Assembly: GCA_025174535.1 (NCBI GenBank)
Contig: JALBUN010000020.1
Span: 558,001 to 622,000, forward strand
DNA from: Cantharellus purpuraceus
Taxonomy: Eukaryota; Basidiomycota; Agaricomycetes; Cantharellales; Hydnaceae
Length of the DNA: 64,000 nt
Reading direction: 5' to 3'
In this document: positions 1 through 64,000 of the stretch, in pieces
Layout: each line of letters begins with the position of its first letter
Numbering within the stretch: position 1 is the stretch's first letter
Translations under genes and position numbers: made by a program
Notes under the pieces: generated by a model
Told to the model about the DNA's origin: nothing
Databases searched by the model: none
What the model saw: only the letters and a program-made list of their open reading frames with translations

Positions 1-345
1 TGCGGCTGTGGCAAATAGTCGAGCAGGTCGCCGTCGTGTGCGAGAATCCAACAGGCCCTGACAGGATCGTTCCAGCGACGATCGTGAGGCTATCCACTGC
101 CTATGTATCACTGGAGTGCCAGCATGTTGGAATAGGGGTGTGGATTGGACGTGAGCCGCGCCTTGCGGGAAAATATGGAAGTCTCTTCTCGAAGACGGCT
201 GGTATCTACATGTTTGAGTGGTGACAAAATGCCGTAACCGTGTTGTACATTGGAAGGACATGGTATCCAATATCCAAGGCTTTCGATGACTAACGCAATC
301 GTGTCGCCACCACCGTGACAGTCACACTAGTCACTTGGCTCCCAA
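1..345 (-). pseudogene. ISA2-like gene, 5' fragment running off the window edge
   Basis: Read on the minus strand, this block matches the 5' part of the ISA2-type copy at 17022-17345. Its frame contains an arginine-rich stretch ending in RRRPARLFATA, which looks like a mitochondrial presequence, and here it is free of the stop codon that breaks the same stretch in the 17-kb copy. The catalytic exons would lie before base 1 and cannot be seen. It is therefore a partial copy of unknown integrity. The identification rests only on homology to the better copy downstream. Confidence 0.55.
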
Positions 346-421
346 TCTAGGCGTAAAACAAACCCGAAGTGAAAGTAAAATAGAGGAGGGATGGGTTAAT
401 TAAAGAATAGCTCCGACAAGA

Positions 422-1574
422 GCCATTAGGCAATTCATTCCCTTAGGATCTAGGCAACCAGTATCAGAGCGGCATGTCATAGACGTGCCTGGCTGGTCGG
501 CACAGCGATCACACGTCCATGCCGCTCCGCGTGTCAGAGGCAAAGAACAGTTACTATTAGCCTATTGGCGGTGGGAGGCCGCGACAGTGTTGAGGTATCC
601 ACCCCACTGAGCATGGACACGTTCCAGATTCGACGAAAGTGGACATCACCAGGGTAGCAAGGAAGGCATCTGCACAGCAATCTCAGTAAAGCTAATTCCC
701 AGGCTGTATTTCTAATCTAATCCCCATGAGCGCAGTAGCATTAGAGTTTTTGTTGCTTGCCTCTGGGCTTGGGGCTCTTGAAGTGACCCTGCATTCAGTA
801 AGCTGGAAGCCATTGTCAAAGATGTCACTTGCAGCATTTGCTAATCTATGCGAATCTAGAAGTCTAAACTGATAACCAGAGTATGCACGTCAACACAAGG
901 TTGCATTTGTGATCTGTTTGCTATTAAAAGGACATAGAAGGGACAGTCATTGCAAAGGTCAAACCATGCGCAAATTCTGCTGCCTAAGATGCGACAGAGA
1001 TCTCTAGTGTAAACATTCTCCTTCTTGCTTCCTGCCTCCATCTTAATCATGAATGTGACCTTATGTTGATGTACATACTCTGGTTATCGGCGTTCTAGGT
1101 TAGCATAGCTCAGCAAACGCTGCAAGCGACAGCTTTGACAATGGCTTCCAACTTACTGAGTGCAGGGTCGCTGTCAAGGGCTCCAAGCCTACAAGGTGAC
1201 GCAAATACCCCTCCCGAGGCAAGAAAACTCAAATGCCACTGTTCAGGAATTCGACGAGAAGTACTCAGGCTAGGATTTACTGGGATTGCCGTGCAGGTCA
1301 AGTGTCAGAGTCCGTAGGCCCGATCTGCCTTCCTTGCTGCCCTGGAGATTTCCGCTTTCGTCCAATCTAGCACGTGTCCATCCTCGCTGGGCGGCAACAC
1401 CTAACTTGCAGCACGGCCACCCGCCGCCAAGGGATTAGAGGTAAACCTTTCCCTCTAACATGAGCAGCATGGATGTGTGATCGCTGTGCCTACCAGCCAG
1501 GCACGTCCATGACATGCCGCTCCAATGCCGGCTCCTCAAATCCTGTACTAAGGGAATGAATTACCTAATGGCCC
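422..1574. repeat. Long imperfect palindrome (fold-back-like inverted repeat)
   Basis: The left arm (about 422-912) reappears in reverse complement as the right arm (about 1049-1574), around a spacer of about 136 bp. Matching landmarks are CATTAGGCAATTCATTCCC at the outer left against GGGAATGAATTACCTAATG at the outer right, and ATAACCAGAGTATG near the centre against CATACTCTGGTTAT. No protein could be assigned inside. A second copy occupies 17458-18142 and resumes at 19584, broken by a solo LTR. It may be a fold-back transposon or an inverted duplication. Confidence 0.7.
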
Positions 1575-1910
1575 ATCCTCATGACAGGAAAAAAACTTGA
1601 TTTAGAACTACAAGTGATGGGCACTTCGGGGGAAGGGGAATGGGTGGTATGAGTCTCGCAAAGCCGCAAACGTCGGGTTGTTTGCAGGTCAAACGTTTAC
1701 ATGGAACCGGAAGTCGGGTGAGGATGGAAAGCGCCATTCAAGGTACGCGTCTAGATGCACGCCCACCTTATTGGAATCTCCAATCTTTCCAGCTGTGTGA
1801 CCACATAATACACATATGGATCTTTAGCGTCTGATTGAATTGCCTGTGTTGGCACTCCACGGCGCTACTAGTAGGTTGTGGGCTCGATTCCGTCTCATAT
1901 TTTAAACACT

Positions 1911-1917
1911 TATAAAT
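1911..1917 (+). promoter_or_regulatory. TATA box of zinc-finger gene 1
   Basis: TATAAAT lies 33 bp upstream of the chosen ATG. The stretch between it and the ATG, including CCTCATATYCAATCC, is conserved upstream of zinc-finger genes 2 and 3. The third gene also has TATAAAT (10622-10628), whereas the second has the weaker TATAGG. Confidence 0.5.
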
Positions 1918-1943
1918 CCACTGTCCTCATATCCAATCCCCCA

Positions 1944-3117
1944 ATGGATTCTCAACCTCGTACACCCTCTACTGTCCCATCTCTCACCAACAACAATGCT
2001 GCCACCATCCCTATCCCAGAGGCCACGGCACACTTCACAACTCCATCTAATACCTCACATAGACTTCAGCACATAGACCCAGGAAATACGTACACTTTCA
2101 TCCACGCACCATGTACGTCCCATGGGAAAACCTTTCCCTCCTCCTGCATGGCTTGTGTTGTTGATTAGGGTCCCTTTCTTCAGTACATAACATACAGATT
2201 CAGGAACAGGCATGGCTCAATACATACGGTTCAGACCATCGCCTACCCTCGTATCCTTTCTACGACTCCCCAATGTCGCCCATATCCACGCCACTGCGTG
2301 ACCCTGCACAGTCGTACGCCCCCCATCTCACACACGACAATTATTCGACCCGGGATGCTATCGTTCACCCTCCACCAACGGCGTCATTGCTACATCTCGC
2401 ATCTGCGCCCCGCAATTCTTCAACTACGTCCAGGACTAGTTCAATGTCCACTGCTGGTTTAGATACCAGGAGCCAGCCCCATGGTATCAAAAGGAACTGT
2501 GTCCACCTCGAGGTACCTGCTGACTTTTTCCAGCCTACGACCCCTGCTACAGCATCAAGCAAGGATGCTGGAGGTAGTTTGCATGACACCAGGCGCCAAG
2601 AGATGGATCGACTCGAGTATGGATGCACCCAGTGTCACCAGTGCGTCCCCAAGGCAGATCACCTGTCCCATTACTTGGGACATTTGAACTTGAAGGAGTG
2701 GGGATGTACGTGGTGAGTGATATTCGGGTGATATTTCGGTGCCTGTTGTCTCTCCATAAGCAGGTGCCATCACCTGCTCCAGACGTATAATCCGAGCCCA
2801 TCAGTAGAATTCTCCCACACTGCCTTTCCACCATTTTTCTCCCTTTCGCTTCAGTGCCGCAAACTGACCACATCATCCAAAACGTCTCTTGACCAGCGGG
2901 AAGCCTTTTCGTCGTCACTCCAATGCCATAAGGCATGTCAAGGAATGTGTCCCCTGTTCCACATGGTGAGTCGTATTGCACCCCCAATGCCGGCCAACCC
3001 CTAAGGCTAATCGTGTTCTGCAGCCACAAGAAGATCGGCCGCAACGGGGATGGCATATCCCGTTCGCGCTGCTTGAGGTCTATGGGCAATGGAAGCGTTG
3101 GAGGCGATGATGAATGA
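1944..3117 (+). CDS. Zinc-finger protein, tandem family member 1 (four exons)
   Basis: Proposed exons are 1944-2112, 2184-2712, 2897-2965 and 3024-3117, with introns of 71, 184 and 58 bp, all GT-AG, in phases 1, 2 and 2. They give about 286 aa. The N-terminal 200 residues are rich in Ser, Thr and Pro and look disordered. A C2H2-type finger follows (CTQC...HYLGH, about residues 204-223). A second finger (CTCGKPFRRH...RHVKEC, about 231-250) is created by splicing exon 2 to exon 3. A cysteine cluster (CPCSTCH) and a short basic tail end the protein. The same splice pattern keeps genes 2 and 3 open, which strongly supports it. The fingers suggest nucleic-acid binding, but the function is unknown. 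ISA2-like fragments follow on the opposite strand. Confidence 0.75.
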
Positions 3118-3136
3118 TGTAAGGGAAAGGCTACAA

Positions 3137-3620
3137 TGTACTATAACTCAGCGCTAGAAAGAACCAAAATTCACAGGCGGGTGTCTCTCAGATGCGTGAC
3201 AGCCAAAGAAAACTGAGTGGGATAGCCTCATCTGTGGAAAATGATGATGGAGTGGTTTGAGAATGTAATGCATATCGTTGTAGACACTGCATTGTCTGTT
3301 ACACGTTGGATCGCGCCGCGGGTGAGATGTCTTTCCCTGCTCTGGAATACCTGGAAAAATCATGAAAAGAGGCCAAAAATAGTGCTCGGCTGCTTACAAT
3401 TCGCCGTGTTCAGGAATTGAAATGGCTCGGAGACGACGAGTCTAGCGAGGAGTGTGCGGCTATTCGCTAATGATGCATCACTCGAGTGTCATGAACATCT
3501 TCGGAGTGGATGTGAGCTGCTCTCTGCGGGAGAGACGACTGGTATCCTCATCTTCGAGTGGTGATACGCTGGAAGGGATATCCAATGCGTTCGATGACCA
3601 GCACAATTGGGTGGTGAGAG
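3137..3620 (+). repeat. Conserved block downstream of zinc-finger gene 1
   Basis: Noncoding sequence following the gene. It includes a segment beginning near CTAGAAAGAACC and ending with CTGGGCCC, and it recurs after gene 2 (7648-8100) and gene 3 (11876-12400), and inverted beside the pseudogene (61440-61870). It shows that the duplicated unit is larger than the gene. No open frame is conserved among the copies. Confidence 0.6.
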
Positions 3621-3689
3621 CCTGGGCCCAAAGGGGATATACTCCATATCACAAATCTATCCGCAGGTCAGTAAGCTGGATGGGCGGAT

Positions 3690-3960
3690 AGACTGTGTAT
3701 AGATTAGATACGGAAAAAAGAAACGTGAAAAAGTGACATCTGAAGCCCGCGAAGAGGTGAGCTCCATCTTGTACTGATACCCGTGGCATCCGCCCGACTC
3801 GACAGTGATTCATAATGCTAGGGTCAGGTTTTCCTCTCCCACAGAGATAGCACGCAGCTTCTGAATCAAAAGAGATATACTCGTAAGCCCCTGCGCGCAA
3901 CCAACGTGCTCCATTCTCGCGCCTCCGCTGCACGATCCGAGCTGTACCTAGTCATCGTTC
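3690..3960 (-). pseudogene. ISA2-like fragment (central exon)
   Basis: On the minus strand this carries the central part of the A-type iron-sulfur assembly protein, recognisable by remnants of the GCHGYQYKMEL region and the preceding intron end. It is frameshifted compared with the 17-kb copy, for example within the CVSLWERK-like stretch. The neighbouring first and last exons are missing. It is a decayed part of the duplicated unit. Confidence 0.6.
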
Positions 3961-5500
3961 ACACCTAGAGGTTCCACATCTGTTGATAGATTATATTTCT
4001 TGGTGGTATCCAAGGCGAGCAGGAGCTTGTCTGTTGTCAAACGCAAATGGGGACTATTTCCGACTTAAGAAAGTAGTTATAGATATGGGGTCGTACCACA
4101 GCGTGCACACCCGCATCTAAGATCAAGGTCACGCCAAGATTACATGTTGGATTTGGTGGGGCTGTGACGTTAACTAAGAGCATGCTGAGCGGCCGCACTG
4201 GAAGCCTCCTGTCGCTAAGTGTACCTTTTTTTCAGTTCCTTTTTTTCAGTTTTATTTTTCCAATTTACACCTGGGTCAATCTGCCCTGATGACATCTAGT
4301 CACCACCCGTTCGCCAGCTGACTGCTGTGTCTTCCACTCAGGGGTGGTTGTTATTATTTTGAGGGGGAGTAGACAGTGTTGGTGTAAATTCATTTTTCAC
4401 TCATTTTAAAACCTGCTGAGTATTTACTGACGTTGCGTGGGTGAATAACCTAGCAGATGGTGAGCGGCTAGGTGAGAAGTTGTAGGGGAGTTAGACAGGG
4501 AGCTAGACAACTTTGCCGTGTTCACTCGAGGAGTGTTCACAACCAAGTTTTGTCCCCAGTTCAGAATGTCGCGTAGTGGAAGAACAGCTAGAGTTACAAA
4601 CTGCACGAATAATAAACATTCATGTGGAAAAAGAAAGAACGGGAGTGTACGAACCTCACTCTCAAAAAGCGAAGACTGAGGAAACTGAGAAATGAAAATT
4701 TTCTCTTATATAGCTCTCGCGCGAAGGAACGGGAGAGCAAGAGGATACGGTACACATGGATGAAGAGATTGGACAGGTAGAGACGGAGAGCCGTGTTCAA
4801 TCCAGAAACGCCGCAGCAGCACGGACCGTCGTGGAAATGCCGAATTGCTTCCCAGAATGCCCTATGGTACGAATTGTCGTTGTGTTGTGATGAAGTCGAA
4901 AGTAAATAGTGTGGGGGAGCCAGACCCCCACTCCTTCCCATCAATTCGTGGACCGCACGCGATATGACATCACTGATGGCGTAACGAGCCATGGATGGTC
5001 ATGTGCCATCGTCTCGCCGGGGGGGTCTAGGGATGTGGCGAACTGGACACCAGAAGGGTAGGGTGTTATGGAGTAGCTAAATGAGACACAGTCGCGTGCA
5101 TGCCTCCGGGAGAACGAGCGCGATCCGCAGATGGTGATTTTGGATGACATGTAACTGGTTCTTTTGATACAAAATCATATCTATAATTACTTTCTATTGA
5201 GGACATAGCGCCAATCTGTGTTTGGCTCGGACGAGCTCGCGCTCGTCAGTTACAGGTGCTATTGCACTTCGATCTAGTGCGTGTCGATTTTTCACCGGGT
5301 TTTCCATCCCAGGAAGCTTGTCCATATATCGGGAGCCCTTCAGGCTCATTGTTCCCAAGTCAGACAGGCGTACTAGTAAAACCAGCAATTAAAGTATCAG
5401 TGGCATGGGACGAGAAAAAGAACGGAATTCTTCACCAAAAAAGAACCAATATAGCACAAATATAATTCACTTTGTTCACATTCATGGTGACATCCGAGGC
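3961..5500. other. Intergenic stretch with retroelement-like tail
   Basis: No convincing gene. Around 4359-4395 there is a purine tract (GAGGGGGAGT) followed by TGTTGGTGTAAATTC, which resembles the polypurine tract and LTR start of a Copia element. The inverse AATTTACACC lies at about 4263. From 5190 to 5420 the sequence matches, in inverse orientation, the block at 10030-10180. A 132-aa open frame on the minus strand (4992-4594) shows no recognisable domain and is not called a gene. Confidence 0.3.
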
Positions 5501-5539
5501 CTCTTATGCTACACGGAGTAAGTGACCAGCATGGCTGTC

Positions 5540-6000
5540 ATTGGTGGTTCCCTCCATATTTCGCAGCCCGATTGCATCGGTCAGCGTAGGATACCATGTC
5601 CATGCAACATGCAACACAATTACGGCATTTTATCACCACTCACACATGTAGATACTCTCTTCAAGAGAAACTGCCATATCTTCTCGGCTCACGTCCAGCC
5701 CACACCCCTATTCCAACATGCATCGCAAGCCAGCGGGATATCGGTGACAGGCTCGGCGCCCGAGCGGTCCAATCAGGGGCCCCGCTGACCGTCGGACACG
5801 ACAGCGACGCTCTACCACTTTCCACAGCCGCAGCAGAAGCAGCACAGCCTGATACAAGCCTGGCTCTGATCTCTGGTAAACGGTAGCCGCGAGAAAACAG
5901 CGCAGACGGGGAACTGATAGGCGCGGATGGCCTGGGTACAGATGTGTCTGATTGAGGAAGTGGGGTGAACAAGGTTGAAGAAGGAGATATGATATCGCGA
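5540..6000 (+). pseudogene. ISA2-like 5' fragment, inverted copy
   Basis: This is the reverse complement of the ISA2 5' block. It contains the GGATACCATGTCC...CAATTACGGCATT landmark, the presequence-coding region and the segment reading CCACAGCCGCAGCAGAAG. It therefore lies on the plus strand, opposite to the other ISA2 pieces. The frame is interrupted and no downstream ISA2 exon follows. It shows that the array contains inverted as well as direct duplications. Confidence 0.5.
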
Positions 6001-6372
6001 TGTATATGCCATTCATAGTGATGGTCCCCAAAAGACAAAAAATGGGGAGAATAAAAAATATGAGGTACGCCTAGCGACGGGACTGCCCTTGCGGCCGCTC
6101 GGCATTTTTTTACTTTGGCGTAGTTATGATCGCACATGACGCAGGATCACTTCGCATACTTCCAGGGGGTGGAAGAGTTTCTAACTCTAATTTTGGCGTA
6201 CCTGTGGGCACAAATCATGATTAGTGGCGTCTCCGGGAGTGTTGCAGTACGGATGTACGCTTGAATTCTTGGTTGAGATTGACACGCCATGGCGCTATTT
6301 TTGTGGATGCGGGTCACGTACGTCCTCACTATCAATACTTATAGGTCTGTTTCCCTCATATTCAATCCTCCA

Positions 6373-7628
6373 ATGGATTTTCAACCTCATATACCCTCTA
6401 CTGTCCCATCTAGCACCAATAACGATGCCGCCACCATCTTCCCTATTCCAGAGGCCACATCACACTTCACAATACCATCTAATACCTCCCAAACACTCCA
6501 GTACACGGACCCGGAGAATATATGCACCTCCTTCCACACACCATGTACGTCCGCTAGGGAAAGTTTGTCTTTTTCTTGCTTGGCTCATTCGCTGATCGCC
6601 TCTCCTTCAGCACATCAGGTGCAGGCGCAGGAACAGACATGGCACGATGTTTACGGTTTATACCACCACCTACCCCCGTATCCTTTCTACGGCTCCACAA
6701 CGTCGCCCGTATCTGCACCGCTGCACGACCCTGCACAGCCGCACACCCCCCACCCCACACATGGCAATTATCCGTCCCAGAACACCCTCGTGCATGCTCA
6801 CCCCTACGCCGGCAGCTCCATCGATCCCTCTGCCCCCATCCCAGATAACAGTATCCCTCCCGTTGCATCTAGTCCCCGCAACTCTTCAACTACGTCCAGG
6901 ACTAGTTCCACGTCCACTAATGGTGTAAATGCTGGTAGCCGCCTCATTCATGGCATCATAAGGAACTGGGCCCACCGCCAGGTACCCACCGACTTATTCC
7001 AGCCTATGTCGTCTGCCCCGACACCGGGAATTGATGCTGAAGGTAGTTCGCGTGACCCCAGCTGGCAAGAGATGCAGCGACTCGATTATATATGCACCCA
7101 GTGCCACCAGTGCGTTCCCAAGGCAGATCACATGTCCCATTACTTGGGTCATTCTAACTTGAAGGAGCGGGAATGTACGTGGGCATGTACGTGGTGAGTG
7201 GTATTCGGACAATGTTTCCGTGCCTGTGGTCTCTCCATTTTTTTGGGTAGTCTATGCATTTGGAGCAGGTGATGGCGCCTGCTCATGAATATTCTTGCCC
7301 TTGAAGGAATTTCGTGCATAATCAAATCCCAACTTCATTAGTAGAATCCTTCCACACCGTCTTTTTTCTCCTTTTTTGTTGAGCTGATCAAGGCATGTCT
7401 CGACCAGCGGGAAGCCTTTTCGTTGCCGCTTCAATGCCATGAGGCATGTCAAGGAATGTGTCCCCTGTTCTACATGGTGAGTCGTGTTGCACCCCGGGTG
7501 CCTGCCAACTGCCAAGGTTAATTGCCTACTGCAGCCACAGGAAGATTGGCCGCAACGGGAATGGCATATCCTGCTCGCGTTGCTTGAGATCTAGGAGCAA
7601 TGGAAATGATGGAGGGGACCGTGGATGA
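6373..7628 (+). CDS. Zinc-finger protein, tandem family member 2 (four exons)
   Basis: Proposed exons are 6373-6544, 6611-7193, 7408-7476 and 7535-7628 (introns of 66, 214 and 58 bp), giving about 305 aa. The architecture is as in member 1: Ser/Thr/Pro-rich N-terminus, finger CTQC...HYLGH, spliced finger CTCGKPF...RHVKEC, and CPCSTCH cluster. Two differences stand out. A 12-bp duplication just before the second donor inserts four residues (reading ECTWACTC), and the finger residues RRH become RCR, so the first histidine-side ligand is altered. Intron 1 is a multiple of three without an in-frame stop, so an unspliced reading is also open. The gene is otherwise intact. Confidence 0.72.
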
Positions 7629-7647
7629 GACAACGGAAAGGCTACAA

Positions 7648-8100
7648 TGTACTATAAGTCACTGCTAGACAGAACCGAATTTCACGGGCGGGTATCTCAC
7701 GGATGCGTAACAGACAGAACTGGGTGGGATGTCCCCATCCTGTTGAAGATGAGGATAGAATGGGTTGAGAGTGTGATGTATACCTTTGTAGATACCGCAT
7801 TGATTGTTATCGTGCCGCGGGTGAGATGCCTTGCTTTGCTCTGGAATACCCGGCACAATGGAGAGGAGACACCAAAAACAGCGCTCGGCCGCTGACAGCT
7901 CGCTATATCCCCCAAGTTGACATGGCTCGGCGACGACCGTGTGGCTATTCGCCCACGCATCGCCTGAGTGTCATGAATATCTTTGCAGTTCAGATCAGTT
8001 GAGGAAGACATAGACGAAGTCTAATGGTATCTGCATTATACGTTGGAAGGCATATTGCTTTCGATGATCAGCGCATCGGGTGGTGAGAGCCTGAGCCCAA
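7648..8100 (+). repeat. Conserved block downstream of zinc-finger gene 2
   Basis: Second copy of the block described at 3137-3620, ending with the GGTGGTGAGAGCCTGAGCCC landmark. It carries no conserved frame. Confidence 0.55.
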
Positions 8101-8429
8101 CGGGATCACTGACTCAAGGTCACACATCCCGCTGCAGTGTATATCATTCCACATATACATCCAAACCAGCGAGCAACCCCAACTATCTATCGAAGTAAAG
8201 ATTTAGGTCGTTAGGTTTTCATAGACGAAAAACTATAGACTTATACAAAACAACTCGTAGTAGGGAGTCCTTTAAGAGAATTAAATCCCCTTATTCTCTT
8301 TGTCCCATTGTCTCAGATAAGCCGCAGTTATCCCATTGTCCCTTTGACGCGACGCACATCGTTCTGGCAACACCAAGGCCGAATTGTCGTCTAGTCAACA
8401 CCAACAACCCAAAGGATCCAGGATGCTGA

Positions 8430-8900
8430 GAGGGATGAGTGAATAGATTGTGTATAGATTAGAGAAAAAACTAAAACACGCAAAAGTGACGCACTAACAG
8501 TCATCTGGACTCCGCTGGGAGGTAAGTACTGATAACCGTGGCATTCCCTCGGCTAGACAGCGATTCGTAATGCTAGCGTCGGGTCATCGTCTCCCACAGA
8601 GATAGCACGCAGTTTCTGCATCAGCGGAGATATACTCATCACCCCCCCACACGCAACCAACGGGTTCCATTCTCGCACCTCCGCTGCGTGACAGGTGAGC
8701 TGTACCCGGGCATTATATTCACCCACATCTTCGTCTGGATCGATTTCCTTGCACTCCGGAACCGTTACCAGCAATCCAGCTGTCCGGCTTGTACTAAGCT
8801 CTGCCGCTTCCGCTGCGGCTGTGGCGAATAGTCGAGCAGGTCACCGTCGTGTCTGAGAAACAACAAGCCCTTTCAGAGGACTTTCCAGTGACGAGCTTGT
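8430..8900 (-). pseudogene. ISA2-like fragment (first and central exons)
   Basis: The minus strand reads through LLVTVPECKEIDPDED and QLTCHAAE, then an intron, then KLRAISVGDDDPTLALRIAV. These are the regions before and around the first conserved cysteine of A-type Fe-S assembly proteins. The copy loses the pattern after about 8540, where the GCHGYQY coding sequence runs into an altered junction. No last exon is attached. It is a decayed copy. Confidence 0.65.
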
Positions 8901-8919
8901 GACTATCTGCTATTTCCCC

Positions 8920-9660
8920 TCGAGAAATGCGTTTCCCAATAGAAAACACGGTCAGGGACTTAACTACGATTTACATTGTAAGTTTCCATGCATGTTGCCA
9001 TGATGGCAGAGGAGGATATCAGTATAGTGGCAGAATGCTGATACTTACAACTGTCTCGCACCACAACCACACCCACTCCCCTCGGTGTACGGATTATCGA
9101 TGGCCTGAAGCTGCTACCAATGAGCTCCGCGGAATAGTCGATTCTGGAGCACTTCCGCAGACCAAGGGACACACCGTCTACTGCAATAGATGTAGGTCGG
9201 TGTGTGAATTGACGGTGTATATAGCAGAGACGGAAAAAAGCAAAACAACCTCTGGAGCTCGCTAAGAGGTAAGCTTGTGCTGATACCCGTTGCATCCACC
9301 CGACTCGACAGTGATTCGTAATTCTAGTGTCGGGTCATTCTCTCCCACAGAGATATCACGCAGTTTCTGCATGATCACGATATACCACCCATCAGTCTCT
9401 GCACGCGCGGTGAGCTGTACCCGGGGATCATCCGCACCTAGTGTTCCACATCTACATCTGAATCTACTTCCTCGCGGTTGCTAGAAATGCAGGTGTCAGA
9501 ATTGTTTCAGTGTCTGCCGCTCCTGCGGCTGTGGCGAATTGTCGAGCAGGTCACAGTCGTATCCGAGAGTCAACAAGGACCCTGAGCGGATCGTTCCGGT
9601 GACGAGCGTGTGGCATTCTGCTGCACATGTATCGCTGGAATGCCATGAGCAGGTTGTTGT
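8920..9660 (-). pseudogene. ISA2-like pseudogene, near-complete copy
   Basis: Minus-strand copy spanning the 5' region (about 9640-9420), the central exon (about 9400-9280) and the last exon (about 9190-9060, reading IDYSAELIGSSFR). The last exon is frameshifted just after SSFR, so the terminal GCGCG motif falls out of frame. The 3' flank (8920-9060) matches that of the fragment at 12555-12680. Not functional as it stands. Confidence 0.65.
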
Positions 9661-10620
9661 AGATTATACATGAGGCGCTTTTTGCAGGAAGTTATAGAAG
9701 TTTCTTCTGGAAGACGGCTGGTATCTACATGTTTGCGAGGTGATAAAATGCCGTAACCATGTTGTATATTGATGGGTTCTGGTATCCAATATGCAAGGCT
9801 TTCGAAGACTAATGCAATCAGGTCGTGAATTATGTGGCCACCACCTGGTCACTTACTCCGTTGATCATAAGAGGTTGGACAGCTTTCCTCAGCTTTCATC
9901 ATGTGTATATCAATGTGATCGAAGTTGATTGGAGTTCAAACCTTGCCACATTCATATTACAGGTACTTTATCAGTGGCGGATTCGGATCTTGCTCCCGAG
10001 TCCCATGCCACTGGTACTCGAGTTACCGAGTTCACTACACAAGTAGTACGCCTATCTGACTTGGGCACAATCAGCCTGAAGGGCTCCCGACATATGGGCA
10101 TATTGCTGGGATAAAACTCCCAGTGAAACACGTACCAGATCGTAGTGCAATAGTAGTTGCTGATACTACTGCACAACGATCTGGCATTGACAGCAAGGCG
10201 AGCACGAGCGGATCCGATATCAAACGCAGATTGGCACTTAAGTATTTATAGATATGGGATAGTGCCTAAGTGTGCACATTACCCGCCTTCCCCTATTGAA
10301 TGGTGGGTGAAATTACTCTCTGCGGTTGTGGTCTGTTCGTTGGCCCCAGGGAGTTGCTTGCTGATACTATTGCACTACGATCTGGTGCTGACGGCAAGGC
10401 GAGCACGAGCCCATCCAATCTCAAACGCAGGTTGGCTTAAGGAAGTATTTATAGATATGGGAGTGTGCACATTACCTGCCTTCCCCTATTGGATGGTAGG
10501 TGAAAATCACCCTACGCGAATATCTGTTTCGTTGGGCCCGGGTACTTGGCCGCGCTTGGGCCGCGACTGAAAAGATGCGCCGCTATTCACTTGATCACCA
10601 GTACGATACACAACTTCTTG
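9661..10620. repeat. Intergenic block with local duplication
   Basis: About 9661-9830 continues the ISA2 upstream block found at 140-300 and 17160-17300. About 10150-10330 and 10350-10520 are diverged tandem copies of one another, sharing GCAAGGCGAGCACGAGC and ATTTATAGATATGGG. The block 10030-10180 is inverted relative to 5190-5420. No supported gene. Confidence 0.5.
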
Positions 10621-10621
10621 C

Positions 10622-10628
10622 TATAAAT
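10622..10628 (+). promoter_or_regulatory. TATA box of zinc-finger gene 3
   Basis: TATAAAT lies 41 bp before the ATG, in the same conserved upstream context as gene 1. Confidence 0.5.
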
Positions 10629-10662
10629 ACCTGCAAGTCCGTTCCCTCATATTCAATCCCCT

Positions 10663-11852
10663 ATGGATCTTCAAACTCATATACCCTCTGCTGTTTCATC
10701 TAGTGCCAACAACAATGCCACCACCTCCGTCCCTATTTTAGAGGCCACATTACACTTCACAACAACTCCATTTAATACCTCCCCCACACTTCAGCACACG
10801 AACCCAGGAAATATATCCACCTCAATCCGCACACTCCGTATGCCCCCTGCCTTCTTCTTGCATGGCTCATTCATCTGATTGGGGTTCTTCAGCTCGCGAG
10901 ATAGAGGTGCAGGAACAAGCATGGTGTGATACTTGCGGCTCATACCACCACCTACCCCCGTATCCTTTCTACGGCTCCACAACGTCGCCCATATGTGCGC
11001 CGCTGCACGACCCTTCACAGTCGTACACCCCTCACCTTACACATGGCAATTATCCGTCCCAGGTCACCCTCGTGCATGCTCACCCCTCCGCCGGCAGCTT
11101 CGTCGCCACCTCTCCCCCCATCCCAGATAACAGCATCCCTCCCGTTGCATCTGGTCCCTGGAACTCTTCAAGTACCTCCAGGACCAGTTCAACGTCCAGT
11201 ACTGGTTTAAATGCCGGTAGCCGCCCCATCCATGGCATCATAAGGAACTGGGTCCACTTCGAGGTACTCACTGCCTTCTACCAGACTACAACGCCTGCGA
11301 CTGCATCAGGCGAGTACGCTGGAGGTAGTTCGCGTAGCACCAGGCGCCAAGAGATGGATCGACTCGAATATGGATGCACCCAGTGTCACCAGCATGTTCC
11401 CAAGGTAGATCACCTGTTCCATTACTTGGGACATTTGAACTTGAAGGAGTGGGAATGTACTTGGTGAGTGATATTCGGGCGATGTCTCTCCATAAGCAGG
11501 CGCCGTCACCTGCTTCAAACGTATAGTCCTAGCCCATCAGTAGAATTCTTCCACACTGCCTTTTCACCATTTTTCTCCTTTTCGTTTCAGTGCCGCGAAC
11601 TGATCACATCATTCCGACGTCTCTCAACCAGCGGGAAGCCTTTTCGTCGTCACTCCAATGCCATAAGGCATGTCAAGGAATGTGTCCCCTGTTCCACATG
11701 GTGTGTCACGCTGCACCCCAGATGCCTGCCAACTCCCAAGGCTAATCGTGTTCTGCAGCCACATGAAGATCGGCCGCAACGGGGATGGCATATCCTGTTC
11801 GCGTTGCTTGAGGTCTATGGGCAATGGAAACGCTGGAGGAGATTATGAATGA
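10663..11852 (+). CDS. Zinc-finger protein, tandem family member 3 (four exons)
   Basis: Proposed exons are 10663-10837, 10893-11463, 11632-11700 and 11759-11852 (introns of 55, 168 and 58 bp), giving about 302 aa. The last two exons have exactly the same lengths as in members 1 and 2 (69 and 94 nt). The domain order is the same: low-complexity N-terminus, C2H2-type finger CTQC...HYLGH, spliced finger CTCGKPFRRH...RHVKEC, then CPCSTCH and a basic tail. The third intron has the donor GTGTGT instead of GTGAGT. All junction phases agree and no internal stop was found. DNA or RNA binding is inferred from the fingers alone. Confidence 0.74.
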
Positions 11853-11875
11853 CGCAAGTGAATGGTCACAATGTG

Positions 11876-12430
11876 CTATAACTCACTGCTAGACAGAACT
11901 GATTTCACGGGCGGGTGTCTCAAGGAAGCGTACGAGACAAAACTGGGTGGGAAAGCCCCATTTTGTTGAGAACCCTGATGGAATTGTTTCATAATGCGAT
12001 GTATACCTTTGTAGATACTGTATTGTCCGTGACATGTGATCGCGGCACAGATGAAGTGCCTTGCCTTGCTCTGGAATAACTGGCACAATGGAGAGGAGGC
12101 GCCAAAAACAGCGCTCGGCTGCCGACAGTTTCCTGTGTCCAGTAATTGACGTGGCTCTGCGACGACAAGTCTAGGGACAAGCGTTTGACAATTCGTTGCC
12201 CAGGATCGCTCGAGTGTCATGAACATCTTTGGGGTTTAGATCAGTTGACGTGAGCTGCTCTTTGCATGAAGAGATGAAGTCGGATGGTACCTACATTTGT
12301 GAGTGGATACCTAAATGCATTATAGTTTGGAAAGCATTTCCAATGCGTTCGATGACTAGCGTAATCGGGTGGTGAGAATCTGGGCCCAGACGGGATCACC
12401 GTGACAGTCACACTCAATGTCCCAATCGGC
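11876..12430 (+). repeat. Conserved block downstream of zinc-finger gene 3
   Basis: Third copy of the noncoding block at 3137-3620, including CACTGCTAGACAGAACTG and the GGTGAGAATCTGGGCCC landmark. Confidence 0.55.
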
Positions 12431-12539
12431 TGCGGACACCCACTAGCGTATACATCAAAAAGGCCACCCTAGTATAATTTTCGCCTTTTCTCTCACACTT
12501 TCCCCTCAAAATTATGTGAACCCTCTTCACCCCCCGCTA

Positions 12540-12880
12540 TTTCACCTGGTTAATCCCCGCCCCAATAGAAACACTTTCAGGGACACACCTACGATTTCCA
12601 TTATAAGTTTCCATGCACGTTGTCGGGATGACAGAGGAGGAAATCAGTGTGGTGGAATAATGCTGGTAATAAAAGCTGACCCTCACCCGCATCCGCACCC
12701 GTACCCACTCCCCCTGGCTTGTGGATTATCAACGACCTGAAGCTGCTACCAATCAGCTCCTTGGAATAGTCGATTGCAGAGCACTTCAGCAGACCGAGGA
12801 ACACGGGGTCCACTACGATGGACGCGGGTCTACATATGGGCATATTGCCTGTGCTCCGCCCAAAAGCTAACAACCCAGGT
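12540..12880 (-). pseudogene. ISA2-like fragment (last exon)
   Basis: The minus strand reads RPASIVVDPVFLGLL and then IDYSKELIGSSFR, the last exon of the A-type Fe-S assembly family. The following frame is shifted, so the C-terminal cysteine motif is not reached. Earlier exons are absent here. Confidence 0.6.
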
Positions 12881-14400
12881 CGGTAACAACATTGGGAAAC
12901 TCCAGCGATGTGGACGTGGCGTACTCGCGATGAAATTTACACGTCCCGCTAATGCCTTTCACTATGACGCAGTGATGGCGGGACGCCGTGAGGGGAGTAT
13001 GTGCGAAGGGTTCAAGCTTGTTGTTCCCACGGCGGCAGCGCTGTGCAGTGCGATCCTAGGTGCGCTGTGACGACAACTAATAGTTGTGCGTAGTTAGGCT
13101 CCCTCATCTGCGTTTTTGCCCTGTTTCTTGTGTGCGGATGATGGCGGTTTTTCATGTAGGGTGCCTGTGAATAGTGTATTTGTGTGCGCCATAGGCCGTT
13201 CGTCGTTCAGTGCTACGAAACGTTTCTTGTTCCTGCTTATTGTGAAAGAAATCGGCTCTCATTTACTACACGCTCTGCTACGCCTCTGCCGGCACCACCA
13301 GGTCGCGGGATAATTATTCTTGACGGAGTGATCCAGCGTCGTCCGAGTCGCAAGCCTGCCACCAGGATCGACCTCATCGAAAGCCAGGCGGCTCTACTCT
13401 TGGAGAAGTTCGCAGAGACGTATGATCAAATTGTTCCACGCGCAGCGCACTGCTGAACTGGCTGAGATGAGCCCACGTAGAACCTGACGCTGGAGGCCGA
13501 CTGATGGTCGACCGGGGACGCGCCGGCAAAGCGACATCAGCATTGGACGTAATCCCGTTATGGCCATGAAGCCGTGATGGTGGAGTGTAGTCTTGGAAAA
13601 GCTCCAGACGCAATGAAGCCCCTTTGAAGGACGTGTAATTGTAAGACGTCTTTGCGGTGAAAGGTTAGATGTTGGGTATGACCTCAAGCGTCTCACGGGA
13701 TAGTTGTGACTCTTGGATAATATCTGATAGTGGCACTGGACTGAAGTGAAATGTTGACAGAAATTATACACTGCACAGGTGCCAACACTGAGCGGGGTAG
13801 GATATCAATCGGCCGTGTCAAATTAACTTATGAATCAATGCTAGCAATGAACAAAACCAGATGGGGAGGTGCAGGGATATTTGACACATACTTGTAAGGG
13901 TTAGAAGATACATAAGGCGTGTAAAACAGTAGAAACACTTATGCTCTGGTGGCTCCAAGTGCAGCCCTCTACGTAAGGCCTGTCATGAAATTGTCAAGTT
14001 GGGTTTGAGGTTTGAATGAATAGCTATTAGAACGGGGTTTTGACGAATCCTCCAGTGTCCAGAAGAATTGCATATCGAGGCATCAATGTTATGGGAGTAG
14101 GTGGACATGAAGTCAGTCTGCCATATCCCAAGATATGGGTGGGGTGATGAAAAGAGACAGCTTGTTGTAGCAAGTTAGGAACTAGAGATCCGGCACTCAC
14201 AAGCATATTGGACAAGATGTATTATTGGAATGGAAACTAAACAGGCAGCAGATGGCTGCATGCATGTACAAATCCGTGACGTATTACATGGATATATCCC
14301 TCACAAACAGATATTCCTAGCATGTGTGGGTATTCTCTATCACTACAGTAAAGGTGAATATGCATCCTTCATGGAAAAGTAAGAACGGTCAGAACAAGGA
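12881..14400. other. Intergenic stretch, no supported gene
   Basis: A 90-aa plus-strand open frame (13184-13456) ends with a helical-looking segment (RIDLIESQAALLLEKF) but has no recognisable domain or clear start. I treat it as a possible exon remnant only. No repeats of the array were recognised here. Confidence 0.25.
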
Positions 14401-14417
14401 AATGAATCATGCACCTC

Positions 14418-14810
14418 TTAACCTTCATGACCAATGCATTTCTCTAAGGCATGTTGTAGCTCTTTGATCTTTTGCTGCTGCTCCTGCACAGTTGTCTCTG
14501 CATGCTCTGCACGTTCTGCATTTCTCTTTGCAGTCTGTTTGAAGAGTTGTAGCTCGCCCCCCTTGGGCCCAAGAGGGTCTGGATCTGCCTCCTGTTTCCC
14601 CATGTATATCTTCCATAGGGCTTCTGTCTTGTCTACATCAACATGGAACCTCCACCCATTCCAGCTTCCTGCCTGGGATGACATGGTCCGCTCAATCCCT
14701 CCATCCCCAAATTCTAGTTTCGTGATTGACACAATAGTCGATGCAAACCGAGAAGCCTTTGGCCAAATGCCAGTAACTACAACATCATCACCCCACGACC
14801 ATGTGACCAC
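14418..14810 (-). CDS. Hypothetical protein with C-terminal coiled coil
   Basis: Open frame of 130 aa. The first two thirds (containing GSWNGWRFHVDVDK and LWKIYMGKQEADPDP) look like folded protein. The last 45 residues (KQTAKRNAERAEHAETTV and QQQKIKELQHALEKC) are predicted by eye to form a coiled coil. Amino-acid use looks genuine rather than random. No family was recognised. It lies just downstream, on the same strand, of the interrupted ISA2 gene. It could be an exon of a larger gene. Confidence 0.4.
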   Translation of the reverse strand: MVTWSWGDDVVVTGIWPKASRFASTIVSITKLEFGDGGIERTMSSQAGSWNGWRFHVDVDKTEALWKIYMGKQEADPDPLGPKGGELQLFKQTAKRNAERAEHAETTVQEQQQKIKELQHALEKCIGHEG

Positions 14811-15041
14811 TATTGATTACAATGGATAATCAAGAATCCAGGATCAACAGATCTACAAGCTCGAGGTAGACGCGAGTCTCTTTTAAAAACATATCATCAT
14901 TTTTGCAGATACCAATTTGAGGGCATTTGCATATTTAATCACCCCAGTCGTCGCAAGGATTGAAGACCATTCCTACGAATAAGTTCTGCAATCTCTGATC
15001 AAAACTTGGCCTCCCAGCTCACCCCACAACCACATCCACTC

Positions 15042-16481
15042 TGTTTTGGAACCTGCAAAATTATGGTGTTAGGGCAAACTCTAAATCACCACAATTCTGT
15101 GAATGAACAGCTGAGAAGAATATCAAATCCTACTGCAGCACAACTCCAGAAACGATTTAATGTTTGTACTTTGGTTACAATCCGTTGTAATGGTCAATGC
15201 AGACAATACGCAGGAAGGTAATACGTTTCTTAGCAGTAGGGAATGAATAAGACTTCCAGAGTCTAGAGTTCACGGACGCTTAGGGGTCCAGATATTCCAA
15301 AAAGAGGGGAATGCACTTAGAGGCTAGAGGAAGTAGGTGGATGAATCCGACCGTCCAACCAGTGACACTCTGAAGCAGGTAACAGCGATGTGTGAAGTAG
15401 TCTGGCAACTGCTTCACACGAGTTCAAGATCCTAATGCTCTGCAAAGGCAGTACACACTAGTAACTTAAACAAGAGCACTAATGGCAGGACTATCGACAG
15501 ACAATCTCACCCTGTAGATTTGTAGTCACGCGAGGTAGATACTACACTCACGCCCAAAGCAGGACAATCACTACTTTGAGTGCCAATCGAATACAGTTAC
15601 ACAACTGTAAGCAACCCTTGAACTGGACAATCAACAGTTACTGAGATATAGAGGATGACACTGTATGTCACTCTAGTCACACTGATGTGCAAATGATGGG
15701 GTAGAAATGGTTATTTATTCAGAGGCAGAATGGGCTCCTTTTATATTGTATTTACAGGAGCTGACTAATACTACTGGAAAATTCTACCTATTAATAGATG
15801 GAAACTACTGGAAGTTAGTGGAATATGTGAGAAGGGGTGGAAGTTTCCTAGCCAATGAGCTGCTTGGATTTGCTCTGACTCATGGCATGAGTCATGGATG
15901 GAGTCATAGTGTGACTCAGAGCAGGAGTCATAGTATGAGTAATCACAGGAGTCATGGTATGAGTCATAGAAGGAGTCATAGCATGAGTCATTGCATGAGT
16001 CACCATTACTCAAATAACTTGGTCAATACTTCATTTCCTGGGCTGATTAGCACAGCTATGGGTAGGCACAGCTTCTATTGAACTCTCCACTGAAAATGGA
16101 GTCAGGAGGTGCAGTGGTTGTGAAGATATTGAGGATTTACTGGCAGTGGTGACCAGATTGAGTCGGAGATTGAAATGAGTCATGTGATCGAAAATGAGTC
16201 AGTTGTCCAGGTGACTCTGGCTGACTTTGGGGCTGCTGAGATCTGCGAAGGTTTGTGGGTCCATGTGGGTCCCAAAACTTCGCCCAGCAGAACAATAAGT
16301 TTGTAGACTCATTTCTGCATGGAAAATTCCCAAAAAAATATGAAAAAATAGAGAATATTTGAATGGCCCTGAATCAAGAGAAAGCAGCACATATATGCTG
16401 ATATTTTAAGGCCATGAAGTGAAATTGTACAGTTTTGGGACTTTAAACAAGATCTTTTAAGGGAAAACCAGTTCCCATACA
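15042..16481 (-). mobile_element. Solo LTR a (Gypsy-1 type), 1440 bp, inside ISA2
   Basis: On the minus strand it begins TGTATGGGAACT and ends GGTTCCAAAACA, giving inverted termini of about 12 bp with TG...CA ends. It is flanked by perfect 5-bp duplications, CACTC at 15037-15041 and 16482-16486. It carries no internal retroelement sequence, so it is a solo LTR. Its 3' half closely matches the LTRs of Gypsy-1 (42730-44142, 51380-52792), while the U3-like half differs. Open frames inside it (a Ser-His-Met repeat) are products of a tandem repeat and not genes. Confidence 0.9.
15876..16003. promoter_or_regulatory. Array of TGACTCA/TGAGTCA motifs in LTR a
   Basis: Six exact TGASTCA heptamers, plus several GAGTCAT partial copies, occur in 128 bp, spaced roughly every 12 bp or multiples of it. 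Two further copies lie near 16166-16200. TGASTCA is the binding consensus of AP-1/Gcn4-type bZIP factors. Its position in the upstream half of the LTR fits an enhancer. That it functions so is inference. Confidence 0.5.
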
Positions 16482-17021
16482 CACTCCCCTTGGCTTGCAG
16501 ATTATCGACAACCCTAAAGATGCTGCCAATGAGCTCTGTTGCATAGTTGATTGTGGAGCCTGTCAGCAGACCGAGGGACATGGCATCTACTGTGATAGAT
16601 GCGGGTTGGTGGGTGGGATGGGTAAATAGACTGTATATGGATTACAGACGGAAAAAGCAAAGAAAGTAAAAATGATGTACTAGTCATCTGGAGCACACTG
16701 GAAGGCAAGCTCCATCTTGTACCGATACCCATGGCATCCGTCTGACTCGACAGCAATTCGTAATGCTAGTGCCGGATCATTCTCATCCACAGAGATAGCG
16801 CACAGTTTCTGCATCAAAAGAGATATACCCATCAGCCCACCGCACACCAACCAATGCGTACCATCTTTGCACCTCCGCTGCATGATCGGTGAGCTGGACC
16901 TGGGCATCATCTGCACCCATCAGTTCCACATCGTTGTCTGGATCGATTTCCTCATGCTTCGGAACCGTTACCAGCCATACAGGTGTCCAGCTTGTACCAA
17001 GCTCTGCCTCTTCTGCTGTGG

Positions 17022-18142
17022 CTGTGGCAAATAGTCTGGCATGTTGCTGTCATGTGTGAGAATCCAACAGGCCCTGCCAGGATCGTTCCAGTGACAATCG
17101 TGAGGCTATCCACTGCCTATGTATCACTGGAGTGCCATGAACATCTTGGAATGGGAGTGTGGATTGGATGTGAGCTGCGCTTGGAAAGATATGTTCTTGA
17201 AGACGGCTGGTATCTACATGTTTGAGTGGTGACAAAATACTGCAATCGTGTTGTACATTGGAAGGACATGGTATCCAATATCCAAGGCTTTCAATGACTA
17301 ACGCAAGCATGTAGCCACTACTGTGACAGTCACACTGGTCACTTAGCTTCCAGTCTAGGCATAAAAATTGAAGTGAAAGAAAAGGAGAGGAGGTATGGGA
17401 AGAATACCCGTTGACAACCTATGAGAATGGCCATTATTCCCATAGGGTTTGGGGAATCAGTATCAGAGCGGCCTGTCATAGATGTGCCTGGCTGGTCGGC
17501 ACAGCGATCACACGACCATGCCGCTCCAGGTGTCAGAGGTGAAATTACTGTTAGCCCATTGACAGTGGGTGGCCATGGCACTGTCAAGATAATGGATGCC
17601 AGATCGGAAAGGGACATCTCCAGGGTAGCAAGGAGGGCATCTGTATGGCAATCTCAGTAAATCTAAATCCCACTGTGTCTACTTCCTGTGAGCGCAGTGG
17701 CATTAGAGTTTTTATTGCTTGCCTCTGGAGCCTGGTATTTGTTGAAGCTGTCACTTGCAGCATTGGCTAAGCTATGTGAATCGAGAAGTCAAAGCTGATA
17801 ACCAGAGTATGTACATCAACACAAGGTCACATTTGTGATTTGTTTGCTATTAAAAGGACAGAAGGGACAGTCATTGAAAAGGTCAAACCACGTGCAAATT
17901 CTGCCGCCTAAGATGCGACAGAAACCACTAGTGTAAGCATTCTCCTTGCTTCCTGCCTCCATATTAATCACGAATGCGACCTTGTGTTGATGTACATACT
18001 CTGGTTGTGGGCGTAGACTTCTAGCATAGCTTTGCAAAAGCTGCAAGCAACAGCTTTGACAATGGCTTCCAACTTACTGAATGCAGGGTCGCTATCAAGG
18101 GCTCCAAGCCTATACGGTGACGCTCACACCAGCCTCCAGAAG
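17022..18142. repeat. Second copy of the block at 1-1320, including half of the palindrome
   Basis: Matches the window start in order, from the ISA2 5' region through the GCCTGGCTGGTCGGCACAGC landmark and the central part of the palindrome. It is cut at 18142 by solo LTR b and resumes at 19584-19650. No independent gene is supported; a 92-aa minus-strand frame at 17617-17339 has no recognisable domain. Confidence 0.65.
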
Positions 18143-19583
18143 TGTATGGGAACTGGTTTTCCCTTAAAAGATCTTGTTTAAAGTCCTGAAACTGTACAAT
18201 TTCACTTCATGGCCTTAAAATATCAGCATATATGTGCTGCTTTCTCTTGATTCAGGGCCATTCAAATATTCTCTATTTTTTCATATTTTTTTGGGAATTT
18301 TCCATGCAGAAATGAGTCTACAAACTTATTGTTCTGCTGGGCGAAGTTTTGGGACCCACATGGACCCACAAACCTTCGCAGATCTCAGCAGCCCCAAAGT
18401 CAGCCAGAGTCACCTGGACAACTGACTCATTTTCGATCACATGACTCATTTCAATCTCCGACTCAATCTGGTCACCACTGCCAGTAAATCCTCAATATCT
18501 TCACAACCACTGCACCTCCTGACTCCATTTTCAGTGGAGAGTTCAATAGAAGCTGTGCCTACCCATAGCTGTGCTAATCAGCCCAGGAAATGAAGTATTG
18601 ACCAAGTTATTTGAGTAATGGTGACTCATGCAATGACTCATGCTATGACTCCTTCTATGACTCATACCATGACTCCTGTGATTACTCATACTATGACTCC
18701 TGCTCTGAGTCACACTATGACTCCATCCATGACTCATGCCATGAGTCAGAGCAAATCCAAGCAGCTCATTGGCTAGGAAACTTCCACCCCCTTCTCACAT
18801 ATTCCACTAACTTCCAGTAGTTTCCATCTATTAATAGGTAGAATTTTCCAGTAGTATTAGTCAGCTCCTGTAAATACAATATAAAAGGAGCCCATTCTGC
18901 CTCTGAATAAATAACCATTTCTACCCCATCATTTGCACATCAGTGTGACTAGAGTGACATACAGTGTCATCCTCTATATCTCAGTAACTGTTGATTGTCC
19001 AGTTCAAGGGTTGCTTACAGTTGTGTAACTGTATTCGATTGGCACTCAAAGTAGTGATTGTCCTGCTTTGGGCGTGAGTGTAGTATCTACCTCGCGTGAC
19101 TACAAATCTACAGGGTGAGATTGTCTGTCGATAGTCCTGCCATTAGTGCTCTTGTTTAAGTTACTAGTGTGTACTGCCTTTGCAGAGCATTAGGATCTTG
19201 AACTCGTGTGAAGCAGTTGCCAGACTACTTCACACATCGCTGTTACCTGCTTCAGAGTGTCACTGGTTGGACGGTCGGATTCATCCACCTACTTCCTCTA
19301 GCCTCTAAGTGCATTCCCCTCTTTTTGGAATATCTGGACCCCTAAGCGTCCGTGAACTCTAGACTCTGGAAGTCTTATTCATTCCCTACTGCTAAGAAAC
19401 GTATTACCTTCCTGCGTATTGTCTGCATTGACCATTACAACGGATTGTAACCAAAGTACAAACATTAAATCGTTTCTGGAGTTGTGCTGCAGTAGGATTT
19501 GATATTCTTCTCAGCTGTTCATTCACAGAATTGTGGTGATTTAGAGTTTGCCCTAACACCATAATTTTGCAGGTTCCAAAACA
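18143..19583 (+). mobile_element. Solo LTR b (Gypsy-1 type), 1441 bp
   Basis: Begins TGTATGGGAACT and ends GGTTCCAAAACA, with a perfect 5-bp target duplication AGAAG at 18138-18142 and 19584-19588. It is inverted relative to LTR a and has the same TGASTCA array (about 18613-18745). It sits in the right arm of the palindrome copy. The two solo LTRs are nearly the same length and sequence, so both insertions look recent. Confidence 0.9.
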
Positions 19584-19639
19584 AGAAGCAAGCAACAAAA
19601 CTCTAATGCCACTATGATCAGGAATTTGATGAGAAGTAC

Positions 19640-19853
19640 TCAGCCTTATTGAGATCTGAATGAAATCAGTCTACCAATAGTAATTAGCTTCCGTGTGTGC
19701 TATAATACGATGGAAATGATCATACCTCAGTTGTGGTCTGAACAACTGAGGAAACATGCACGTGACACTAGCATCTACCTATACCGTGTAAGCTGTGGAC
19801 GCATGTGTAATGGTTATTAGGGTGAATTCCAATATTCCCCCTCAACCTAATGA
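19640..19853 (-). repeat. Copia polypurine tract and presumed 3' LTR
   Basis: On the minus strand TTGAGGGGGAA is followed by TATTGGAATTCACCC and about 200 bp of noncoding DNA, ending where the palindrome copy (CAGGAATTTGATGAG) begins. The start is TA rather than the usual TG, so the exact LTR boundary is uncertain and no second LTR is available for comparison. Confidence 0.45.
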
Positions 19854-20486
19854 ACTTTGTTCTTTCTTGAAAATATACCCATCACTTCATGGAACTTTAT
19901 GTGTTTTGGACCCGCAAGTGGTTTTGTGAGTGCATCTGCCGGCATTTGGTCTGTAGGTAAGTGCTTGAATGTGATCTGGTTCATCTCTACCTGCTCCCTG
20001 ACGAAATGATGGGCCACATCAATATGCTTTGATCGGGCATGAAGTGAGGCATCTTTTGTGAGTGATATGGTCCCCAGATTATCACAAAAGAGGGTAGTGG
20101 CTTTGTTTTGAGGTAGACCTAAACCGTCAAGTAAGTTTCTCAACCATAACACTTCTTTTGCATAATGGCTGGTTGTCATATATTCCGCTTCACAGGATGA
20201 CGGTCTGTTGTTTCTTTGAGCTCCATGATACAACCCCTTTTCCCAATGTAAAGAGATATTTGGATATCAATTGACACCTATCTGGATCATTTGCCCAGTC
20301 AGAGTTGGTATATCCAATAAGTTTGATGTCCTCTTTTCCTCCCAACACTAAAGACATATCTTGGGTACCTTTTAGGTACCTTATGACACATTTAGCAGCC
20401 TCCCAATGCTGCCGCCCTGGATTTAAGGAATACTGACTGAGTTGTTGTACAGTGAAACTGATGTCAGGTCTGGTAGTCACTGCCAC
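19847..20486 (-). pseudogene. Copia RNase H and C-terminus
   Basis: Two overlapping frames together form the Copia RNase H domain: RPDISFTVQQLSQYSLNP, GYTNSDWANDPD, then SSCEAEYMTTSHYAKE and HIDVAHHFVREQV. A frameshift near 20215 separates them. The upstream end is continuous with RT across the inserted DNA element (20490-21044), giving GSLMYVAVTTRPD. Confidence 0.85.
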
Positions 20487-20489
20487 ATA

Positions 20490-21044
20490 GACGCTTGTTT
20501 GGAATCATGTCAGTATACAATATTCTGATGTATATGAGATATACATCAGAATTTCAATGATACATAAAGCCAGGGGGTTACAATTTGGATATCTTAAAAG
20601 ATTTCGGATGTGTGAAATTTTCATAAATATAAACATATATTCTATATTTTAATAAACTTTAAAAGATAAGATATTTGGTTGAGATGAACATAATCATTTA
20701 CATGGATATAATAGGAATGTATGTATTAATATAATTGGTATTATATAGGGTATTTAGATATACAAATACCAGGTGGGGATTAAAGATAGTTCAAATTATG
20801 TGTATAAGAAAGAATCAATGATATTTGGATGTTCCCTCAAGAGAGTTGCCACCACTAAATGGGGAAAAAACAATTATTTTTGAGAATTATGCCAAAATAT
20901 CAAAATATGTTTTAATCTAGTATATTGTGTAAAATTTGAGAATCATGTTGAAATATGAAAATAAGTTTGAATTGAAGTGTATTGTGTAAAATTTGAGGAA
21001 AATAGGTTGTATATACATATTTGTTGTATTTCTGAACAAGCATC
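20490..21044 (+). mobile_element. Small DNA element copy A (555 bp), inserted in Copia RT
   Basis: Begins GACGCTTGTTTGG and ends CTGAACAAGCATC, so the ends are short imperfect inverted repeats. It is flanked by ATA on both sides (20487-20489, 21045-21047). Removing it with one ATA restores the Copia reading GSLMYVAV. It is AT-rich, noncoding, and contains a perfect 14-bp-arm palindrome at 20522-20552. It is homologous to the terminal direct repeats of the 24080-31748 element, so it is a solo form or a non-autonomous relative. Confidence 0.85.
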
Positions 21045-21047
21045 ATA

Positions 21048-21823
21048 CATGAGTGAGCCTACTGCTATTTGATAGGGCTTTTTTGACATTATTTTCTTTT
21101 CTTCTTCGTTGGTAGGGCTCATTTCCCTGGACAATCGTACCCCTGTTTCAAATGGGGTTGTGACTGGGTAGGCGTTCTGCATTTTAAATTGGGCTATTAT
21201 GGTATCAATATATGAGGCCTGAGATAGGGTGACTGTCCTGGCTTTGCGATTGCGGGAGATTGCCACTCCTAGAAGCCAGTGTACTTCACCTAAATCTTTT
21301 ATGTCAAACATGCTTTCCAGGTCAGTTTTCAGCTTCTCCATTTCCCTTTCGGAGCTTGCACATGCCAACATATCATTGACATGAATTGCAACAATTGATG
21401 AGTTTCCTTTTGAGGTTTGGGTGTATATGCAGTGATTGGCTGATACGCACTTGTATCCAAAGTTGGTCATCGTGGTATGTAGTTTTTTGTTCCACTGCCG
21501 TCCTCCCTGTTTTAATCCGTATAGCCCTTTTTGGAGTAGTGCCACATGGTCCTCCTTCTCTGGTTCCTCATATCCTGTCAGCTGACGCATATAAATCTCT
21601 TCCTCTAGATCCCCATACAAAAAAGCTGTCTTCACATCAAACTGCTGCATTATCCAATCATGTTGAGCACCTATGTGAAGTACAGTACAAATTCCATGTG
21701 TGCGACCGGCACAAAAGTATCAGTGTAGTCCATTCCTGCAACTTGAGTGAAGCCCTGAGCTACCAGGCGAACTTTATGTTCAACTTCCTGGCCTTCAGCA
21801 CCCTGCTTGATATGACATATGGG
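21048..21823 (-). pseudogene. Copia reverse transcriptase
   Basis: Reads KVRLVAQGFTQVAGMDYTDT, then MQQFDVKTAFLYGDLEEEIY, GLYGLKQGGRQWN, and DLGEVHWLLGVAI, all Copia RT landmarks. The catalytic box, normally YVDD, is HVND here, so the second catalytic aspartate is kept but the first is lost. Several stops lie near 21650-21700. Inactive. Confidence 0.88.
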
Positions 21824-21828
21824 ATGGC

Positions 21829-22345
21829 TGTTATGCACTAGGTCTGATTGGGGGTCAGAGATTGGGTCAGAGGTCGGGTCGGAGTCGGAGTATGTTGTGG
21901 GGGTCAGAACGGACTTGGCTTCAGCTTATATGCTGTGCCCTCACTAATACTGGTGTCCGAGATTTCAGAGATGGAGTACAACTTAGAGAGTTAGGATCGG
22001 ACTTAGGAACTAGGTGTGATTCAATATTTGAACTGGGGAATGAAGTTCCCAGTCGGGCAACTTAAATATATATTTTGAAATCTAATAATAATTACTCTGG
22101 TGATGGGTCTCCGAGGCTGACGGCCTTACATGAGTATGTCCAAGTCTGATGGGGATGGATGTCTGGGTTCCTATGGTGATGCTGATGCATCAATCGGAAC
22201 CGGAGATGGATGGGCAGAATCGGCGGTGACAATCAGACAGGTAGATGGAGACATGGCAGTTTCCAAATGGAGTATAGATTTCATATGCGCAGGGATCTGA
22301 GTGGATCGGATGGGGATCTGGATGTTAATGAATATAGTCATAACA
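21829..22345 (-). repeat. Gypsy-2 3' LTR
   Basis: 517 bp with TGTTATG...CATAACA termini. It shares with the 5' LTR a perfect hairpin-like element (AACTGGGGA/TCCCCAGTT type; one mismatch here). The 35-bp internal duplication present in the 5' LTR is absent. Confidence 0.88.
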
Positions 22346-22481
22346 GTATCTCTCTATTTAAGGCCGAGCCCCTGACGCCTCATGTCCGTGGATTGAATAG
22401 GTGAGACAGTTGGTGCAGTTGGAGTTATATGGGGGTCTGGAGACATATAAAAGGAGGGGCATGATTGAGGTCTTATCCTCA

Positions 22482-24079
22482 ATGATGTCAAACCTTTTGG
22501 CAAGCATGAGCATGGCCGAGCTTGAGCAGTTGCTCTTGGCCTGATGGAAGGAAGAGGAAGAGGAGCGGAAACGGAAGGAAGTGGAAGAGGAGCGGAGATG
22601 GAAGGAAGAGGCAGAAGCAGAACAGAGATGGAAGGAGGAGGAGGAGGCGGAATGGAGAGGAGGAGGAGGAGGCTGAATGGAGACAGAAGGAGGAGGAGGA
22701 GCAGAGGCGGAAAGAGGCGACAGAGATGGAATGGAGAAGGAAAGAGGTGGAAGCGAAGGCCAAGAGAGCCCACAGGGTCAAGGAACTTGTGGCCGTGATG
22801 GAGGCCGCGAGACTGAAGGAAGTGGAGGAGCAGGCGCACGAGCTAGAAGCCGCCATGGAGGTAGAGGAGGAGGTGACTGGGGCAGGGGTGACCAGCCCAG
22901 GAAGTCCAAGTGTGCCAATATGGACAGGGACCCCTGAGGTCACCATCATCTCCATTACATGGATGGAGACAACTTGTCTGACAACTGTCACTGCGGTGGA
23001 CTCACCGTTACGTCTGCGGGCACGGCCATTATTTGGGTTGGGTGCAGCTGAGGAAGATGAAGCAGCAGAGGCAGAGAGGGCAGAGGTGGAGGCGGATCCC
23101 GATGCCAATATAGAGCTCAATGCAATTGCAGAGCCCGAGGTGGGTGTGGATGTTGGGAGGGATGCAGAGCTGGATCCAACTTCAAATTGTTATGAGGAGA
23201 TGGCTTGGGTGGCTGCAGTCAAGGCTCACAAAAGAGCGGAGCTCTATGCCGCCACCACTAAGAAGAATCTCGACGTCGCAGTCTTTTCATTGAAGGCGTA
23301 CCCGAGTGCTGATATGGAGAAGCAGGAGGCGGATCAGAGGGTCATATGGTGCAAGGCAGAGAGTTGTGTGTTGGTGACCCATAAGAAGGAGCTGTGTGTC
23401 GCTAGGTCAGTGATCCAGCTTTGCAAGCACGAGATGGAGAAGGCAGTGGCAGAACAGCAGGACAAGGAGGAGGAGAGGGAACACTTGGAGGCCGCAGCAA
23501 GAAGGGGCGGACCACCCAAGGCTCTGGCCCCAGTGGAGCCATTCGGTGGGCCCAGCATAACTTGTGACTTGTGTCGTGATGCGGGCGTGGAATGTGTGTG
23601 GCCTACCGGCCCAACTCGCCACCTTCAGTCCTGCGATCATTGTCGGGGTCGGAAAGGAGGGTGTAGGATCAATGGAAAGTTCGATCCCTGGAGTTGGAGC
23701 GTCAGGTCCCAACTAGTGGTACAAGGAGGGGCAGAGAAAGAATCAGAAGGTTGTCTGACCAAAAAGTGGCGGATGGAGACAGGTGCTGTGGCAGCCAGGG
23801 GTAGTGGTGTCAGATCGGAAGGGGCAACGACCGGTGCAGGTACAGGGCGCGTCTCTGCACCCAATAGTACCATGGGCCAGCTTATCCGGCTGGTTAACCT
23901 GCAGTTGGAGCACCTCCGGCGGACGGAGGGGTTGCTAGTGGACTTGGTGAAGACGATGAAATGGAAGGAGGTTCTGGAGGGTCGGCGGACGGCCAAGTTA
24001 TGTCGGTTGCGGAAGTTCATGGCCCCTTTGGACAAGGATTTGGACATGGGGGATGAGAAAGATTGGGTGTCAGATGTAG
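22482..24079 (+). pseudogene. Antisense accessory gene of Gypsy-2 with cysteine cluster and coiled coil
   Basis: The likely start is ATG at 22482 (MMSNLLASMSMAELEQLLLA), 38 bp after a TATAAAAGG box (22446). A TGA at 22542 and a frameshift near 22660 interrupt a Glu/Lys/Arg-rich helix. From there one frame runs to 24079, where the 7.67-kb element is inserted; the native stop lies at 31752 just beyond it. A cysteine cluster (CDLCRDAGVECVWP...SCDHCRGRKGGC, coded at about 23563-23670) resembles a Zn(2)Cys(6)-like binding motif. A C-terminal amphipathic helix follows. Similar cysteine-cluster proteins occur in basidiomycete repeats, but the role is unknown. It lies opposite to the Pol genes. Confidence 0.6.
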
Positions 24080-24646
24080 GATGCTTGTTCGGAATCATGT
24101 CAGTATACAATATTCTGATGTATATGAGATATACATCAGAATTTCAATGATACATAAAGCCAGGGAGTTACAATTTGGATATCTTAAAAGATTTCGGATG
24201 TGTGAAATTTTCATAAATATAAACATATATTCTATATTTTAATAAACTTTTAAAGATAAGACATTTGGTTGAGATGAACATAATTATTTACATGGATATA
24301 ATAGGAATGTATGTATTAATATAATTGGTATTATATAGGGTATTTAGATATACAAATACCAGGTGGGGATTAAAGATAGTTCAAATTATGTTATAAGTAT
24401 TGTATAAGAAAGAATCAATGATATTTGGATGTTCCTTCAAGAGAGTTGCCACCACTAAATCAGGAAAAAAAAGAATTATTTTTGAGAATTATGCCAAAAT
24501 ATCAAAATATGTTTTAATCTAGTATATTGTGTAAAATTTGAGAATCATGTTGAAATATGAAAATAAGTTTGAATTGAAGTGTATTGTATAAAATTTGAGG
24601 AAAATAGGTTGTACATACGTATTTGTTGTATTTCTGAATAAGCGTC
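24080..24646 (+). repeat. Left terminal direct repeat (copy B)
   Basis: 567 bp, GATGCTTGTTC...GAATAAGCGTC, with the palindrome at 24112-24142. The left flank is TAG; its right flank is TTA and does not match, so it was not inserted alone. Confidence 0.88.
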
Positions 24647-25181
24647 TTAGGAAAGTCTTGGAAACAAACACCTTTAATGCAGTGAAGCTATTTTTAAAAC
24701 AAAGTAACTTAGTTAGGGCATAGTGGTAGATAATCTTGTTCTAACATAAGACTGTATGACTATCCCTCGTACTTTAGGGTGCAATACCATCAGATTTTCC
24801 ATCCAAAGTGGTGGAAAATAATGATCCTGCTCCATACTAGTATATAACTCTGTTAATTTCTGTTCCAGAAGTGTGCCATCAGTACATCTGTATAAAGTCA
24901 GTGATTGGAACCTTGATATTTATAAAGGAACTTACCTCAGAAACAAATCATGGAGGGATCCTATCCGAGATATATACCAATCATTAACTCTTCTATCAAA
25001 CTCTATCTTGCATTGAAGCATAAAAGAGAGCATCTTCATAATGCTTATAACATAAAAACATAATAATCATTTTATTAAGAAAGCAAGATGTATATATCTA
25101 CTGCCTATACAAAATATCAAATGTTCAGAAAAAAAATGATTATTATGTTTTTTCATTTCTGTTTTATAAGCAGAGAGGGAT
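24647..25181. other. AT-rich noncoding stretch
   Basis: No open frame or repeat was recognised between the left terminal repeat and the first cargo gene. Promoter elements for the following gene may lie here, but none is clear. Confidence 0.4.
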
Positions 25182-26254
25182 TTGAAAATGCCACAAATCT
25201 TTGAAGATATAAAAGCAATCAAAGGCTGGATAAGTGACAATGATGCACTGATAAAAGCTATGGCAAGTCAAATGGAAGTAAAAGATGAATTAATATCTGA
25301 TCTTATAAATGTCAAGTCTTGGATGAGTGAAAAGGATAGGCAGATCACTATGCTTGAACAACAGGTTAATTCCCAGAGTCAGGAAATTCAGGTGCTTAAG
25401 AAACAGGTTGAGGAAAAAATACAATTATAACTACTTTGACAGACAGGAAAGAGAATTTAGATGAATGGATGAGTGAAATGAATGATATTGTATCAGGATT
25501 TGGAACAGATATTCATAAACTTCAGAGACAGGTTAATAGGTGTGTTGCCACAATATCAGACCATGGAACAGATATTCATCAACAGGTCAATACACATAAT
25601 GCAGAGAATCTTATATTGGACCATAGAACAGATATTCATAAACTTCAGAAACAGGTTAATAGATGTATTGCAACAATATCAGACATTGTGGAATGGAAAT
25701 CTGAAGTGCATGAGTGGATTGTAGAAACAGATGATACTGTAGTGGAACTTGGAACAGACATTAATAAACTTCAGAAACAGGGTGATAAATATAAAGCAAT
25801 AATATCTGAGATTGTTGACTGGAAATTTGATATGAATCACTGGGCTGGAAAACAAGAACAGGAGGTAACAAGGTTACAGGAAAATGGTACCAGAAAGGTG
25901 ACATTTAAGATAGTGAAAAGAGGTGTAGACTATATACTTATAGACTCAGATCAGTCTTGTAGACTAAATAGAATGGAATTATTCATAAATGGTGAGCCTA
26001 GAAAACTATCTACAATATATACTAGAAAGAATGAAATGTCATCATATGATGTAGATGGTAATAGGATTAATTTTCAAACATGGAAGCAAGGAATGACTCA
26101 AGGTTTAAGGCATCAAGAAAAAAGGTCTAATGAACGATCTCAAACTCCTAGTTCAAGGCATCAAGAAAAAAGGTCTAAGGAACGATCTGATTCAGACTCT
26201 GATCAATCTCAAATTCCTAGTTCAAGAAAAAGATGTAGAGGGAGAACCCAGTAA
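25182..26254 (+). CDS. Repetitive coiled-coil protein with basic RS-like tail (one frameshift)
   Basis: Two frames, 25182-25430 and from about 25420 to 26254, join across a run of six A at 25414-25419 to give about 355 aa. The body is a series of related helical repeats with the recurring motif GTDIHKLQKQVNRC and a W-K/M-S spacing (WMSEKD, WMSEMN, WKSEV). Then comes a beta-rich segment (TFKIVKRGVDYILIDSDQ), and the end is rich in Arg, Ser, Glu and Asp (EKRSKERSDSDSDQS). No family was recognised. The frame break is in a homopolymer, so it may be a mutation, a sequencing error or programmed frameshifting. It is first on the element's plus strand. Confidence 0.6.
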
Positions 26255-26318
26255 TGTAAGCCTCCGAAGACGTAGGATACAAGGTCACCTTGGAGTGAAT
26301 GGCTGTCCATGAGCAGTC

Positions 26319-26860
26319 TAATGATGTCCCTATCTGTCGTTTCATTTCTCCATGATTTCCCCTTTAGTAGCTCAACTTCACACGCTTCGTCAGCTGGCTT
26401 GATCAGCATTTCTTGCATCATTTGCTCCTCATATTGTGTCGTTGTGCCCTGGGAATTTTTATATAAAATGGCGCTAGTTTTTGCCTTTGGAATCAAAAAA
26501 CAAGTTTTCAGCCAACGCTCTAAGTCTACACTCTACATCACAATCCATCATCTCTACACTGAGGTAAAACACCTTGGTTCAACGATCAGATTTCCCTCCG
26601 CCACCGAGAGGTTGCTTCTCCTGAAACCAGCTTTCGCGTACCTCCCAACCGGGCTCCGCATTGTCATCCAGTCACAGAGCACGATCAGCCATCGGGACCG
26701 ACCTTTTGCTCCCATCCTCATCCAACCACAGAGCACTATCCCACTTCCCTGTTACGTACCCCTCGCCCTGATTGATCTTTGGAGTGCTGAACAACTGCGT
26801 TACACACCGTCTGCTTGCTAGGACCATTGCACGCAGGCTTATAGGATCTATTCCATAAGC
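26319..26860 (-). mobile_element. Insertion fragment, inverse copy of 33670-34258
   Basis: GC-richer DNA inside the AT-rich element. It matches 33670-34258 in reverse orientation over about 540 bp, starting at CCCTATCTGTCG and ending GCGAACCGACACC. It contains TATATAAAATGGCGCTAG. The flanking 26255-26318 and 26861-27060 are also GC-richer than the element and are probably part of the same insertion. Its open frames are not genes. Confidence 0.65.
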
Positions 26861-27060
26861 GAACCGACACCGAGTGACATCATCGGGCTGCTCAAGGACA
26901 ACGATTCAATTATCTGGTACACCATGCCGCTGCAAAGTCTCACCTACTGTCTGCTCAGTAAGTGCATCATTATCAACCCTCACAGCCAAAAGGCTGTCCT
27001 TTGATAATGTGATCAAACTGCTCCTGACAAGGTGACCTTCCATCCGTCGTCATTACCATG

Positions 27061-27361
27061 ATATGATAATATCCAATCGGCTGGTACACCTATTTAGCTA
27101 TGCAGCAAAGAATTTGGAATGAAAGACTGGCAAGATAGGAAACAAGGAACTGGTAGAAGAATGATAGATGAAAGGACAGGGAATTCTGTATGGGACTTTG
27201 TTGTAGTATTCAGAACGAGTGCATGCATCTGGCTATTGACAACTTTAGAAAATATATATAATTCAATTTATAAATATTAGATAAAAATATGGACATTCTG
27301 CTCTTCAGAACTATGCACATATCTAGTAAATAAATTTTATATATCCTTCTTTATTGACATC
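27061..27361. other. AT-rich spacer without recognised features
   Basis: Returns to the element's base composition. No supported gene. Confidence 0.35.
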
Positions 27362-27529
27362 ATGGGTAAAGATAAGAAGTGCAATGATTGGAGTTCTCAT
27401 AATCTTTGGGATTATGGTATAATGGTTGACACACAATGGACTAAACAGTTTTTTGAGACAGATTTTAGAGATATTACTTTAGATACTGATGATGAGATCC
27501 TCAGTTTTGATTACAAAAAGATGATGTGA
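27362..27529 (+). CDS. Small acidic hypothetical protein (55 aa)
   Basis: Open frame starting MGKDKKCNDWSSHNLWDYG and ending in FDYKKMM, with an acidic middle (DTDDEI). No family was recognised. Base composition and position between other plus-strand frames of the element support a real gene, but short length limits certainty. Confidence 0.4.
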   Translation: MGKDKKCNDWSSHNLWDYGIMVDTQWTKQFFETDFRDITLDTDDEILSFDYKKMM

Positions 27530-27606
27530 AATGTTTAAAGGAGTCTTCAAGAAAATTTTTACATACTTAGATAAGGAAGAATAAGGGAAAAAGTGCTTTA
27601 GAGGAA

Positions 27607-27852
27607 ATGACAATACCTTGCATTCAAACATCGAGAAAAGTCCCCCAGTTTTACCTAGTAACTGTTACAAGAGAGCTTGATCATGCTATCACAGAAGGGT
27701 TGTTTTCAGAAGTGATAACAAATGTAAGGTGTTGTTTTCCTGTAACAGTAACAGGTATGAAACATATTAATAGTAGAAAGAATGTTCTACAGTGTTTTGA
27801 AGCATTTAAGAAGTTTGTAGATATACTTGATAGGAAATTAGATGAGAAATAA
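27607..27852 (+). CDS. Hypothetical protein (81 aa) of the AT-rich element
   Basis: The frame reads IPCIQTSRKVPQFYLVTVTR, then TEGLFSEVITNVRCC and FEAFKKFVDILDRKL. Alternating hydrophobic strands followed by a C-terminal helix suggest a small folded protein. It starts 77 bp after the previous small frame. No family was recognised. Confidence 0.45.
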   Translation: MTIPCIQTSRKVPQFYLVTVTRELDHAITEGLFSEVITNVRCCFPVTVTGMKHINSRKNVLQCFEAFKKFVDILDRKLDEK

Positions 27853-27890
27853 TGAGTTTTGAAAATTAATATATAATAACCAGAGACACC

Positions 27891-28070
27891 ATGTTGAATA
27901 TACCCGAGATTGGTGATAAGGTATCATTTATCAATGCAAGAACACAAATGACAGTGACAGGTATTGTTACATTAGTAACTGGCACTTTGTCAGATGACAC
28001 TTTGCTAATAACTGTTACTTATGATGACAATGAGATTCAGCTACCACTACGTGCACTACAACAAGTATAA
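27891..28070 (+). CDS. Small beta-rich hypothetical protein (59 aa)
   Basis: MLNIPEIGDKVSFINARTQ followed by VTGIVTLVTG, LLITVTYDDNEIQLPL. The pattern of short strands with D-K-V and G-T-V turns resembles small barrel folds such as SH3/KOW-like domains, but this is only an impression. It starts 38 bp after the preceding frame and may be co-expressed with it. Confidence 0.45.
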   Translation: MLNIPEIGDKVSFINARTQMTVTGIVTLVTGTLSDDTLLITVTYDDNEIQLPLRALQQV

Positions 28071-28138
28071 GATAAATCAGATAAGTGAATATGCAATATT
28101 TTTATTCACTCAAATGAAGGCATGTGTGGTGATAGTGA

Positions 28139-28345
28139 AAAATTCAAATTACTTGGAAGTGCAATCATATAACTACTACATCTGTAGTTACAGATTGTAA
28201 GGATATTAAATGTCCTAAGAGCTCTGAACATTCAAAAAATACTCATCATGATACTAATGGTACTTATTGTTGTGTGAACAAAAGTTCAAATCTTGAAATT
28301 ATCCAAGTGAAAATAAATGAAAAATGTTGTGAGTGTAGAAACTAG
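28139..28345 (+). CDS. Cysteine-rich open frame without a start codon
   Basis: Sixty-eight open codons end at a TAG at 28343-28345. They contain DCKDIKCPKSSEHSK, THHD, YCCV and EKCCECRN, so at least eight cysteines and three histidines that could bind metal. There is no ATG; translation would need an upstream exon or frameshift. It could be a degraded gene. Confidence 0.3.
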   Translation, partial: KIQITWKCNHITTTSVVTDCKDIKCPKSSEHSKNTHHDTNGTYCCVNKSSNLEIIQVKINEKCCECRN

Positions 28346-28363
28346 GACTTTTAAATCAACTCC

Positions 28364-28978
28364 TTATGAGGATTCTTTGAACATCTGATTTCTTATACTT
28401 TGGAATATAATGTCAATAGCATTAGAACACTCTTCAAACTGAGCTTCTATGCTGTATCCAGAGGAAGGATATACAACAATTGAAACACCCTGATTGTTAT
28501 TGGTGGTTTCATATAATTTTAACCTACCATCCTTAGTTATGATCATACCATAGATTGTGATTTTACTTTTCTTGAAAACTCTCTGCTGTTGTTTCAATGC
28601 AACAACCATTGATGTAACCAAATTGTTATACACATCACAGTTCTTACAAGTTTCCCCAGCAATAGAAATATTACAACTAGGCAGATTATCCTGTTGCATG
28701 GTTTGCAGACTTGACATACAATGATTTTGTTGAATCCAGGTTGAATTACTTATTTCATTGCCCTTTTCAATCATCTTATTGTACAGTGCTTCTGGTGTTT
28801 TATCTCTTTCCTGAGAAACCAATCCAGCTGGAAAGAAGTCCTTTGGGGGATTTCTTAATCTGAATTTTATGTAGATGGTGTCAGAGTCTATATACAAAGG
28901 ATTTTCATCATCCTCTGGTTCTTTTTTAACAAAGACAGTAGATATTTTACGAACAACTTGCTTAGAGACAGACAACAT
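28364..28978 (-). CDS. Hypothetical 204-aa protein, only minus-strand gene of the AT-rich element
   Basis: Starts MLSVSKQVVRKISTVFVKKE and is intact over 204 codons. The middle contains CNISIAGETCKNCDVYNN and a predicted helix (LVTSMVVALKQQQRVFKKSK). The C-terminal part alternates strand and helix (YGMIITKDGRLKLYETTNN, VVYPSSGYSIEAQFE). No family was recognised. It diverges from the transposase gene across a 96-bp AT-rich gap that could hold a bidirectional promoter. Confidence 0.6.
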   Translation of the reverse strand: MLSVSKQVVRKISTVFVKKEPEDDENPLYIDSDTIYIKFRLRNPPKDFFPAGLVSQERDKTPEALYNKMIEKGNEISNSTWIQQNHCMSSLQTMQQDNLPSCNISIAGETCKNCDVYNNLVTSMVVALKQQQRVFKKSKITIYGMIITKDGRLKLYETTNNNQGVSIVVYPSSGYSIEAQFEECSNAIDIIFQSIRNQMFKESS

Positions 28979-29074
28979 AGCTTCATAGAATAAATATTAT
29001 TTAATTTAAAATTCAATTATCAAAAAAATGAACATATTTTTGTTTTACTGTAATATAAGAGTATCTTAGTCAAA

Positions 29075-30550
29075 ATGCCCTCAGACCAGCAAAAACGCAC
29101 AAAGGAGCAAAAAGAGAAAGAGCAAAAAGAGAAAGAAGAAAAAGAGCTTCAGCAACTTAAAATGTGGAATGATCAAAGGGACAGAGCATATAATAAGTTG
29201 ATGGACAATCATTGGAATTTTCTATACACAAAGTGGCCTGTCTTAGAACACAAAAATATCATAGAACAAAACTAAAAGATATGAATGACATGGATGATGT
29301 AAAAAAAGTAGTATATAACAAGCTTGGACCAATACCAGTATTTTTCTTTCTTGTGGTATTGTTTTCAGTTGAAGAACATTCTACACCTTATAGAGAGATA
29401 GAAAAAGGCTTGTTAGTACTATATCATCTACTCAAAGGTCCTACTTATGAAGAAATAGGAAATTTCATGCCATCAAGTAGCTTTTATGATGTTCATAAGG
29501 AATTTTATGGTCGTCTGCATCATCTTAACTTTGATCTAGATAAACAAGTTACTGATTCACTGCGTACAATGTTCTCAAATATAATAATAAGGATATTATC
29601 AGCTCTTATAAAGAATCCTCCAAAAATGGAATCAGTGACATTACTTCTTGATGGTCATGATACAAGAGGAATTTTGATTGGATCGACATCTGAAGAGGGG
29701 TACTCACATAAATTTAAAAAGGCAGGATTTAGTACTCAAGTATGCATTGACATTAATCAAATGGTTCTATTCACCTCACCTTCATTGGCATGTAAACTAA
29801 ATCCTGATGCAAAAATGTTTGTAGAGATGGCTGTATGGAATAAAATAGATAAGAATGATCAGATAGGCTTTGATGGAGCTTATCCATCTGCTATTCCAGA
29901 AGTAGTAAAGGCAAGTATATTAAAGCCTAAGAACTTCTTTTATCCTTTTAGGAAGCCAAAAAATGTTGAACTTAAACCTGAAGAAAAGATTTTTAATAAG
30001 AAGTTTGGTGCCTTTCGTTCAACAGTAGAAGCATTCTTTGGAGGGTTTGCAATATTGTTTGAAAAATTTGATAATAAGAGATCTATTAGAACTACAAATC
30101 CTGCTGTCTTTAATCTGGAATTAAAGGTAGCATGTCTATTATGGAATATTAAGAAATTTGTAGAACTACGTAAGATCAAACCATCCCCTTATCATGAAAA
30201 ATGGTGTGAACAATATTTTGATTACCCTGAGGAAGAGGACCCAGATATTGAGCCACCCAGATCATTACTGGAAAGAGCAGAAGATGTTGACAAGATGACT
30301 CTATCTCAACAACGACTATTAGAAAGATGTGAGTATGATGTGGAGATGCATTATGAGACTGAAAATGAAGTAGAACAAATAATAAGGCAAAGAAAAAGGA
30401 AAGTACGTAGAATATTTAGTTAAATGGAAATGTTATGCAGAGAAAACTTGGGAAGCAACATCAAGCTTTAAATCTACAGAATGTATTAAAGAGTATTGGA
30501 AAGACAATAGTAATAGTATTATTGTATACCTATGCTACATTCAACTGTAA
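29075..30550 (+). CDS. DDE_4 (IS5/PIF-Harbinger-like) transposase with C-terminal chromodomain, two frame breaks
   Basis: Three frames form one protein. Frame 1 (29075-29275) is a Lys/Glu-rich N-terminus. Frame 2 (from about 29260 to 30405) holds a helix-turn-helix-like segment (PTYEEIGNFMPSSSFYDVHK) and the catalytic triad: D in LLLDGHD (codon 147 counted from 29212), D in GFDGAYPSAI (221) and E in FRSTVEAFFGGFAILF (273). The last matches the RxxVExxFGxLK pattern of DDE_Tnp_4. Frame 3 (30395-30550) gives the chromodomain end VEYLVKWKCYAEKTWEA and IKEYWK. Both breaks lie in A-rich runs. It probably mobilises the element and targets chromatin through the chromodomain. As written it is not a single reading frame. 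Confidence 0.75.
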
Positions 30551-30605
30551 ATTTTTTTCCCAGAATAAAATTGAATATTTGTATGTTTTATACTTATAGG
30601 TATCT

Positions 30606-31103
30606 ATGGAGACTGATCCATTACTGAAACAGCGTCTCAATCAACAGTTTTACCAAAAGCCTTTTCACAGCAATCCACACCGGCTAGCTAATTGTGCAAC
30701 GTGTGACTGGTACCCCTTTGGGCAGTATCTGGACCGTTCATATGCTGAAGGTGAAGTGTTCCAGCTTTCAAAGTATCCTCATATCAAATATGTATTTCTT
30801 GGTCTACAACCTGATAAAATAGGCTATAATGAAAGTGATCCTATTTTTGTAGCAGAATTTGCAGGTTTTCTGAATAAAACCAACAGATTTGTAAGTGGTT
30901 CTGATCCAACCTCTGGATATGCACACATTATAACCACACATGTGAATCAGGCGTTTGTTAGACAGCCAGGCCCAGATATAAATAGGCAGAAACTATATCT
31001 TGGCCGTACAGTGCACATGATCTACATAACTAGTATTGGTATACTATTGGCTTTGCTGTGTTGGACAGTGTCCAGACATACCAATGAAGATAAGAATTCA
31101 TAA
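30606..31103 (+). CDS. Hypothetical tail-anchored membrane protein (165 aa)
   Basis: Starts METDPLLKQRLNQQFYQK. The body includes CATCDWYPFGQYLDRSY and FVAEFAGFLNKTNRF. One strongly hydrophobic segment near the C-terminus (IYITSIGILLALLCW, about residues 139-155) precedes a short charged tail (SRHTNEDKNS), the layout of a tail-anchored protein. There is no N-terminal signal peptide. The frame is intact. A membrane protein is unexpected in a DNA transposon. No family was recognised. Confidence 0.6.
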   Translation: METDPLLKQRLNQQFYQKPFHSNPHRLANCATCDWYPFGQYLDRSYAEGEVFQLSKYPHIKYVFLGLQPDKIGYNESDPIFVAEFAGFLNKTNRFVSGSDPTSGYAHIITTHVNQAFVRQPGPDINRQKLYLGRTVHMIYITSIGILLALLCWTVSRHTNEDKNS

Positions 31104-31182
31104 TGGCATGTCTAAATCTATGGAGAAAGAAGCTTGTTGATGATATAAGGTGATGATTTTTGTTTTTAAAATGACCTCCCTA

Positions 31183-31748
31183 GACGCTTGTTTGGAATCA
31201 TGTCAGTATACAATATTCTGATGTATATGAGATATACATCAGAATTTCAATGATACATAAAGCCAGGGAGTTACAATTTGGATATCTTAAAAGATTTCGG
31301 ATGTGTGAAATTTTCATAAATATAAACATATATTCTATATTTTAATAAACTTTTAAAGATAAGACATTTGGTTGAGATGAACATAATTATTTACATGGAT
31401 ATAATAGGAATGTATGTATTAATATAATTGGTATTATATAGGGTATTTAGATATACAAATACCAGGTGGGGATTAAAGATAGTTCAAATTATGTTATAAG
31501 TATTGTATAAGAAAGAATCAATGATATTTGGATGTTCCTTCAAGAGAGTTGCCACCACTAAATCAGGAAAAAAAGAATTATTTTTGAGAATTATGCCAAA
31601 ATATCAAAATATGTTTTAATCTAGTATATTGTGTAAAATTTGAGAATCATGTTGAAATATGAAAATAAGTTTGAATTGAAGTGTATTGTATAAAATTTGA
31701 GGAAAATAGGTTGTACATACGTATTTGTTGTATTTCTGAATAAGCGTC
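31183..31748 (+). repeat. Right terminal direct repeat (copy C)
   Basis: 566 bp, GACGCTTGTTT...GAATAAGCGTC, palindrome at 31215-31245, almost identical to copy B. The right flank TAG (31749-31751) matches the left flank of copy B, which defines the outer ends of the whole element. Confidence 0.88.
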
Positions 31749-31986
31749 TAGAGTGATGATGAGTCAGAGATGGCGTCGGAGATGGAGCCTGAGGTAGATA
31801 AGGGGAAGGGAAAAAGGAAACGCGATGTATAAAAATAAAAAATGAAAATGATTATAAATTTTGGAGCAGAGAAAAATGAGGTGGAGTGATATTCCTTTGG
31901 AGTTTTTTGGGCAGGCTGGTAATTTTCCTTGTGACTTGTAATAAAATGATGATGCGAAATAATAGAATTAGCGTTAGTAATCGAAC

Positions 31987-32274
31987 TTAAAGATTCATAA
32001 GAGGGCCAGGTTTGTCTGGATAAGTGGAGTGAAAGTTGGAGATGGATTCGGATGCATGATTGAGTTTGGACACAGAGATCCATGAGGACTCTTTATCAGT
32101 GCCTTCGTATCCAGTCCATTTGACTAAGTACTGGAGCTTGCACTTGTATTGATGGTCAATCTTTGAGTCCAGGATCTCAGATATCTCATATTCATTGTCT
32201 CCTTCGATGATGATCAGGGGAGGTGGGGTTTGCATGCGACCAGAGATCTTGTTTGTAGTAGCGGGTTTGAGCAT
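31987..32274 (-). pseudogene. Gypsy-2 chromodomain
   Basis: Frame with EYEISEILDSKIDHQ and CKLQYLVKWTGYEGTDKESS, WISVSKLNHASE. This is the chromodomain at the integrase C-terminus of chromoviruses, thought to guide integration to marked chromatin. It is in a separate frame from the integrase because of a stop near 32300. Confidence 0.85.
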
Positions 32275-32301
32275 CGATATATGGAAGACCGGATGAACTG
32301 C

Positions 32302-33600
32302 TCAGAAGTGGTCAGGGAGGTGGAGGGTGAAGGACCTGCTGCCTGTGTGAGCAATGACCTCATAAGGACCTAAGTATTTCTTGGAGAGTTTCTTCGATGG
32401 ATGGGTGGTCTGGAAATGTTCGGCCTTAACGAATACTTTGTCTCCGATTTGCAGGTCTGGAGCCGGAATGCGGTGTCGGTCTGCAGAGACTTGATATTGT
32501 TTCTGGGCATCGGAGATGGTTTCTTGGAGATGTTGGTGTAGTTGATCGAGGTTGGTTACGAATTGGCGGGCTTTGGTGGAGGCAAGTTCTTTCTCAGGGT
32601 GGACGGAGATGTTTGGATGATAGGCTTTATTAGCAAAGAACGGAGAGATGCCAGTAGTCACGTTCAGAGCGTTGTTGTAGGCAAACTCTGTGATTGGAAG
32701 TAGATCAGCCCAGTTGTCTTGTTGATAGTTACAATAGATTCGGAGATATTGCTCCAGGGACTGATTCATTCATTCTGTTTGTCTGTCTCCTTCAGGATGG
32801 TATCCAGAGGTGAAATGAAGCTTCATGTTGAGAGCCTTTCCTAATGTGTGGAAGAAGGAGGGTATGAACTCCGAGCCCCGATCAGATGTGACATGCGATG
32901 GGACTCCGTGTTTAGAGACTATGTGGAGAACAAACAGTTTAGCTAGTGAGGCAGAGGTGATGGTGTCATGCATCGGAACAAATAGTGATTGTTTAGTGAA
33001 CCTGTTGACAATCACAAGTATGGTGTTGTATCCGAGTGATGGGGGGAGCTTCTCTATGAAATCCATGGAGATGGAGTTCCATGGTTGCTCCGGGACTGGA
33101 AGTTGCTTAAGTGTTCCATAGGGTTTGTGCCTTTGCGATTTTGAGCGCATATACGTGGTGCAGGAGTTACAGTAGTGTTGGATGTATTCTCACATTTTTG
33201 GCCATATGTAGTCTCGTTGGATTAATCCTTGTGTGCAATTTTGCCCGAAATGGCCCGAGATCAGGTGATCATGATAATACTGCAAAACTCGGAGTCGGAG
33301 ACTGTTGGCATCAGGGACGTATATCCGGTTGTTGTGTCAGAGGTGTCCTTCAGGGTCAAGTGACCATTTCGGATCAGAAGGGTTGTCCAAGTGTTTAACT
33401 GCAATAGGATCAGATCGGAGTGATGAGCAGATGTCGGAGCAGAGTTGGTCGATGTCCATAATGGTGACAGCTTGGAGGGTGGGAGTCAAGAGGGTGGATG
33501 CTCATAGGGACGATGCCAGCTGCTTGTTAGTGAACACAGGACGAAAGTTGTGTGGGTTTACAGTGGCATAGTTGCTAGACGTCCCAGCATCTAGTTAACG
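32302..33600 (-). pseudogene. Gypsy-2 integrase
   Basis: From right to left: the tail of RNase H (FNLIIHFRPGQLGAKPDALT), decayed zinc-binding region, catalytic core with MDFIEKLPPSLGYNTILVIV and TSDRGSEF, then HPEGDRQTE, a stop (TGA at about 32770), and MNQSLEQYLRIYCNYQQ with LPITEFAYNNA. The C-terminal part ends KKYLGPYEVIAHTGS. All three catalytic acids are visible, but two or more stops break the frame. Confidence 0.87.
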
Positions 33601-33669
33601 CGTCAGGCTTTGCTCCGAGTTGTCCTGGACGGAAATGGATAATGAGATTGAACTGAGATAGGTATTTGG

Positions 33670-35390
33670 TGTCGGTTCACTTAAGGAATAGATCCTATAA
33701 GCCTGCACGCAACGGTCCTAGCAAACAGACGGTGTGTAACGCAGTTGTTCAGCACTCCAAAGATCAATCAGGTCGAGGGGTAGAGGTAGCACTGAGTAAC
33801 AGGAAAGTGGAATAGTGCTCTGTGGTTGGATGAGGATGGGAGCAAAAGGTCGGTCCCGATGGCTGATCGTGCTCTGTGACTGGATGACAATGCGGAGCCC
33901 AGTTGGGAGGTACGCGAAAGCTGGTTTCAAGAGAAGCAACCTCTCGGTGGTGGAGGGAAATCTGATCGTTGAACCAAGGTGTTTTACCTCAGTGTAGAGA
34001 TGATGGATTGTGATGTAGAGCGTAGAGCGTAGACTTAGAGCGTGGACTTTGACTTTAGAACGTTGGCTGAAAACTTGTTGATTGATTCCAAAGGCAAAAA
34101 CTAGCGCCCTTTTATATACAAATCCCCAGGGCACAACGTCACAATATGAGGAGCAAATAATGTGATATGATGCAAGAAATGCTGATCAAGCCAGCTGATG
34201 AAGTGTGTGAAGTTGAACTACTAATGGGGAAATCATGGAGAAATGAAACAACAGATAGGGGTAATCTTTGTAAGAATAGGGGGTGATGAGTAATAAAAGA
34301 ACCAAAAATAGAACAAGGATGAATAAGTCGTGTATGAATGAATTAAAAGATGAAACAGGGGTGAGTCATATAAAAGAACAATAGAAACGTCCACCAATAC
34401 CATCTTCCCTATGGCTCTGAAGGTAAATTGACCCTGAGTCACATGAGGACTTCAGTCAGCATCCACAACAAATACTCCTTATTGTCTTAGTGATCCGTCT
34501 CCATATGATATCCCATTCCAAGGGTATTCGGTCCCTTTGCCTGACATGATGTAACCTGAGTCGGATTGAAGTGGGAGGATAGGTCAGCGATGGCGACTGA
34601 AATTCTACCTCACATTCAACTCTTCTATCCGTGTTACAATATAGAGGTGAAATGCCGAGGAATGTATATGGTTCAATGGAATTGTGAAAGAATATGGGAT
34701 CGCCAATGGCATAAGAGAGACATGGTGGGGATCTTGGACGTTGAAAGAGTTTTGGAAGTATTTTGACACGTGGAGGTGGCTTAACATGCCCGTGGAGCTC
34801 GGCGTATTTTTGATAGTCCTCTGTGTCCAGAGACCAGTGTGACATATTATTAGAAGCAATGTTGGAGAGGGGAATAGAATGGGAAGCCATGTGAATGATG
34901 ATGAAAGGATTGGTGTGAATAGAAGGCTGATAATGATCGATGGCGATGAAACACGAGTGACGATTGATGGCTAGAATTAGAGACTGAGGTGGAGAGGGAG
35001 TTACGGTGCTATTTAAAGTTGATACAAAAAGACGCTGGCAGAGTTGGACTGTCAGAGTGGTTTGATATACATCCTTGATGCTCATGTGAGGGCGACGCTG
35101 ATGACGAGGCCACAACAACAAGATACTCAATAAGTGAGAGCCGATAAGAAATAATGCCAGCTGGTACAGCGGATATCCTCAGAGATGAAGCTGAGGGGAT
35201 CACACTGCACCAAGGCAAGTCTTTATACTAAATGATGGAGACGGATAGGAGAACCAAGATAGGGGAGGAAGGATAGGGGAAGTGATAGGGGCAATGAAAT
35301 AGGGGAGATGCACCCTGACAGGCTGCGCTGATAGGGGTGTCAAGAGAAAATACTAAAAATAGAATATGACTTATTTGAACCCTGACAGCT
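33670..35390 (-). mobile_element. 1.7-kb insertion in Gypsy-2 RNase H with GATAGGGG end clusters
   Basis: It separates WSDDE and YLSQFNLIIHFRPG, which are neighbours in an intact RNase H. Minus-strand ends are TGTCAGGGTTCA and TGAACCGACA, which are imperfect inverted termini. GATAGGGG occurs once at 34253 and four times between 35240 and 35345, with further variants. No clear target duplication was found. The part 33670-34258 recurs inverted at 26319-26860. The class is uncertain: non-autonomous DNA element or a degraded LTR element. Confidence 0.5.
34456..35130 (-). CDS. Hypothetical frame (up to 224 aa) in the 1.7-kb insertion
   Basis: The part from the second in-frame start (MASHSIPLSNIASNNMSHW) is the more protein-like, with YQKYAELHGHVKPPPRVK and EVEFQSPSLTYPPTSIRL. 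No family was recognised and no zinc or catalytic motif is visible. It is the only sizeable frame of the insertion. Confidence 0.35.
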   Translation of the reverse strand: MSILLLWPRHQRRPHMSIKDVYQTTLTVQLCQRLFVSTLNSTVTPSPPQSLILAINRHSCFIAIDHYQPSIHTNPFIIIHMASHSIPLSNIASNNMSHWSLDTEDYQKYAELHGHVKPPPRVKILPKLFQRPRSPPCLSYAIGDPIFFHNSIEPYTFLGISPLYCNTDRRVECEVEFQSPSLTYPPTSIRLRLHHVRQRDRIPLEWDIIWRRITKTIRSICCGC

Positions 35391-36000
35391 CATCATCGGA
35401 CCATCGGACTTGCCCTCGTGTGAGTAGTTTCGTTGTGGAGAAGTATTCCAAGTTTTTGTGGTCAGTTATGACATCCACCAGGTCGGAGGGGCCTTCAAGG
35501 TAGTTTCTCCATATCCAGAAGGCTTCATATATGGCAAGGAGCTCTTTGTCATGGACGTCATAGTTCAGTTCGGGGGGTGTAAATGTATGCAAGTGAAAAG
35601 CAATCAGATGGACTTGTCCGTTGTCCGGAGAGATGATGGACAGGATCGCAGCAAGTCCATAGTTGGAGGCATCGGTCTCTAATAGGATAGGAACATCTGG
35701 AACCCAATGAGTCAGTATCGGAGCAGAAGTAAAGGCCTTTTTCAAGGTCTCAAAGCTCTGTCTACATTTGTCAGTGAAATTCCATTGGATACCCTTCCTA
35801 GTGAGTTGGGTGAGCGGAATGGTGATATCGGAGTAGCCGTGAATGAAGCGGCGGTAGAAGTTGGCGAACCCTAGGAAGGACTGTACATACTTGACTTTCC
35901 AGGGTTCCGGCCATTCCTGTATAGCTTTGATTTTGTCATCAGACATTGTCAATCCTGCTGGGGAGAGGATATAGCCTAGGTATTCGACTGAGTCAGGGTC
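35371..36000 (-). pseudogene. Gypsy-2 RT C-terminus and RNase H
   Basis: Reads ADPDSVEYLGYILSPAGLTM, FLGFANFYRRFIHGYS, LETDASNYGLAAILS and YDVHDKELLAIYEAF. These are typical Gypsy RT-connection and RNase H motifs with the catalytic D and E present. It stops at the 1.7-kb insertion (WSDDELSGFK then stop). Confidence 0.88.
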
Positions 36001-36005
36001 TGCCT

Positions 36006-36905
36006 TGTCAGGCCAACACAGACAGTGTCACCATGCAAATTCTCATGCACCACTCTGGCTATTGATCCGACCCTATGAACGACGGGGGTGTGGCGATGAT
36101 AAGTCCCAAATACAGGGTAATGACCATGGACAACAGTAAGAGGACTTACTCCCTCTCTCAAGCTATGCCGGATAGCTAACGGTGTTGTGGTGTGTATGGT
36201 GTTCACTCACGTGCGTCTGAGACGCATACCGGTGTCATGGTGTATATGATGTTCTCTCACATGCGTCTCAGACGCATACCGGTGTCATGGTATGGTGAGT
36301 GTTCTCTCGCGTGCATCTGAGACGCATACCGGTGTCATGGTATGGTGAGTGTTCTCTCACATGCGTCTCAGACGCATACCGGTGTCATGGTGTGGTGAGT
36401 GTTCTCTCATGTGCGTCTCAGACGCATACCGGTGTCATGGTGTATATGGTGTTCACTCACGTGTGTCTCAGATGCATACAGGTGTCATGGTGTATATGGT
36501 GTTCACTCACGTGCATCTCAGACGCATACCGGTGTTGTGGTGTATATGGTGTTCACTCATGTGTGTCTCAGACGCATACCGGTGTTGTGGTGTATATGGT
36601 GTTCACTCACGTGCGTCTCAGACGCATACCAGTGTTGTGGTGTAGACAGCGTTCTCTCATGTGCGTCTCAGACGCATGCCGGTGTTGTGGTGTGGACAGA
36701 GCATCTCTGGCATGCGTCTAGGACGCACACAAGTCTCTCACTGCTGTTGGAGACAAAATCATGTGACATAGCACACCCCAATAAATAAATTTCCATAAAC
36801 ATCTCACACACTCTTCCAGGGTAGCCATTGGTTGTCCCTACCTAGGGGAGCTAGGGGAGCTAGGGGAGCTAGGGACAGTGCCGCTATCCCTACCTAGGGG
36901 AGCTA
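36006..36905. mobile_element. About 900-bp insertion in Gypsy-2 RT carrying a minisatellite
   Basis: It interrupts RT between EVLQRLQL and KADPDSVEYLGY. It contains the minisatellite (36186-36735) and a short tandem of CTAGGGGAG units (36840-36910). No target duplication was recognised, so the boundaries are approximate. It could be a local expansion after a smaller insertion. Confidence 0.4.
36186..36735. repeat. Minisatellite, about 50-bp unit, about 11 copies, each with a palindrome
   Basis: Units follow the pattern GTGTTCWCTCAYRTGCGTCT, CAGACGCATACCGGTGT, then GTGG with a TATATG or TATGGT spacer. Each unit has the near-perfect palindrome ATGCGTCTCAGACGCAT. Copy-to-copy differences are few. 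The overlapping open frames of Cys-Val-Ser-Asp-Ala-Tyr repeats arise from the repeat and are not genes. Confidence 0.9.
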
Positions 36906-37791
36906 GGGAGACGCCCAATTGGAGACGTTGGAGTACCTCTCAGACATGTGTCTGATGTTCTTCTTCATTGTCCAAATATACCAAAATGTTGTCTAAGTAA
37001 ACAAGGACAGTCACATCGAGGAGGTCGGCGAAGGTATCATTCATGAACCTCTGGAAGGTGGCTGGAGCATTGGTTAGTCTGAAGGGCATGACACACCACT
37101 CGAAAGATCCATATCATGTGCGGAAAGTCATTTTCCATTCGTCGCCTTCTCGGATGTGGACTAGATGGTAGGCATGTTGGAGATCTATTTTGGAATAGAT
37201 CTTAGCCTTTCGAGGACTCTCGAGTAGGTCCACAGTGCGGGGTATCGGGTATCGGTCCTTCTTGGTGATCGTGTTGAGTCCACAGAAGTTGACGCATAGA
37301 CAGAGTGATCCATCCTTTTTGTGGACAAATAGGACTGGAGCTCCATGGGGCAATAGGGATGGGTGGATGAAGCCTGTGGCCAAGTTCTCGTCTATGAATG
37401 TTTGGAGAGCCAGTAGCTCTTTTTGGTCCATCATGGCGTTGGCAGCACGGCCCTTTGCCTTTGCTGTGGACGAGGTTGCCTTGTTGCAATCCTTGGCTTG
37501 GTGGCCAGGCTTTCTGCAGAACAGACAGAGGTTGTTGTCCTTGCAGCACTGGCGTTCCTGCTGGGTAAGTTTTCTGTCCTTCCCCAGCTTGGTGGAGAGG
37601 TCCAGAGTACTCTTGCAAGCTCCGGAGTTATTGCTGGTGCCGGAATTGTTCTGACCGGAACCAGAAGCGGCAGCATTACCAGTTGTTTGACTTCTGGCCT
37701 GAGTTGGCGGTGGTCCTCTTATCGGACCCCTTGTTGGACTTTGGGGTCTTGTCCGATGATTTGTCTGATTTGTTGTTGGCCGAATTTTCAC
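36906..37791 (-). pseudogene. Gypsy-2 zinc knuckle fused to RT by an internal deletion
   Basis: One frame runs from a basic Gag tail through the zinc knuckle CLFCRKPGHQAKDC straight into RT (FIDENLATGFIHPS, PVLFVHKKDGSLCLCVNF, YSKIDLQHAYHLVHI). The aspartic protease and RT linker, normally about 200 or more residues, are missing. Further on, [18 protein letters not shown] is followed by VYLDNILVY where an active enzyme has Y-x-DD, so the second catalytic aspartate is Asn. The frame shifts near 37113. Inactive. Confidence 0.87.
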
Positions 37792-37799
37792 TGGAGACC

Positions 37800-38430
37800 T
37801 CAGATTGACATTCCCAATAATGGGCGTCGATGGATTGGGCGAGCTTGAGTATCCGGCTTCCTGATGCGTGATATCTCGTCCTTGATGCAGGATGGGAGTC
37901 CAACATAGAATTGGCGTTGGAGTGCAGCGTCACCCCATTGGACTTTCGGGGCTAGCTGCTGGAAACTCACAATGTATTTTGCGATTTTGTGATTTTCCTT
38001 CATCCAAAGTCGATTGAGTTTGTTCTTGGCATCGGCCTTGGGGTTGTAAGGACCGAAATTGGTCCGAAGTTCGGAGATGAAGTCAGAATAGTCTTCTGAC
38101 CATATTGGGTCATCGGAGTCGTCCATGAGCGCTGGCTCAAAGTAGTCCAGTGCGGTGCCCTTGAGATAGGACATGGCAAAGGTGACCTTCGCCTGATCGG
38201 ATGTGAACATGTCAGGGCGGTCGCGGAAATTCAACCGGCATTGCACCAAGAACAGCTGGAGCTTTTGCAGATCGGAGCCATTGAAGGGGTCGGGTTCTTG
38301 GACCTTGGTCTGGGACTTAGGAACTTGTGGTGTATGGATGCTGCTGGCGAGCAGGGAGATGGCTTGCGCTAGGTTTGGGGAGGGCAGAGTGTCGTCCTCT
38401 TCATTGATGGCCTCTATGTGGTTCTTTGAT
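37800..38430 (-). pseudogene. Gypsy-2 Gag
   Basis: Reads VQEPDPFNGSDLQKLQLFL, FAMSYLKGTALDYFEPAL, and LRTNFGPYNPKADA with QQLAPKVQWGDAALQRQFY. This is the retrotransposon Gag (capsid-like) pattern. The start codon is unclear because the N-terminal part is frameshifted near 38430. Confidence 0.8.
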
Positions 38431-38543
38431 GACCTTGGGGATGGTGTCGATGCTGGGAGTGGGCACCTCGACAGTTTGTGCGCATTTGGAATTGGCGGTG
38501 GATCATGGCATTGGTAGGAGTGAGTATGGCAGTTCGAATATAC

Positions 38544-39095
38544 TGTTACGTACTAGGTCTGATTGGGGGTCAGAGATTGGGTCAGAGGTCAGGTTGGAGT
38601 TGGAGTATGTTGTGGGGGTCGGAGGTTGGGTCGGAGTCAGAGTATGTCGTGGGGGTCGGAACGGACTTGGCTTCAGCTTATATGCTGTGCCCTCACTAAT
38701 ACCAGTGTCTGAGATTTCAGAGATGGAGTACAACTTAGAGAGTTAGGATTGGACTTAGGAACTAGGCGTGATTCGATATTTGAACTGGGGAATGAAGTCC
38801 CCAGTTGGGCAACTTAAATATATATTTTGAAATCTAATAATAATTACTCCAGTGATGGGTCTCTGAGGCCGATGACCTTATGAGTATGTCTGAGTCCAAT
38901 GGGGATGGATGTCCGGGTTCCTATGGTGATGCTGATGCATCAATCGGAACCGGAGATGGATGGGCGGAATCGGCGGTGACAATTGGACAGGTAGATAGAG
39001 ATGTGGTGGTTTCCAAATGGAGTATAGATTTCATATGCGCAGGGATCTGAGTGGATCGGATGGGGATCTGGACGTTAATGAATATAGTCATAACA
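38544..39095 (-). repeat. Gypsy-2 5' LTR
   Basis: 552 bp, TGTTA...CATAACA, with a 35-bp tandem duplication (around 38580-38650) absent from the 3' LTR. It holds the perfect inverted repeat AACTGGGGA-ATGAAG-TCCCCAGTT. Its outer flank ATGGC matches the flank of the 3' LTR. Confidence 0.88.
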
Positions 39096-39100
39096 ATGGC

Positions 39101-39772
39101 AGCCAATGATCTTTCTGTCCTTTGGTACAAGTGATAATGGGACGAGTTTCCACACTTTCCTCTCCCTTATTGATCCCATTTCTTTGTCCATAGCTTTCCG
39201 CCACTTGGCATTGTCCTTTGATTGCATAGCTTCTGCCCAAGTTTTTGGGTCTCGTGGGTTATCTGCTATCAGCGTTGCTAGTACATTTTCTGTCCCTCCG
39301 CTGAGAAAGTTATTCAACTCTTCTATATGATTTAGAGTTTGACGTGACTTAGTGTGATTAGCACTGGCCTGTACTTCTTCTCTCACCTGATCCAATCTAC
39401 TGTTATATGTGAGGCCCTGCATAGCTGCGTCAGCTGCTGATGCTCGTGATTCTCGGCTTGAGCGTCGGGGCTGTGTTGAATCAGGAATTAGAGTGGGAGG
39501 GGTCTCCCCCTCAATCCTATGATCCTGAGGTTGTATTTCTCCTGTTCCATCTCCATCATCTAGTAATTGATCCTCTTCTCCCAGCTCATCTTCTGTGTTA
39601 TCCATGTTCTCATCAGCATTTTCATCAGAACCCGGTGCTGTGGCTTGGGGGTGAGGGATAGAGTCTTGTGATTCGATGAAGGCAACATTATATGACACGA
39701 CTATGTGCATAGTTTGTCGATTCCAACATTGGTAGGCTTTGGAATTTTGTGAATATCCCACTAATACACATT
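39101..39772 (-). pseudogene. Copia linker between integrase and RT
   Basis: Reads ECVLVGYSQNSKAYQCW, NRQTMHIVVSYNVAFIE, an acidic region, then WAEAMQSKDNAKWRKAMDKE and VWKLVPL, ending DRKIIGC at the Gypsy-2 insertion. These are standard Copia motifs before RT. It is open over about 220 codons. Confidence 0.85.
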
Positions 39773-39777
39773 CCTCT

Positions 39778-40513
39778 TGTTGAAAAAAAAATTTCGCCTT
39801 GCTGGGGGTGTGTGGAGAGTAGATTTCGAATAGAGACAGAGGGAGTGATGGGAGCTAAATGTATGCGTAGTCGAATTGAAGATATACTTGAGTAGTATCT
39901 TCCTACGAAGTTTGATGGGATTTGGTGTGATCTTCGTCTAGATATCGACAATTTAAGCAGGGATCAGGAGCAGATGACTCGAATGAGAGTAAATGCTTAA
40001 TAGAAAATCAACCAGTGGAGCTTAGGCTTCGCAAACTGGGATTCGAATATATGTTGCAATACTCTGGAAGAGTATGCAAAAGATTGTAGAAATACGCGTT
40101 CGTTCTGGAGTTATTCCAGAAACGAATAGTTCAGACACAGTCAACAAAAACAAGTGAGAGTAAAATTCTCTAGTCCATTGCATATCTAGCTAGGCTGTTT
40201 TATACAAGATATGCATGCTAATAACTCGTGATAAAAGTTCTGTGTCATTTGAAACATGGGAAAGAAACTTGTGATAAAAACGAAATGGGGGGTGAAGCCA
40301 ATAGGGAAAAAATGACGAAATAAAATATAAAAGAAATATAGGAGAATGATCTGATGTGTGTGGAGCTTACATGGGCTTCTCCTCTTCCCTCCTAACCATT
40401 TCCCCTCGCTTTCCTACCTCCCCCTCAACCTCCTGAGCCTCCTATGTGCTCCTATTCCTCCTATCCCCTCTGTTCCCCCTCTGTTCCCTAGAAGTCTGGT
40501 CTTCCAAATAACA
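39778..40513 (-). mobile_element. Solo LTR g (736 bp) in Copia
   Basis: Minus-strand ends are TGTTATTTGGAAG and TTTTCAACA, with a perfect 5-bp duplication CCTCT (39773-39777, 40514-40518). Removing it gives KRSEECVLVGY, restoring the Copia frame. It is unrelated to the other LTR families in the window as far as can be seen. Confidence 0.88.
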
Positions 40514-40518
40514 CCTCT

Positions 40519-41699
40519 GACCGTTTGTAAATCTTCAGGTTGACTTTGTTCTGGATCAGGACAAATGCCCTGCAACCATATTCATGTAGGTGTGAGATTC
40601 AGGGTTTTTTTCCATAGAGGGCTTCGTAAGGCGTCATCCCACGGAGTGCCTGGGTTGGTGTCCATTGCACCAAATAAAAAGCCGCCAGTGCACATTCAGC
40701 CCAAAGATTTGGAGGTAGTCTTGCATCTAATCGCATTGCTTGTGCTTGACCCATAATTGTGTGGTGCAAACAGTCCGATTTTCCATTCTGTGCAGATGTA
40801 TATGGAGCTGTAGTCTGATGTGTTATACCTTCCTTTTGTGAAAATTTTTCATAGTTAGTGGAAGAATATTCTCCCCCTCTGTTGGTATGGATAATGCCTA
40901 GTTTTCAACCAGTCTCTCGCTCAACTTGGGATTTCCATTCTTGAAAGATGCGAGAAGCTTCTGATTTGTTTTTGAGAGCAAACCCCCATGGATAACTAGA
41001 ATAATCATCTACAATATTCATTAGATAGACAGCTCCCCTGGCAGAAGGGACATCCTCTGGGCCTGTCAAGTCCAAGTAGACTATATCCAAAGGAGCCTTT
41101 GCCCTCTCCCCCTCCCATATGTGTGGAACTGGTGTTTTAGCCTGCTTTCCAAAGATACAGTGTTCACATACAGGAGGGGAGTTTGAGAGGTCTACAGGCA
41201 TACCTTTAACCATCTTTTGTTTTGACATGTTGATTATCAATTGATAGCTGATATGACCAAGCTGTTTATGCCATGTGCTAAGTGTTGGAACAGCACGAGC
41301 CAGGAATAGATATTCCGAGTATTGATGAGTCGCCACAAGAGTATATAGGCTGTGTTGTTTATGCATGGCTTCAGCGACAATTTTTCCTGATTTGTTTCGG
41401 ATAGTGCATTTGTTCCTTTCAAAAATAATACTCATATTGTCATCTGCCAGTCTTCCTACTGAGATGAGACGTAAGGCAGCTTGTGGTGCGAATAGAATGT
41501 CGTTGAGGGTGATATGACATCCTTTTCCAATTATGAGCTTTATTTTTCCTATACCAATGGCTGCTATTGATGAGCCATTTACACCTTTGATCACTCTACT
41601 TTCTATTGGTGTGAGTGCAATGAAATCTGTGCAGTATGGTGAGCATGAGGAAGTAGCGGCTGAATCCATGTGGTATGGGTATCCCTCAAGTTTGGGCAC
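40519..41699 (-). pseudogene. Copia protease motif, GAG_pre-integrase and integrase
   Basis: Starts near MDSAATSSCSP, which corresponds to the protease active site DSGAT with Gly changed to Ala. Then come FAPQAALRLISVGRLADD, the zinc-binding WHKQLGHIS...CEHCIFGKQ, and the integrase core VYLDLTGPED, VDDYSSYPWGFAL, NRGGEYSS, QNGKSD. Single stops occur near 40905 and 40650. Confidence 0.88.
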
Positions 41700-41777
41700 T
41701 ATAGATTGCCGTTCCTTTGATGATAACGGAGCAATTGTAATCGATGATAGTAAGACTTCCCTAGTGTTTGACTTGGT

Positions 41778-42729
41778 TCATGCAACTGAGCACTTGTCCA
41801 CCTTCTTGGATGATATCAGACCAGTGTGAGCCACCATCGAGTACTCAGAGTTGTCATACCGATAGTAACTTGGGTGCAGGAAAGCAGCAGCAGCAGTTTC
41901 ATACGTAGATTCTTCCAAATCACTGGTTCCACTATCTTGTGCGGCATTGACTTTTTCCGGTTCATTCTTCTTTTGATCTTTCTGCTTGTGCATTGGTCCA
42001 CCTGGTCTGAAACATTTAACAAGGGTGTAATTCATGTAACCGCAATTCAAGCAACTGGCCTTGGACTTCTTCGTTTTTGCCTTCAGCTGTGCTGTATGAG
42101 CTGCAAATGCTGCTTCTTGTGCTATCTTCTCCTCTGTCTGACCCTTTAGACGTTGTGCTTCATGTTCTAGCCGGTCTATGATTTTTTTTGATGTAAGCAA
42201 GTCGGCTGCCAGAAGTGTCTCTAGAGTCTCCTGCATCATCTCGAATTCACCATCATCCCCTAGAGCATGTAAGAAGAACATTGCCTTCCATTCCTCCCTA
42301 GTGGGTACACCAATCTCAAAAAGGTGATTTATAATGCCGTTGAGTTCATGGATGCTTTTGGTAATGGCTTTAGGTGAGGATTTAGTGAATCAAGTGTGTA
42401 GGGCCATTCGTAGGAGGTTTAGCTGTCCAACCATCCCCTTCTCTCTGAACTTCTCTCTGAGCTTTTCCCAGGCTCCCTCTGCAGTTTCTATGTCATCGAG
42501 GTGGTGTTGTAATGTAGGGTGCATGCATGTCTGGTATGTGACAAGTTGTAAATTGAATTGTTCCCAGTCTTCACAGTTCTCCTTCGGTTTTGGTCTCTTT
42601 CCACAGAAGAATGGCCAATATCCTCCCACTATCAGGTTTGCTCTCGCCGTTCACGCCCATGTTTCATAAGTATCCTCTGTCAACACCTCAAAATTTTCTA
42701 GTTTGATAGAGATTGGTAATGGCACTGAT
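41778..42729 (-). pseudogene. Copia Gag (UBN2-like) with altered zinc knuckle
   Basis: Reads LPISIKLENFEVLTEDTYE, WPFFCGKRPKPKENCEDWEQ, LDDIETAEGAWEKLREKF, then LEHEAQRLKGQTEEK and CLNCGYMNYTLVKC. The knuckle should be C-x2-C-x4-H-x4-C; the histidine is Tyr here. Stops occur near 42660 and 42390. The first codons are missing because the Gypsy-1 LTR begins at 42730. Confidence 0.83.
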
Positions 42730-44142
42730 TGTATGGGAACCACCTTTTCCCTATCAAATTCCATTTATGCAGCACCAATGTGCTATTCTTTGCTTTTCCA
42801 TTCCTAAATATCAGCATATATTTGATGCTTGTACCTGGAATGGACTTATTCAAATATTCTCTAATTTTTCATATTTTTTCGAGAATATTCCATGCAGAAC
42901 TTGGCCCAGAATCATTTATTTCTGCTGTGCTACAGTTGTGGACCCATAGGCACCCACAAACCTTCACACAGCCAGCTCTCCCCCTTTGGACCAGGCATTC
43001 AGCCTGAATTCAAGCTCAGATCTCTCTGATCAATAAATATTCTCTAACTTGACAACCACAGCCTCTCAGGGCACTATTTTCCGTGCAGATCATCACCTGA
43101 CATGTGGCTATCCATGGCTGTCCAAACCAGTGCAGAAAACAGGGTGGACACCCTTCTTTTTGCCTGATCAGTGCCTATTTCAGGGATCAGATCAGGTGAT
43201 TGCCTTGGAATATTCTACCCCTTTCCATAACATTCTAGCTGTTTCCCTCTATTATTAGATAGAACTTTCCAGAACCATTATTCAGCTCCTGATCAGTGTT
43301 AGTGCTGTGATCAGAACCTGTGATTGGCTTGCCATATTCTACCCCTTTCTTCCACCTTCCACAACCTTCCAGTAGTTTCCATCTATTAATAGGTAGAATA
43401 TTCCAGAAGCATTAGTCAGCTCCTGTAAATACAATATATAAGGAGGTCATTCTGCCTCTGAAATAGAAACATATTCTACCACTTCTACCCATCTTCTGCA
43501 CACCAGTGTGACTAGAGTGACATACAGTGTCATCCTCTATCTCAGTCACTGTTGATTACCAGTTCAAGGATCTTTTACAGTTGTGTAACTGTACTTGATT
43601 GCACTCAAAGTAGTGATATTCCTGCTTTGGATGTGAGTGTAGTATCTGCCTCACATGACTACAAATCTACAGGGTGAGATTGTCTGTCGATAGTCCTGCC
43701 ATTAGTGCTCTTGTTTAAGTTACTAGTGTGTACTGCCTTTGCAGAGCATTAGAAGCTTGAACTCATGTGAAGCAGTTGCTAGACTACTTCACACATCGTT
43801 GTTACCCGCTTCTGAGTGCCACTGGTTGGACGGTTGGATTCATCCACCTACTTCCTTTAGCCTCTAAGTGCATTCCCCTCTTTTCAGAATATCTGGACCC
43901 CTAAGCATCCGTGAACTCTAGACTCTGGAAGTCTTATTCATTTCTTGCTGCTAAGAAACGTATTACTTTTCTGCGTATAGTCTGCATTGACCAATACAAA
44001 GGATTGTAACCAAAGTACAAACATTAAATTGTTTCTGGAGTTGTGCTGCAGCAGGGTTTGATATTCTTCTCAGCTGTTCATTCACAGAATTGTGGTGATT
44101 TAGAGTTTGCCCTAACACCATAATTTTGCAGGTTCCAAAACA
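42730..44142 (+). repeat. Gypsy-1 LTR c (original 5' LTR, recombinant)
   Basis: TGTATGGGAACC...GGTTCCAAAACA, 1413 bp. The flanks do not form a duplication (CTGAT left, GATAG right), as expected after the inversion. Confidence 0.88.
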
Positions 44143-44427
44143 GATAGGTAGCCGGCCCTAATTTTTGTATGATATCAAAGGGACTGTCATATTTCATTTG
44201 GAGCTTCTTACCTAGGCCTTTTTGAGCATGCAATAGATGGAGGGAATGGGGATTGATGAGAACGCGCCAACGTCAAATTCTTGAGCCAGATGACCGGTGT
44301 TGAAATTCTTTTGCTGAGCAACCTGCGCAAATTGCAGGGCTTCTCTAGCCTGAGATTGATAAGTAGTTAATTCACCTAGGAAGTCTGTAGCTTTCGTACT
44401 TTCAACTTCATTGGCAGGGGACTTCAT
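44143..44427 (-). pseudogene. Gypsy-1 integrase C-terminal part, up to the break point
   Basis: Reads QKNFNTGHLAQEFDVG, then after a frameshift near 44270 LINPHSLHLLHAQKGLGKKL, QMKYDSPFDIIQKLGPATY. It ends at the pentamer shared with 52793. Confidence 0.83.
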
Positions 44428-44457
44428 TAAATCAATGTGATTGACCGATCCAACTGG

Positions 44458-45552
44458 TCATGGGGCCGGTGGGCTGGAAGGCCGATGAACCCCATGAGAG
44501 GATGAGTGAATGTAGGAAGATGGAGTGCGTGGATGGTAGCCATACAGTAGAAATGCTGGTGCGAATCCAGTCGTGGAGTGTGGGAGGTTGTTGTAGGATA
44601 GAGCAAATGGTGAGAGGAGAGCCGCCCAGTTGTCGCGCGTCAGGCTTATGTAAGAACGTAGCGCGGTTTCAAGTGTCTGGTTCAACACCTCAGTTTGACC
44701 ATCTGCTTGAGGGTGATAGGCTGTAGTTAAAGCTCTTCTAGTATTGATTTGCTTGCATATCTCTTTCCAGAAGGTGCTGGTCCATCTGGGATCTCTGTCG
44801 GATATAATTTGTTTGGGAATTCCATATTTGGATAGCACATGTTCAAACAGTATCTGAGCAGTTCCCTCCTCATTAATAGTGCTTTGAGTAGGGATAAAGA
44901 TGCCAAACTTTGTAAGTTTATCCACTATCACCAGTATGGAATCGTACCCATTGCTCTCGGGTAATTCCGTAATGAAATCCATGGTGATAACTTCAAAAGG
45001 ATTTTCTAGAATAGGTATGGGCTGCAACAGTCCAATAGGTGTGTGTCGCCTTGGTTTGGCTTTCTGGCAAATGTCACAGCTTACAACAAACTTCTTGACA
45101 TCTCTACTCATTCTAGGCCAATAGAAGGTAGAAGCCAGCTTGTTGTATGTTTTATGATAACCCGCATGAGCTCCTTCAGTGATTTCATCATGAATTTCAC
45201 TTAGAAGATTAGATTGCTCAGCCTTGGGTACACATAGCCTGTAATTGCCATTCCAATCTTCAAAGTAAAGCAATCCATCCTCATTTTCAAAAAAGAGTGG
45301 ATGCTTCGGACTGATCCAATTAGACTCCTGTTGTAATTCGGATCTGACCCTTTTGAAGTAAGGATCTTTGGCATATGCATCAACTATTTTCTGAATCTCT
45401 TCCTGAGCAAGGCTAGAGACTAGATTATAGCTTTTGGCTGTCATGTATGGAATGGTGAAATCTTCTTCCAGGCTGGTATTGGCTTGGATGAAAGAAGCAT
45501 GCATGTTCAGTGGAATTCTCTGGTTCTCTTCTTCATATGCAGCCATTAACAT
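44458..45552 (-). pseudogene. Gypsy-1 integrase
   Basis: A long open frame with the zinc-binding region (HAGYHKTYNKLASTFYWPRM, CDICQKAK) and catalytic core: ITMDFITELPESNGYDSILV, IISDRDPRWTS, HPQADGQTEVLNQTLE. Catalytic D, D and E are intact. It ends with LLYGYHPRTPSS and a stop before the distal part in another frame. It is the best preserved domain of the element. Confidence 0.9.
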
Positions 45553-45963
45553 TAAAGTTCTGGCTTCAAAGTGAGGAGAGATATCAGAATAAAAATCCAG
45601 ATCCTGTTCCGAGTCCAGGATAGTAGGAATGGAGTCATCAGAAGAAGGCCCATCTTGATATGGAACATTCCTTCTGAGTCTGGAAATAGGATCTACATTG
45701 GAGTGAACCTGTCCTGCTCAGTGTACAATTTTTAATTCAGGGTATGCAGCAAATACCATTCCCCAAGTTAATAACCGCCGATTAACATTTTGGTAGGTCT
45801 GACTCCAGATGAGGGCTGCATGGTCTGTAATGGCTACTACTTTCTCCCCTTCAATGTAGGGTTGAAATTTGATAAGACCATCTCATAATGCAAGCACCTC
45901 TCTTTCCGTAGGAGAGTAATTCCTTTCAGCTGGTTTCAAGGTACGAGACCAGTAAGCAATGAC
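45553..45963 (-). pseudogene. Gypsy-1 RNase H, decayed
   Basis: The stretch between RT and integrase should encode RNase H. Short pieces remain (SVEWVIAYWSRTLKPAERNY and YTDHAALIW-like readings in shifted frames), with stops at about 45960, 45885 and 45718. Confidence 0.6.
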
Positions 45964-47010
45964 TCATTCTACTGAAACTGTAGTGTTTTCAAAGTCTTTA
46001 TCCCAAGTACCTGGCTTAGGGAGAGTTTCATCTTTTACCAATTGTGGTACAGGTAATCCTTTGTCATAAGCTGATTTGAGTTTCTCATACCCTTTGGTAC
46101 CTTTGAGATCTCTGATTTTGAGAGGTTGAATCTGCTGAAGTATAGCAGCAATTCCAACGTCACATGCATCAGAGTAGACTCTATATCCGAGACCAGGAAT
46201 GGCATATGCCCTGACTGGCGCACTGACAAGGGCATTTTTAGCCAAATCAAAGGCTTCTTGTTGAGTATTGCCCCATTCCCAAGTTGAATTCTTTTTGAGC
46301 AATTCAAACAAGGGAGCTACAATCCAAGCATAGAATGGTATATATGAGGAGAAGTATACCACCATTCCGAGGAAGATTTGTAGGTCATGCACATTCTTTG
46401 GTTCTGCCAATTCCAGTATAGCATCTATCTTCTCCTTGTGAGTTGATAGACCTAACCGTGATACCTTTTGTCCTAACAGTAGCAAAGACTGGTAGGCCAA
46501 ATGGCACTTAGCAGGGGATAAGGTGATTCCAGACTTTTCTATAGCTCCGAACACTTTGTCTAGATGATCCAAGTGTTCTTTGAATGTCTTGGAATATATG
46601 ACAATATCATCAATATAGACCAGGGCAAACACCCATAGAAAAGGTGCTAGGACACCTTGCATTACTCTTTGAAAGACTCCAGGTCCATTCTGATACCCAA
46701 AGGGCATCCGTTTGAACTGATACAGTCCTCTATGAGTTCTGAATGCAGTTTTTTCTTTGGCACTGTCTGACATTTGCAGCTGTGTAAAACCCGCTAATGC
46801 ATCCAAGGTGGATAACCAACGAGATCCAGTGAGTGCCTGCAAAATGGAATCTTGTCTTGGCAAGGGAAATTCATCTGGGACAGCAATCTCATTGGGTTTC
46901 CCATAGTCCATACACATTCTTGGTTTCCCATTATGATAGGCTATAAGTGCCGGAAAACCCCAAGGACTTTTGGATGGTTCAATGACTCCAAGACTGAGCC
47001 AAGCATCCAT
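45964..47010 (-). pseudogene. Gypsy-1 reverse transcriptase
   Basis: Open over 348 codons: LGVIEPSKSPWGFPALIAYH, CMDYGKPNEIAV, LDALAGFTQLQMSD, FKRMPFGYQNGPGVFQRVMQ and ALVYIDDIVIYSKT. The YIDD catalytic box is intact. Then FLGMVVYFSSYIPFYAWIV and YSDACDVGIAAILQQ. It is separated from the upstream frame by a one-base shift near 47095. Confidence 0.9.
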
Positions 47011-47096
47011 TTGCTTGTCAATGACTTCCCTTTTGGCAGGTGAGGCATTATAAGGAGGTAGTGAAATTTCTTTGGCCTCAGGCCTGAGATTGATTT

Positions 47097-47810
47097 CTAC
47101 TTTTGCACATAATTGCCAAGTCTGCCATCAAGACCAAATGCATCTTTATGTGCCAGAACTGTATCTTGGAGAGCCTTCCTATTGGAGTCATTGAGCTCTG
47201 GTGAGAAGTCAATTTCATCCAACAGTTGGTTTTCAGGAACATCCTCAGGGGAAATTTCCTGAGCCTTAGGTCCTCCTTGTACCACCTCCCCATCTGATTC
47301 AAGAGTGGCAACAGTAGGTATCACACCAGACTCAAAGTTCTGTTGAGCAAGAGCTTTTATGAGTCTGGCATGAGAGAGACAAGTCTCTAATTGAGTCTGG
47401 TTCAAATTAGAAGTCCGATCCAGCCAATTGGAAGGATTTCTAGCATGACCCAGAAGTTGTCCTTGATGTATAGTAACTGGTTGTGATGAAAAATTGCTAA
47501 TATGTAGGCATGGGTTATTCCAAGATACAATTGCATCTGAGATGCCATAGAAATCTTCAGGCCCATGATTGGAGTGAAGCACTTTTTCCACATAAACTTC
47601 ATTACTATTCCCAGGGAAATAGATAGAAGCAGGAATTAGAGATGCAGTTTCAGGAGGAATCATGACAGGATGTAAGGCCCTAACACTTGAATCTGAAATG
47701 CATGCTCTAATCCATTTCCGAGATTTCTTAATATGTCTATGAGCCTTGAACTTTGCAGTCAGAGATGCAAGGTCAGGAAGGGCTCTTATTTTAAAGGTGT
47801 GACCATTCAC
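47097..47810 (-). pseudogene. Gypsy-1 Pol segment between protease and RT
   Basis: 237 codons with SRKWIRACISDSSVRALHPV and PETASLIPASIYFPGN, DAIVSWNNPCLHISNFSSQP, and a terminal FGLDGRLGNYVQ. In Gypsy elements this region precedes RT and ends LGxxx..V-x-I. The next residues (KVEINLRPEAKEI) are in another frame. Confidence 0.8.
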
Positions 47811-49386
47811 ACAATAAGGGTGAGCTCACTGAGTTCTCAATCTTGGCTTTCCGTCCAGTATTACCAAACATAAGATAGCTATCTGAGCCTTCTCTTATAA
47901 GCGAGATTGAGTACTGATCAGCAAAATCATTCCCAAGAATGACAGGGGTAGTCATGCCTTTGACCACATAAGCTTCAACTTCAATCTGAACTGGTCCAGA
48001 GTCAGAGTCAAAGTAAATGGGCACCATAACATATCCAGAAATTTTGGATGTGCCAGTAACTTGTATCAAGTTAATTTTCTGACCCGTTTTGATCTTAGGA
48101 GGATTCTCCATAGAGCAGAGAGCTTTCTGAGAGATAAGGGTTATGTCTGAACCAGAATCAGCTACTAGGGTAGTTTGATTCTTTCCGTATTCTCCCAACC
48201 AAACATTCATAGTGGTTGCAGAAGATCCAAGGAAGGCACAGCCCACTGGTCTGGACATGAAACGCTTGAGTTTAATCAAGGAGTTTGGAGCCCAACTAGT
48301 AAGCTTAGAATTCCTTAGGAATGCAGCTACATGTTTGGAATCTTTCATTAACCTTCTCCTCTCTTGATGAGATTTAGGAGTGAATGTCTCAGAAAAAGAG
48401 TTTTCCAGAGACAAAGGCTCAGAAGATCTTTCTCTATTAGGTATGGATCCCCCTAGTTGGGACATACTTTCCAGCAAGCTCATGGCTGGTTTAGCAAGTT
48501 GACAATGTGCCTCTGTATCCTGAGCAGATTCCTGTTGATCTGATGAAGGTTCTTCAGGGATATTCTCAGTCGCAACATTATTAACATGAGCATTGTCTGA
48601 ACTTAAATCCACTTCTGATTCATGAAGTGATTCAAGGTACATATCCTCATAGGCAAGGTCCGCATTAGCTTCTTCATTAGAAACCGTGTAACGTGTATGG
48701 GCAGAGTGAGATGCTGAACTGGCATGTTTGCACTCATTATCCCAATGCTTGTTACTGCCACAACGCCTGCAAGGTCTAGCTCCTTTGGATTCAGGTGTGG
48801 AATTTTTAGACACATTAGAATCATCCCAAGGGAATTTTGGAGGATTTAATTTGGATGACCATCCAACCAGATGAGCTCTAGCATCTCTAAAAGATCTGTT
48901 TGAGTCAAACCTAGGTTTGGGTTGATGCAAAGAATTTTCCAAATTTCTAATACGTCTTTCCAGGTTGTCTCCTGAAGAGAAAGGAGCATGCAACAATGAT
49001 TCCTCGTGATACTTGATAGCAGTTTGGAATTCCACTGCAGATGCACACCGATGAGTATCAATGACTGTATGCCAATATGGTGGTGCACCATTCATGATTT
49101 CCAATATAAGCTCTGAGTCTGACAGCTTGCTGACCAGTCTCAATAGCTCCAACTTTCTAACATAATACTTGCTAGGAGTCTCATTAGCAAAGCCAGACTC
49201 TCTGAAAGTAGCATGAGTTGCTCTAGCTTTCTGCCTATCCAACCAGGCTCTGTTCATATAGTATGAACCAATGACTTCTCTGATGGACTTCCAGTCCTCA
49301 GTTGCTTCTTGGTGATAGGATAATGGTAAAGAGAAAAACCACCACTCCGCTCCTTTACACAACCGCAAAGGGATAATTTGTCCCAA
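47791..49386 (-). pseudogene. Gypsy-1 Gag C-terminus, zinc knuckle and protease
   Basis: 531 open codons: a Gag core (AEWWFFSLPLSYHQEATEDW, YYVRKLELLRLVSKLSDSEL), the zinc knuckle CRRCGSNKHWDNEC, a Ser/Glu-rich linker, and the aspartic protease (TTLVADSGSDITLIS, VILGNDFADQY). The protease active site DSG is intact. The start is uncertain since the upstream Gag frame is separated by a stop. Confidence 0.85.
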
Positions 49387-49470
49387 TTGCTTGAAGACCG
49401 TAGGAGATCACTGAGCCAAATGATTTACTTTCAATATCCATTGAGCCAAACTATCAGGGTTTCCTTCCCA

Positions 49471-50463
49471 TTAAGGGACTAAGTCCTGACGCAACTTGTT
49501 ATCAAAGTAAGCTTCCAGCTTGCTCTGAGTCACTGGAGTGTCTAATCTGAGATTAGGATTTCTCTGATCAAGATCCCCCCAGTCTGGACTATGACCGTAA
49601 CCTCCACCATCACCTCCATCAGGAGGACCTGAGCCTCCATGCCTACCCAGAGGGGGAGGATTACTCCTTCCACTTCTATGTGGCAATGATGGTCTAGGCA
49701 AAAATAGATTAGGTGTATGAGGGGGACCAGAAGATCCGTCATCATCAGGAGGTTCTCCTCCAGGAGGTGGAGCATCTCCTCCAGAAGCTCCATAAGTTCC
49801 ATGAGGAACCCTAATGGATTCTGGAATGCCTAAAGTACCCCTGCTCTGAACTTGAGGAGGAGTATAGAACATTTCTTCCAAACCTGCAGATCCCGTAAGT
49901 TTACTAGGATCCTGATGGTAAGGAGAATTGAAAAGAGTAGAGGGTCTGGGACCATGATTGTAAACCGCAGACTGTCTCTGTCTAATCCATTCATGATCAA
50001 CTGGAAAGTTTTCTCCTTGATCCAATCTGGAAATCAAAGGAGCTTCCTTAACAGTATAGGCAACAGTTGACTGCTGAGCATCCCTGACTGGCATAGATGC
50101 ATGAGTGGGAAGATCATGTCCAAGGACAGGATTTACCAATGCATTAATGACTTTAGCTTCATAAAAACTAGTATCTGCAGCAACCTTTCTCTGCAAAGCA
50201 GCTTGGGCAGCAGCAAAGCAAATTTTGAAGCCATTAATGTCAGAAGACATCTCAGAATCTGGGAGAGCAGGAGACAGAAAGTCATCCTTTACTGGTTTCC
50301 AAGAACCCTTGTACTTGGATACAGCATCCCAATAAAATGCCAAAAAGTTTTCTACGTCTTCATGTAGTGTAACACAAAGCACTTTCAGGTCTTTGGAACT
50401 CCAAAGGGAGTCACTAGGCCATTCCAAAGGCAATGTAGGGACAGTAGGAGGAGGAAGTTTCAT
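49471..50463 (-). pseudogene. Gypsy-1 Gag, middle part
   Basis: 330 open codons with LEWPSDSLWSSKDLKVLCVT, then a Pro/Gly-rich region (PPPGGEPPDDDGSSGPPHT) and SKLEAYFDNKLRQDLVP at the end. Such a Pro-rich N-terminal region is seen in Gag of Agaricomycete Gypsy elements. Confidence 0.72.
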
Positions 50464-50571
50464 CTGCTGCAGAACACTTTCTCTCTCATTTGCAATATGA
50501 TTAAGAGTGTCTAACAGTTGCTTATACTTCCATGGATCAAGATAATATCCCGTACTACCATGCTGACTAAC

Positions 50572-51246
50572 TCATCCAGGATGTCCAAGCAGTACCACAT
50601 TGAGTAATGCTAATTCTTTCCTGAAGAGTCCAGTAGCAAGACGATTCAGAGCTCTAGTACCTGGTGCTTCTGCACGATTAAAGCTCATCTCTGCAATGCT
50701 AAGGAGTGCATCTCTTCTGGAAGAGAGTAGAGGATCAAGTCTGACCTCTCTCCATACTCTTGCTGCACTGAAGCTTTTCAAAGGCTTACCAGGCACTACA
50801 AAGACATTTTGTAATGGTCCTGTGATCAGGGGTCCATCAAAAGTCCAAATGGTAAGTGCATGGTTAGTCTGATCAACTTCCACAGCAAAAGAGGCATCAG
50901 CAGCACTAATCTCTTCATCCATAGTAAATGTCTGGTCAAGATCATTCACAGGAGTGAGTGGGGATCTAGTGTGCAAGAAGCCAGGAGTGATAGGGGCAAT
51001 AGGTCGCTCTGGTTGAGCAGCCAAAGGAGTAGACGGGTTGTCCTCAAGTTGTTGTTGTTGTCGAATTGTTGAAGTAGACATGTTGCTCAGCTTGAATGAG
51101 GTCAACTTGTCACAAGGTTGATACAATTCGAAACGAGTTTGTATATGAGTTGGTGTTGGATAAGGGTTTAGATAAAGAGGAGAGTTAGGATTAGAGGAGG
51201 AGGGCAGACGAGTGTGACTATAGAACTTGTCTTCTGGAAATTCCAA
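50572..51246 (-). pseudogene. Gypsy-1 Gag N-terminal region
   Basis: 224 codons. The likely true start is the internal MSTSTIRQQQQLEDNPS at about 51081. It contains DASFAVEVDQTNHALTIWTF and VPGKPLKSFSAARVWREVRL. It ends in frame at a stop near 50572, and the following part lies in another frame. Confidence 0.65.
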
Positions 51247-51339
51247 ATCAGTTTGTTCCAGATTACAAGAAACTATATTGAGTAAAGACTTAGTGATAGA
51301 AGGTCGGGTTATATCTGCAATGGTGCTTAGAATCTACAC

Positions 51340-51379
51340 TCTAGACACTGCTTAAGCAATTCCCAGAGCGTCCACCAAA
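51340..51379 (-). promoter_or_regulatory. Gypsy-1 primer binding region
   Basis: On the minus strand LTR d ends ...CCAAAACA and is followed by TTTGGTGGACGCTCTGGGAA. TGGTGGACGCTCTGGG would pair with a tRNA 3' end in CCCAGAGCGTCCACCA. This identifies LTR d as lying on the 5' side of Gag. Confidence 0.55.
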
Positions 51380-52792
51380 TGTTTTGGAACCTGCAAAATT
51401 ATGGTGTTAGGGCAAACTCTAAATCACCACAATTCTGTGAATGAACAGCTGAGAAGAATATCAAACCCTGCTGCAGCACAACTCCAGAAACAATTTAATG
51501 TTTGTACTTTGGTTACAATCCTTTGTATTGGTCAATGCAGACTATACGCAGAAAAGTAATACGTTTCTTAGCAGCAAGAAATGAATAAGACTTCCAGAGT
51601 CTAGAGTTCACGGATGCTTAGGGGTCCAGATATTCTGAAAAGAGGGGAATGCACTTAGAGGCTAAAGGAAGTAGGTGGATGAATCCAACCGTCCAACCAG
51701 TGGCACTCAGAAGCGGGTAACAACGATGTGTGAAGTAGTCTAGCAACTGCTTCACATGAGTTCAAGCTTCTAATGCTCTGCAAAGGCAGTACACACTAGT
51801 AACTTAAACAAGAGCACTAATGGCAGGACTATCGACAGACAATCTCACCCTGTAGATTTGTAGTCATGTGAGGCAGATACTACACTCACATCCAAAGCAG
51901 GAATATCACTACTTTGAGTGCAATCAAGTACAGTTACACAACTGTAAAAGATCCTTGAACTGGTAATCAACAGTGACTGAGATAGAGGATGACACTGTAT
52001 GTCACTCTAGTCACACTGGTGTGCAGAAGATGGGTAGAAGTGGTAGAATATGTTTCTATTTCAGAGGCAGAATGACCTCCTTATATATTGTATTTACAGG
52101 AGCTGACTAATGCTTCTGGAATATTCTACCTATTAATAGATGGAAACTACTGGAAGGTTGTGGAAGGTGGAAGAAAGGGGTAGAATATGGCAAGCCAATC
52201 ACAGGTTCTGATCACAGCACTAACACTGATCAGGAGCTGAATAATGGTTCTGGAAAGTTCTATCTAATAATAGAGGGAAACAGCTAGAATGTTATGGAAA
52301 GGGGTAGAATATTCCAAGGCAATCACCTGATCTGATCCCTGAAATAGGCACTGATCAGGCAAAAAGAAGGGTGTCCACCCTGTTTTCTGCACTGGTTTGG
52401 ACAGCCATGGATAGCCACATGTCAGGTGATGATCTGCACGGAAAATAGTGCCCTGAGAGGCTGTGGTTGTCAAGTTAGAGAATATTTATTGATCAGAGAG
52501 ATCTGAGCTTGAATTCAGGCTGAATGCCTGGTCCAAAGGGGGAGAGCTGGCTGTGTGAAGGTTTGTGGGTGCCTATGGGTCCACAACTGTAGCACAGCAG
52601 AAATAAATGATTCTGGGCCAAGTTCTGCATGGAATATTCTCGAAAAAATATGAAAAATTAGAGAATATTTGAATAAGTCCATTCCAGGTACAAGCATCAA
52701 ATATATGCTGATATTTAGGAATGGAAAAGCAAAGAATAGCACATTGGTGCTGCATAAATGGAATTTGATAGGGAAAAGGTGGTTCCCATACA
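51380..52792 (-). repeat. Gypsy-1 LTR d (inserted antisense LTR, recombinant)
   Basis: 1413 bp, the inverted counterpart of LTR c with the same termini. Right flank CTATC continues directly into Pol coding sequence. Confidence 0.88.
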
Positions 52793-53129
52793 CTATCGCC
52801 TTCACATGCCCGCATCATATGGGCTCCACCCTGTCCTTAACATTGCTCACCTCGAGCTCCACTCCTCCTCACCCCCTTCCTTCGGTTCATGACCTCTCAG
52901 ATCTCTCGAATGCGCTGATTTCATGCTACTCCCAGAATTTGAGGTTGAGTCCATCATCGGAGAACAATGGCATAAGGCCCATAATGGCCAGCGTGTCCAG
53001 GAGCTCCTCATGCATTTCATTGGATATGACTCATCATATGATGAGTGGCTCCCGCAAAAGAACCTTCACAACGCTCCTGACCTCCTTCACGATTGGGATC
53101 AACGTGATCAGGGTATCTCTCACCACTAG
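52793..53129 (+). pseudogene. Gypsy-1 Pol C-terminus with chromodomain
   Basis: From the break point: YRLHMPASYGLHPVLNIAHL, a TGA at about 52891 (probably from CGA), then LLPEFEVESIIGEQWHKAHN, QELLMHFIGYDSSYDEWLPQ and NLHNAPDLLHDW. This is the chromodomain-like end of chromovirus integrases. It lies on the plus strand while the rest of Pol is on the minus strand, because of the inversion. Confidence 0.85.
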
Positions 53130-53326
53130 GGCTTCCTCTATCTATTACTCTCTTATCTCGGCCTTCTACCCTATTCCTTCACCTTCCTAGCTATTTCAGA
53201 CCCTTCCCCTACCATTCTATAAACCCAATATTATGATGTCTTCATTTTACTCAATCTCAACTGCCTCTAACTTTTGAAAAACCGCAACAAATCTTTAGTC
53301 TTTCAGCTGATCTACTTCTTTCCACT

Positions 53327-54234
53327 ATGGCTAACTACCCTGATGTTTCTGTCATTGGCTTCGTGGTTCATAAGAAAGCGATACGTATATACAAGGCGGA
53401 GTTCCTGTACCTAACTACAGACTCCAATTCACTTCCAACTTCGACTTCTACCAACCCAATCGTTTCGACTTCATCTATCTTGAAGCACTGGCAAGTGAGT
53501 ATGCCATACTACGCAATGACCTTGCCAGCAGCTTCTGGGAGACGTTGAAGATGAAAACTCGATACATTCTCACAGCTGCTCATGGATGGGATGGCAAGTC
53601 AGCCCTCGAACCTCTCCCTTCTGAGATCCCTCTTGGAAAACTCCAGGAGATAGATATGATTCCCCCTCCTTTTCCAGCTTGTAACCAACTCTCATTCAAC
53701 TTCTTCCTCCTCCCAGAGAAACCCTCTGTCATACGTGAATGGATCTGTGCTTGGCAGAATCAGTCTCGCCAGCTCTCTGCATGGATCTGCAAATCCAAAA
53801 TCAATAGTGCACGCATCCCAGGCTGCTCCTGGAGGTTGCCACCTCCACCACTCTACTCCCATCCTTTGGATGATGTGTCAGAATTTGATGATGGAATCTC
53901 CCAAGCTGCTGAGGTGAACTCCACTATATCCGAGTCCTCTCTCCCCTCTCTCCCAGTCATTTGTGCTTTCAGAGCCCATGCTGAACCTGATGGTCTCAAA
54001 AGACCCTGTGAGTCGTCCCCTTTCGAGGCCAATCGTGATGGTGATGATGCCAACAAGAAACAACTTGTGTTGTGGCAGCCTTCAGTGACCCAACTTCGAG
54101 AGATGTACCTTTCCCTTTCACGTGGATATGTTAGCTCATACTCTGCTCCCATGTCTTCTATCACCACTCCTCCCAACTCACCAGCTCCTCCTCCCTATCA
54201 CAAAAACTCAACTCACTCCTATGATCCTTGAGTT
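53327..54234 (+). pseudogene. Accessory gene of Gypsy-1 downstream of Pol (frameshifted)
   Basis: First frame MANYPDVSVIGFVVHKKAIR...LYLTTDSNS shifts at about 53440 to FDFYQPNRFDFIYLEALASE, LRNDLASSFWETLKMKTRYI and continues open to 54234. The joined product would be about 300 aa. The latter part is rich in Pro and Ser (PPPPLYSHPLDDVSE). No domain was recognised. It is in sense orientation between Pol and the 3' LTR, a place where some retrotransposons carry additional genes. Confidence 0.5.
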
Positions 54235-54308
54235 CCTAAACCTCATAAGTATCCTCTGTCAACGCCTCAAATTTTTCTAGTTTGATAGAGATTGGTAATG
54301 GCACTGAT
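54235..54308 (-). repeat. Second copy of the Copia Gag start, joined to an LTR
   Basis: About 70 bp match 42660-42729 (the minus-strand reading IKLENFEVLTED), and the following LTR starts at the same base in both places. This is unexpected just before a 3' LTR. Confidence 0.7.
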
Positions 54309-54619
54309 TGTATGGGAACCACCTTTTCCCTATCAAATTCCATTTATGCAGCACCAATGTGCTATTCTTTGCTTTTCCACTCCTAAATATCAGCATATAT
54401 ACCTGGAATGGACTTATTCAAATATTCTCTAATTTTTCATATTTCTTCGGGAATATTCCATGCAGAACTTGGCCCAGAATCATTTATTTCTGCTGTGCTA
54501 CAGTTGTGGACCCATAGGCACCCACAAACCTTCGCACAGCCAGCTCTCCCCCTTTGGACCAGGCATTCAGCCTGAATTCAAGCTCAGATCTCTCTGATCA
54601 ATAAATATTCTCTAACTTG
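54309..54619 (+). repeat. Truncated Gypsy-1 LTR e
   Basis: Matches the first 322 bp of LTR c with an 11-bp deletion, then ends abruptly at CTCTAACTTG, where unrelated sequence begins. It is positioned as the 3' LTR. Confidence 0.85.
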
Positions 54620-55142
54620 GGTCACAAACAACTTAATCATGACCTCAATCGGGATGCTGCAGTAGCAATTGCATCCTCCTCATCCATTGAAACGGATGAG
54701 GATACTGCAACAACATTGGGGACGACTGAGAGCCATCCCCCTCCAGAGCCATATGAACAAGATGACCATATGGACACCAACTTGTCAGAGCAGCTTCATA
54801 AGGAGCTGTATGATTAAAAAGTACTGAATGAGACACATGGCAAGTCATTGCCTGCTGTCACATCATCACAGCCTGTGGCATCATCATCACAGGAAACAGT
54901 TGGTCTCATCAACAATAATCCAAGTAAACTGCCTTGGATTGACTCTTGAGAATTTGAGAGTCATGATTGGGATGATACTGACCCAATCTGAGAGGACTAC
55001 AACTACAAATGTGGTCTCCTTCTGTCTAGCATCCCCAAGGGTGCTAAACAACAAGGCAAACTCAAGGAGTTTGCCCTGTCTGAGATTGAAGCTAAAATCA
55101 ATTAGCTTTGTAAGGAGTATATGGCTGGCATCACCAGCCATA
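54620..55142 (+). pseudogene. Decayed unidentified coding remnant
   Basis: Reads HKQLNHDLNRDAAVAIASSS, DHMDTNLSEQLHKELYD, stop, then SHDWDDTDP and KQQGKLKEFALSEIEAK with further stops. The amino-acid pattern looks like former protein, but no family was recognised. Cut on the right by DNA element copy D. Confidence 0.35.
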
Positions 55143-55411
55143 GATGTATGTTCAGAATGATGCTGTTATACAATATTCTGATGTATATGAGATATACATC
55201 AGAATTTTAATGATAATAATAAAAATAGGGAGTTACAATTTGGATATCCTAAAAGATTTCAGATGTCCAAAATTATTATAAATATAAAAATATATTTCAT
55301 ATTTTAATAAACTTTAGAAGATAAGATATTTGGTTGAGAGCAACATAATTATTTACATGGATATACTAGGAATGTATGTATTAATATAATTATATAGGAT
55401 ATTTAGATATA
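55143..55411 (+). mobile_element. Small DNA element copy D (truncated)
   Basis: Matches the first 270 bp of copies A-C with more divergence. It starts GATGTATGTTCAGAA after ATA and has the perfect palindrome at 55175-55205. It ends at TATA, where the Tc1 terminus begins. Confidence 0.8.
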
Positions 55412-56560
55412 CAGTGACTCAAAAAACCATTTCAAGGTTTGCTTGTTTTGACTTTACAGTGCCATAACCTAACAAATAAATTTGGTAAAATATCCAAAAT
55501 ATTACTATATATAGTAAAGCATCTTATCTTCAAGAAATTTGTTGAATAATGTTGATCAGCTGTGATCTGATAGAGATATGGAAACATTGATCCAGTCATA
55601 TCATTGAAACAGTTTTTTGGCCAGCTGATCTGTGACTGAAAATCTGCTTTTGTGGACCTCCAGACAGTACCTGTTGTGACATATTTCACATATAATGATT
55701 TCTTTATGTCACATGATTCTTGAACAATAGCCAAATAGACCATAACAACTTGTTGATCTGCTCTACATTATCATAAAGCCTCTGTCTCCCTCTCTACAGA
55801 CTCATATCCTTTCCCTCTTTGATTCAGGCATCTCAGGCTATCAAATCTCATCTCAGACTGGTGTATCCAATGCTACTATCTCCAGAATATGCTCTAAACA
55901 CTCATCCCACCTTCCAAAGTCTCCTGGTGATCATTCAAACAAACTTTCAGATACTAATATTTGCCATGCTGTTCATCTTATTGGCTCTGGCAGAGCTGAA
56001 AATGCTGTCCAGGTCACTAAAGCACTTCAGGATGTCATCAACCAACCCTCTCAACACAAACAGTGAGGATTGGCTTGAAGAGCATTGGAATGAAGGCTGT
56101 GGTGAAGAAGAAAAGGCCAAGGCTCACCCACCATCACAGGAAGGAGAGGCTAGACTTTGCCATAAGTCACCAGCACTGGACTTTGGAGACTGGAAGAAGG
56201 TTGTTTGGTCAGATGAGATTAAAATTAATTGCTTGGGATCAGATGGCAAGAAATGGGTGTGGAAAAAGGCAAGAGAGGGATTGAGTGACCAATTAGTGGA
56301 GGGAACCCTGAAGTTTGGAGGAGGGTCCTTGATGATATGAGGCTGTATGCTGTGGGAGAGAGTTGGGGATGCATGCAAGATAGATGGGAGGATGGATGGA
56401 GACCTTTACATCAATATTCTGGAGGATGAACTCCAAAGCAGCCTTTCATATTATGGCAAGACACCATGCAGCATCATAATGACACATGGGTTCATCTGCT
56501 GACCAGCTGCTTCCTCACTTGATAGTACTACCATCCTAGGCAGTAGAAGTGTCTATGTTG
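55412..56560 (+). pseudogene. Tc1/mariner transposon relic
   Basis: Begins CAGTGACTCAAAAAACC directly after TA, the usual Tc1 terminus and target. The transposase remains in three frames: SGYQISSQTGVSNATISRIC (helix-turn-helix), VRIGLKSIGMKAVVKKKRPR, LEDWKKVVWSDEIKIN (first catalytic D), LKFGGGSLMI, WGCMLWERVGDACKIDGRMD and LYINILEDELQSSLSYYGKT. The segment with the second catalytic D and the C-terminus is lost, and no right terminal repeat was found. Confidence 0.82.
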
Positions 56561-58384
56561 TTATGAACTCCTCAGTAGATGTCTGCAAGAAAACCACAAA
56601 TTGGTTCTGGAGTGCTCTCAAGAAGAGAGAGGTCAGCATCATCCACTGAGACCAACCTTGTCTCCTCCACATTCATATTGTGGATGAAGATTTGTGAGAA
56701 CCCCACCAGCCCAATAGGCATGGCCTTAATGCACATTATTGACATGATATCTCATCAATCAGAGGACTGTACTACAAGAGAATTGTCTGGACCTAATCCC
56801 CACATGAAGAACACATGTGGATTCAATATTGAGGAGGCTGGTCACCTTTTGTGTCCAGTAGATATGAACTACCCTGTGTAAGCCTCTCAGGATTAGTTAA
56901 ATATCTCTCTATCCTCATCATCATCCTTGTCATCATGGTCTGCAAACTTCTCAGTGTCAAGCAAAAACTACGTGATTGCCCCAACAAAGCTACAACAACT
57001 GCCTTATCTATATTTTTCTACCCGAGTGGCGCATACAACCCCACAGAGGGGTTCAAAGGCCTCCTCCGCAGTGAGGATCTCGTATGTGAGTTTTTTTTTA
57101 AGCAGCTACTGAATGAATGACTATCAGGCTTGCAAATATATCTACACCAGTCCCAGGAGCTGGGGCGGCGAAAACAGCTAGTTCAGGAATACTTGTTTGG
57201 GCAGTGCCAAGCTTGTGGACGTGTTGAGCGTCATCCTGCTCTCTGGCATATATCGCCTCGCGGGTTTGTGGCACCCTCATACATGTACGTCTCCGCTTGC
57301 ATATTCCGACGCACCGTATTGCGGATGCGTAGCCTTATCTAGTGAAGCATACCGAAAAGCTGGAGGTCGGTTCGACCGCCCAAATTCTTTCGAGCCATCA
57401 TGGAACTCCTCGAGGACTCCTATTGCGAGGAGAATTGAGGAGATTCGCGACGTGACGGCATGGTGGAACCGGTGAGTGCGAACGCAAAAATAGTTAGTTA
57501 TTGCTTACTTGTGTTGAGGAAGTCGGGTGTTTCTCTGGGCTGCTGATGTCTCTGTGGGTGCCGATAGCCTGGACTCTTTAGCGTTGATGAAGGCTCAGAA
57601 AGTTTCCAAACGAATGGCACTGGCCAACACGGCCAGTCGTGTTGATTGTGACTGGATGAAACCTTTTTGCGAGCGCATTGGGAAATTTCAATGCCTGCTC
57701 ATCTTCCTTGCAACTTGCGATGTCGTATAGGCTTGGAATAGTTTTTCGCATCTGATAAAGAGGATCGAGTGGACAGATACGCATTCCTACCTCTTCAATG
57801 CGGAGACCTCATGTCTTGAATAGTTGCCTCACGGACCTCTGTAGTGGTAGGTGATATTGTTGCTTGTACAAGAGGTTGGACTATAATTAGTGGGGACGAC
57901 ATCTGGTAGAGCGCGATCGAGAAACGCCCAGGCCTCGTGTTCGACCAATTGAGTAACCAGTGCTTTCTTCATTTCTTAGTAACATGTGCTAGCTGGAGGC
58001 ATGGAAGTATAGGCTAGCGCCATCGTCAAACGGCATGTACATAGCTGCGATTTCCCTTCATGCCACTTGTTTAGATGAACGGCTTAGCTTGTGTGTCGAG
58101 TTCATATGCCAGCGTACACAACGCACAGCATGGTGATTAGTTGGGACGCCCAGGTCTGATCTAGGGCCTGCTCTACCCCACATGCTTCTTTCGATGGATA
58201 GATAAGGCCACAAGACACTGGCCCCTTTTGACACAAGTTACATATGGACCAGAAATAGAAATATGGAGATAACCAGACGCAAGTTCCTGTACGTCCAGCG
58301 GAAGCAGTCGCACTCGCAATAGTCACGTGCCCTTGACACGCAGAGTTTGTCATCGGGTGATGACGTCATCAGCCTTTGCGCTGT
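56561..58384. other. Intergenic region upstream of the kinase
   Basis: No confident gene. A 70-aa plus-strand frame at 57130-57342 contains CQACGRVERHPALWHISPRG, with a cysteine pair, and could be an exon remnant. A CACGTG-like site (GTCACGTGCCC, about 58321) and TGACGTCA (about 58361) lie within 65 bp upstream of the kinase ATG. The latter is a perfect CRE/ATF-type bZIP site. Confidence 0.35.
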
Positions 58385-61374
58385 ATGTCCTCTGTGCGCT
58401 CCATCCCTGCCCAATCCCAAATCCCGGTCACTCAGGTGGCTCCTTTTTCTTCTTATATTCCACAAACGTCGCCTCATCGTGTTCTCCGTTTAGCTCTATC
58501 GCAAACTTGAAATAGTAGGCAAAGGAGCATATGGCTCTGTACACCGTGGAATACACATCCCAACAGGCGACGTCGTCGCCCTCAAGATTATCAACCTTGA
58601 TACTCCCGACGATGATGTAGAGGATATCCAACGCGAGGTTGCACTCCTTAGCCAACTCCGAGGGCCTGGGACAAACAACATCACAAAATACTATGGCTGC
58701 TACCTCGACGGGCCTCGTGTTTGGATAGTGATGGACTTTGCGAGCGGTGGCAGTGTACGCACCCTCATGAAGGCGACAAAGTCTAATGTCATCGACGAAC
58801 GATACTCAGTCATCATTGTCCGCGAACTACTCGTCGCCCTCGCCTATCTCCACAAGTCGGGCGTCATACATCGTGATATCAAAGCCGCAAACATCCTTGT
58901 TACCGATCAAGGACGCATCCTTCTCGCTGACTTTGGTGTATCCGCTCTTCTACCCACCACCCAGTCAAAGCGCACTACATTCGTGGGAACACCGTACTGG
59001 ATGGCTCCGGAAGTCATCACGTCTGGCTCACTCTACGATTCAAAAGCAGATGTTTGGAGTCTTGGAATCACACTCTATGAGATGGCAACTGGGTCTCCGC
59101 CACATTCAAATCAAGTGGAGATGCGCGTGCTGGCGCTTATTCCCAGCACAAAACCACCCAGGCTGACAGAAACCGAAGGAAGTAAGGACATGCGGGATTT
59201 TCTCACTACTTGTCTAAAGGAGGTACCTGGTGAAGTGAGTGCAGGTGTGTATAACAGTGTAGAAGATATTCACCCGTGCATAAGCGCGCGACGGCGGAGG
59301 AGCTGAGCAAGACCAGGTGGATCAAGAACGCCACGAAGACACCCGTGTCTGTTCTAAAGGAACTCATCATTCAGTATGACGCCTGGTATCGCGCCGGTGG
59401 CATCCGCAAGAGTCTTTTGAACAGTGACGCGGAGGATGATGAGAGGTCCGTACACTCTTCCTATGTATCACACTCGTTATACCTGACATGTCATTTCCAG
59501 CATGAGAACAGGGGTGCGAGAAAGCACATGGGAGTTTGACACCGTTCGCGCTCGATCATCATCTATGGGTTTTTCATCGTTCGCCTCCGACTCGGATGAG
59601 CCACACGTTGACTCGACCCAACAGCCTGGCAGGGACGACATGTCGCCCCCGCGTATCCCTCCACGTTCTTTGCGCATGCTTTTCGAAGATGCCGATAATC
59701 CCAGTTCTGGCTTAGACGCGTTTCGTATCCAGCCCCAGTCGCGCATCACTACCCCCACACCCGCTCCGCAATCGTCCGGTCGACAGTCTCCTCTCGATCC
59801 ACCACGCGATAGTGACAAGACCATCAAACAACCTTTGTCTTATCCTCCACCGTCTGATGCACCTCCAACCCCCCCTGTTCCGCGCTCATCATCTCCAACT
59901 CCCTCGCCTTCTCCCTCGCCTTCGTCGCGTAAGCGCACATCTGACCCAGCCACAGCGCGCCAACCTACTTTCGCTTTTCCACCCCTCCAACCGCCATCTA
60001 CAGCAACACCACGAGCCAACTCGAGATATCGCATGCGCACACCTGTTTCTTCCTCAGAAGAGGAGGCTTCTGAACAGTATCAACGCTCAGCGCGCACCCC
60101 TACCTATCGCGAGGTTCGAAACAGCCGTGGTCTCCCTGACATCTCTATACCTCCCAACCCGCGTTTGCAGGAGCCCGCCGGTGAGACCTCACCAGTCCGT
60201 TCACCTTCGCCACCATTAGCACCGTTTCCCACTGCAGGTGGTGTCCGGAGTGATTCCATAGCTTCAGGTTCGTCCTCCTCCACTATTCGCCGCGTACGTA
60301 AAGTCGCAGTGGCATCACCGGTCAATTTCCACTTTCCTCCAACTTCGCGCGCGCGAGGCGGCTCACATTCCACAGCGGCGGTAGAGTTTGTACCAGTGCC
60401 TGGACCCGCACCGTCGTCCTCTCAGATCACCTCATCTCCTATCGAGGCAGAGTTTGACATGTCCACTCCACCATCAGCTTTATCGACGTCACCATCACAT
60501 CAAGCTACACATTCTCTGGATAATCCGGTTCCTATGCAGCATGCGGTATTTGGGCTCTCACCGTCACTGGCGACGCCGTTCTCCCGTGCGCATAGCGCAA
60601 CACCCGCCGGTGGACGCTCTGCGAGTGGCTTGGGACAAGGGGCGGCGTTGTCGAGAGGTCCATCGCTCAACCGTCAAGGGTCGGTGGCTGTGATGGAGAC
60701 TGTGCCCATGCCGAGTGTGGCGCCGTTGAGATTGGCACCGCGGAGGAATAGGAGTGGGAGCGCGAGCGCGGGTGCTAGTGGATATCGGAGCGAGGGGGAG
60801 GCGGGAGGGTTGCGTGTCCCCCCTATTGCACTGAGGGATGTTTTGAAAGTGAGTACATGTGTAATTCATCACGACGTTGTGCCGACGTAGAATCATTGTG
60901 TAGTTGAGTCCGCTGCCAATGGATATGGCTAGTGGCGCGGGGGACCTGCTTCCCCCTTCACCGTCTGTGCTCTCCCCCATAAATCGACCGTTCACACACC
61001 ACCCCCTCAATATCAATACTAGTAATTCCAGTTCTACTGAACATGCGCACGCTCATCAAGGCGCCCCGCCCGTCCCTCCGCACAGTGATACCCACCCTCA
61101 CGCACAGACACACCTAGAACCGCTGAAGCCACCTCCGATACGTCCGTTGGACTTTATGGCGTTTGTGGCGTCGTCTGCGGAGACGCATGTAGAGCTCGCG
61201 CGGACGGTGGATGAGCTCTCGCGGTGGTTGGCAGTGGTAGAGGTGGGATTGGCAGGGGTGTTGGAGAAGGTGTCTGTGGGGTTGGAAGAGAGAAATATTA
61301 TCCAGGAGGAGCAGGAAGGGGGGCATAAGGGGGGGCATAAGGGGGCGGGTGAATGTAATGTGAGGAGGGAGTAG
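58385..61374 (+). CDS. Germinal-centre (Ste20-related) protein kinase, Kic1/Nak1 type
   Basis: Proposed exons are 58385-58435, 58494-59234, 59285-59445, 59501-60848 and 60904-61374, with GT-AG introns of 50-58 bp, giving about 923 aa. The kinase domain is N-terminal (about 18-285): glycine loop GKGAYG (26-31), Lys48 in VALKII, HRDIKAAN with catalytic Asp145, DFG at 163-165, the Ste20 signature GTPYWMAPE, and a last subdomain restored by splicing (CLKEVPGE-RATAEEL). WIKNATKTPVSVLKELI after it is typical of Kic1/Nak1 relatives, which act in the RAM/MOR pathway for cell polarity and separation. A long Ser/Pro-rich region follows, then a C-terminal coiled-coil segment (HVELARTVDELSRWLAVVEV). All conserved residues are present. 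Exon 1 is the least certain. Confidence 0.88.
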
Positions 61375-61429
61375 GAGGGAGAATGCGAAAATTATACTAC
61401 AAGGGTAGCCTTTTTGATATACACATGGG

Positions 61430-61880
61430 TTATATACGCCACAGCCGGATTGTGACTTCCAGTGACTATTACTGTGATCCAGTTGGGCCCAGGCTCTCAC
61501 AACCTAATCGCGCTGGTAATCGAAGGCAACCCCCTAGCCCCCTAACCCCTCTTCCGTGAACTATTAAAACATGTTCATGGCATTCCAGCGATACATTGGC
61601 GGCGAATAGGCGCACACTCGTCTCTGGTCAATACCCGGACACAGTGAGCTGTAAGGAGTCGAGCGCTGTTTTTGGCGTCTCCTCTCTACTGTGTCAGGTA
61701 TTTCAGAGCAGGCAAGGCATCTCATCCGCGCCACAATACAACATAATAGACAATGCAGTATCTAAAAAAAAGGCATACTTTATATCCTACAACTATTACA
61801 TCATCATTTTCAACAGGATGAGGCTATCCCACCCAATTTTGTCTGTTACGCACCCTTGAGACCACTGCCCACGAGATTCG
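61430..61880 (-). repeat. Inverted copy of the zinc-finger downstream block
   Basis: Reverse complement of the block at 3137-3620 and its relatives, including GGGCCCAGGCTCTCACAACC. It belongs to the fourth, inverted duplicate of the unit, next to the kinase 3' end. Confidence 0.6.
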
Positions 61881-61882
61881 AG

Positions 61883-62650
61883 TCATATACATTGTAGCGT
61901 TTCCCTTGCGTTATGCATGATCATCTCCAACGTTCCCATATCCTTCAAGCAACGCGAACAGGATACGCCATTCCCACTGCGGCCAATCTTCCTGTGACTG
62001 CAGATCGCAGTTAGCCTTGGGAGTTGGCAAGAATCGGAGGTGCAATACGACCCACCATGTAGAACAGGGGACACACTCCTTAACATGCCTTATGGCATTG
62101 GAGTGACTACGAAAAGGCTTCCCGCTGGTCGATAGACATATGGGAATGATCGGTTTGCGGTACGGAAACGAATGGGAGAAAAATGATGGAAAGGCAGTGT
62201 GGAAGTATTCTAATGATGGGGTCGGACTATACGTTTGGAGCAGGAGACGGCGCATGCTTATGGAGAGACAGCAGGCACCGAGGCATTGTCCGAATATCAC
62301 TCACCACGTACATCCCCACTCTTCAAGTCAGAATGTCCCAAGTAATGGGACAGTTGGTCTACCTTGGAAACGTGCTGGTGGAAATGAGCGCATACATACT
62401 CGAGTCGCTCTTTCTCTTGCCACCTAGCATCATGCGAAAGCCCTCGACCATCCTCGCTCGATGCAGTGGCAGACATCAACGTCGTAGGTGGAATAAGTCA
62501 ATGAGTACCACGAGATGAACCCAGTCCCTTTTGATGCCATGGATGGGGCGGCTACATGTGTCTAGACGACCAGCGGACGTTGAATAAATTACGGATGTAG
62601 TTGTAGAGTTCGAAGTAGAGGCGTAGCAGGACCCAGAGGCGGTGGCACTC
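61883..62650 (-). pseudogene. Zinc-finger family member 4 (broken)
   Basis: Minus-strand homologue of the three zinc-finger genes. The spliced finger (GKPFRSHSNAIRHVKEC), CPCST and the last exon (SHRKIGRSGNGVSCSRC) are recognisable. A one-base deletion in LKEW (reading LKSGDV) shifts the frame before the second finger. The first finger has lost a cysteine (CAHF for CTQC), and the N-terminal half is missing beyond about 62650. Confidence 0.75.
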
Positions 62651-63593
62651 CATAACCACCAATTGAAGGTTCAAGTTTCATATTCAATAGTGCTGAAGAT
62701 CTCATTTCCAATGACGGCTCAGAGGATGTCTCCTGAGATTGCGAGGTTACACACGATGCCAGCGAGATGACTCGGGCAAAAAAGAGGTTCTGACTGAGGA
62801 CGCGGCGTCCGTGATGTTGGGTCTTTGGGTCCAAAAACACATCCTCTCCCATGGTATGGTGCGCATGATCACATTTGTGTATTCTGATGCTGAATTTTGG
62901 GTCCACGTTGGCGTTACGGGTGGCAGAGACCTATATTGCGCCAGATCACTGGACGCCGGATTGACCCAGGGGTTCGGCGATGCCTGTTATCGCGATCGAC
63001 TAGAATTTTGACTCTCCACTGATTGCTCCTATAGTTCATCACTCTCGTTGACAATTCTGAAATACTGTCAAGCATGTCTATACATGTAGTTTTGGAATCC
63101 TTCCTAATGAGTAGTACACACATGCAAAGTCCCGACAGTATATGTAGGCGCTGTCAGCGCTAGTGATTTTCCCTCAGGTGTTTAATCTACAACTGAGGTG
63201 AGCGTATGTTATAGTCACAGTTTGTACAGTTGTACTCACTATTCCTTGTAGACTGAGAATAGTCAGATCTTAACATAGAGGAGCATGAACGGATCTGCTG
63301 TCAAGTTGTGCCAATGCTCATGCAAACCACCCCTCAATGCTATGTGCCAGCTCATGTAAATAAACAGGATATGTGTCTCTTGTTCAATGCAAAGTCTCTG
63401 CATTGCTTTCAGGCACATCACTGTGTCTGCTTCATGGTAACACCACATTGCCAGGTCAGACATGACATTCAGCAAATGAACATGAATTGAAGTGACACTC
63501 ATGCCAGGGATTCTATCTGTATTCCTCTAACCAGTTTAAGATGATGTTCACATGTGCTTGCCACACTCAAATCTAATAACAAAGTGGCTACTT
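62651..63593. other. Intergenic stretch, nothing recognised
   Basis: Open frames of 80-105 codons on both strands lack recognisable domains or repeat-family matches within the window. Confidence 0.3.
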
Positions 63594-63960
63594 TGTTATG
63601 ACCCAGATCCCTGCACACATGAAATCTATACTCCATATGGAAAGTGTCACATCTCTATCAGTCTGTCCAATCATCACCATTGCTCCTGCTCATCTGTCTC
63701 CAGTTCTGCTGATGTACTAGCATCACCATAGGAACTCAGGCATCCATTCCCATTGGACTTGGACATACTCACATAAGGCCCTTGGCCTCATCCATCACTG
63801 GAGTAATTATTATTATATTTCACATATGTATTTAAGTTGCACTACTGGGGACTTCATTCCCCAGTTTAAATATCAAATCATGTCTAGGTCCTAAGTCTGA
63901 TCCTACCTACTTAAGTCACACTCCATCTCCACAATCTTAGACACTGGTATTTAGTGAGGG
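63594..63960 (-). repeat. Gypsy-2-type LTR fragment 1
   Basis: Starts TGTTATGAC, then jumps to CCAGATCCCTGC, so about 35 bp are missing relative to the Gypsy-2 LTR. It continues with recognisable LTR sequence, including the CTGGGGACTTCATTCCCCAG hairpin, to GTGAGGG. It is cut by a second LTR start. Confidence 0.75.
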
Positions 63961-64000
63961 TGTTATGACTATATTCATTAACGACCAGATCCCCATCCAA
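63961..64000 (-). repeat. Gypsy-2-type LTR fragment 2 (continues beyond the window)
   Basis: TGTTATGACTATATTCATTA and the following bases match the LTR start. It lies directly against fragment 1. Confidence 0.7.

Follow-up and report, generated by a model that had tools for sequence, protein, structure and literature searches.

The window, the whole 64,000-nucleotide stretch of DNA analysed here, carries at positions 24080–31748 a single element with the plan LTDR(567)-INT(6.5 kb)-LTDR(566), in which an internal region (INT) lies between two long terminal direct repeats (LTDRs). Low divergence between the twin repeats of a copy, combined with conflicting genealogies of repeats and interiors, shows statistically that the two repeats of each copy stem from one recent repeat and that interiors have been re-associated with different repeats. 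On balance, and by a small measure, we favour reading this as a two-level DDE_4 (IS5/PHIS-like) DNA transposon, in which a circle bearing one repeat recombines with a lone repeat and doubles it. The features of the element in the window are:

24077–24079, no strand: target-site duplication, left, TAG (sequence and empty-site comparison)
24080–24646, plus strand: left LTDR (567 bp), its ends forming imperfect 11-bp terminal inverted repeats; also found singly elsewhere in the genome, flanked by a 3-bp duplication of its own
24647–31182, plus strand: INT, 6.5 kb, with constant inner borders to the LTDRs (TTAGG... ...CCCTA)
25188–26254, plus strand: gene 1, encoding a coiled-coil protein whose tandem repeats vary, here split into 80-aa and 261-aa frames
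26328–26871, minus strand: piece homologous to Gypsy-like sequence at 33668–34260 (87.5%)
27362–27852 (start placed by eye), plus strand: gene 2 remnant, partly deleted
28364–28978, minus strand: gene 3, 204 aa (216 aa in 16 of 17 other copies)
29281–30423, plus strand: transposase, DDE_Tnp_4 type, 380-aa frame (Pfam scans, 18-copy comparison)
30410–30510 (placed by eye), plus strand: C-terminal homology to a chromodomain, shifted by +1 from the transposase frame
30606–31103, plus strand: gene 5, 165 aa, of constant length in 18 of 18 copies
31183–31748, plus strand: right LTDR, 566 bp, direct orientation
31749–31751, no strand: target-site duplication, right, TAG (sequence and empty-site comparison)

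The near-identical 566-bp direct repeats of the original prediction are real, with 99.5% identity across their whole length in the window (two mismatches and one gap by BLAST, against four substitutions by MAFFT). The left LTDR starts with GATGCTTGTTC and the right with GACGCTTGTTT, the LTDR end is GAATAAGCGTC, and each LTDR carries an imperfect 11-bp inverted repeat formed by its two ends. As predicted, TAG flanks both outer ends and is absent from the inner borders, where TTAGG follows the left repeat and CCCTA precedes the right one. An empty site had been proposed as a check on the ends; several were found, one of them an exact paralogous site with a single TAG (C34:631556–631586). The AT-richness described for the interior is seen in the 1-kb blocks of the element (30–35% GC, against 44–57% in the two to three blocks on each side of the element), with the exception of 26.0–27.0 kb, which reaches 45%. 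The window is likewise AT-rich at 20–21 kb (34% GC), outside the element.

Further full-length copies with the same borders were found in the genome, again as predicted. The transposase is present at 61 places (counted after merging matches), and the right-end pattern of the LTDR, searched with at most 3 mismatches allowed, is found 428 times in the genome against 0 in a reversed control; together with the exact empty site, these counts show that the repeat is not a chance occurrence. From the 61 places, the 20 full loci with the best transposase match were extracted, 13 copies being used for the twin and genealogy tests and 18 for gene-length comparisons. The interior junctions are constant in the 20 loci, with the same INT start after 20 repeats and the same INT end before 20, and among 16 single copies retrieved complete at both outer ends, the 3-bp flanks match in 14, where random re-pairing gives 3.1. 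Duplications are most commonly TTA, TAA and ATA, with TAG, TCA, AAA and CGA also occurring. Because the inner borders are constant and duplications lie only at the outer flanks, the two repeats of the element are not independent insertions. LTDRs also occur alone, with their own matching 3-bp flanks in 10 of 11 examined, and tandem copies of the form INT-LTDR-INT (L036 and L037) hold one repeat in common between two interiors; a dimer on C38 (L036/L051) is bracketed by ATA. In a same-site pair, the C1 copy proved to be a single copy carrying an insertion of ~5.6 kb.

The ‘at least six other frames’ counted initially beside the transposase and chromodomain resolve into roughly four accessory genes, of which the window copy has two in broken or partly deleted form. 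Gene 1 is a single frame of 329–409 aa in 8 of 18 compared copies, and gene 2 is unbroken (256 aa) at 12 places in the genome; the latter had no Pfam match and no significant PDB match (one hit, E 0.24). Neither gene 3 nor gene 5, which has an apparent C-terminal membrane helix by eye, had a scoring relative in a large protein database. The Gypsy-like piece is missing from INT in 3 of 18 copies (L023, L027 and L032).

We assign the transposase to the DDE_4 (PHIS/IS5-like) kind from sequence, as originally suggested, with the reservation that the window frame falls just under the Pfam DDE_Tnp_4 (PF13359) cut-off (22 against 24.8 bits), whereas 3 of 3 relatives scanned exceed it. Its frame is 380 aa in the window and 6 other copies and 420–454 aa in 11 of 18; D124, D198 and E250, taken to be the catalytic triad, are invariant in an alignment of 19. 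Foldseek searches gave weak matches with none at E <= 0.001, and 43 of the 50 listed were DDE transposases or integrases. DDE_4 relatives are present in Apophysomyces, Rhizomucor and Mortierella genomes. The predicted chromodomain is present as homology (2 of the 3 relatives pass the Chromo cut-off) but is read in frame +1 with respect to the transposase, and the 65 bases around the frame shift have no length difference in 18 of 18 copies. A viral origin was also considered, and a transposase-alignment scan of viral contigs returned 31 pattern matches with no confirmed relative.

Divergence among the 13 copies was 0.245% between twin repeats, 2.30% between repeats of different copies, 0.46% in INT, a value lowered by sampling on best transposase match, and 0.37% in the non-coding start of INT, with divergence falling at the repeat/INT border on both sides. 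A poly-A run at repeat columns ~382–388 aligns ambiguously and inflates twin differences; when it was masked, twins differed by 0.17% and different copies by 2.11%. Nine repeat types occur among the 13 copies. Repeat and INT distances are uncorrelated (Mantel r 0.01, p 0.46; 13 copies), and AU tests reject congruence of repeats and INT in both directions (p 3e-10 and 0.0015). Selection lowers INT divergence but cannot alone raise repeat divergence, so the conflict was not created by it. Two findings weigh against the two-level reading: INT alignment columns ~2400–3000, largely the Gypsy-like piece, reach a diversity of 1.3–2.0%, and the sampled lone repeats show 1.29% mutual diversity against 2.35% for repeats of full copies, although the two pools are not separable (permutation p 0.25). 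The contrast between twin and between-copy repeats and the conflicting repeat and INT genealogies are new here.

Twin identity bears directly on one of the two readings originally offered, an ordinary composite transposon in which two independent small elements mobilise the DNA between them. In its favour, each repeat has inverted ends of its own, and lone repeats are flanked by duplications. However, a composite predicts separate left and right lineages, and twin pairs were found instead, with 18 differences in 13 pairs against 157 under random pairing (p 1e-4); inner borders and orientation are also constant. The simple composite is thus contradicted, and we regard it as very improbable. In bacterial composites and IS26 systems, mobile repeats flank cargo, and a circle may rejoin a resident repeat, rebuilding the composite. 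The cargo here is likewise flanked by mobile repeats, but it contains the transposase, which in those systems lies in the repeats, and the repeats are twins rather than independent.

The original interpretation is borne out in part. Its other reading was a new element type whose repeats resemble LTRs; the plan is not wholly new, as KolobokP shows (below). Three hallmarks of LTR retrotransposons are present, namely twin repeats, repeats standing alone, and tandem copies with a repeat in common. Nevertheless, the ends are GA..TC and not TG..CA, the duplication is 3 bp, the transposase is of DDE_4 type, and Pfam scans of ten frames found no reverse transcriptase, protease or integrase. Reverse transcription of the whole unit would, moreover, couple repeat and interior, which the AU tests reject. 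We therefore find an LTR retrotransposon scarcely credible, even a non-autonomous one relying on reverse transcriptase supplied in trans, and the element fits neither this class nor the ordinary composite.

The closest plan is that of KolobokP, the only LTDR-type DNA transposon among the matches listed in our literature search. As its describers present it, this animal transposon has an LTDR-INT-LTDR plan, called unique to it, with the transposase in INT, LTDRs measuring ~450 or 660 bp, each bounded by short inverted ends that open with RR and close with YY, and, flanked by duplications, both solitary LTDRs and (LTDR-INT)n-LTDR multimers (Kojima and Bao 2022, PMC9587614). The present element agrees in having INT, with the transposase, between two long direct repeats with short inverted ends of their own, in GA..TC ends that fit RR..YY, and in its lone repeats, INT-LTDR-INT arrays and duplication-bearing dimer. 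The same description gives KolobokP a Kolobok transposase, 3–5 bp duplications depending on family, a distribution over seven animal phyla and, in most families, a His-Me finger nuclease, some appearing to be without it; bacterial composites and IS26 translocatable units are discussed alongside (PMC9587614). By comparison, the transposase of our element is of DDE_4 type, as judged from Pfam matches, and is followed by chromodomain homology; duplications are 3 bp, there are about four other accessory genes, the ten frames scanned contain no His-Me finger nuclease domain, and the host is probably fungal.

The PHIS superfamily comprises PIF/Harbinger, ISL2EU, Spy, Pangu and Nuwa, described with terminal inverted repeats and, in NuwaI, a Myb/SANT partner protein; PIF/Harbinger makes AT-rich 3-bp duplications, and the term ‘direct repeats’ is absent from the paper's main text (Han et al. 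2015, PMC4482050). Against that account, the DDE_4-like transposase, by our assignment, is matched. The TWA-like 3-bp duplication expected of PIF/Harbinger is matched only in part, with 3 bp in 14 of 16 full copies but a mixture of sequences. The long direct repeats have no counterpart there, and no Myb/SANT hit was found in the ten frames scanned.

At the first level of the two-level reading, the 566-bp repeat, bounded by inverted ends of its own, would be a MITE-like mobile unit that the transposase inserts with a 3-bp duplication, giving dispersed lone repeats. The ends, duplications and empty site are observed; we infer that the DDE_4 transposase itself moves the repeat, and that lone repeats are mobile and not merely deletion products. 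At the second level, the 6.5-kb interior, with transposase and accessory genes, is enclosed by one repeat present in two same-orientation copies. The statistics show that full copies start out with a pair of (near-)identical repeats and that interiors combine with many repeat variants. If the two repeats flanking an interior recombined, the product would be a circle of one repeat plus interior, which would then recombine with a lone repeat elsewhere, break repair turning both flanking repeats into the acceptor's sequence. If the circle simply crossed over into a lone repeat, as in KolobokP model b1 without conversion, twins would be mosaic and about as different as two random repeats, and this version was rejected; for twins to be identical, crossover must be accompanied by conversion or gap repair. 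The interior may thus home to docking sites dispersed by its own transposase, the circle being postulated from sequence copies in one genome.

The main rival to homing is concerted gene conversion, in which units move whole and are older residents, ectopic conversion overwrites their repeats and twins keep converting each other. Recombination is detectable among repeats and between INT copies, the latter indicating that general gene conversion is at work and that a single INT tree is an approximation. The L025 and L034 twins carry one-sided patches of alleles common to other repeats, as this rival would have it; such patches also fit partial conversion. However, twin conversion must far outpace ectopic conversion, interiors must homogenise separately with a stop at the repeat border, and the low divergence of interiors (0.46%) marks them as young; we consider this explanation unlikely. 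Still less probable is transposition of the unit itself, with an extrachromosomal one-repeat circle or concatemer swapping its repeat with a chromosomal one and being copied before the transposase inserts LTDR-INT-LTDR at a fresh site. This would yield twin identity, decoupling and 3-bp duplications together; tandem copies exist, and L020/L031, closest in both repeat and INT, look like unit copies. On the other hand, no replication gene was recognised in the frames scanned, and repeat exchange would be needed in nearly every round to give the nine repeat types.

This appears to be a second lineage with the LTDR-INT-LTDR plan, in a different transposase superfamily and probably another kingdom, which suggests that LTR-like structure can evolve repeatedly with no reverse transcription involved. 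The description of KolobokP does not settle by what route the composite structure is maintained or restored (PMC9587614); setting twin repeats against interiors puts that question to a direct sequence test, for which strain genomes suffice. We tentatively propose a two-tier eukaryotic system in which a transposase scatters docking repeats and an interior homes into them, doubling the acceptor. If so, an LTR-like architecture would be rebuilt each time without reverse transcription, by duplication of the acceptor repeat.

A single inserted element spans window positions 24080-31748, in which a 6.5-kb AT-rich interior (INT) lies between two long terminal direct repeats (LTDRs) of 567 and 566 bp. 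The repeats are in direct orientation with 99.5% identity, and each has an imperfect 11-bp inverted terminus (GAYGCTTGTTY...GAATAAGCGTC). TAG flanks the element on the left and right, and the nearly identical 566-bp terminal repeats, outer TAG flanks and AT-rich interior of the original prediction were thus all seen.

24080-24646, left LTDR
24112-24142, palindrome in left LTDR
24647-31182, INT
25479-26230, gene 1 tandem repeats (126 bp and 48 bp)
26328-26871, Gypsy-like piece
31183-31748, right LTDR
31215-31245, palindrome in right LTDR

The dispersed repeat around the element is also present elsewhere without it. The joined 400-base flanks, used as an empty-site query, aligned over their full length (within 3 bases) at 90–93% identity in all 40 places scored out of 473 first-look candidates. 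Three fetched empty sites were continuous across the joint, yet carried two extra bases (AG) there. The 31-base joint itself, containing one TAG, has one exact match, at C34:631556-631586, and four further places show 1–2 mismatches. Together, the joined flanks and the exact joint confirm the element as first observed, including its ends and 3-bp target duplication. In each repeat a near-perfect 31-nt palindrome (ATTCTGATGTATATGAGATATACATCAGAAT), possibly a binding site, starts 32 bases in from the left end.

In the 40.15 Mb genome (50 contigs), the transposase was found in 61 places (95 protein-level matches merged), with protein identities for the best piece of at least 91% (n = 57), 85% (n = 1) and 62–65% (n = 3); a DNA-level search gave 98–100% identity in the 40 scored of 61 candidates. 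Genome-wide, the repeat's right end has 428 matches with up to 3 mismatches; the single repeat of a diverged family (family B) with an intact end and the single outlier checked each have 4 mismatches and so lie outside this count. As 428 far exceeds two per interior, most repeats probably stand alone. Twenty of the 61 interior loci were fetched, chosen by best transposase match. In 16, the stretch included a single copy with its two outer ends, and 14 of these had matching 3-bp flanks, compared with 3.1 under random re-pairing; flanks were unequal in L032 and L034, and in L029, L031 and L033 were read by eye beyond mutations at the very start of the repeat. Four loci remained: L021 (only one end within the stretch), L027 (truncated left repeat), and L036 and L037 (two interiors with a common repeat). 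Inner borders were constant across the 20 loci, TTAGGAAAGT following 20 repeats and ATGACCYCCCTA preceding 20, with the start of the right repeat mutated in L031. Hence further full-length copies with the same borders and matching flanks, as anticipated by the original prediction, do occur. Lone repeats were read at 11 distinct sites, counted without partial repeats at locus edges, and all except L040 had matching flanks.

Alignments covered 48 repeats and 18 interiors, taken from interior and lone-repeat loci. The main test set comprised the 13 single copies whose flanks match and whose repeats and border motifs are all present, leaving out L021, L027 and L033 (border motif or repeat missing), L032 and L034 (flanks unequal), and L036 and L037 (arrays). 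The two repeats of one copy (twins) are 0.245% apart, with 18 substitutions in 13 pairs versus 157 for random pairing (p 1e-4), whereas repeats of different copies are 2.30% apart; with ambiguous poly-A columns masked, these values are 0.17% and 2.11%. This contradicts the proposal that two independent small elements frame the interior, under which the left and right repeats would descend separately. Both repeats of each copy stem from one repeat, about when the interior arrived.

Interiors are 0.46% apart between copies (0.37% in the non-coding first 541 bp), a repeat/interior divergence ratio of 5.0 (bootstrap 3.5–6.7), and repeat distances do not correlate with interior distances (Mantel r 0.01, p 0.46). 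The picture was the same in 17 copies, with L032, L034, L036 and L037 kept (Mantel r 0.12, p 0.24; twins 0–12 substitutions), where divergence drops from repeat to interior on either side. Interior divergence reaches 1.3–2.0% along the Gypsy-like piece, which is present in 15 of 18 copies and missing in L023, L027 and L032. Copying of whole units, by which repeats and interiors would diverge alike, does not hold against this difference, nor against AU tests, in which left-repeat data rejected the interior tree (p 3e-10) and interior data the left-repeat tree (p 0.0015), although the L020/L031 pair resembles copies of a whole unit. L020 and L038 have interiors 0.24% apart and repeats 3.4% apart, the two repeats of L020 being identical, and nine repeat types occur among the 13 copies. 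Interiors have been joined to different repeats, and twin identity with this decoupling therefore speaks against both plain whole-unit copying and independent framing elements.

Inner borders stay the same whichever repeat type is present, which recombination inside the repeat would explain better than new repeats inserting into the interior. A circle of one repeat plus interior would recombine with a lone repeat, accompanied by conversion to the sequence of the acceptor repeat. We favour this model because twins originate from one repeat, repeat partners vary and inner borders are constant; the twins of L025 and L034 (the latter outside the 13-copy set) show shared alleles in one-sided patches, consistent with incomplete conversion. 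Repeats of the 13 copies and of eight lone sites form inseparable pools (p 0.25), with a diversity of 2.35% in full copies versus 1.29% in lone repeats. Broader gene conversion in place of circle homing is a serious rival, as recombination was also detected among the interiors themselves. Homing of the interior into lone repeats via a one-repeat circle is the best-supported reading of this one genome's sequence, though unproven.

The predicted DDE_4-type transposase is supported by DDE_Tnp_4 in all three relatives scanned, whereas the window frame itself scores 22 bits, below the cut-off of 24.8. The predicted chromodomain is above cut-off in two of these three relatives, but in the element its homology sits in the +1 frame relative to the transposase. 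The 65 bases around the shift are equal in length in 18/18 copies, and the chromodomain may be either reached by frameshifting or lost. Among 53 transposase relatives, five have an organism name (Apophysomyces, Rhizomucor, Mortierella), which makes it likely that the host is a fungus. D124, D198 and E250, among other columns, are invariant in an alignment of 19 sequences and are taken to be the putative catalytic triad. A sequence search of the PDB with the transposase found nothing; its AlphaFold model (mean pLDDT 79.7) gave weak Foldseek matches, none at E <= 0.001, with DDE transposases or integrases making up 43 of the 50 listed.

Gene 1 encodes a coiled-coil protein with variable tandem repeats, in one frame of 329–409 aa in 8/18 copies. 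One of its arrays ranges from 66 to 676 bases depending on the interior, and array length is a handy marker for interior lineage. Gene 2 is unbroken (256 aa) in 12 places and partly deleted in the window copy, gene 3 (minus strand) encodes 216 aa in 16/18 copies, and gene 5 has a constant 165 aa in 18/18. Genes 3 and 5 had no relative in a large protein database, and the 10 frames scanned gave no recognisable reverse transcriptase, Myb/SANT or His-Me nuclease. Polymorphism among copies, with small numbers throughout, looks close to neutral in the transposase (pN/pS 0.91 from 21 non-synonymous and 6 synonymous changes) and in gene 5 (0.97), with lower values in gene 3 (0.25; 5 and 5) and gene 1 (0.47–0.63).

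A diverged relative on contig C23 (L047, 9.5 kb fetched, without the left part and left repeat) has a transposase of 62% identity, followed after the interior by repeat B (L047:8008-8563), which is 76% identical to the family A repeat and interrupted by other sequence. Repeat B was found in 39 further places at 94–98% identity among those scored (40 of 682 initial candidates, some of which may belong to family A); only three diverged interiors were seen for this second repeat family (L047, L052). Repeat B (97–100% over three pieces) likewise terminates the relative on C35 (transposase 65%), where no left repeat was found within the 1.5 kb fetched. As repeat B occurs at both relatives, repeat family and transposase lineage seem to stay together over longer times. 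At G000:C35:14068-18046, the 65% transposase lies ~2.3 kb from a gene 2 of 97% identity, an arrangement suggesting that families have exchanged interior modules.

Two further elements, a single copy with a ~5.6 kb insertion (L002/L021, C1:2359842-2373423) and a dimer (L036/L051, C38:6151-19236), each lie in a copy of a dispersed repeat, at the same position and with the same ATA duplication. Their flanks are only 81–86% identical and their interiors 99.6% identical over 2.9 kb. Does this reflect target preference, or an old insertion with a homogenised element?

KolobokP, an animal DNA transposon, has the same LTDR-INT-LTDR plan, lone repeats and multimers as seen here (PMC9587614). Its authors propose circles and unequal crossover, leaving the pathway open, and we found no comparison of twin-repeat and interior divergence in the passages covered (PMC9587614). 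Long terminal direct repeats were likewise not found in the passages covered of accounts of PHIS (PMC4482050) and of fungal TET/JBP transposons, including Harbinger types (PMC12730594). Our literature search found no LTDR-type DNA transposon besides KolobokP; Repbase may hold an entry. The new element type with LTR-like repeats proposed by the original prediction therefore stands as an LTDR element, but its plan is already known from KolobokP. The element differs from KolobokP, the known DNA transposon of LTDR type, in the superfamily to which its transposase belongs.
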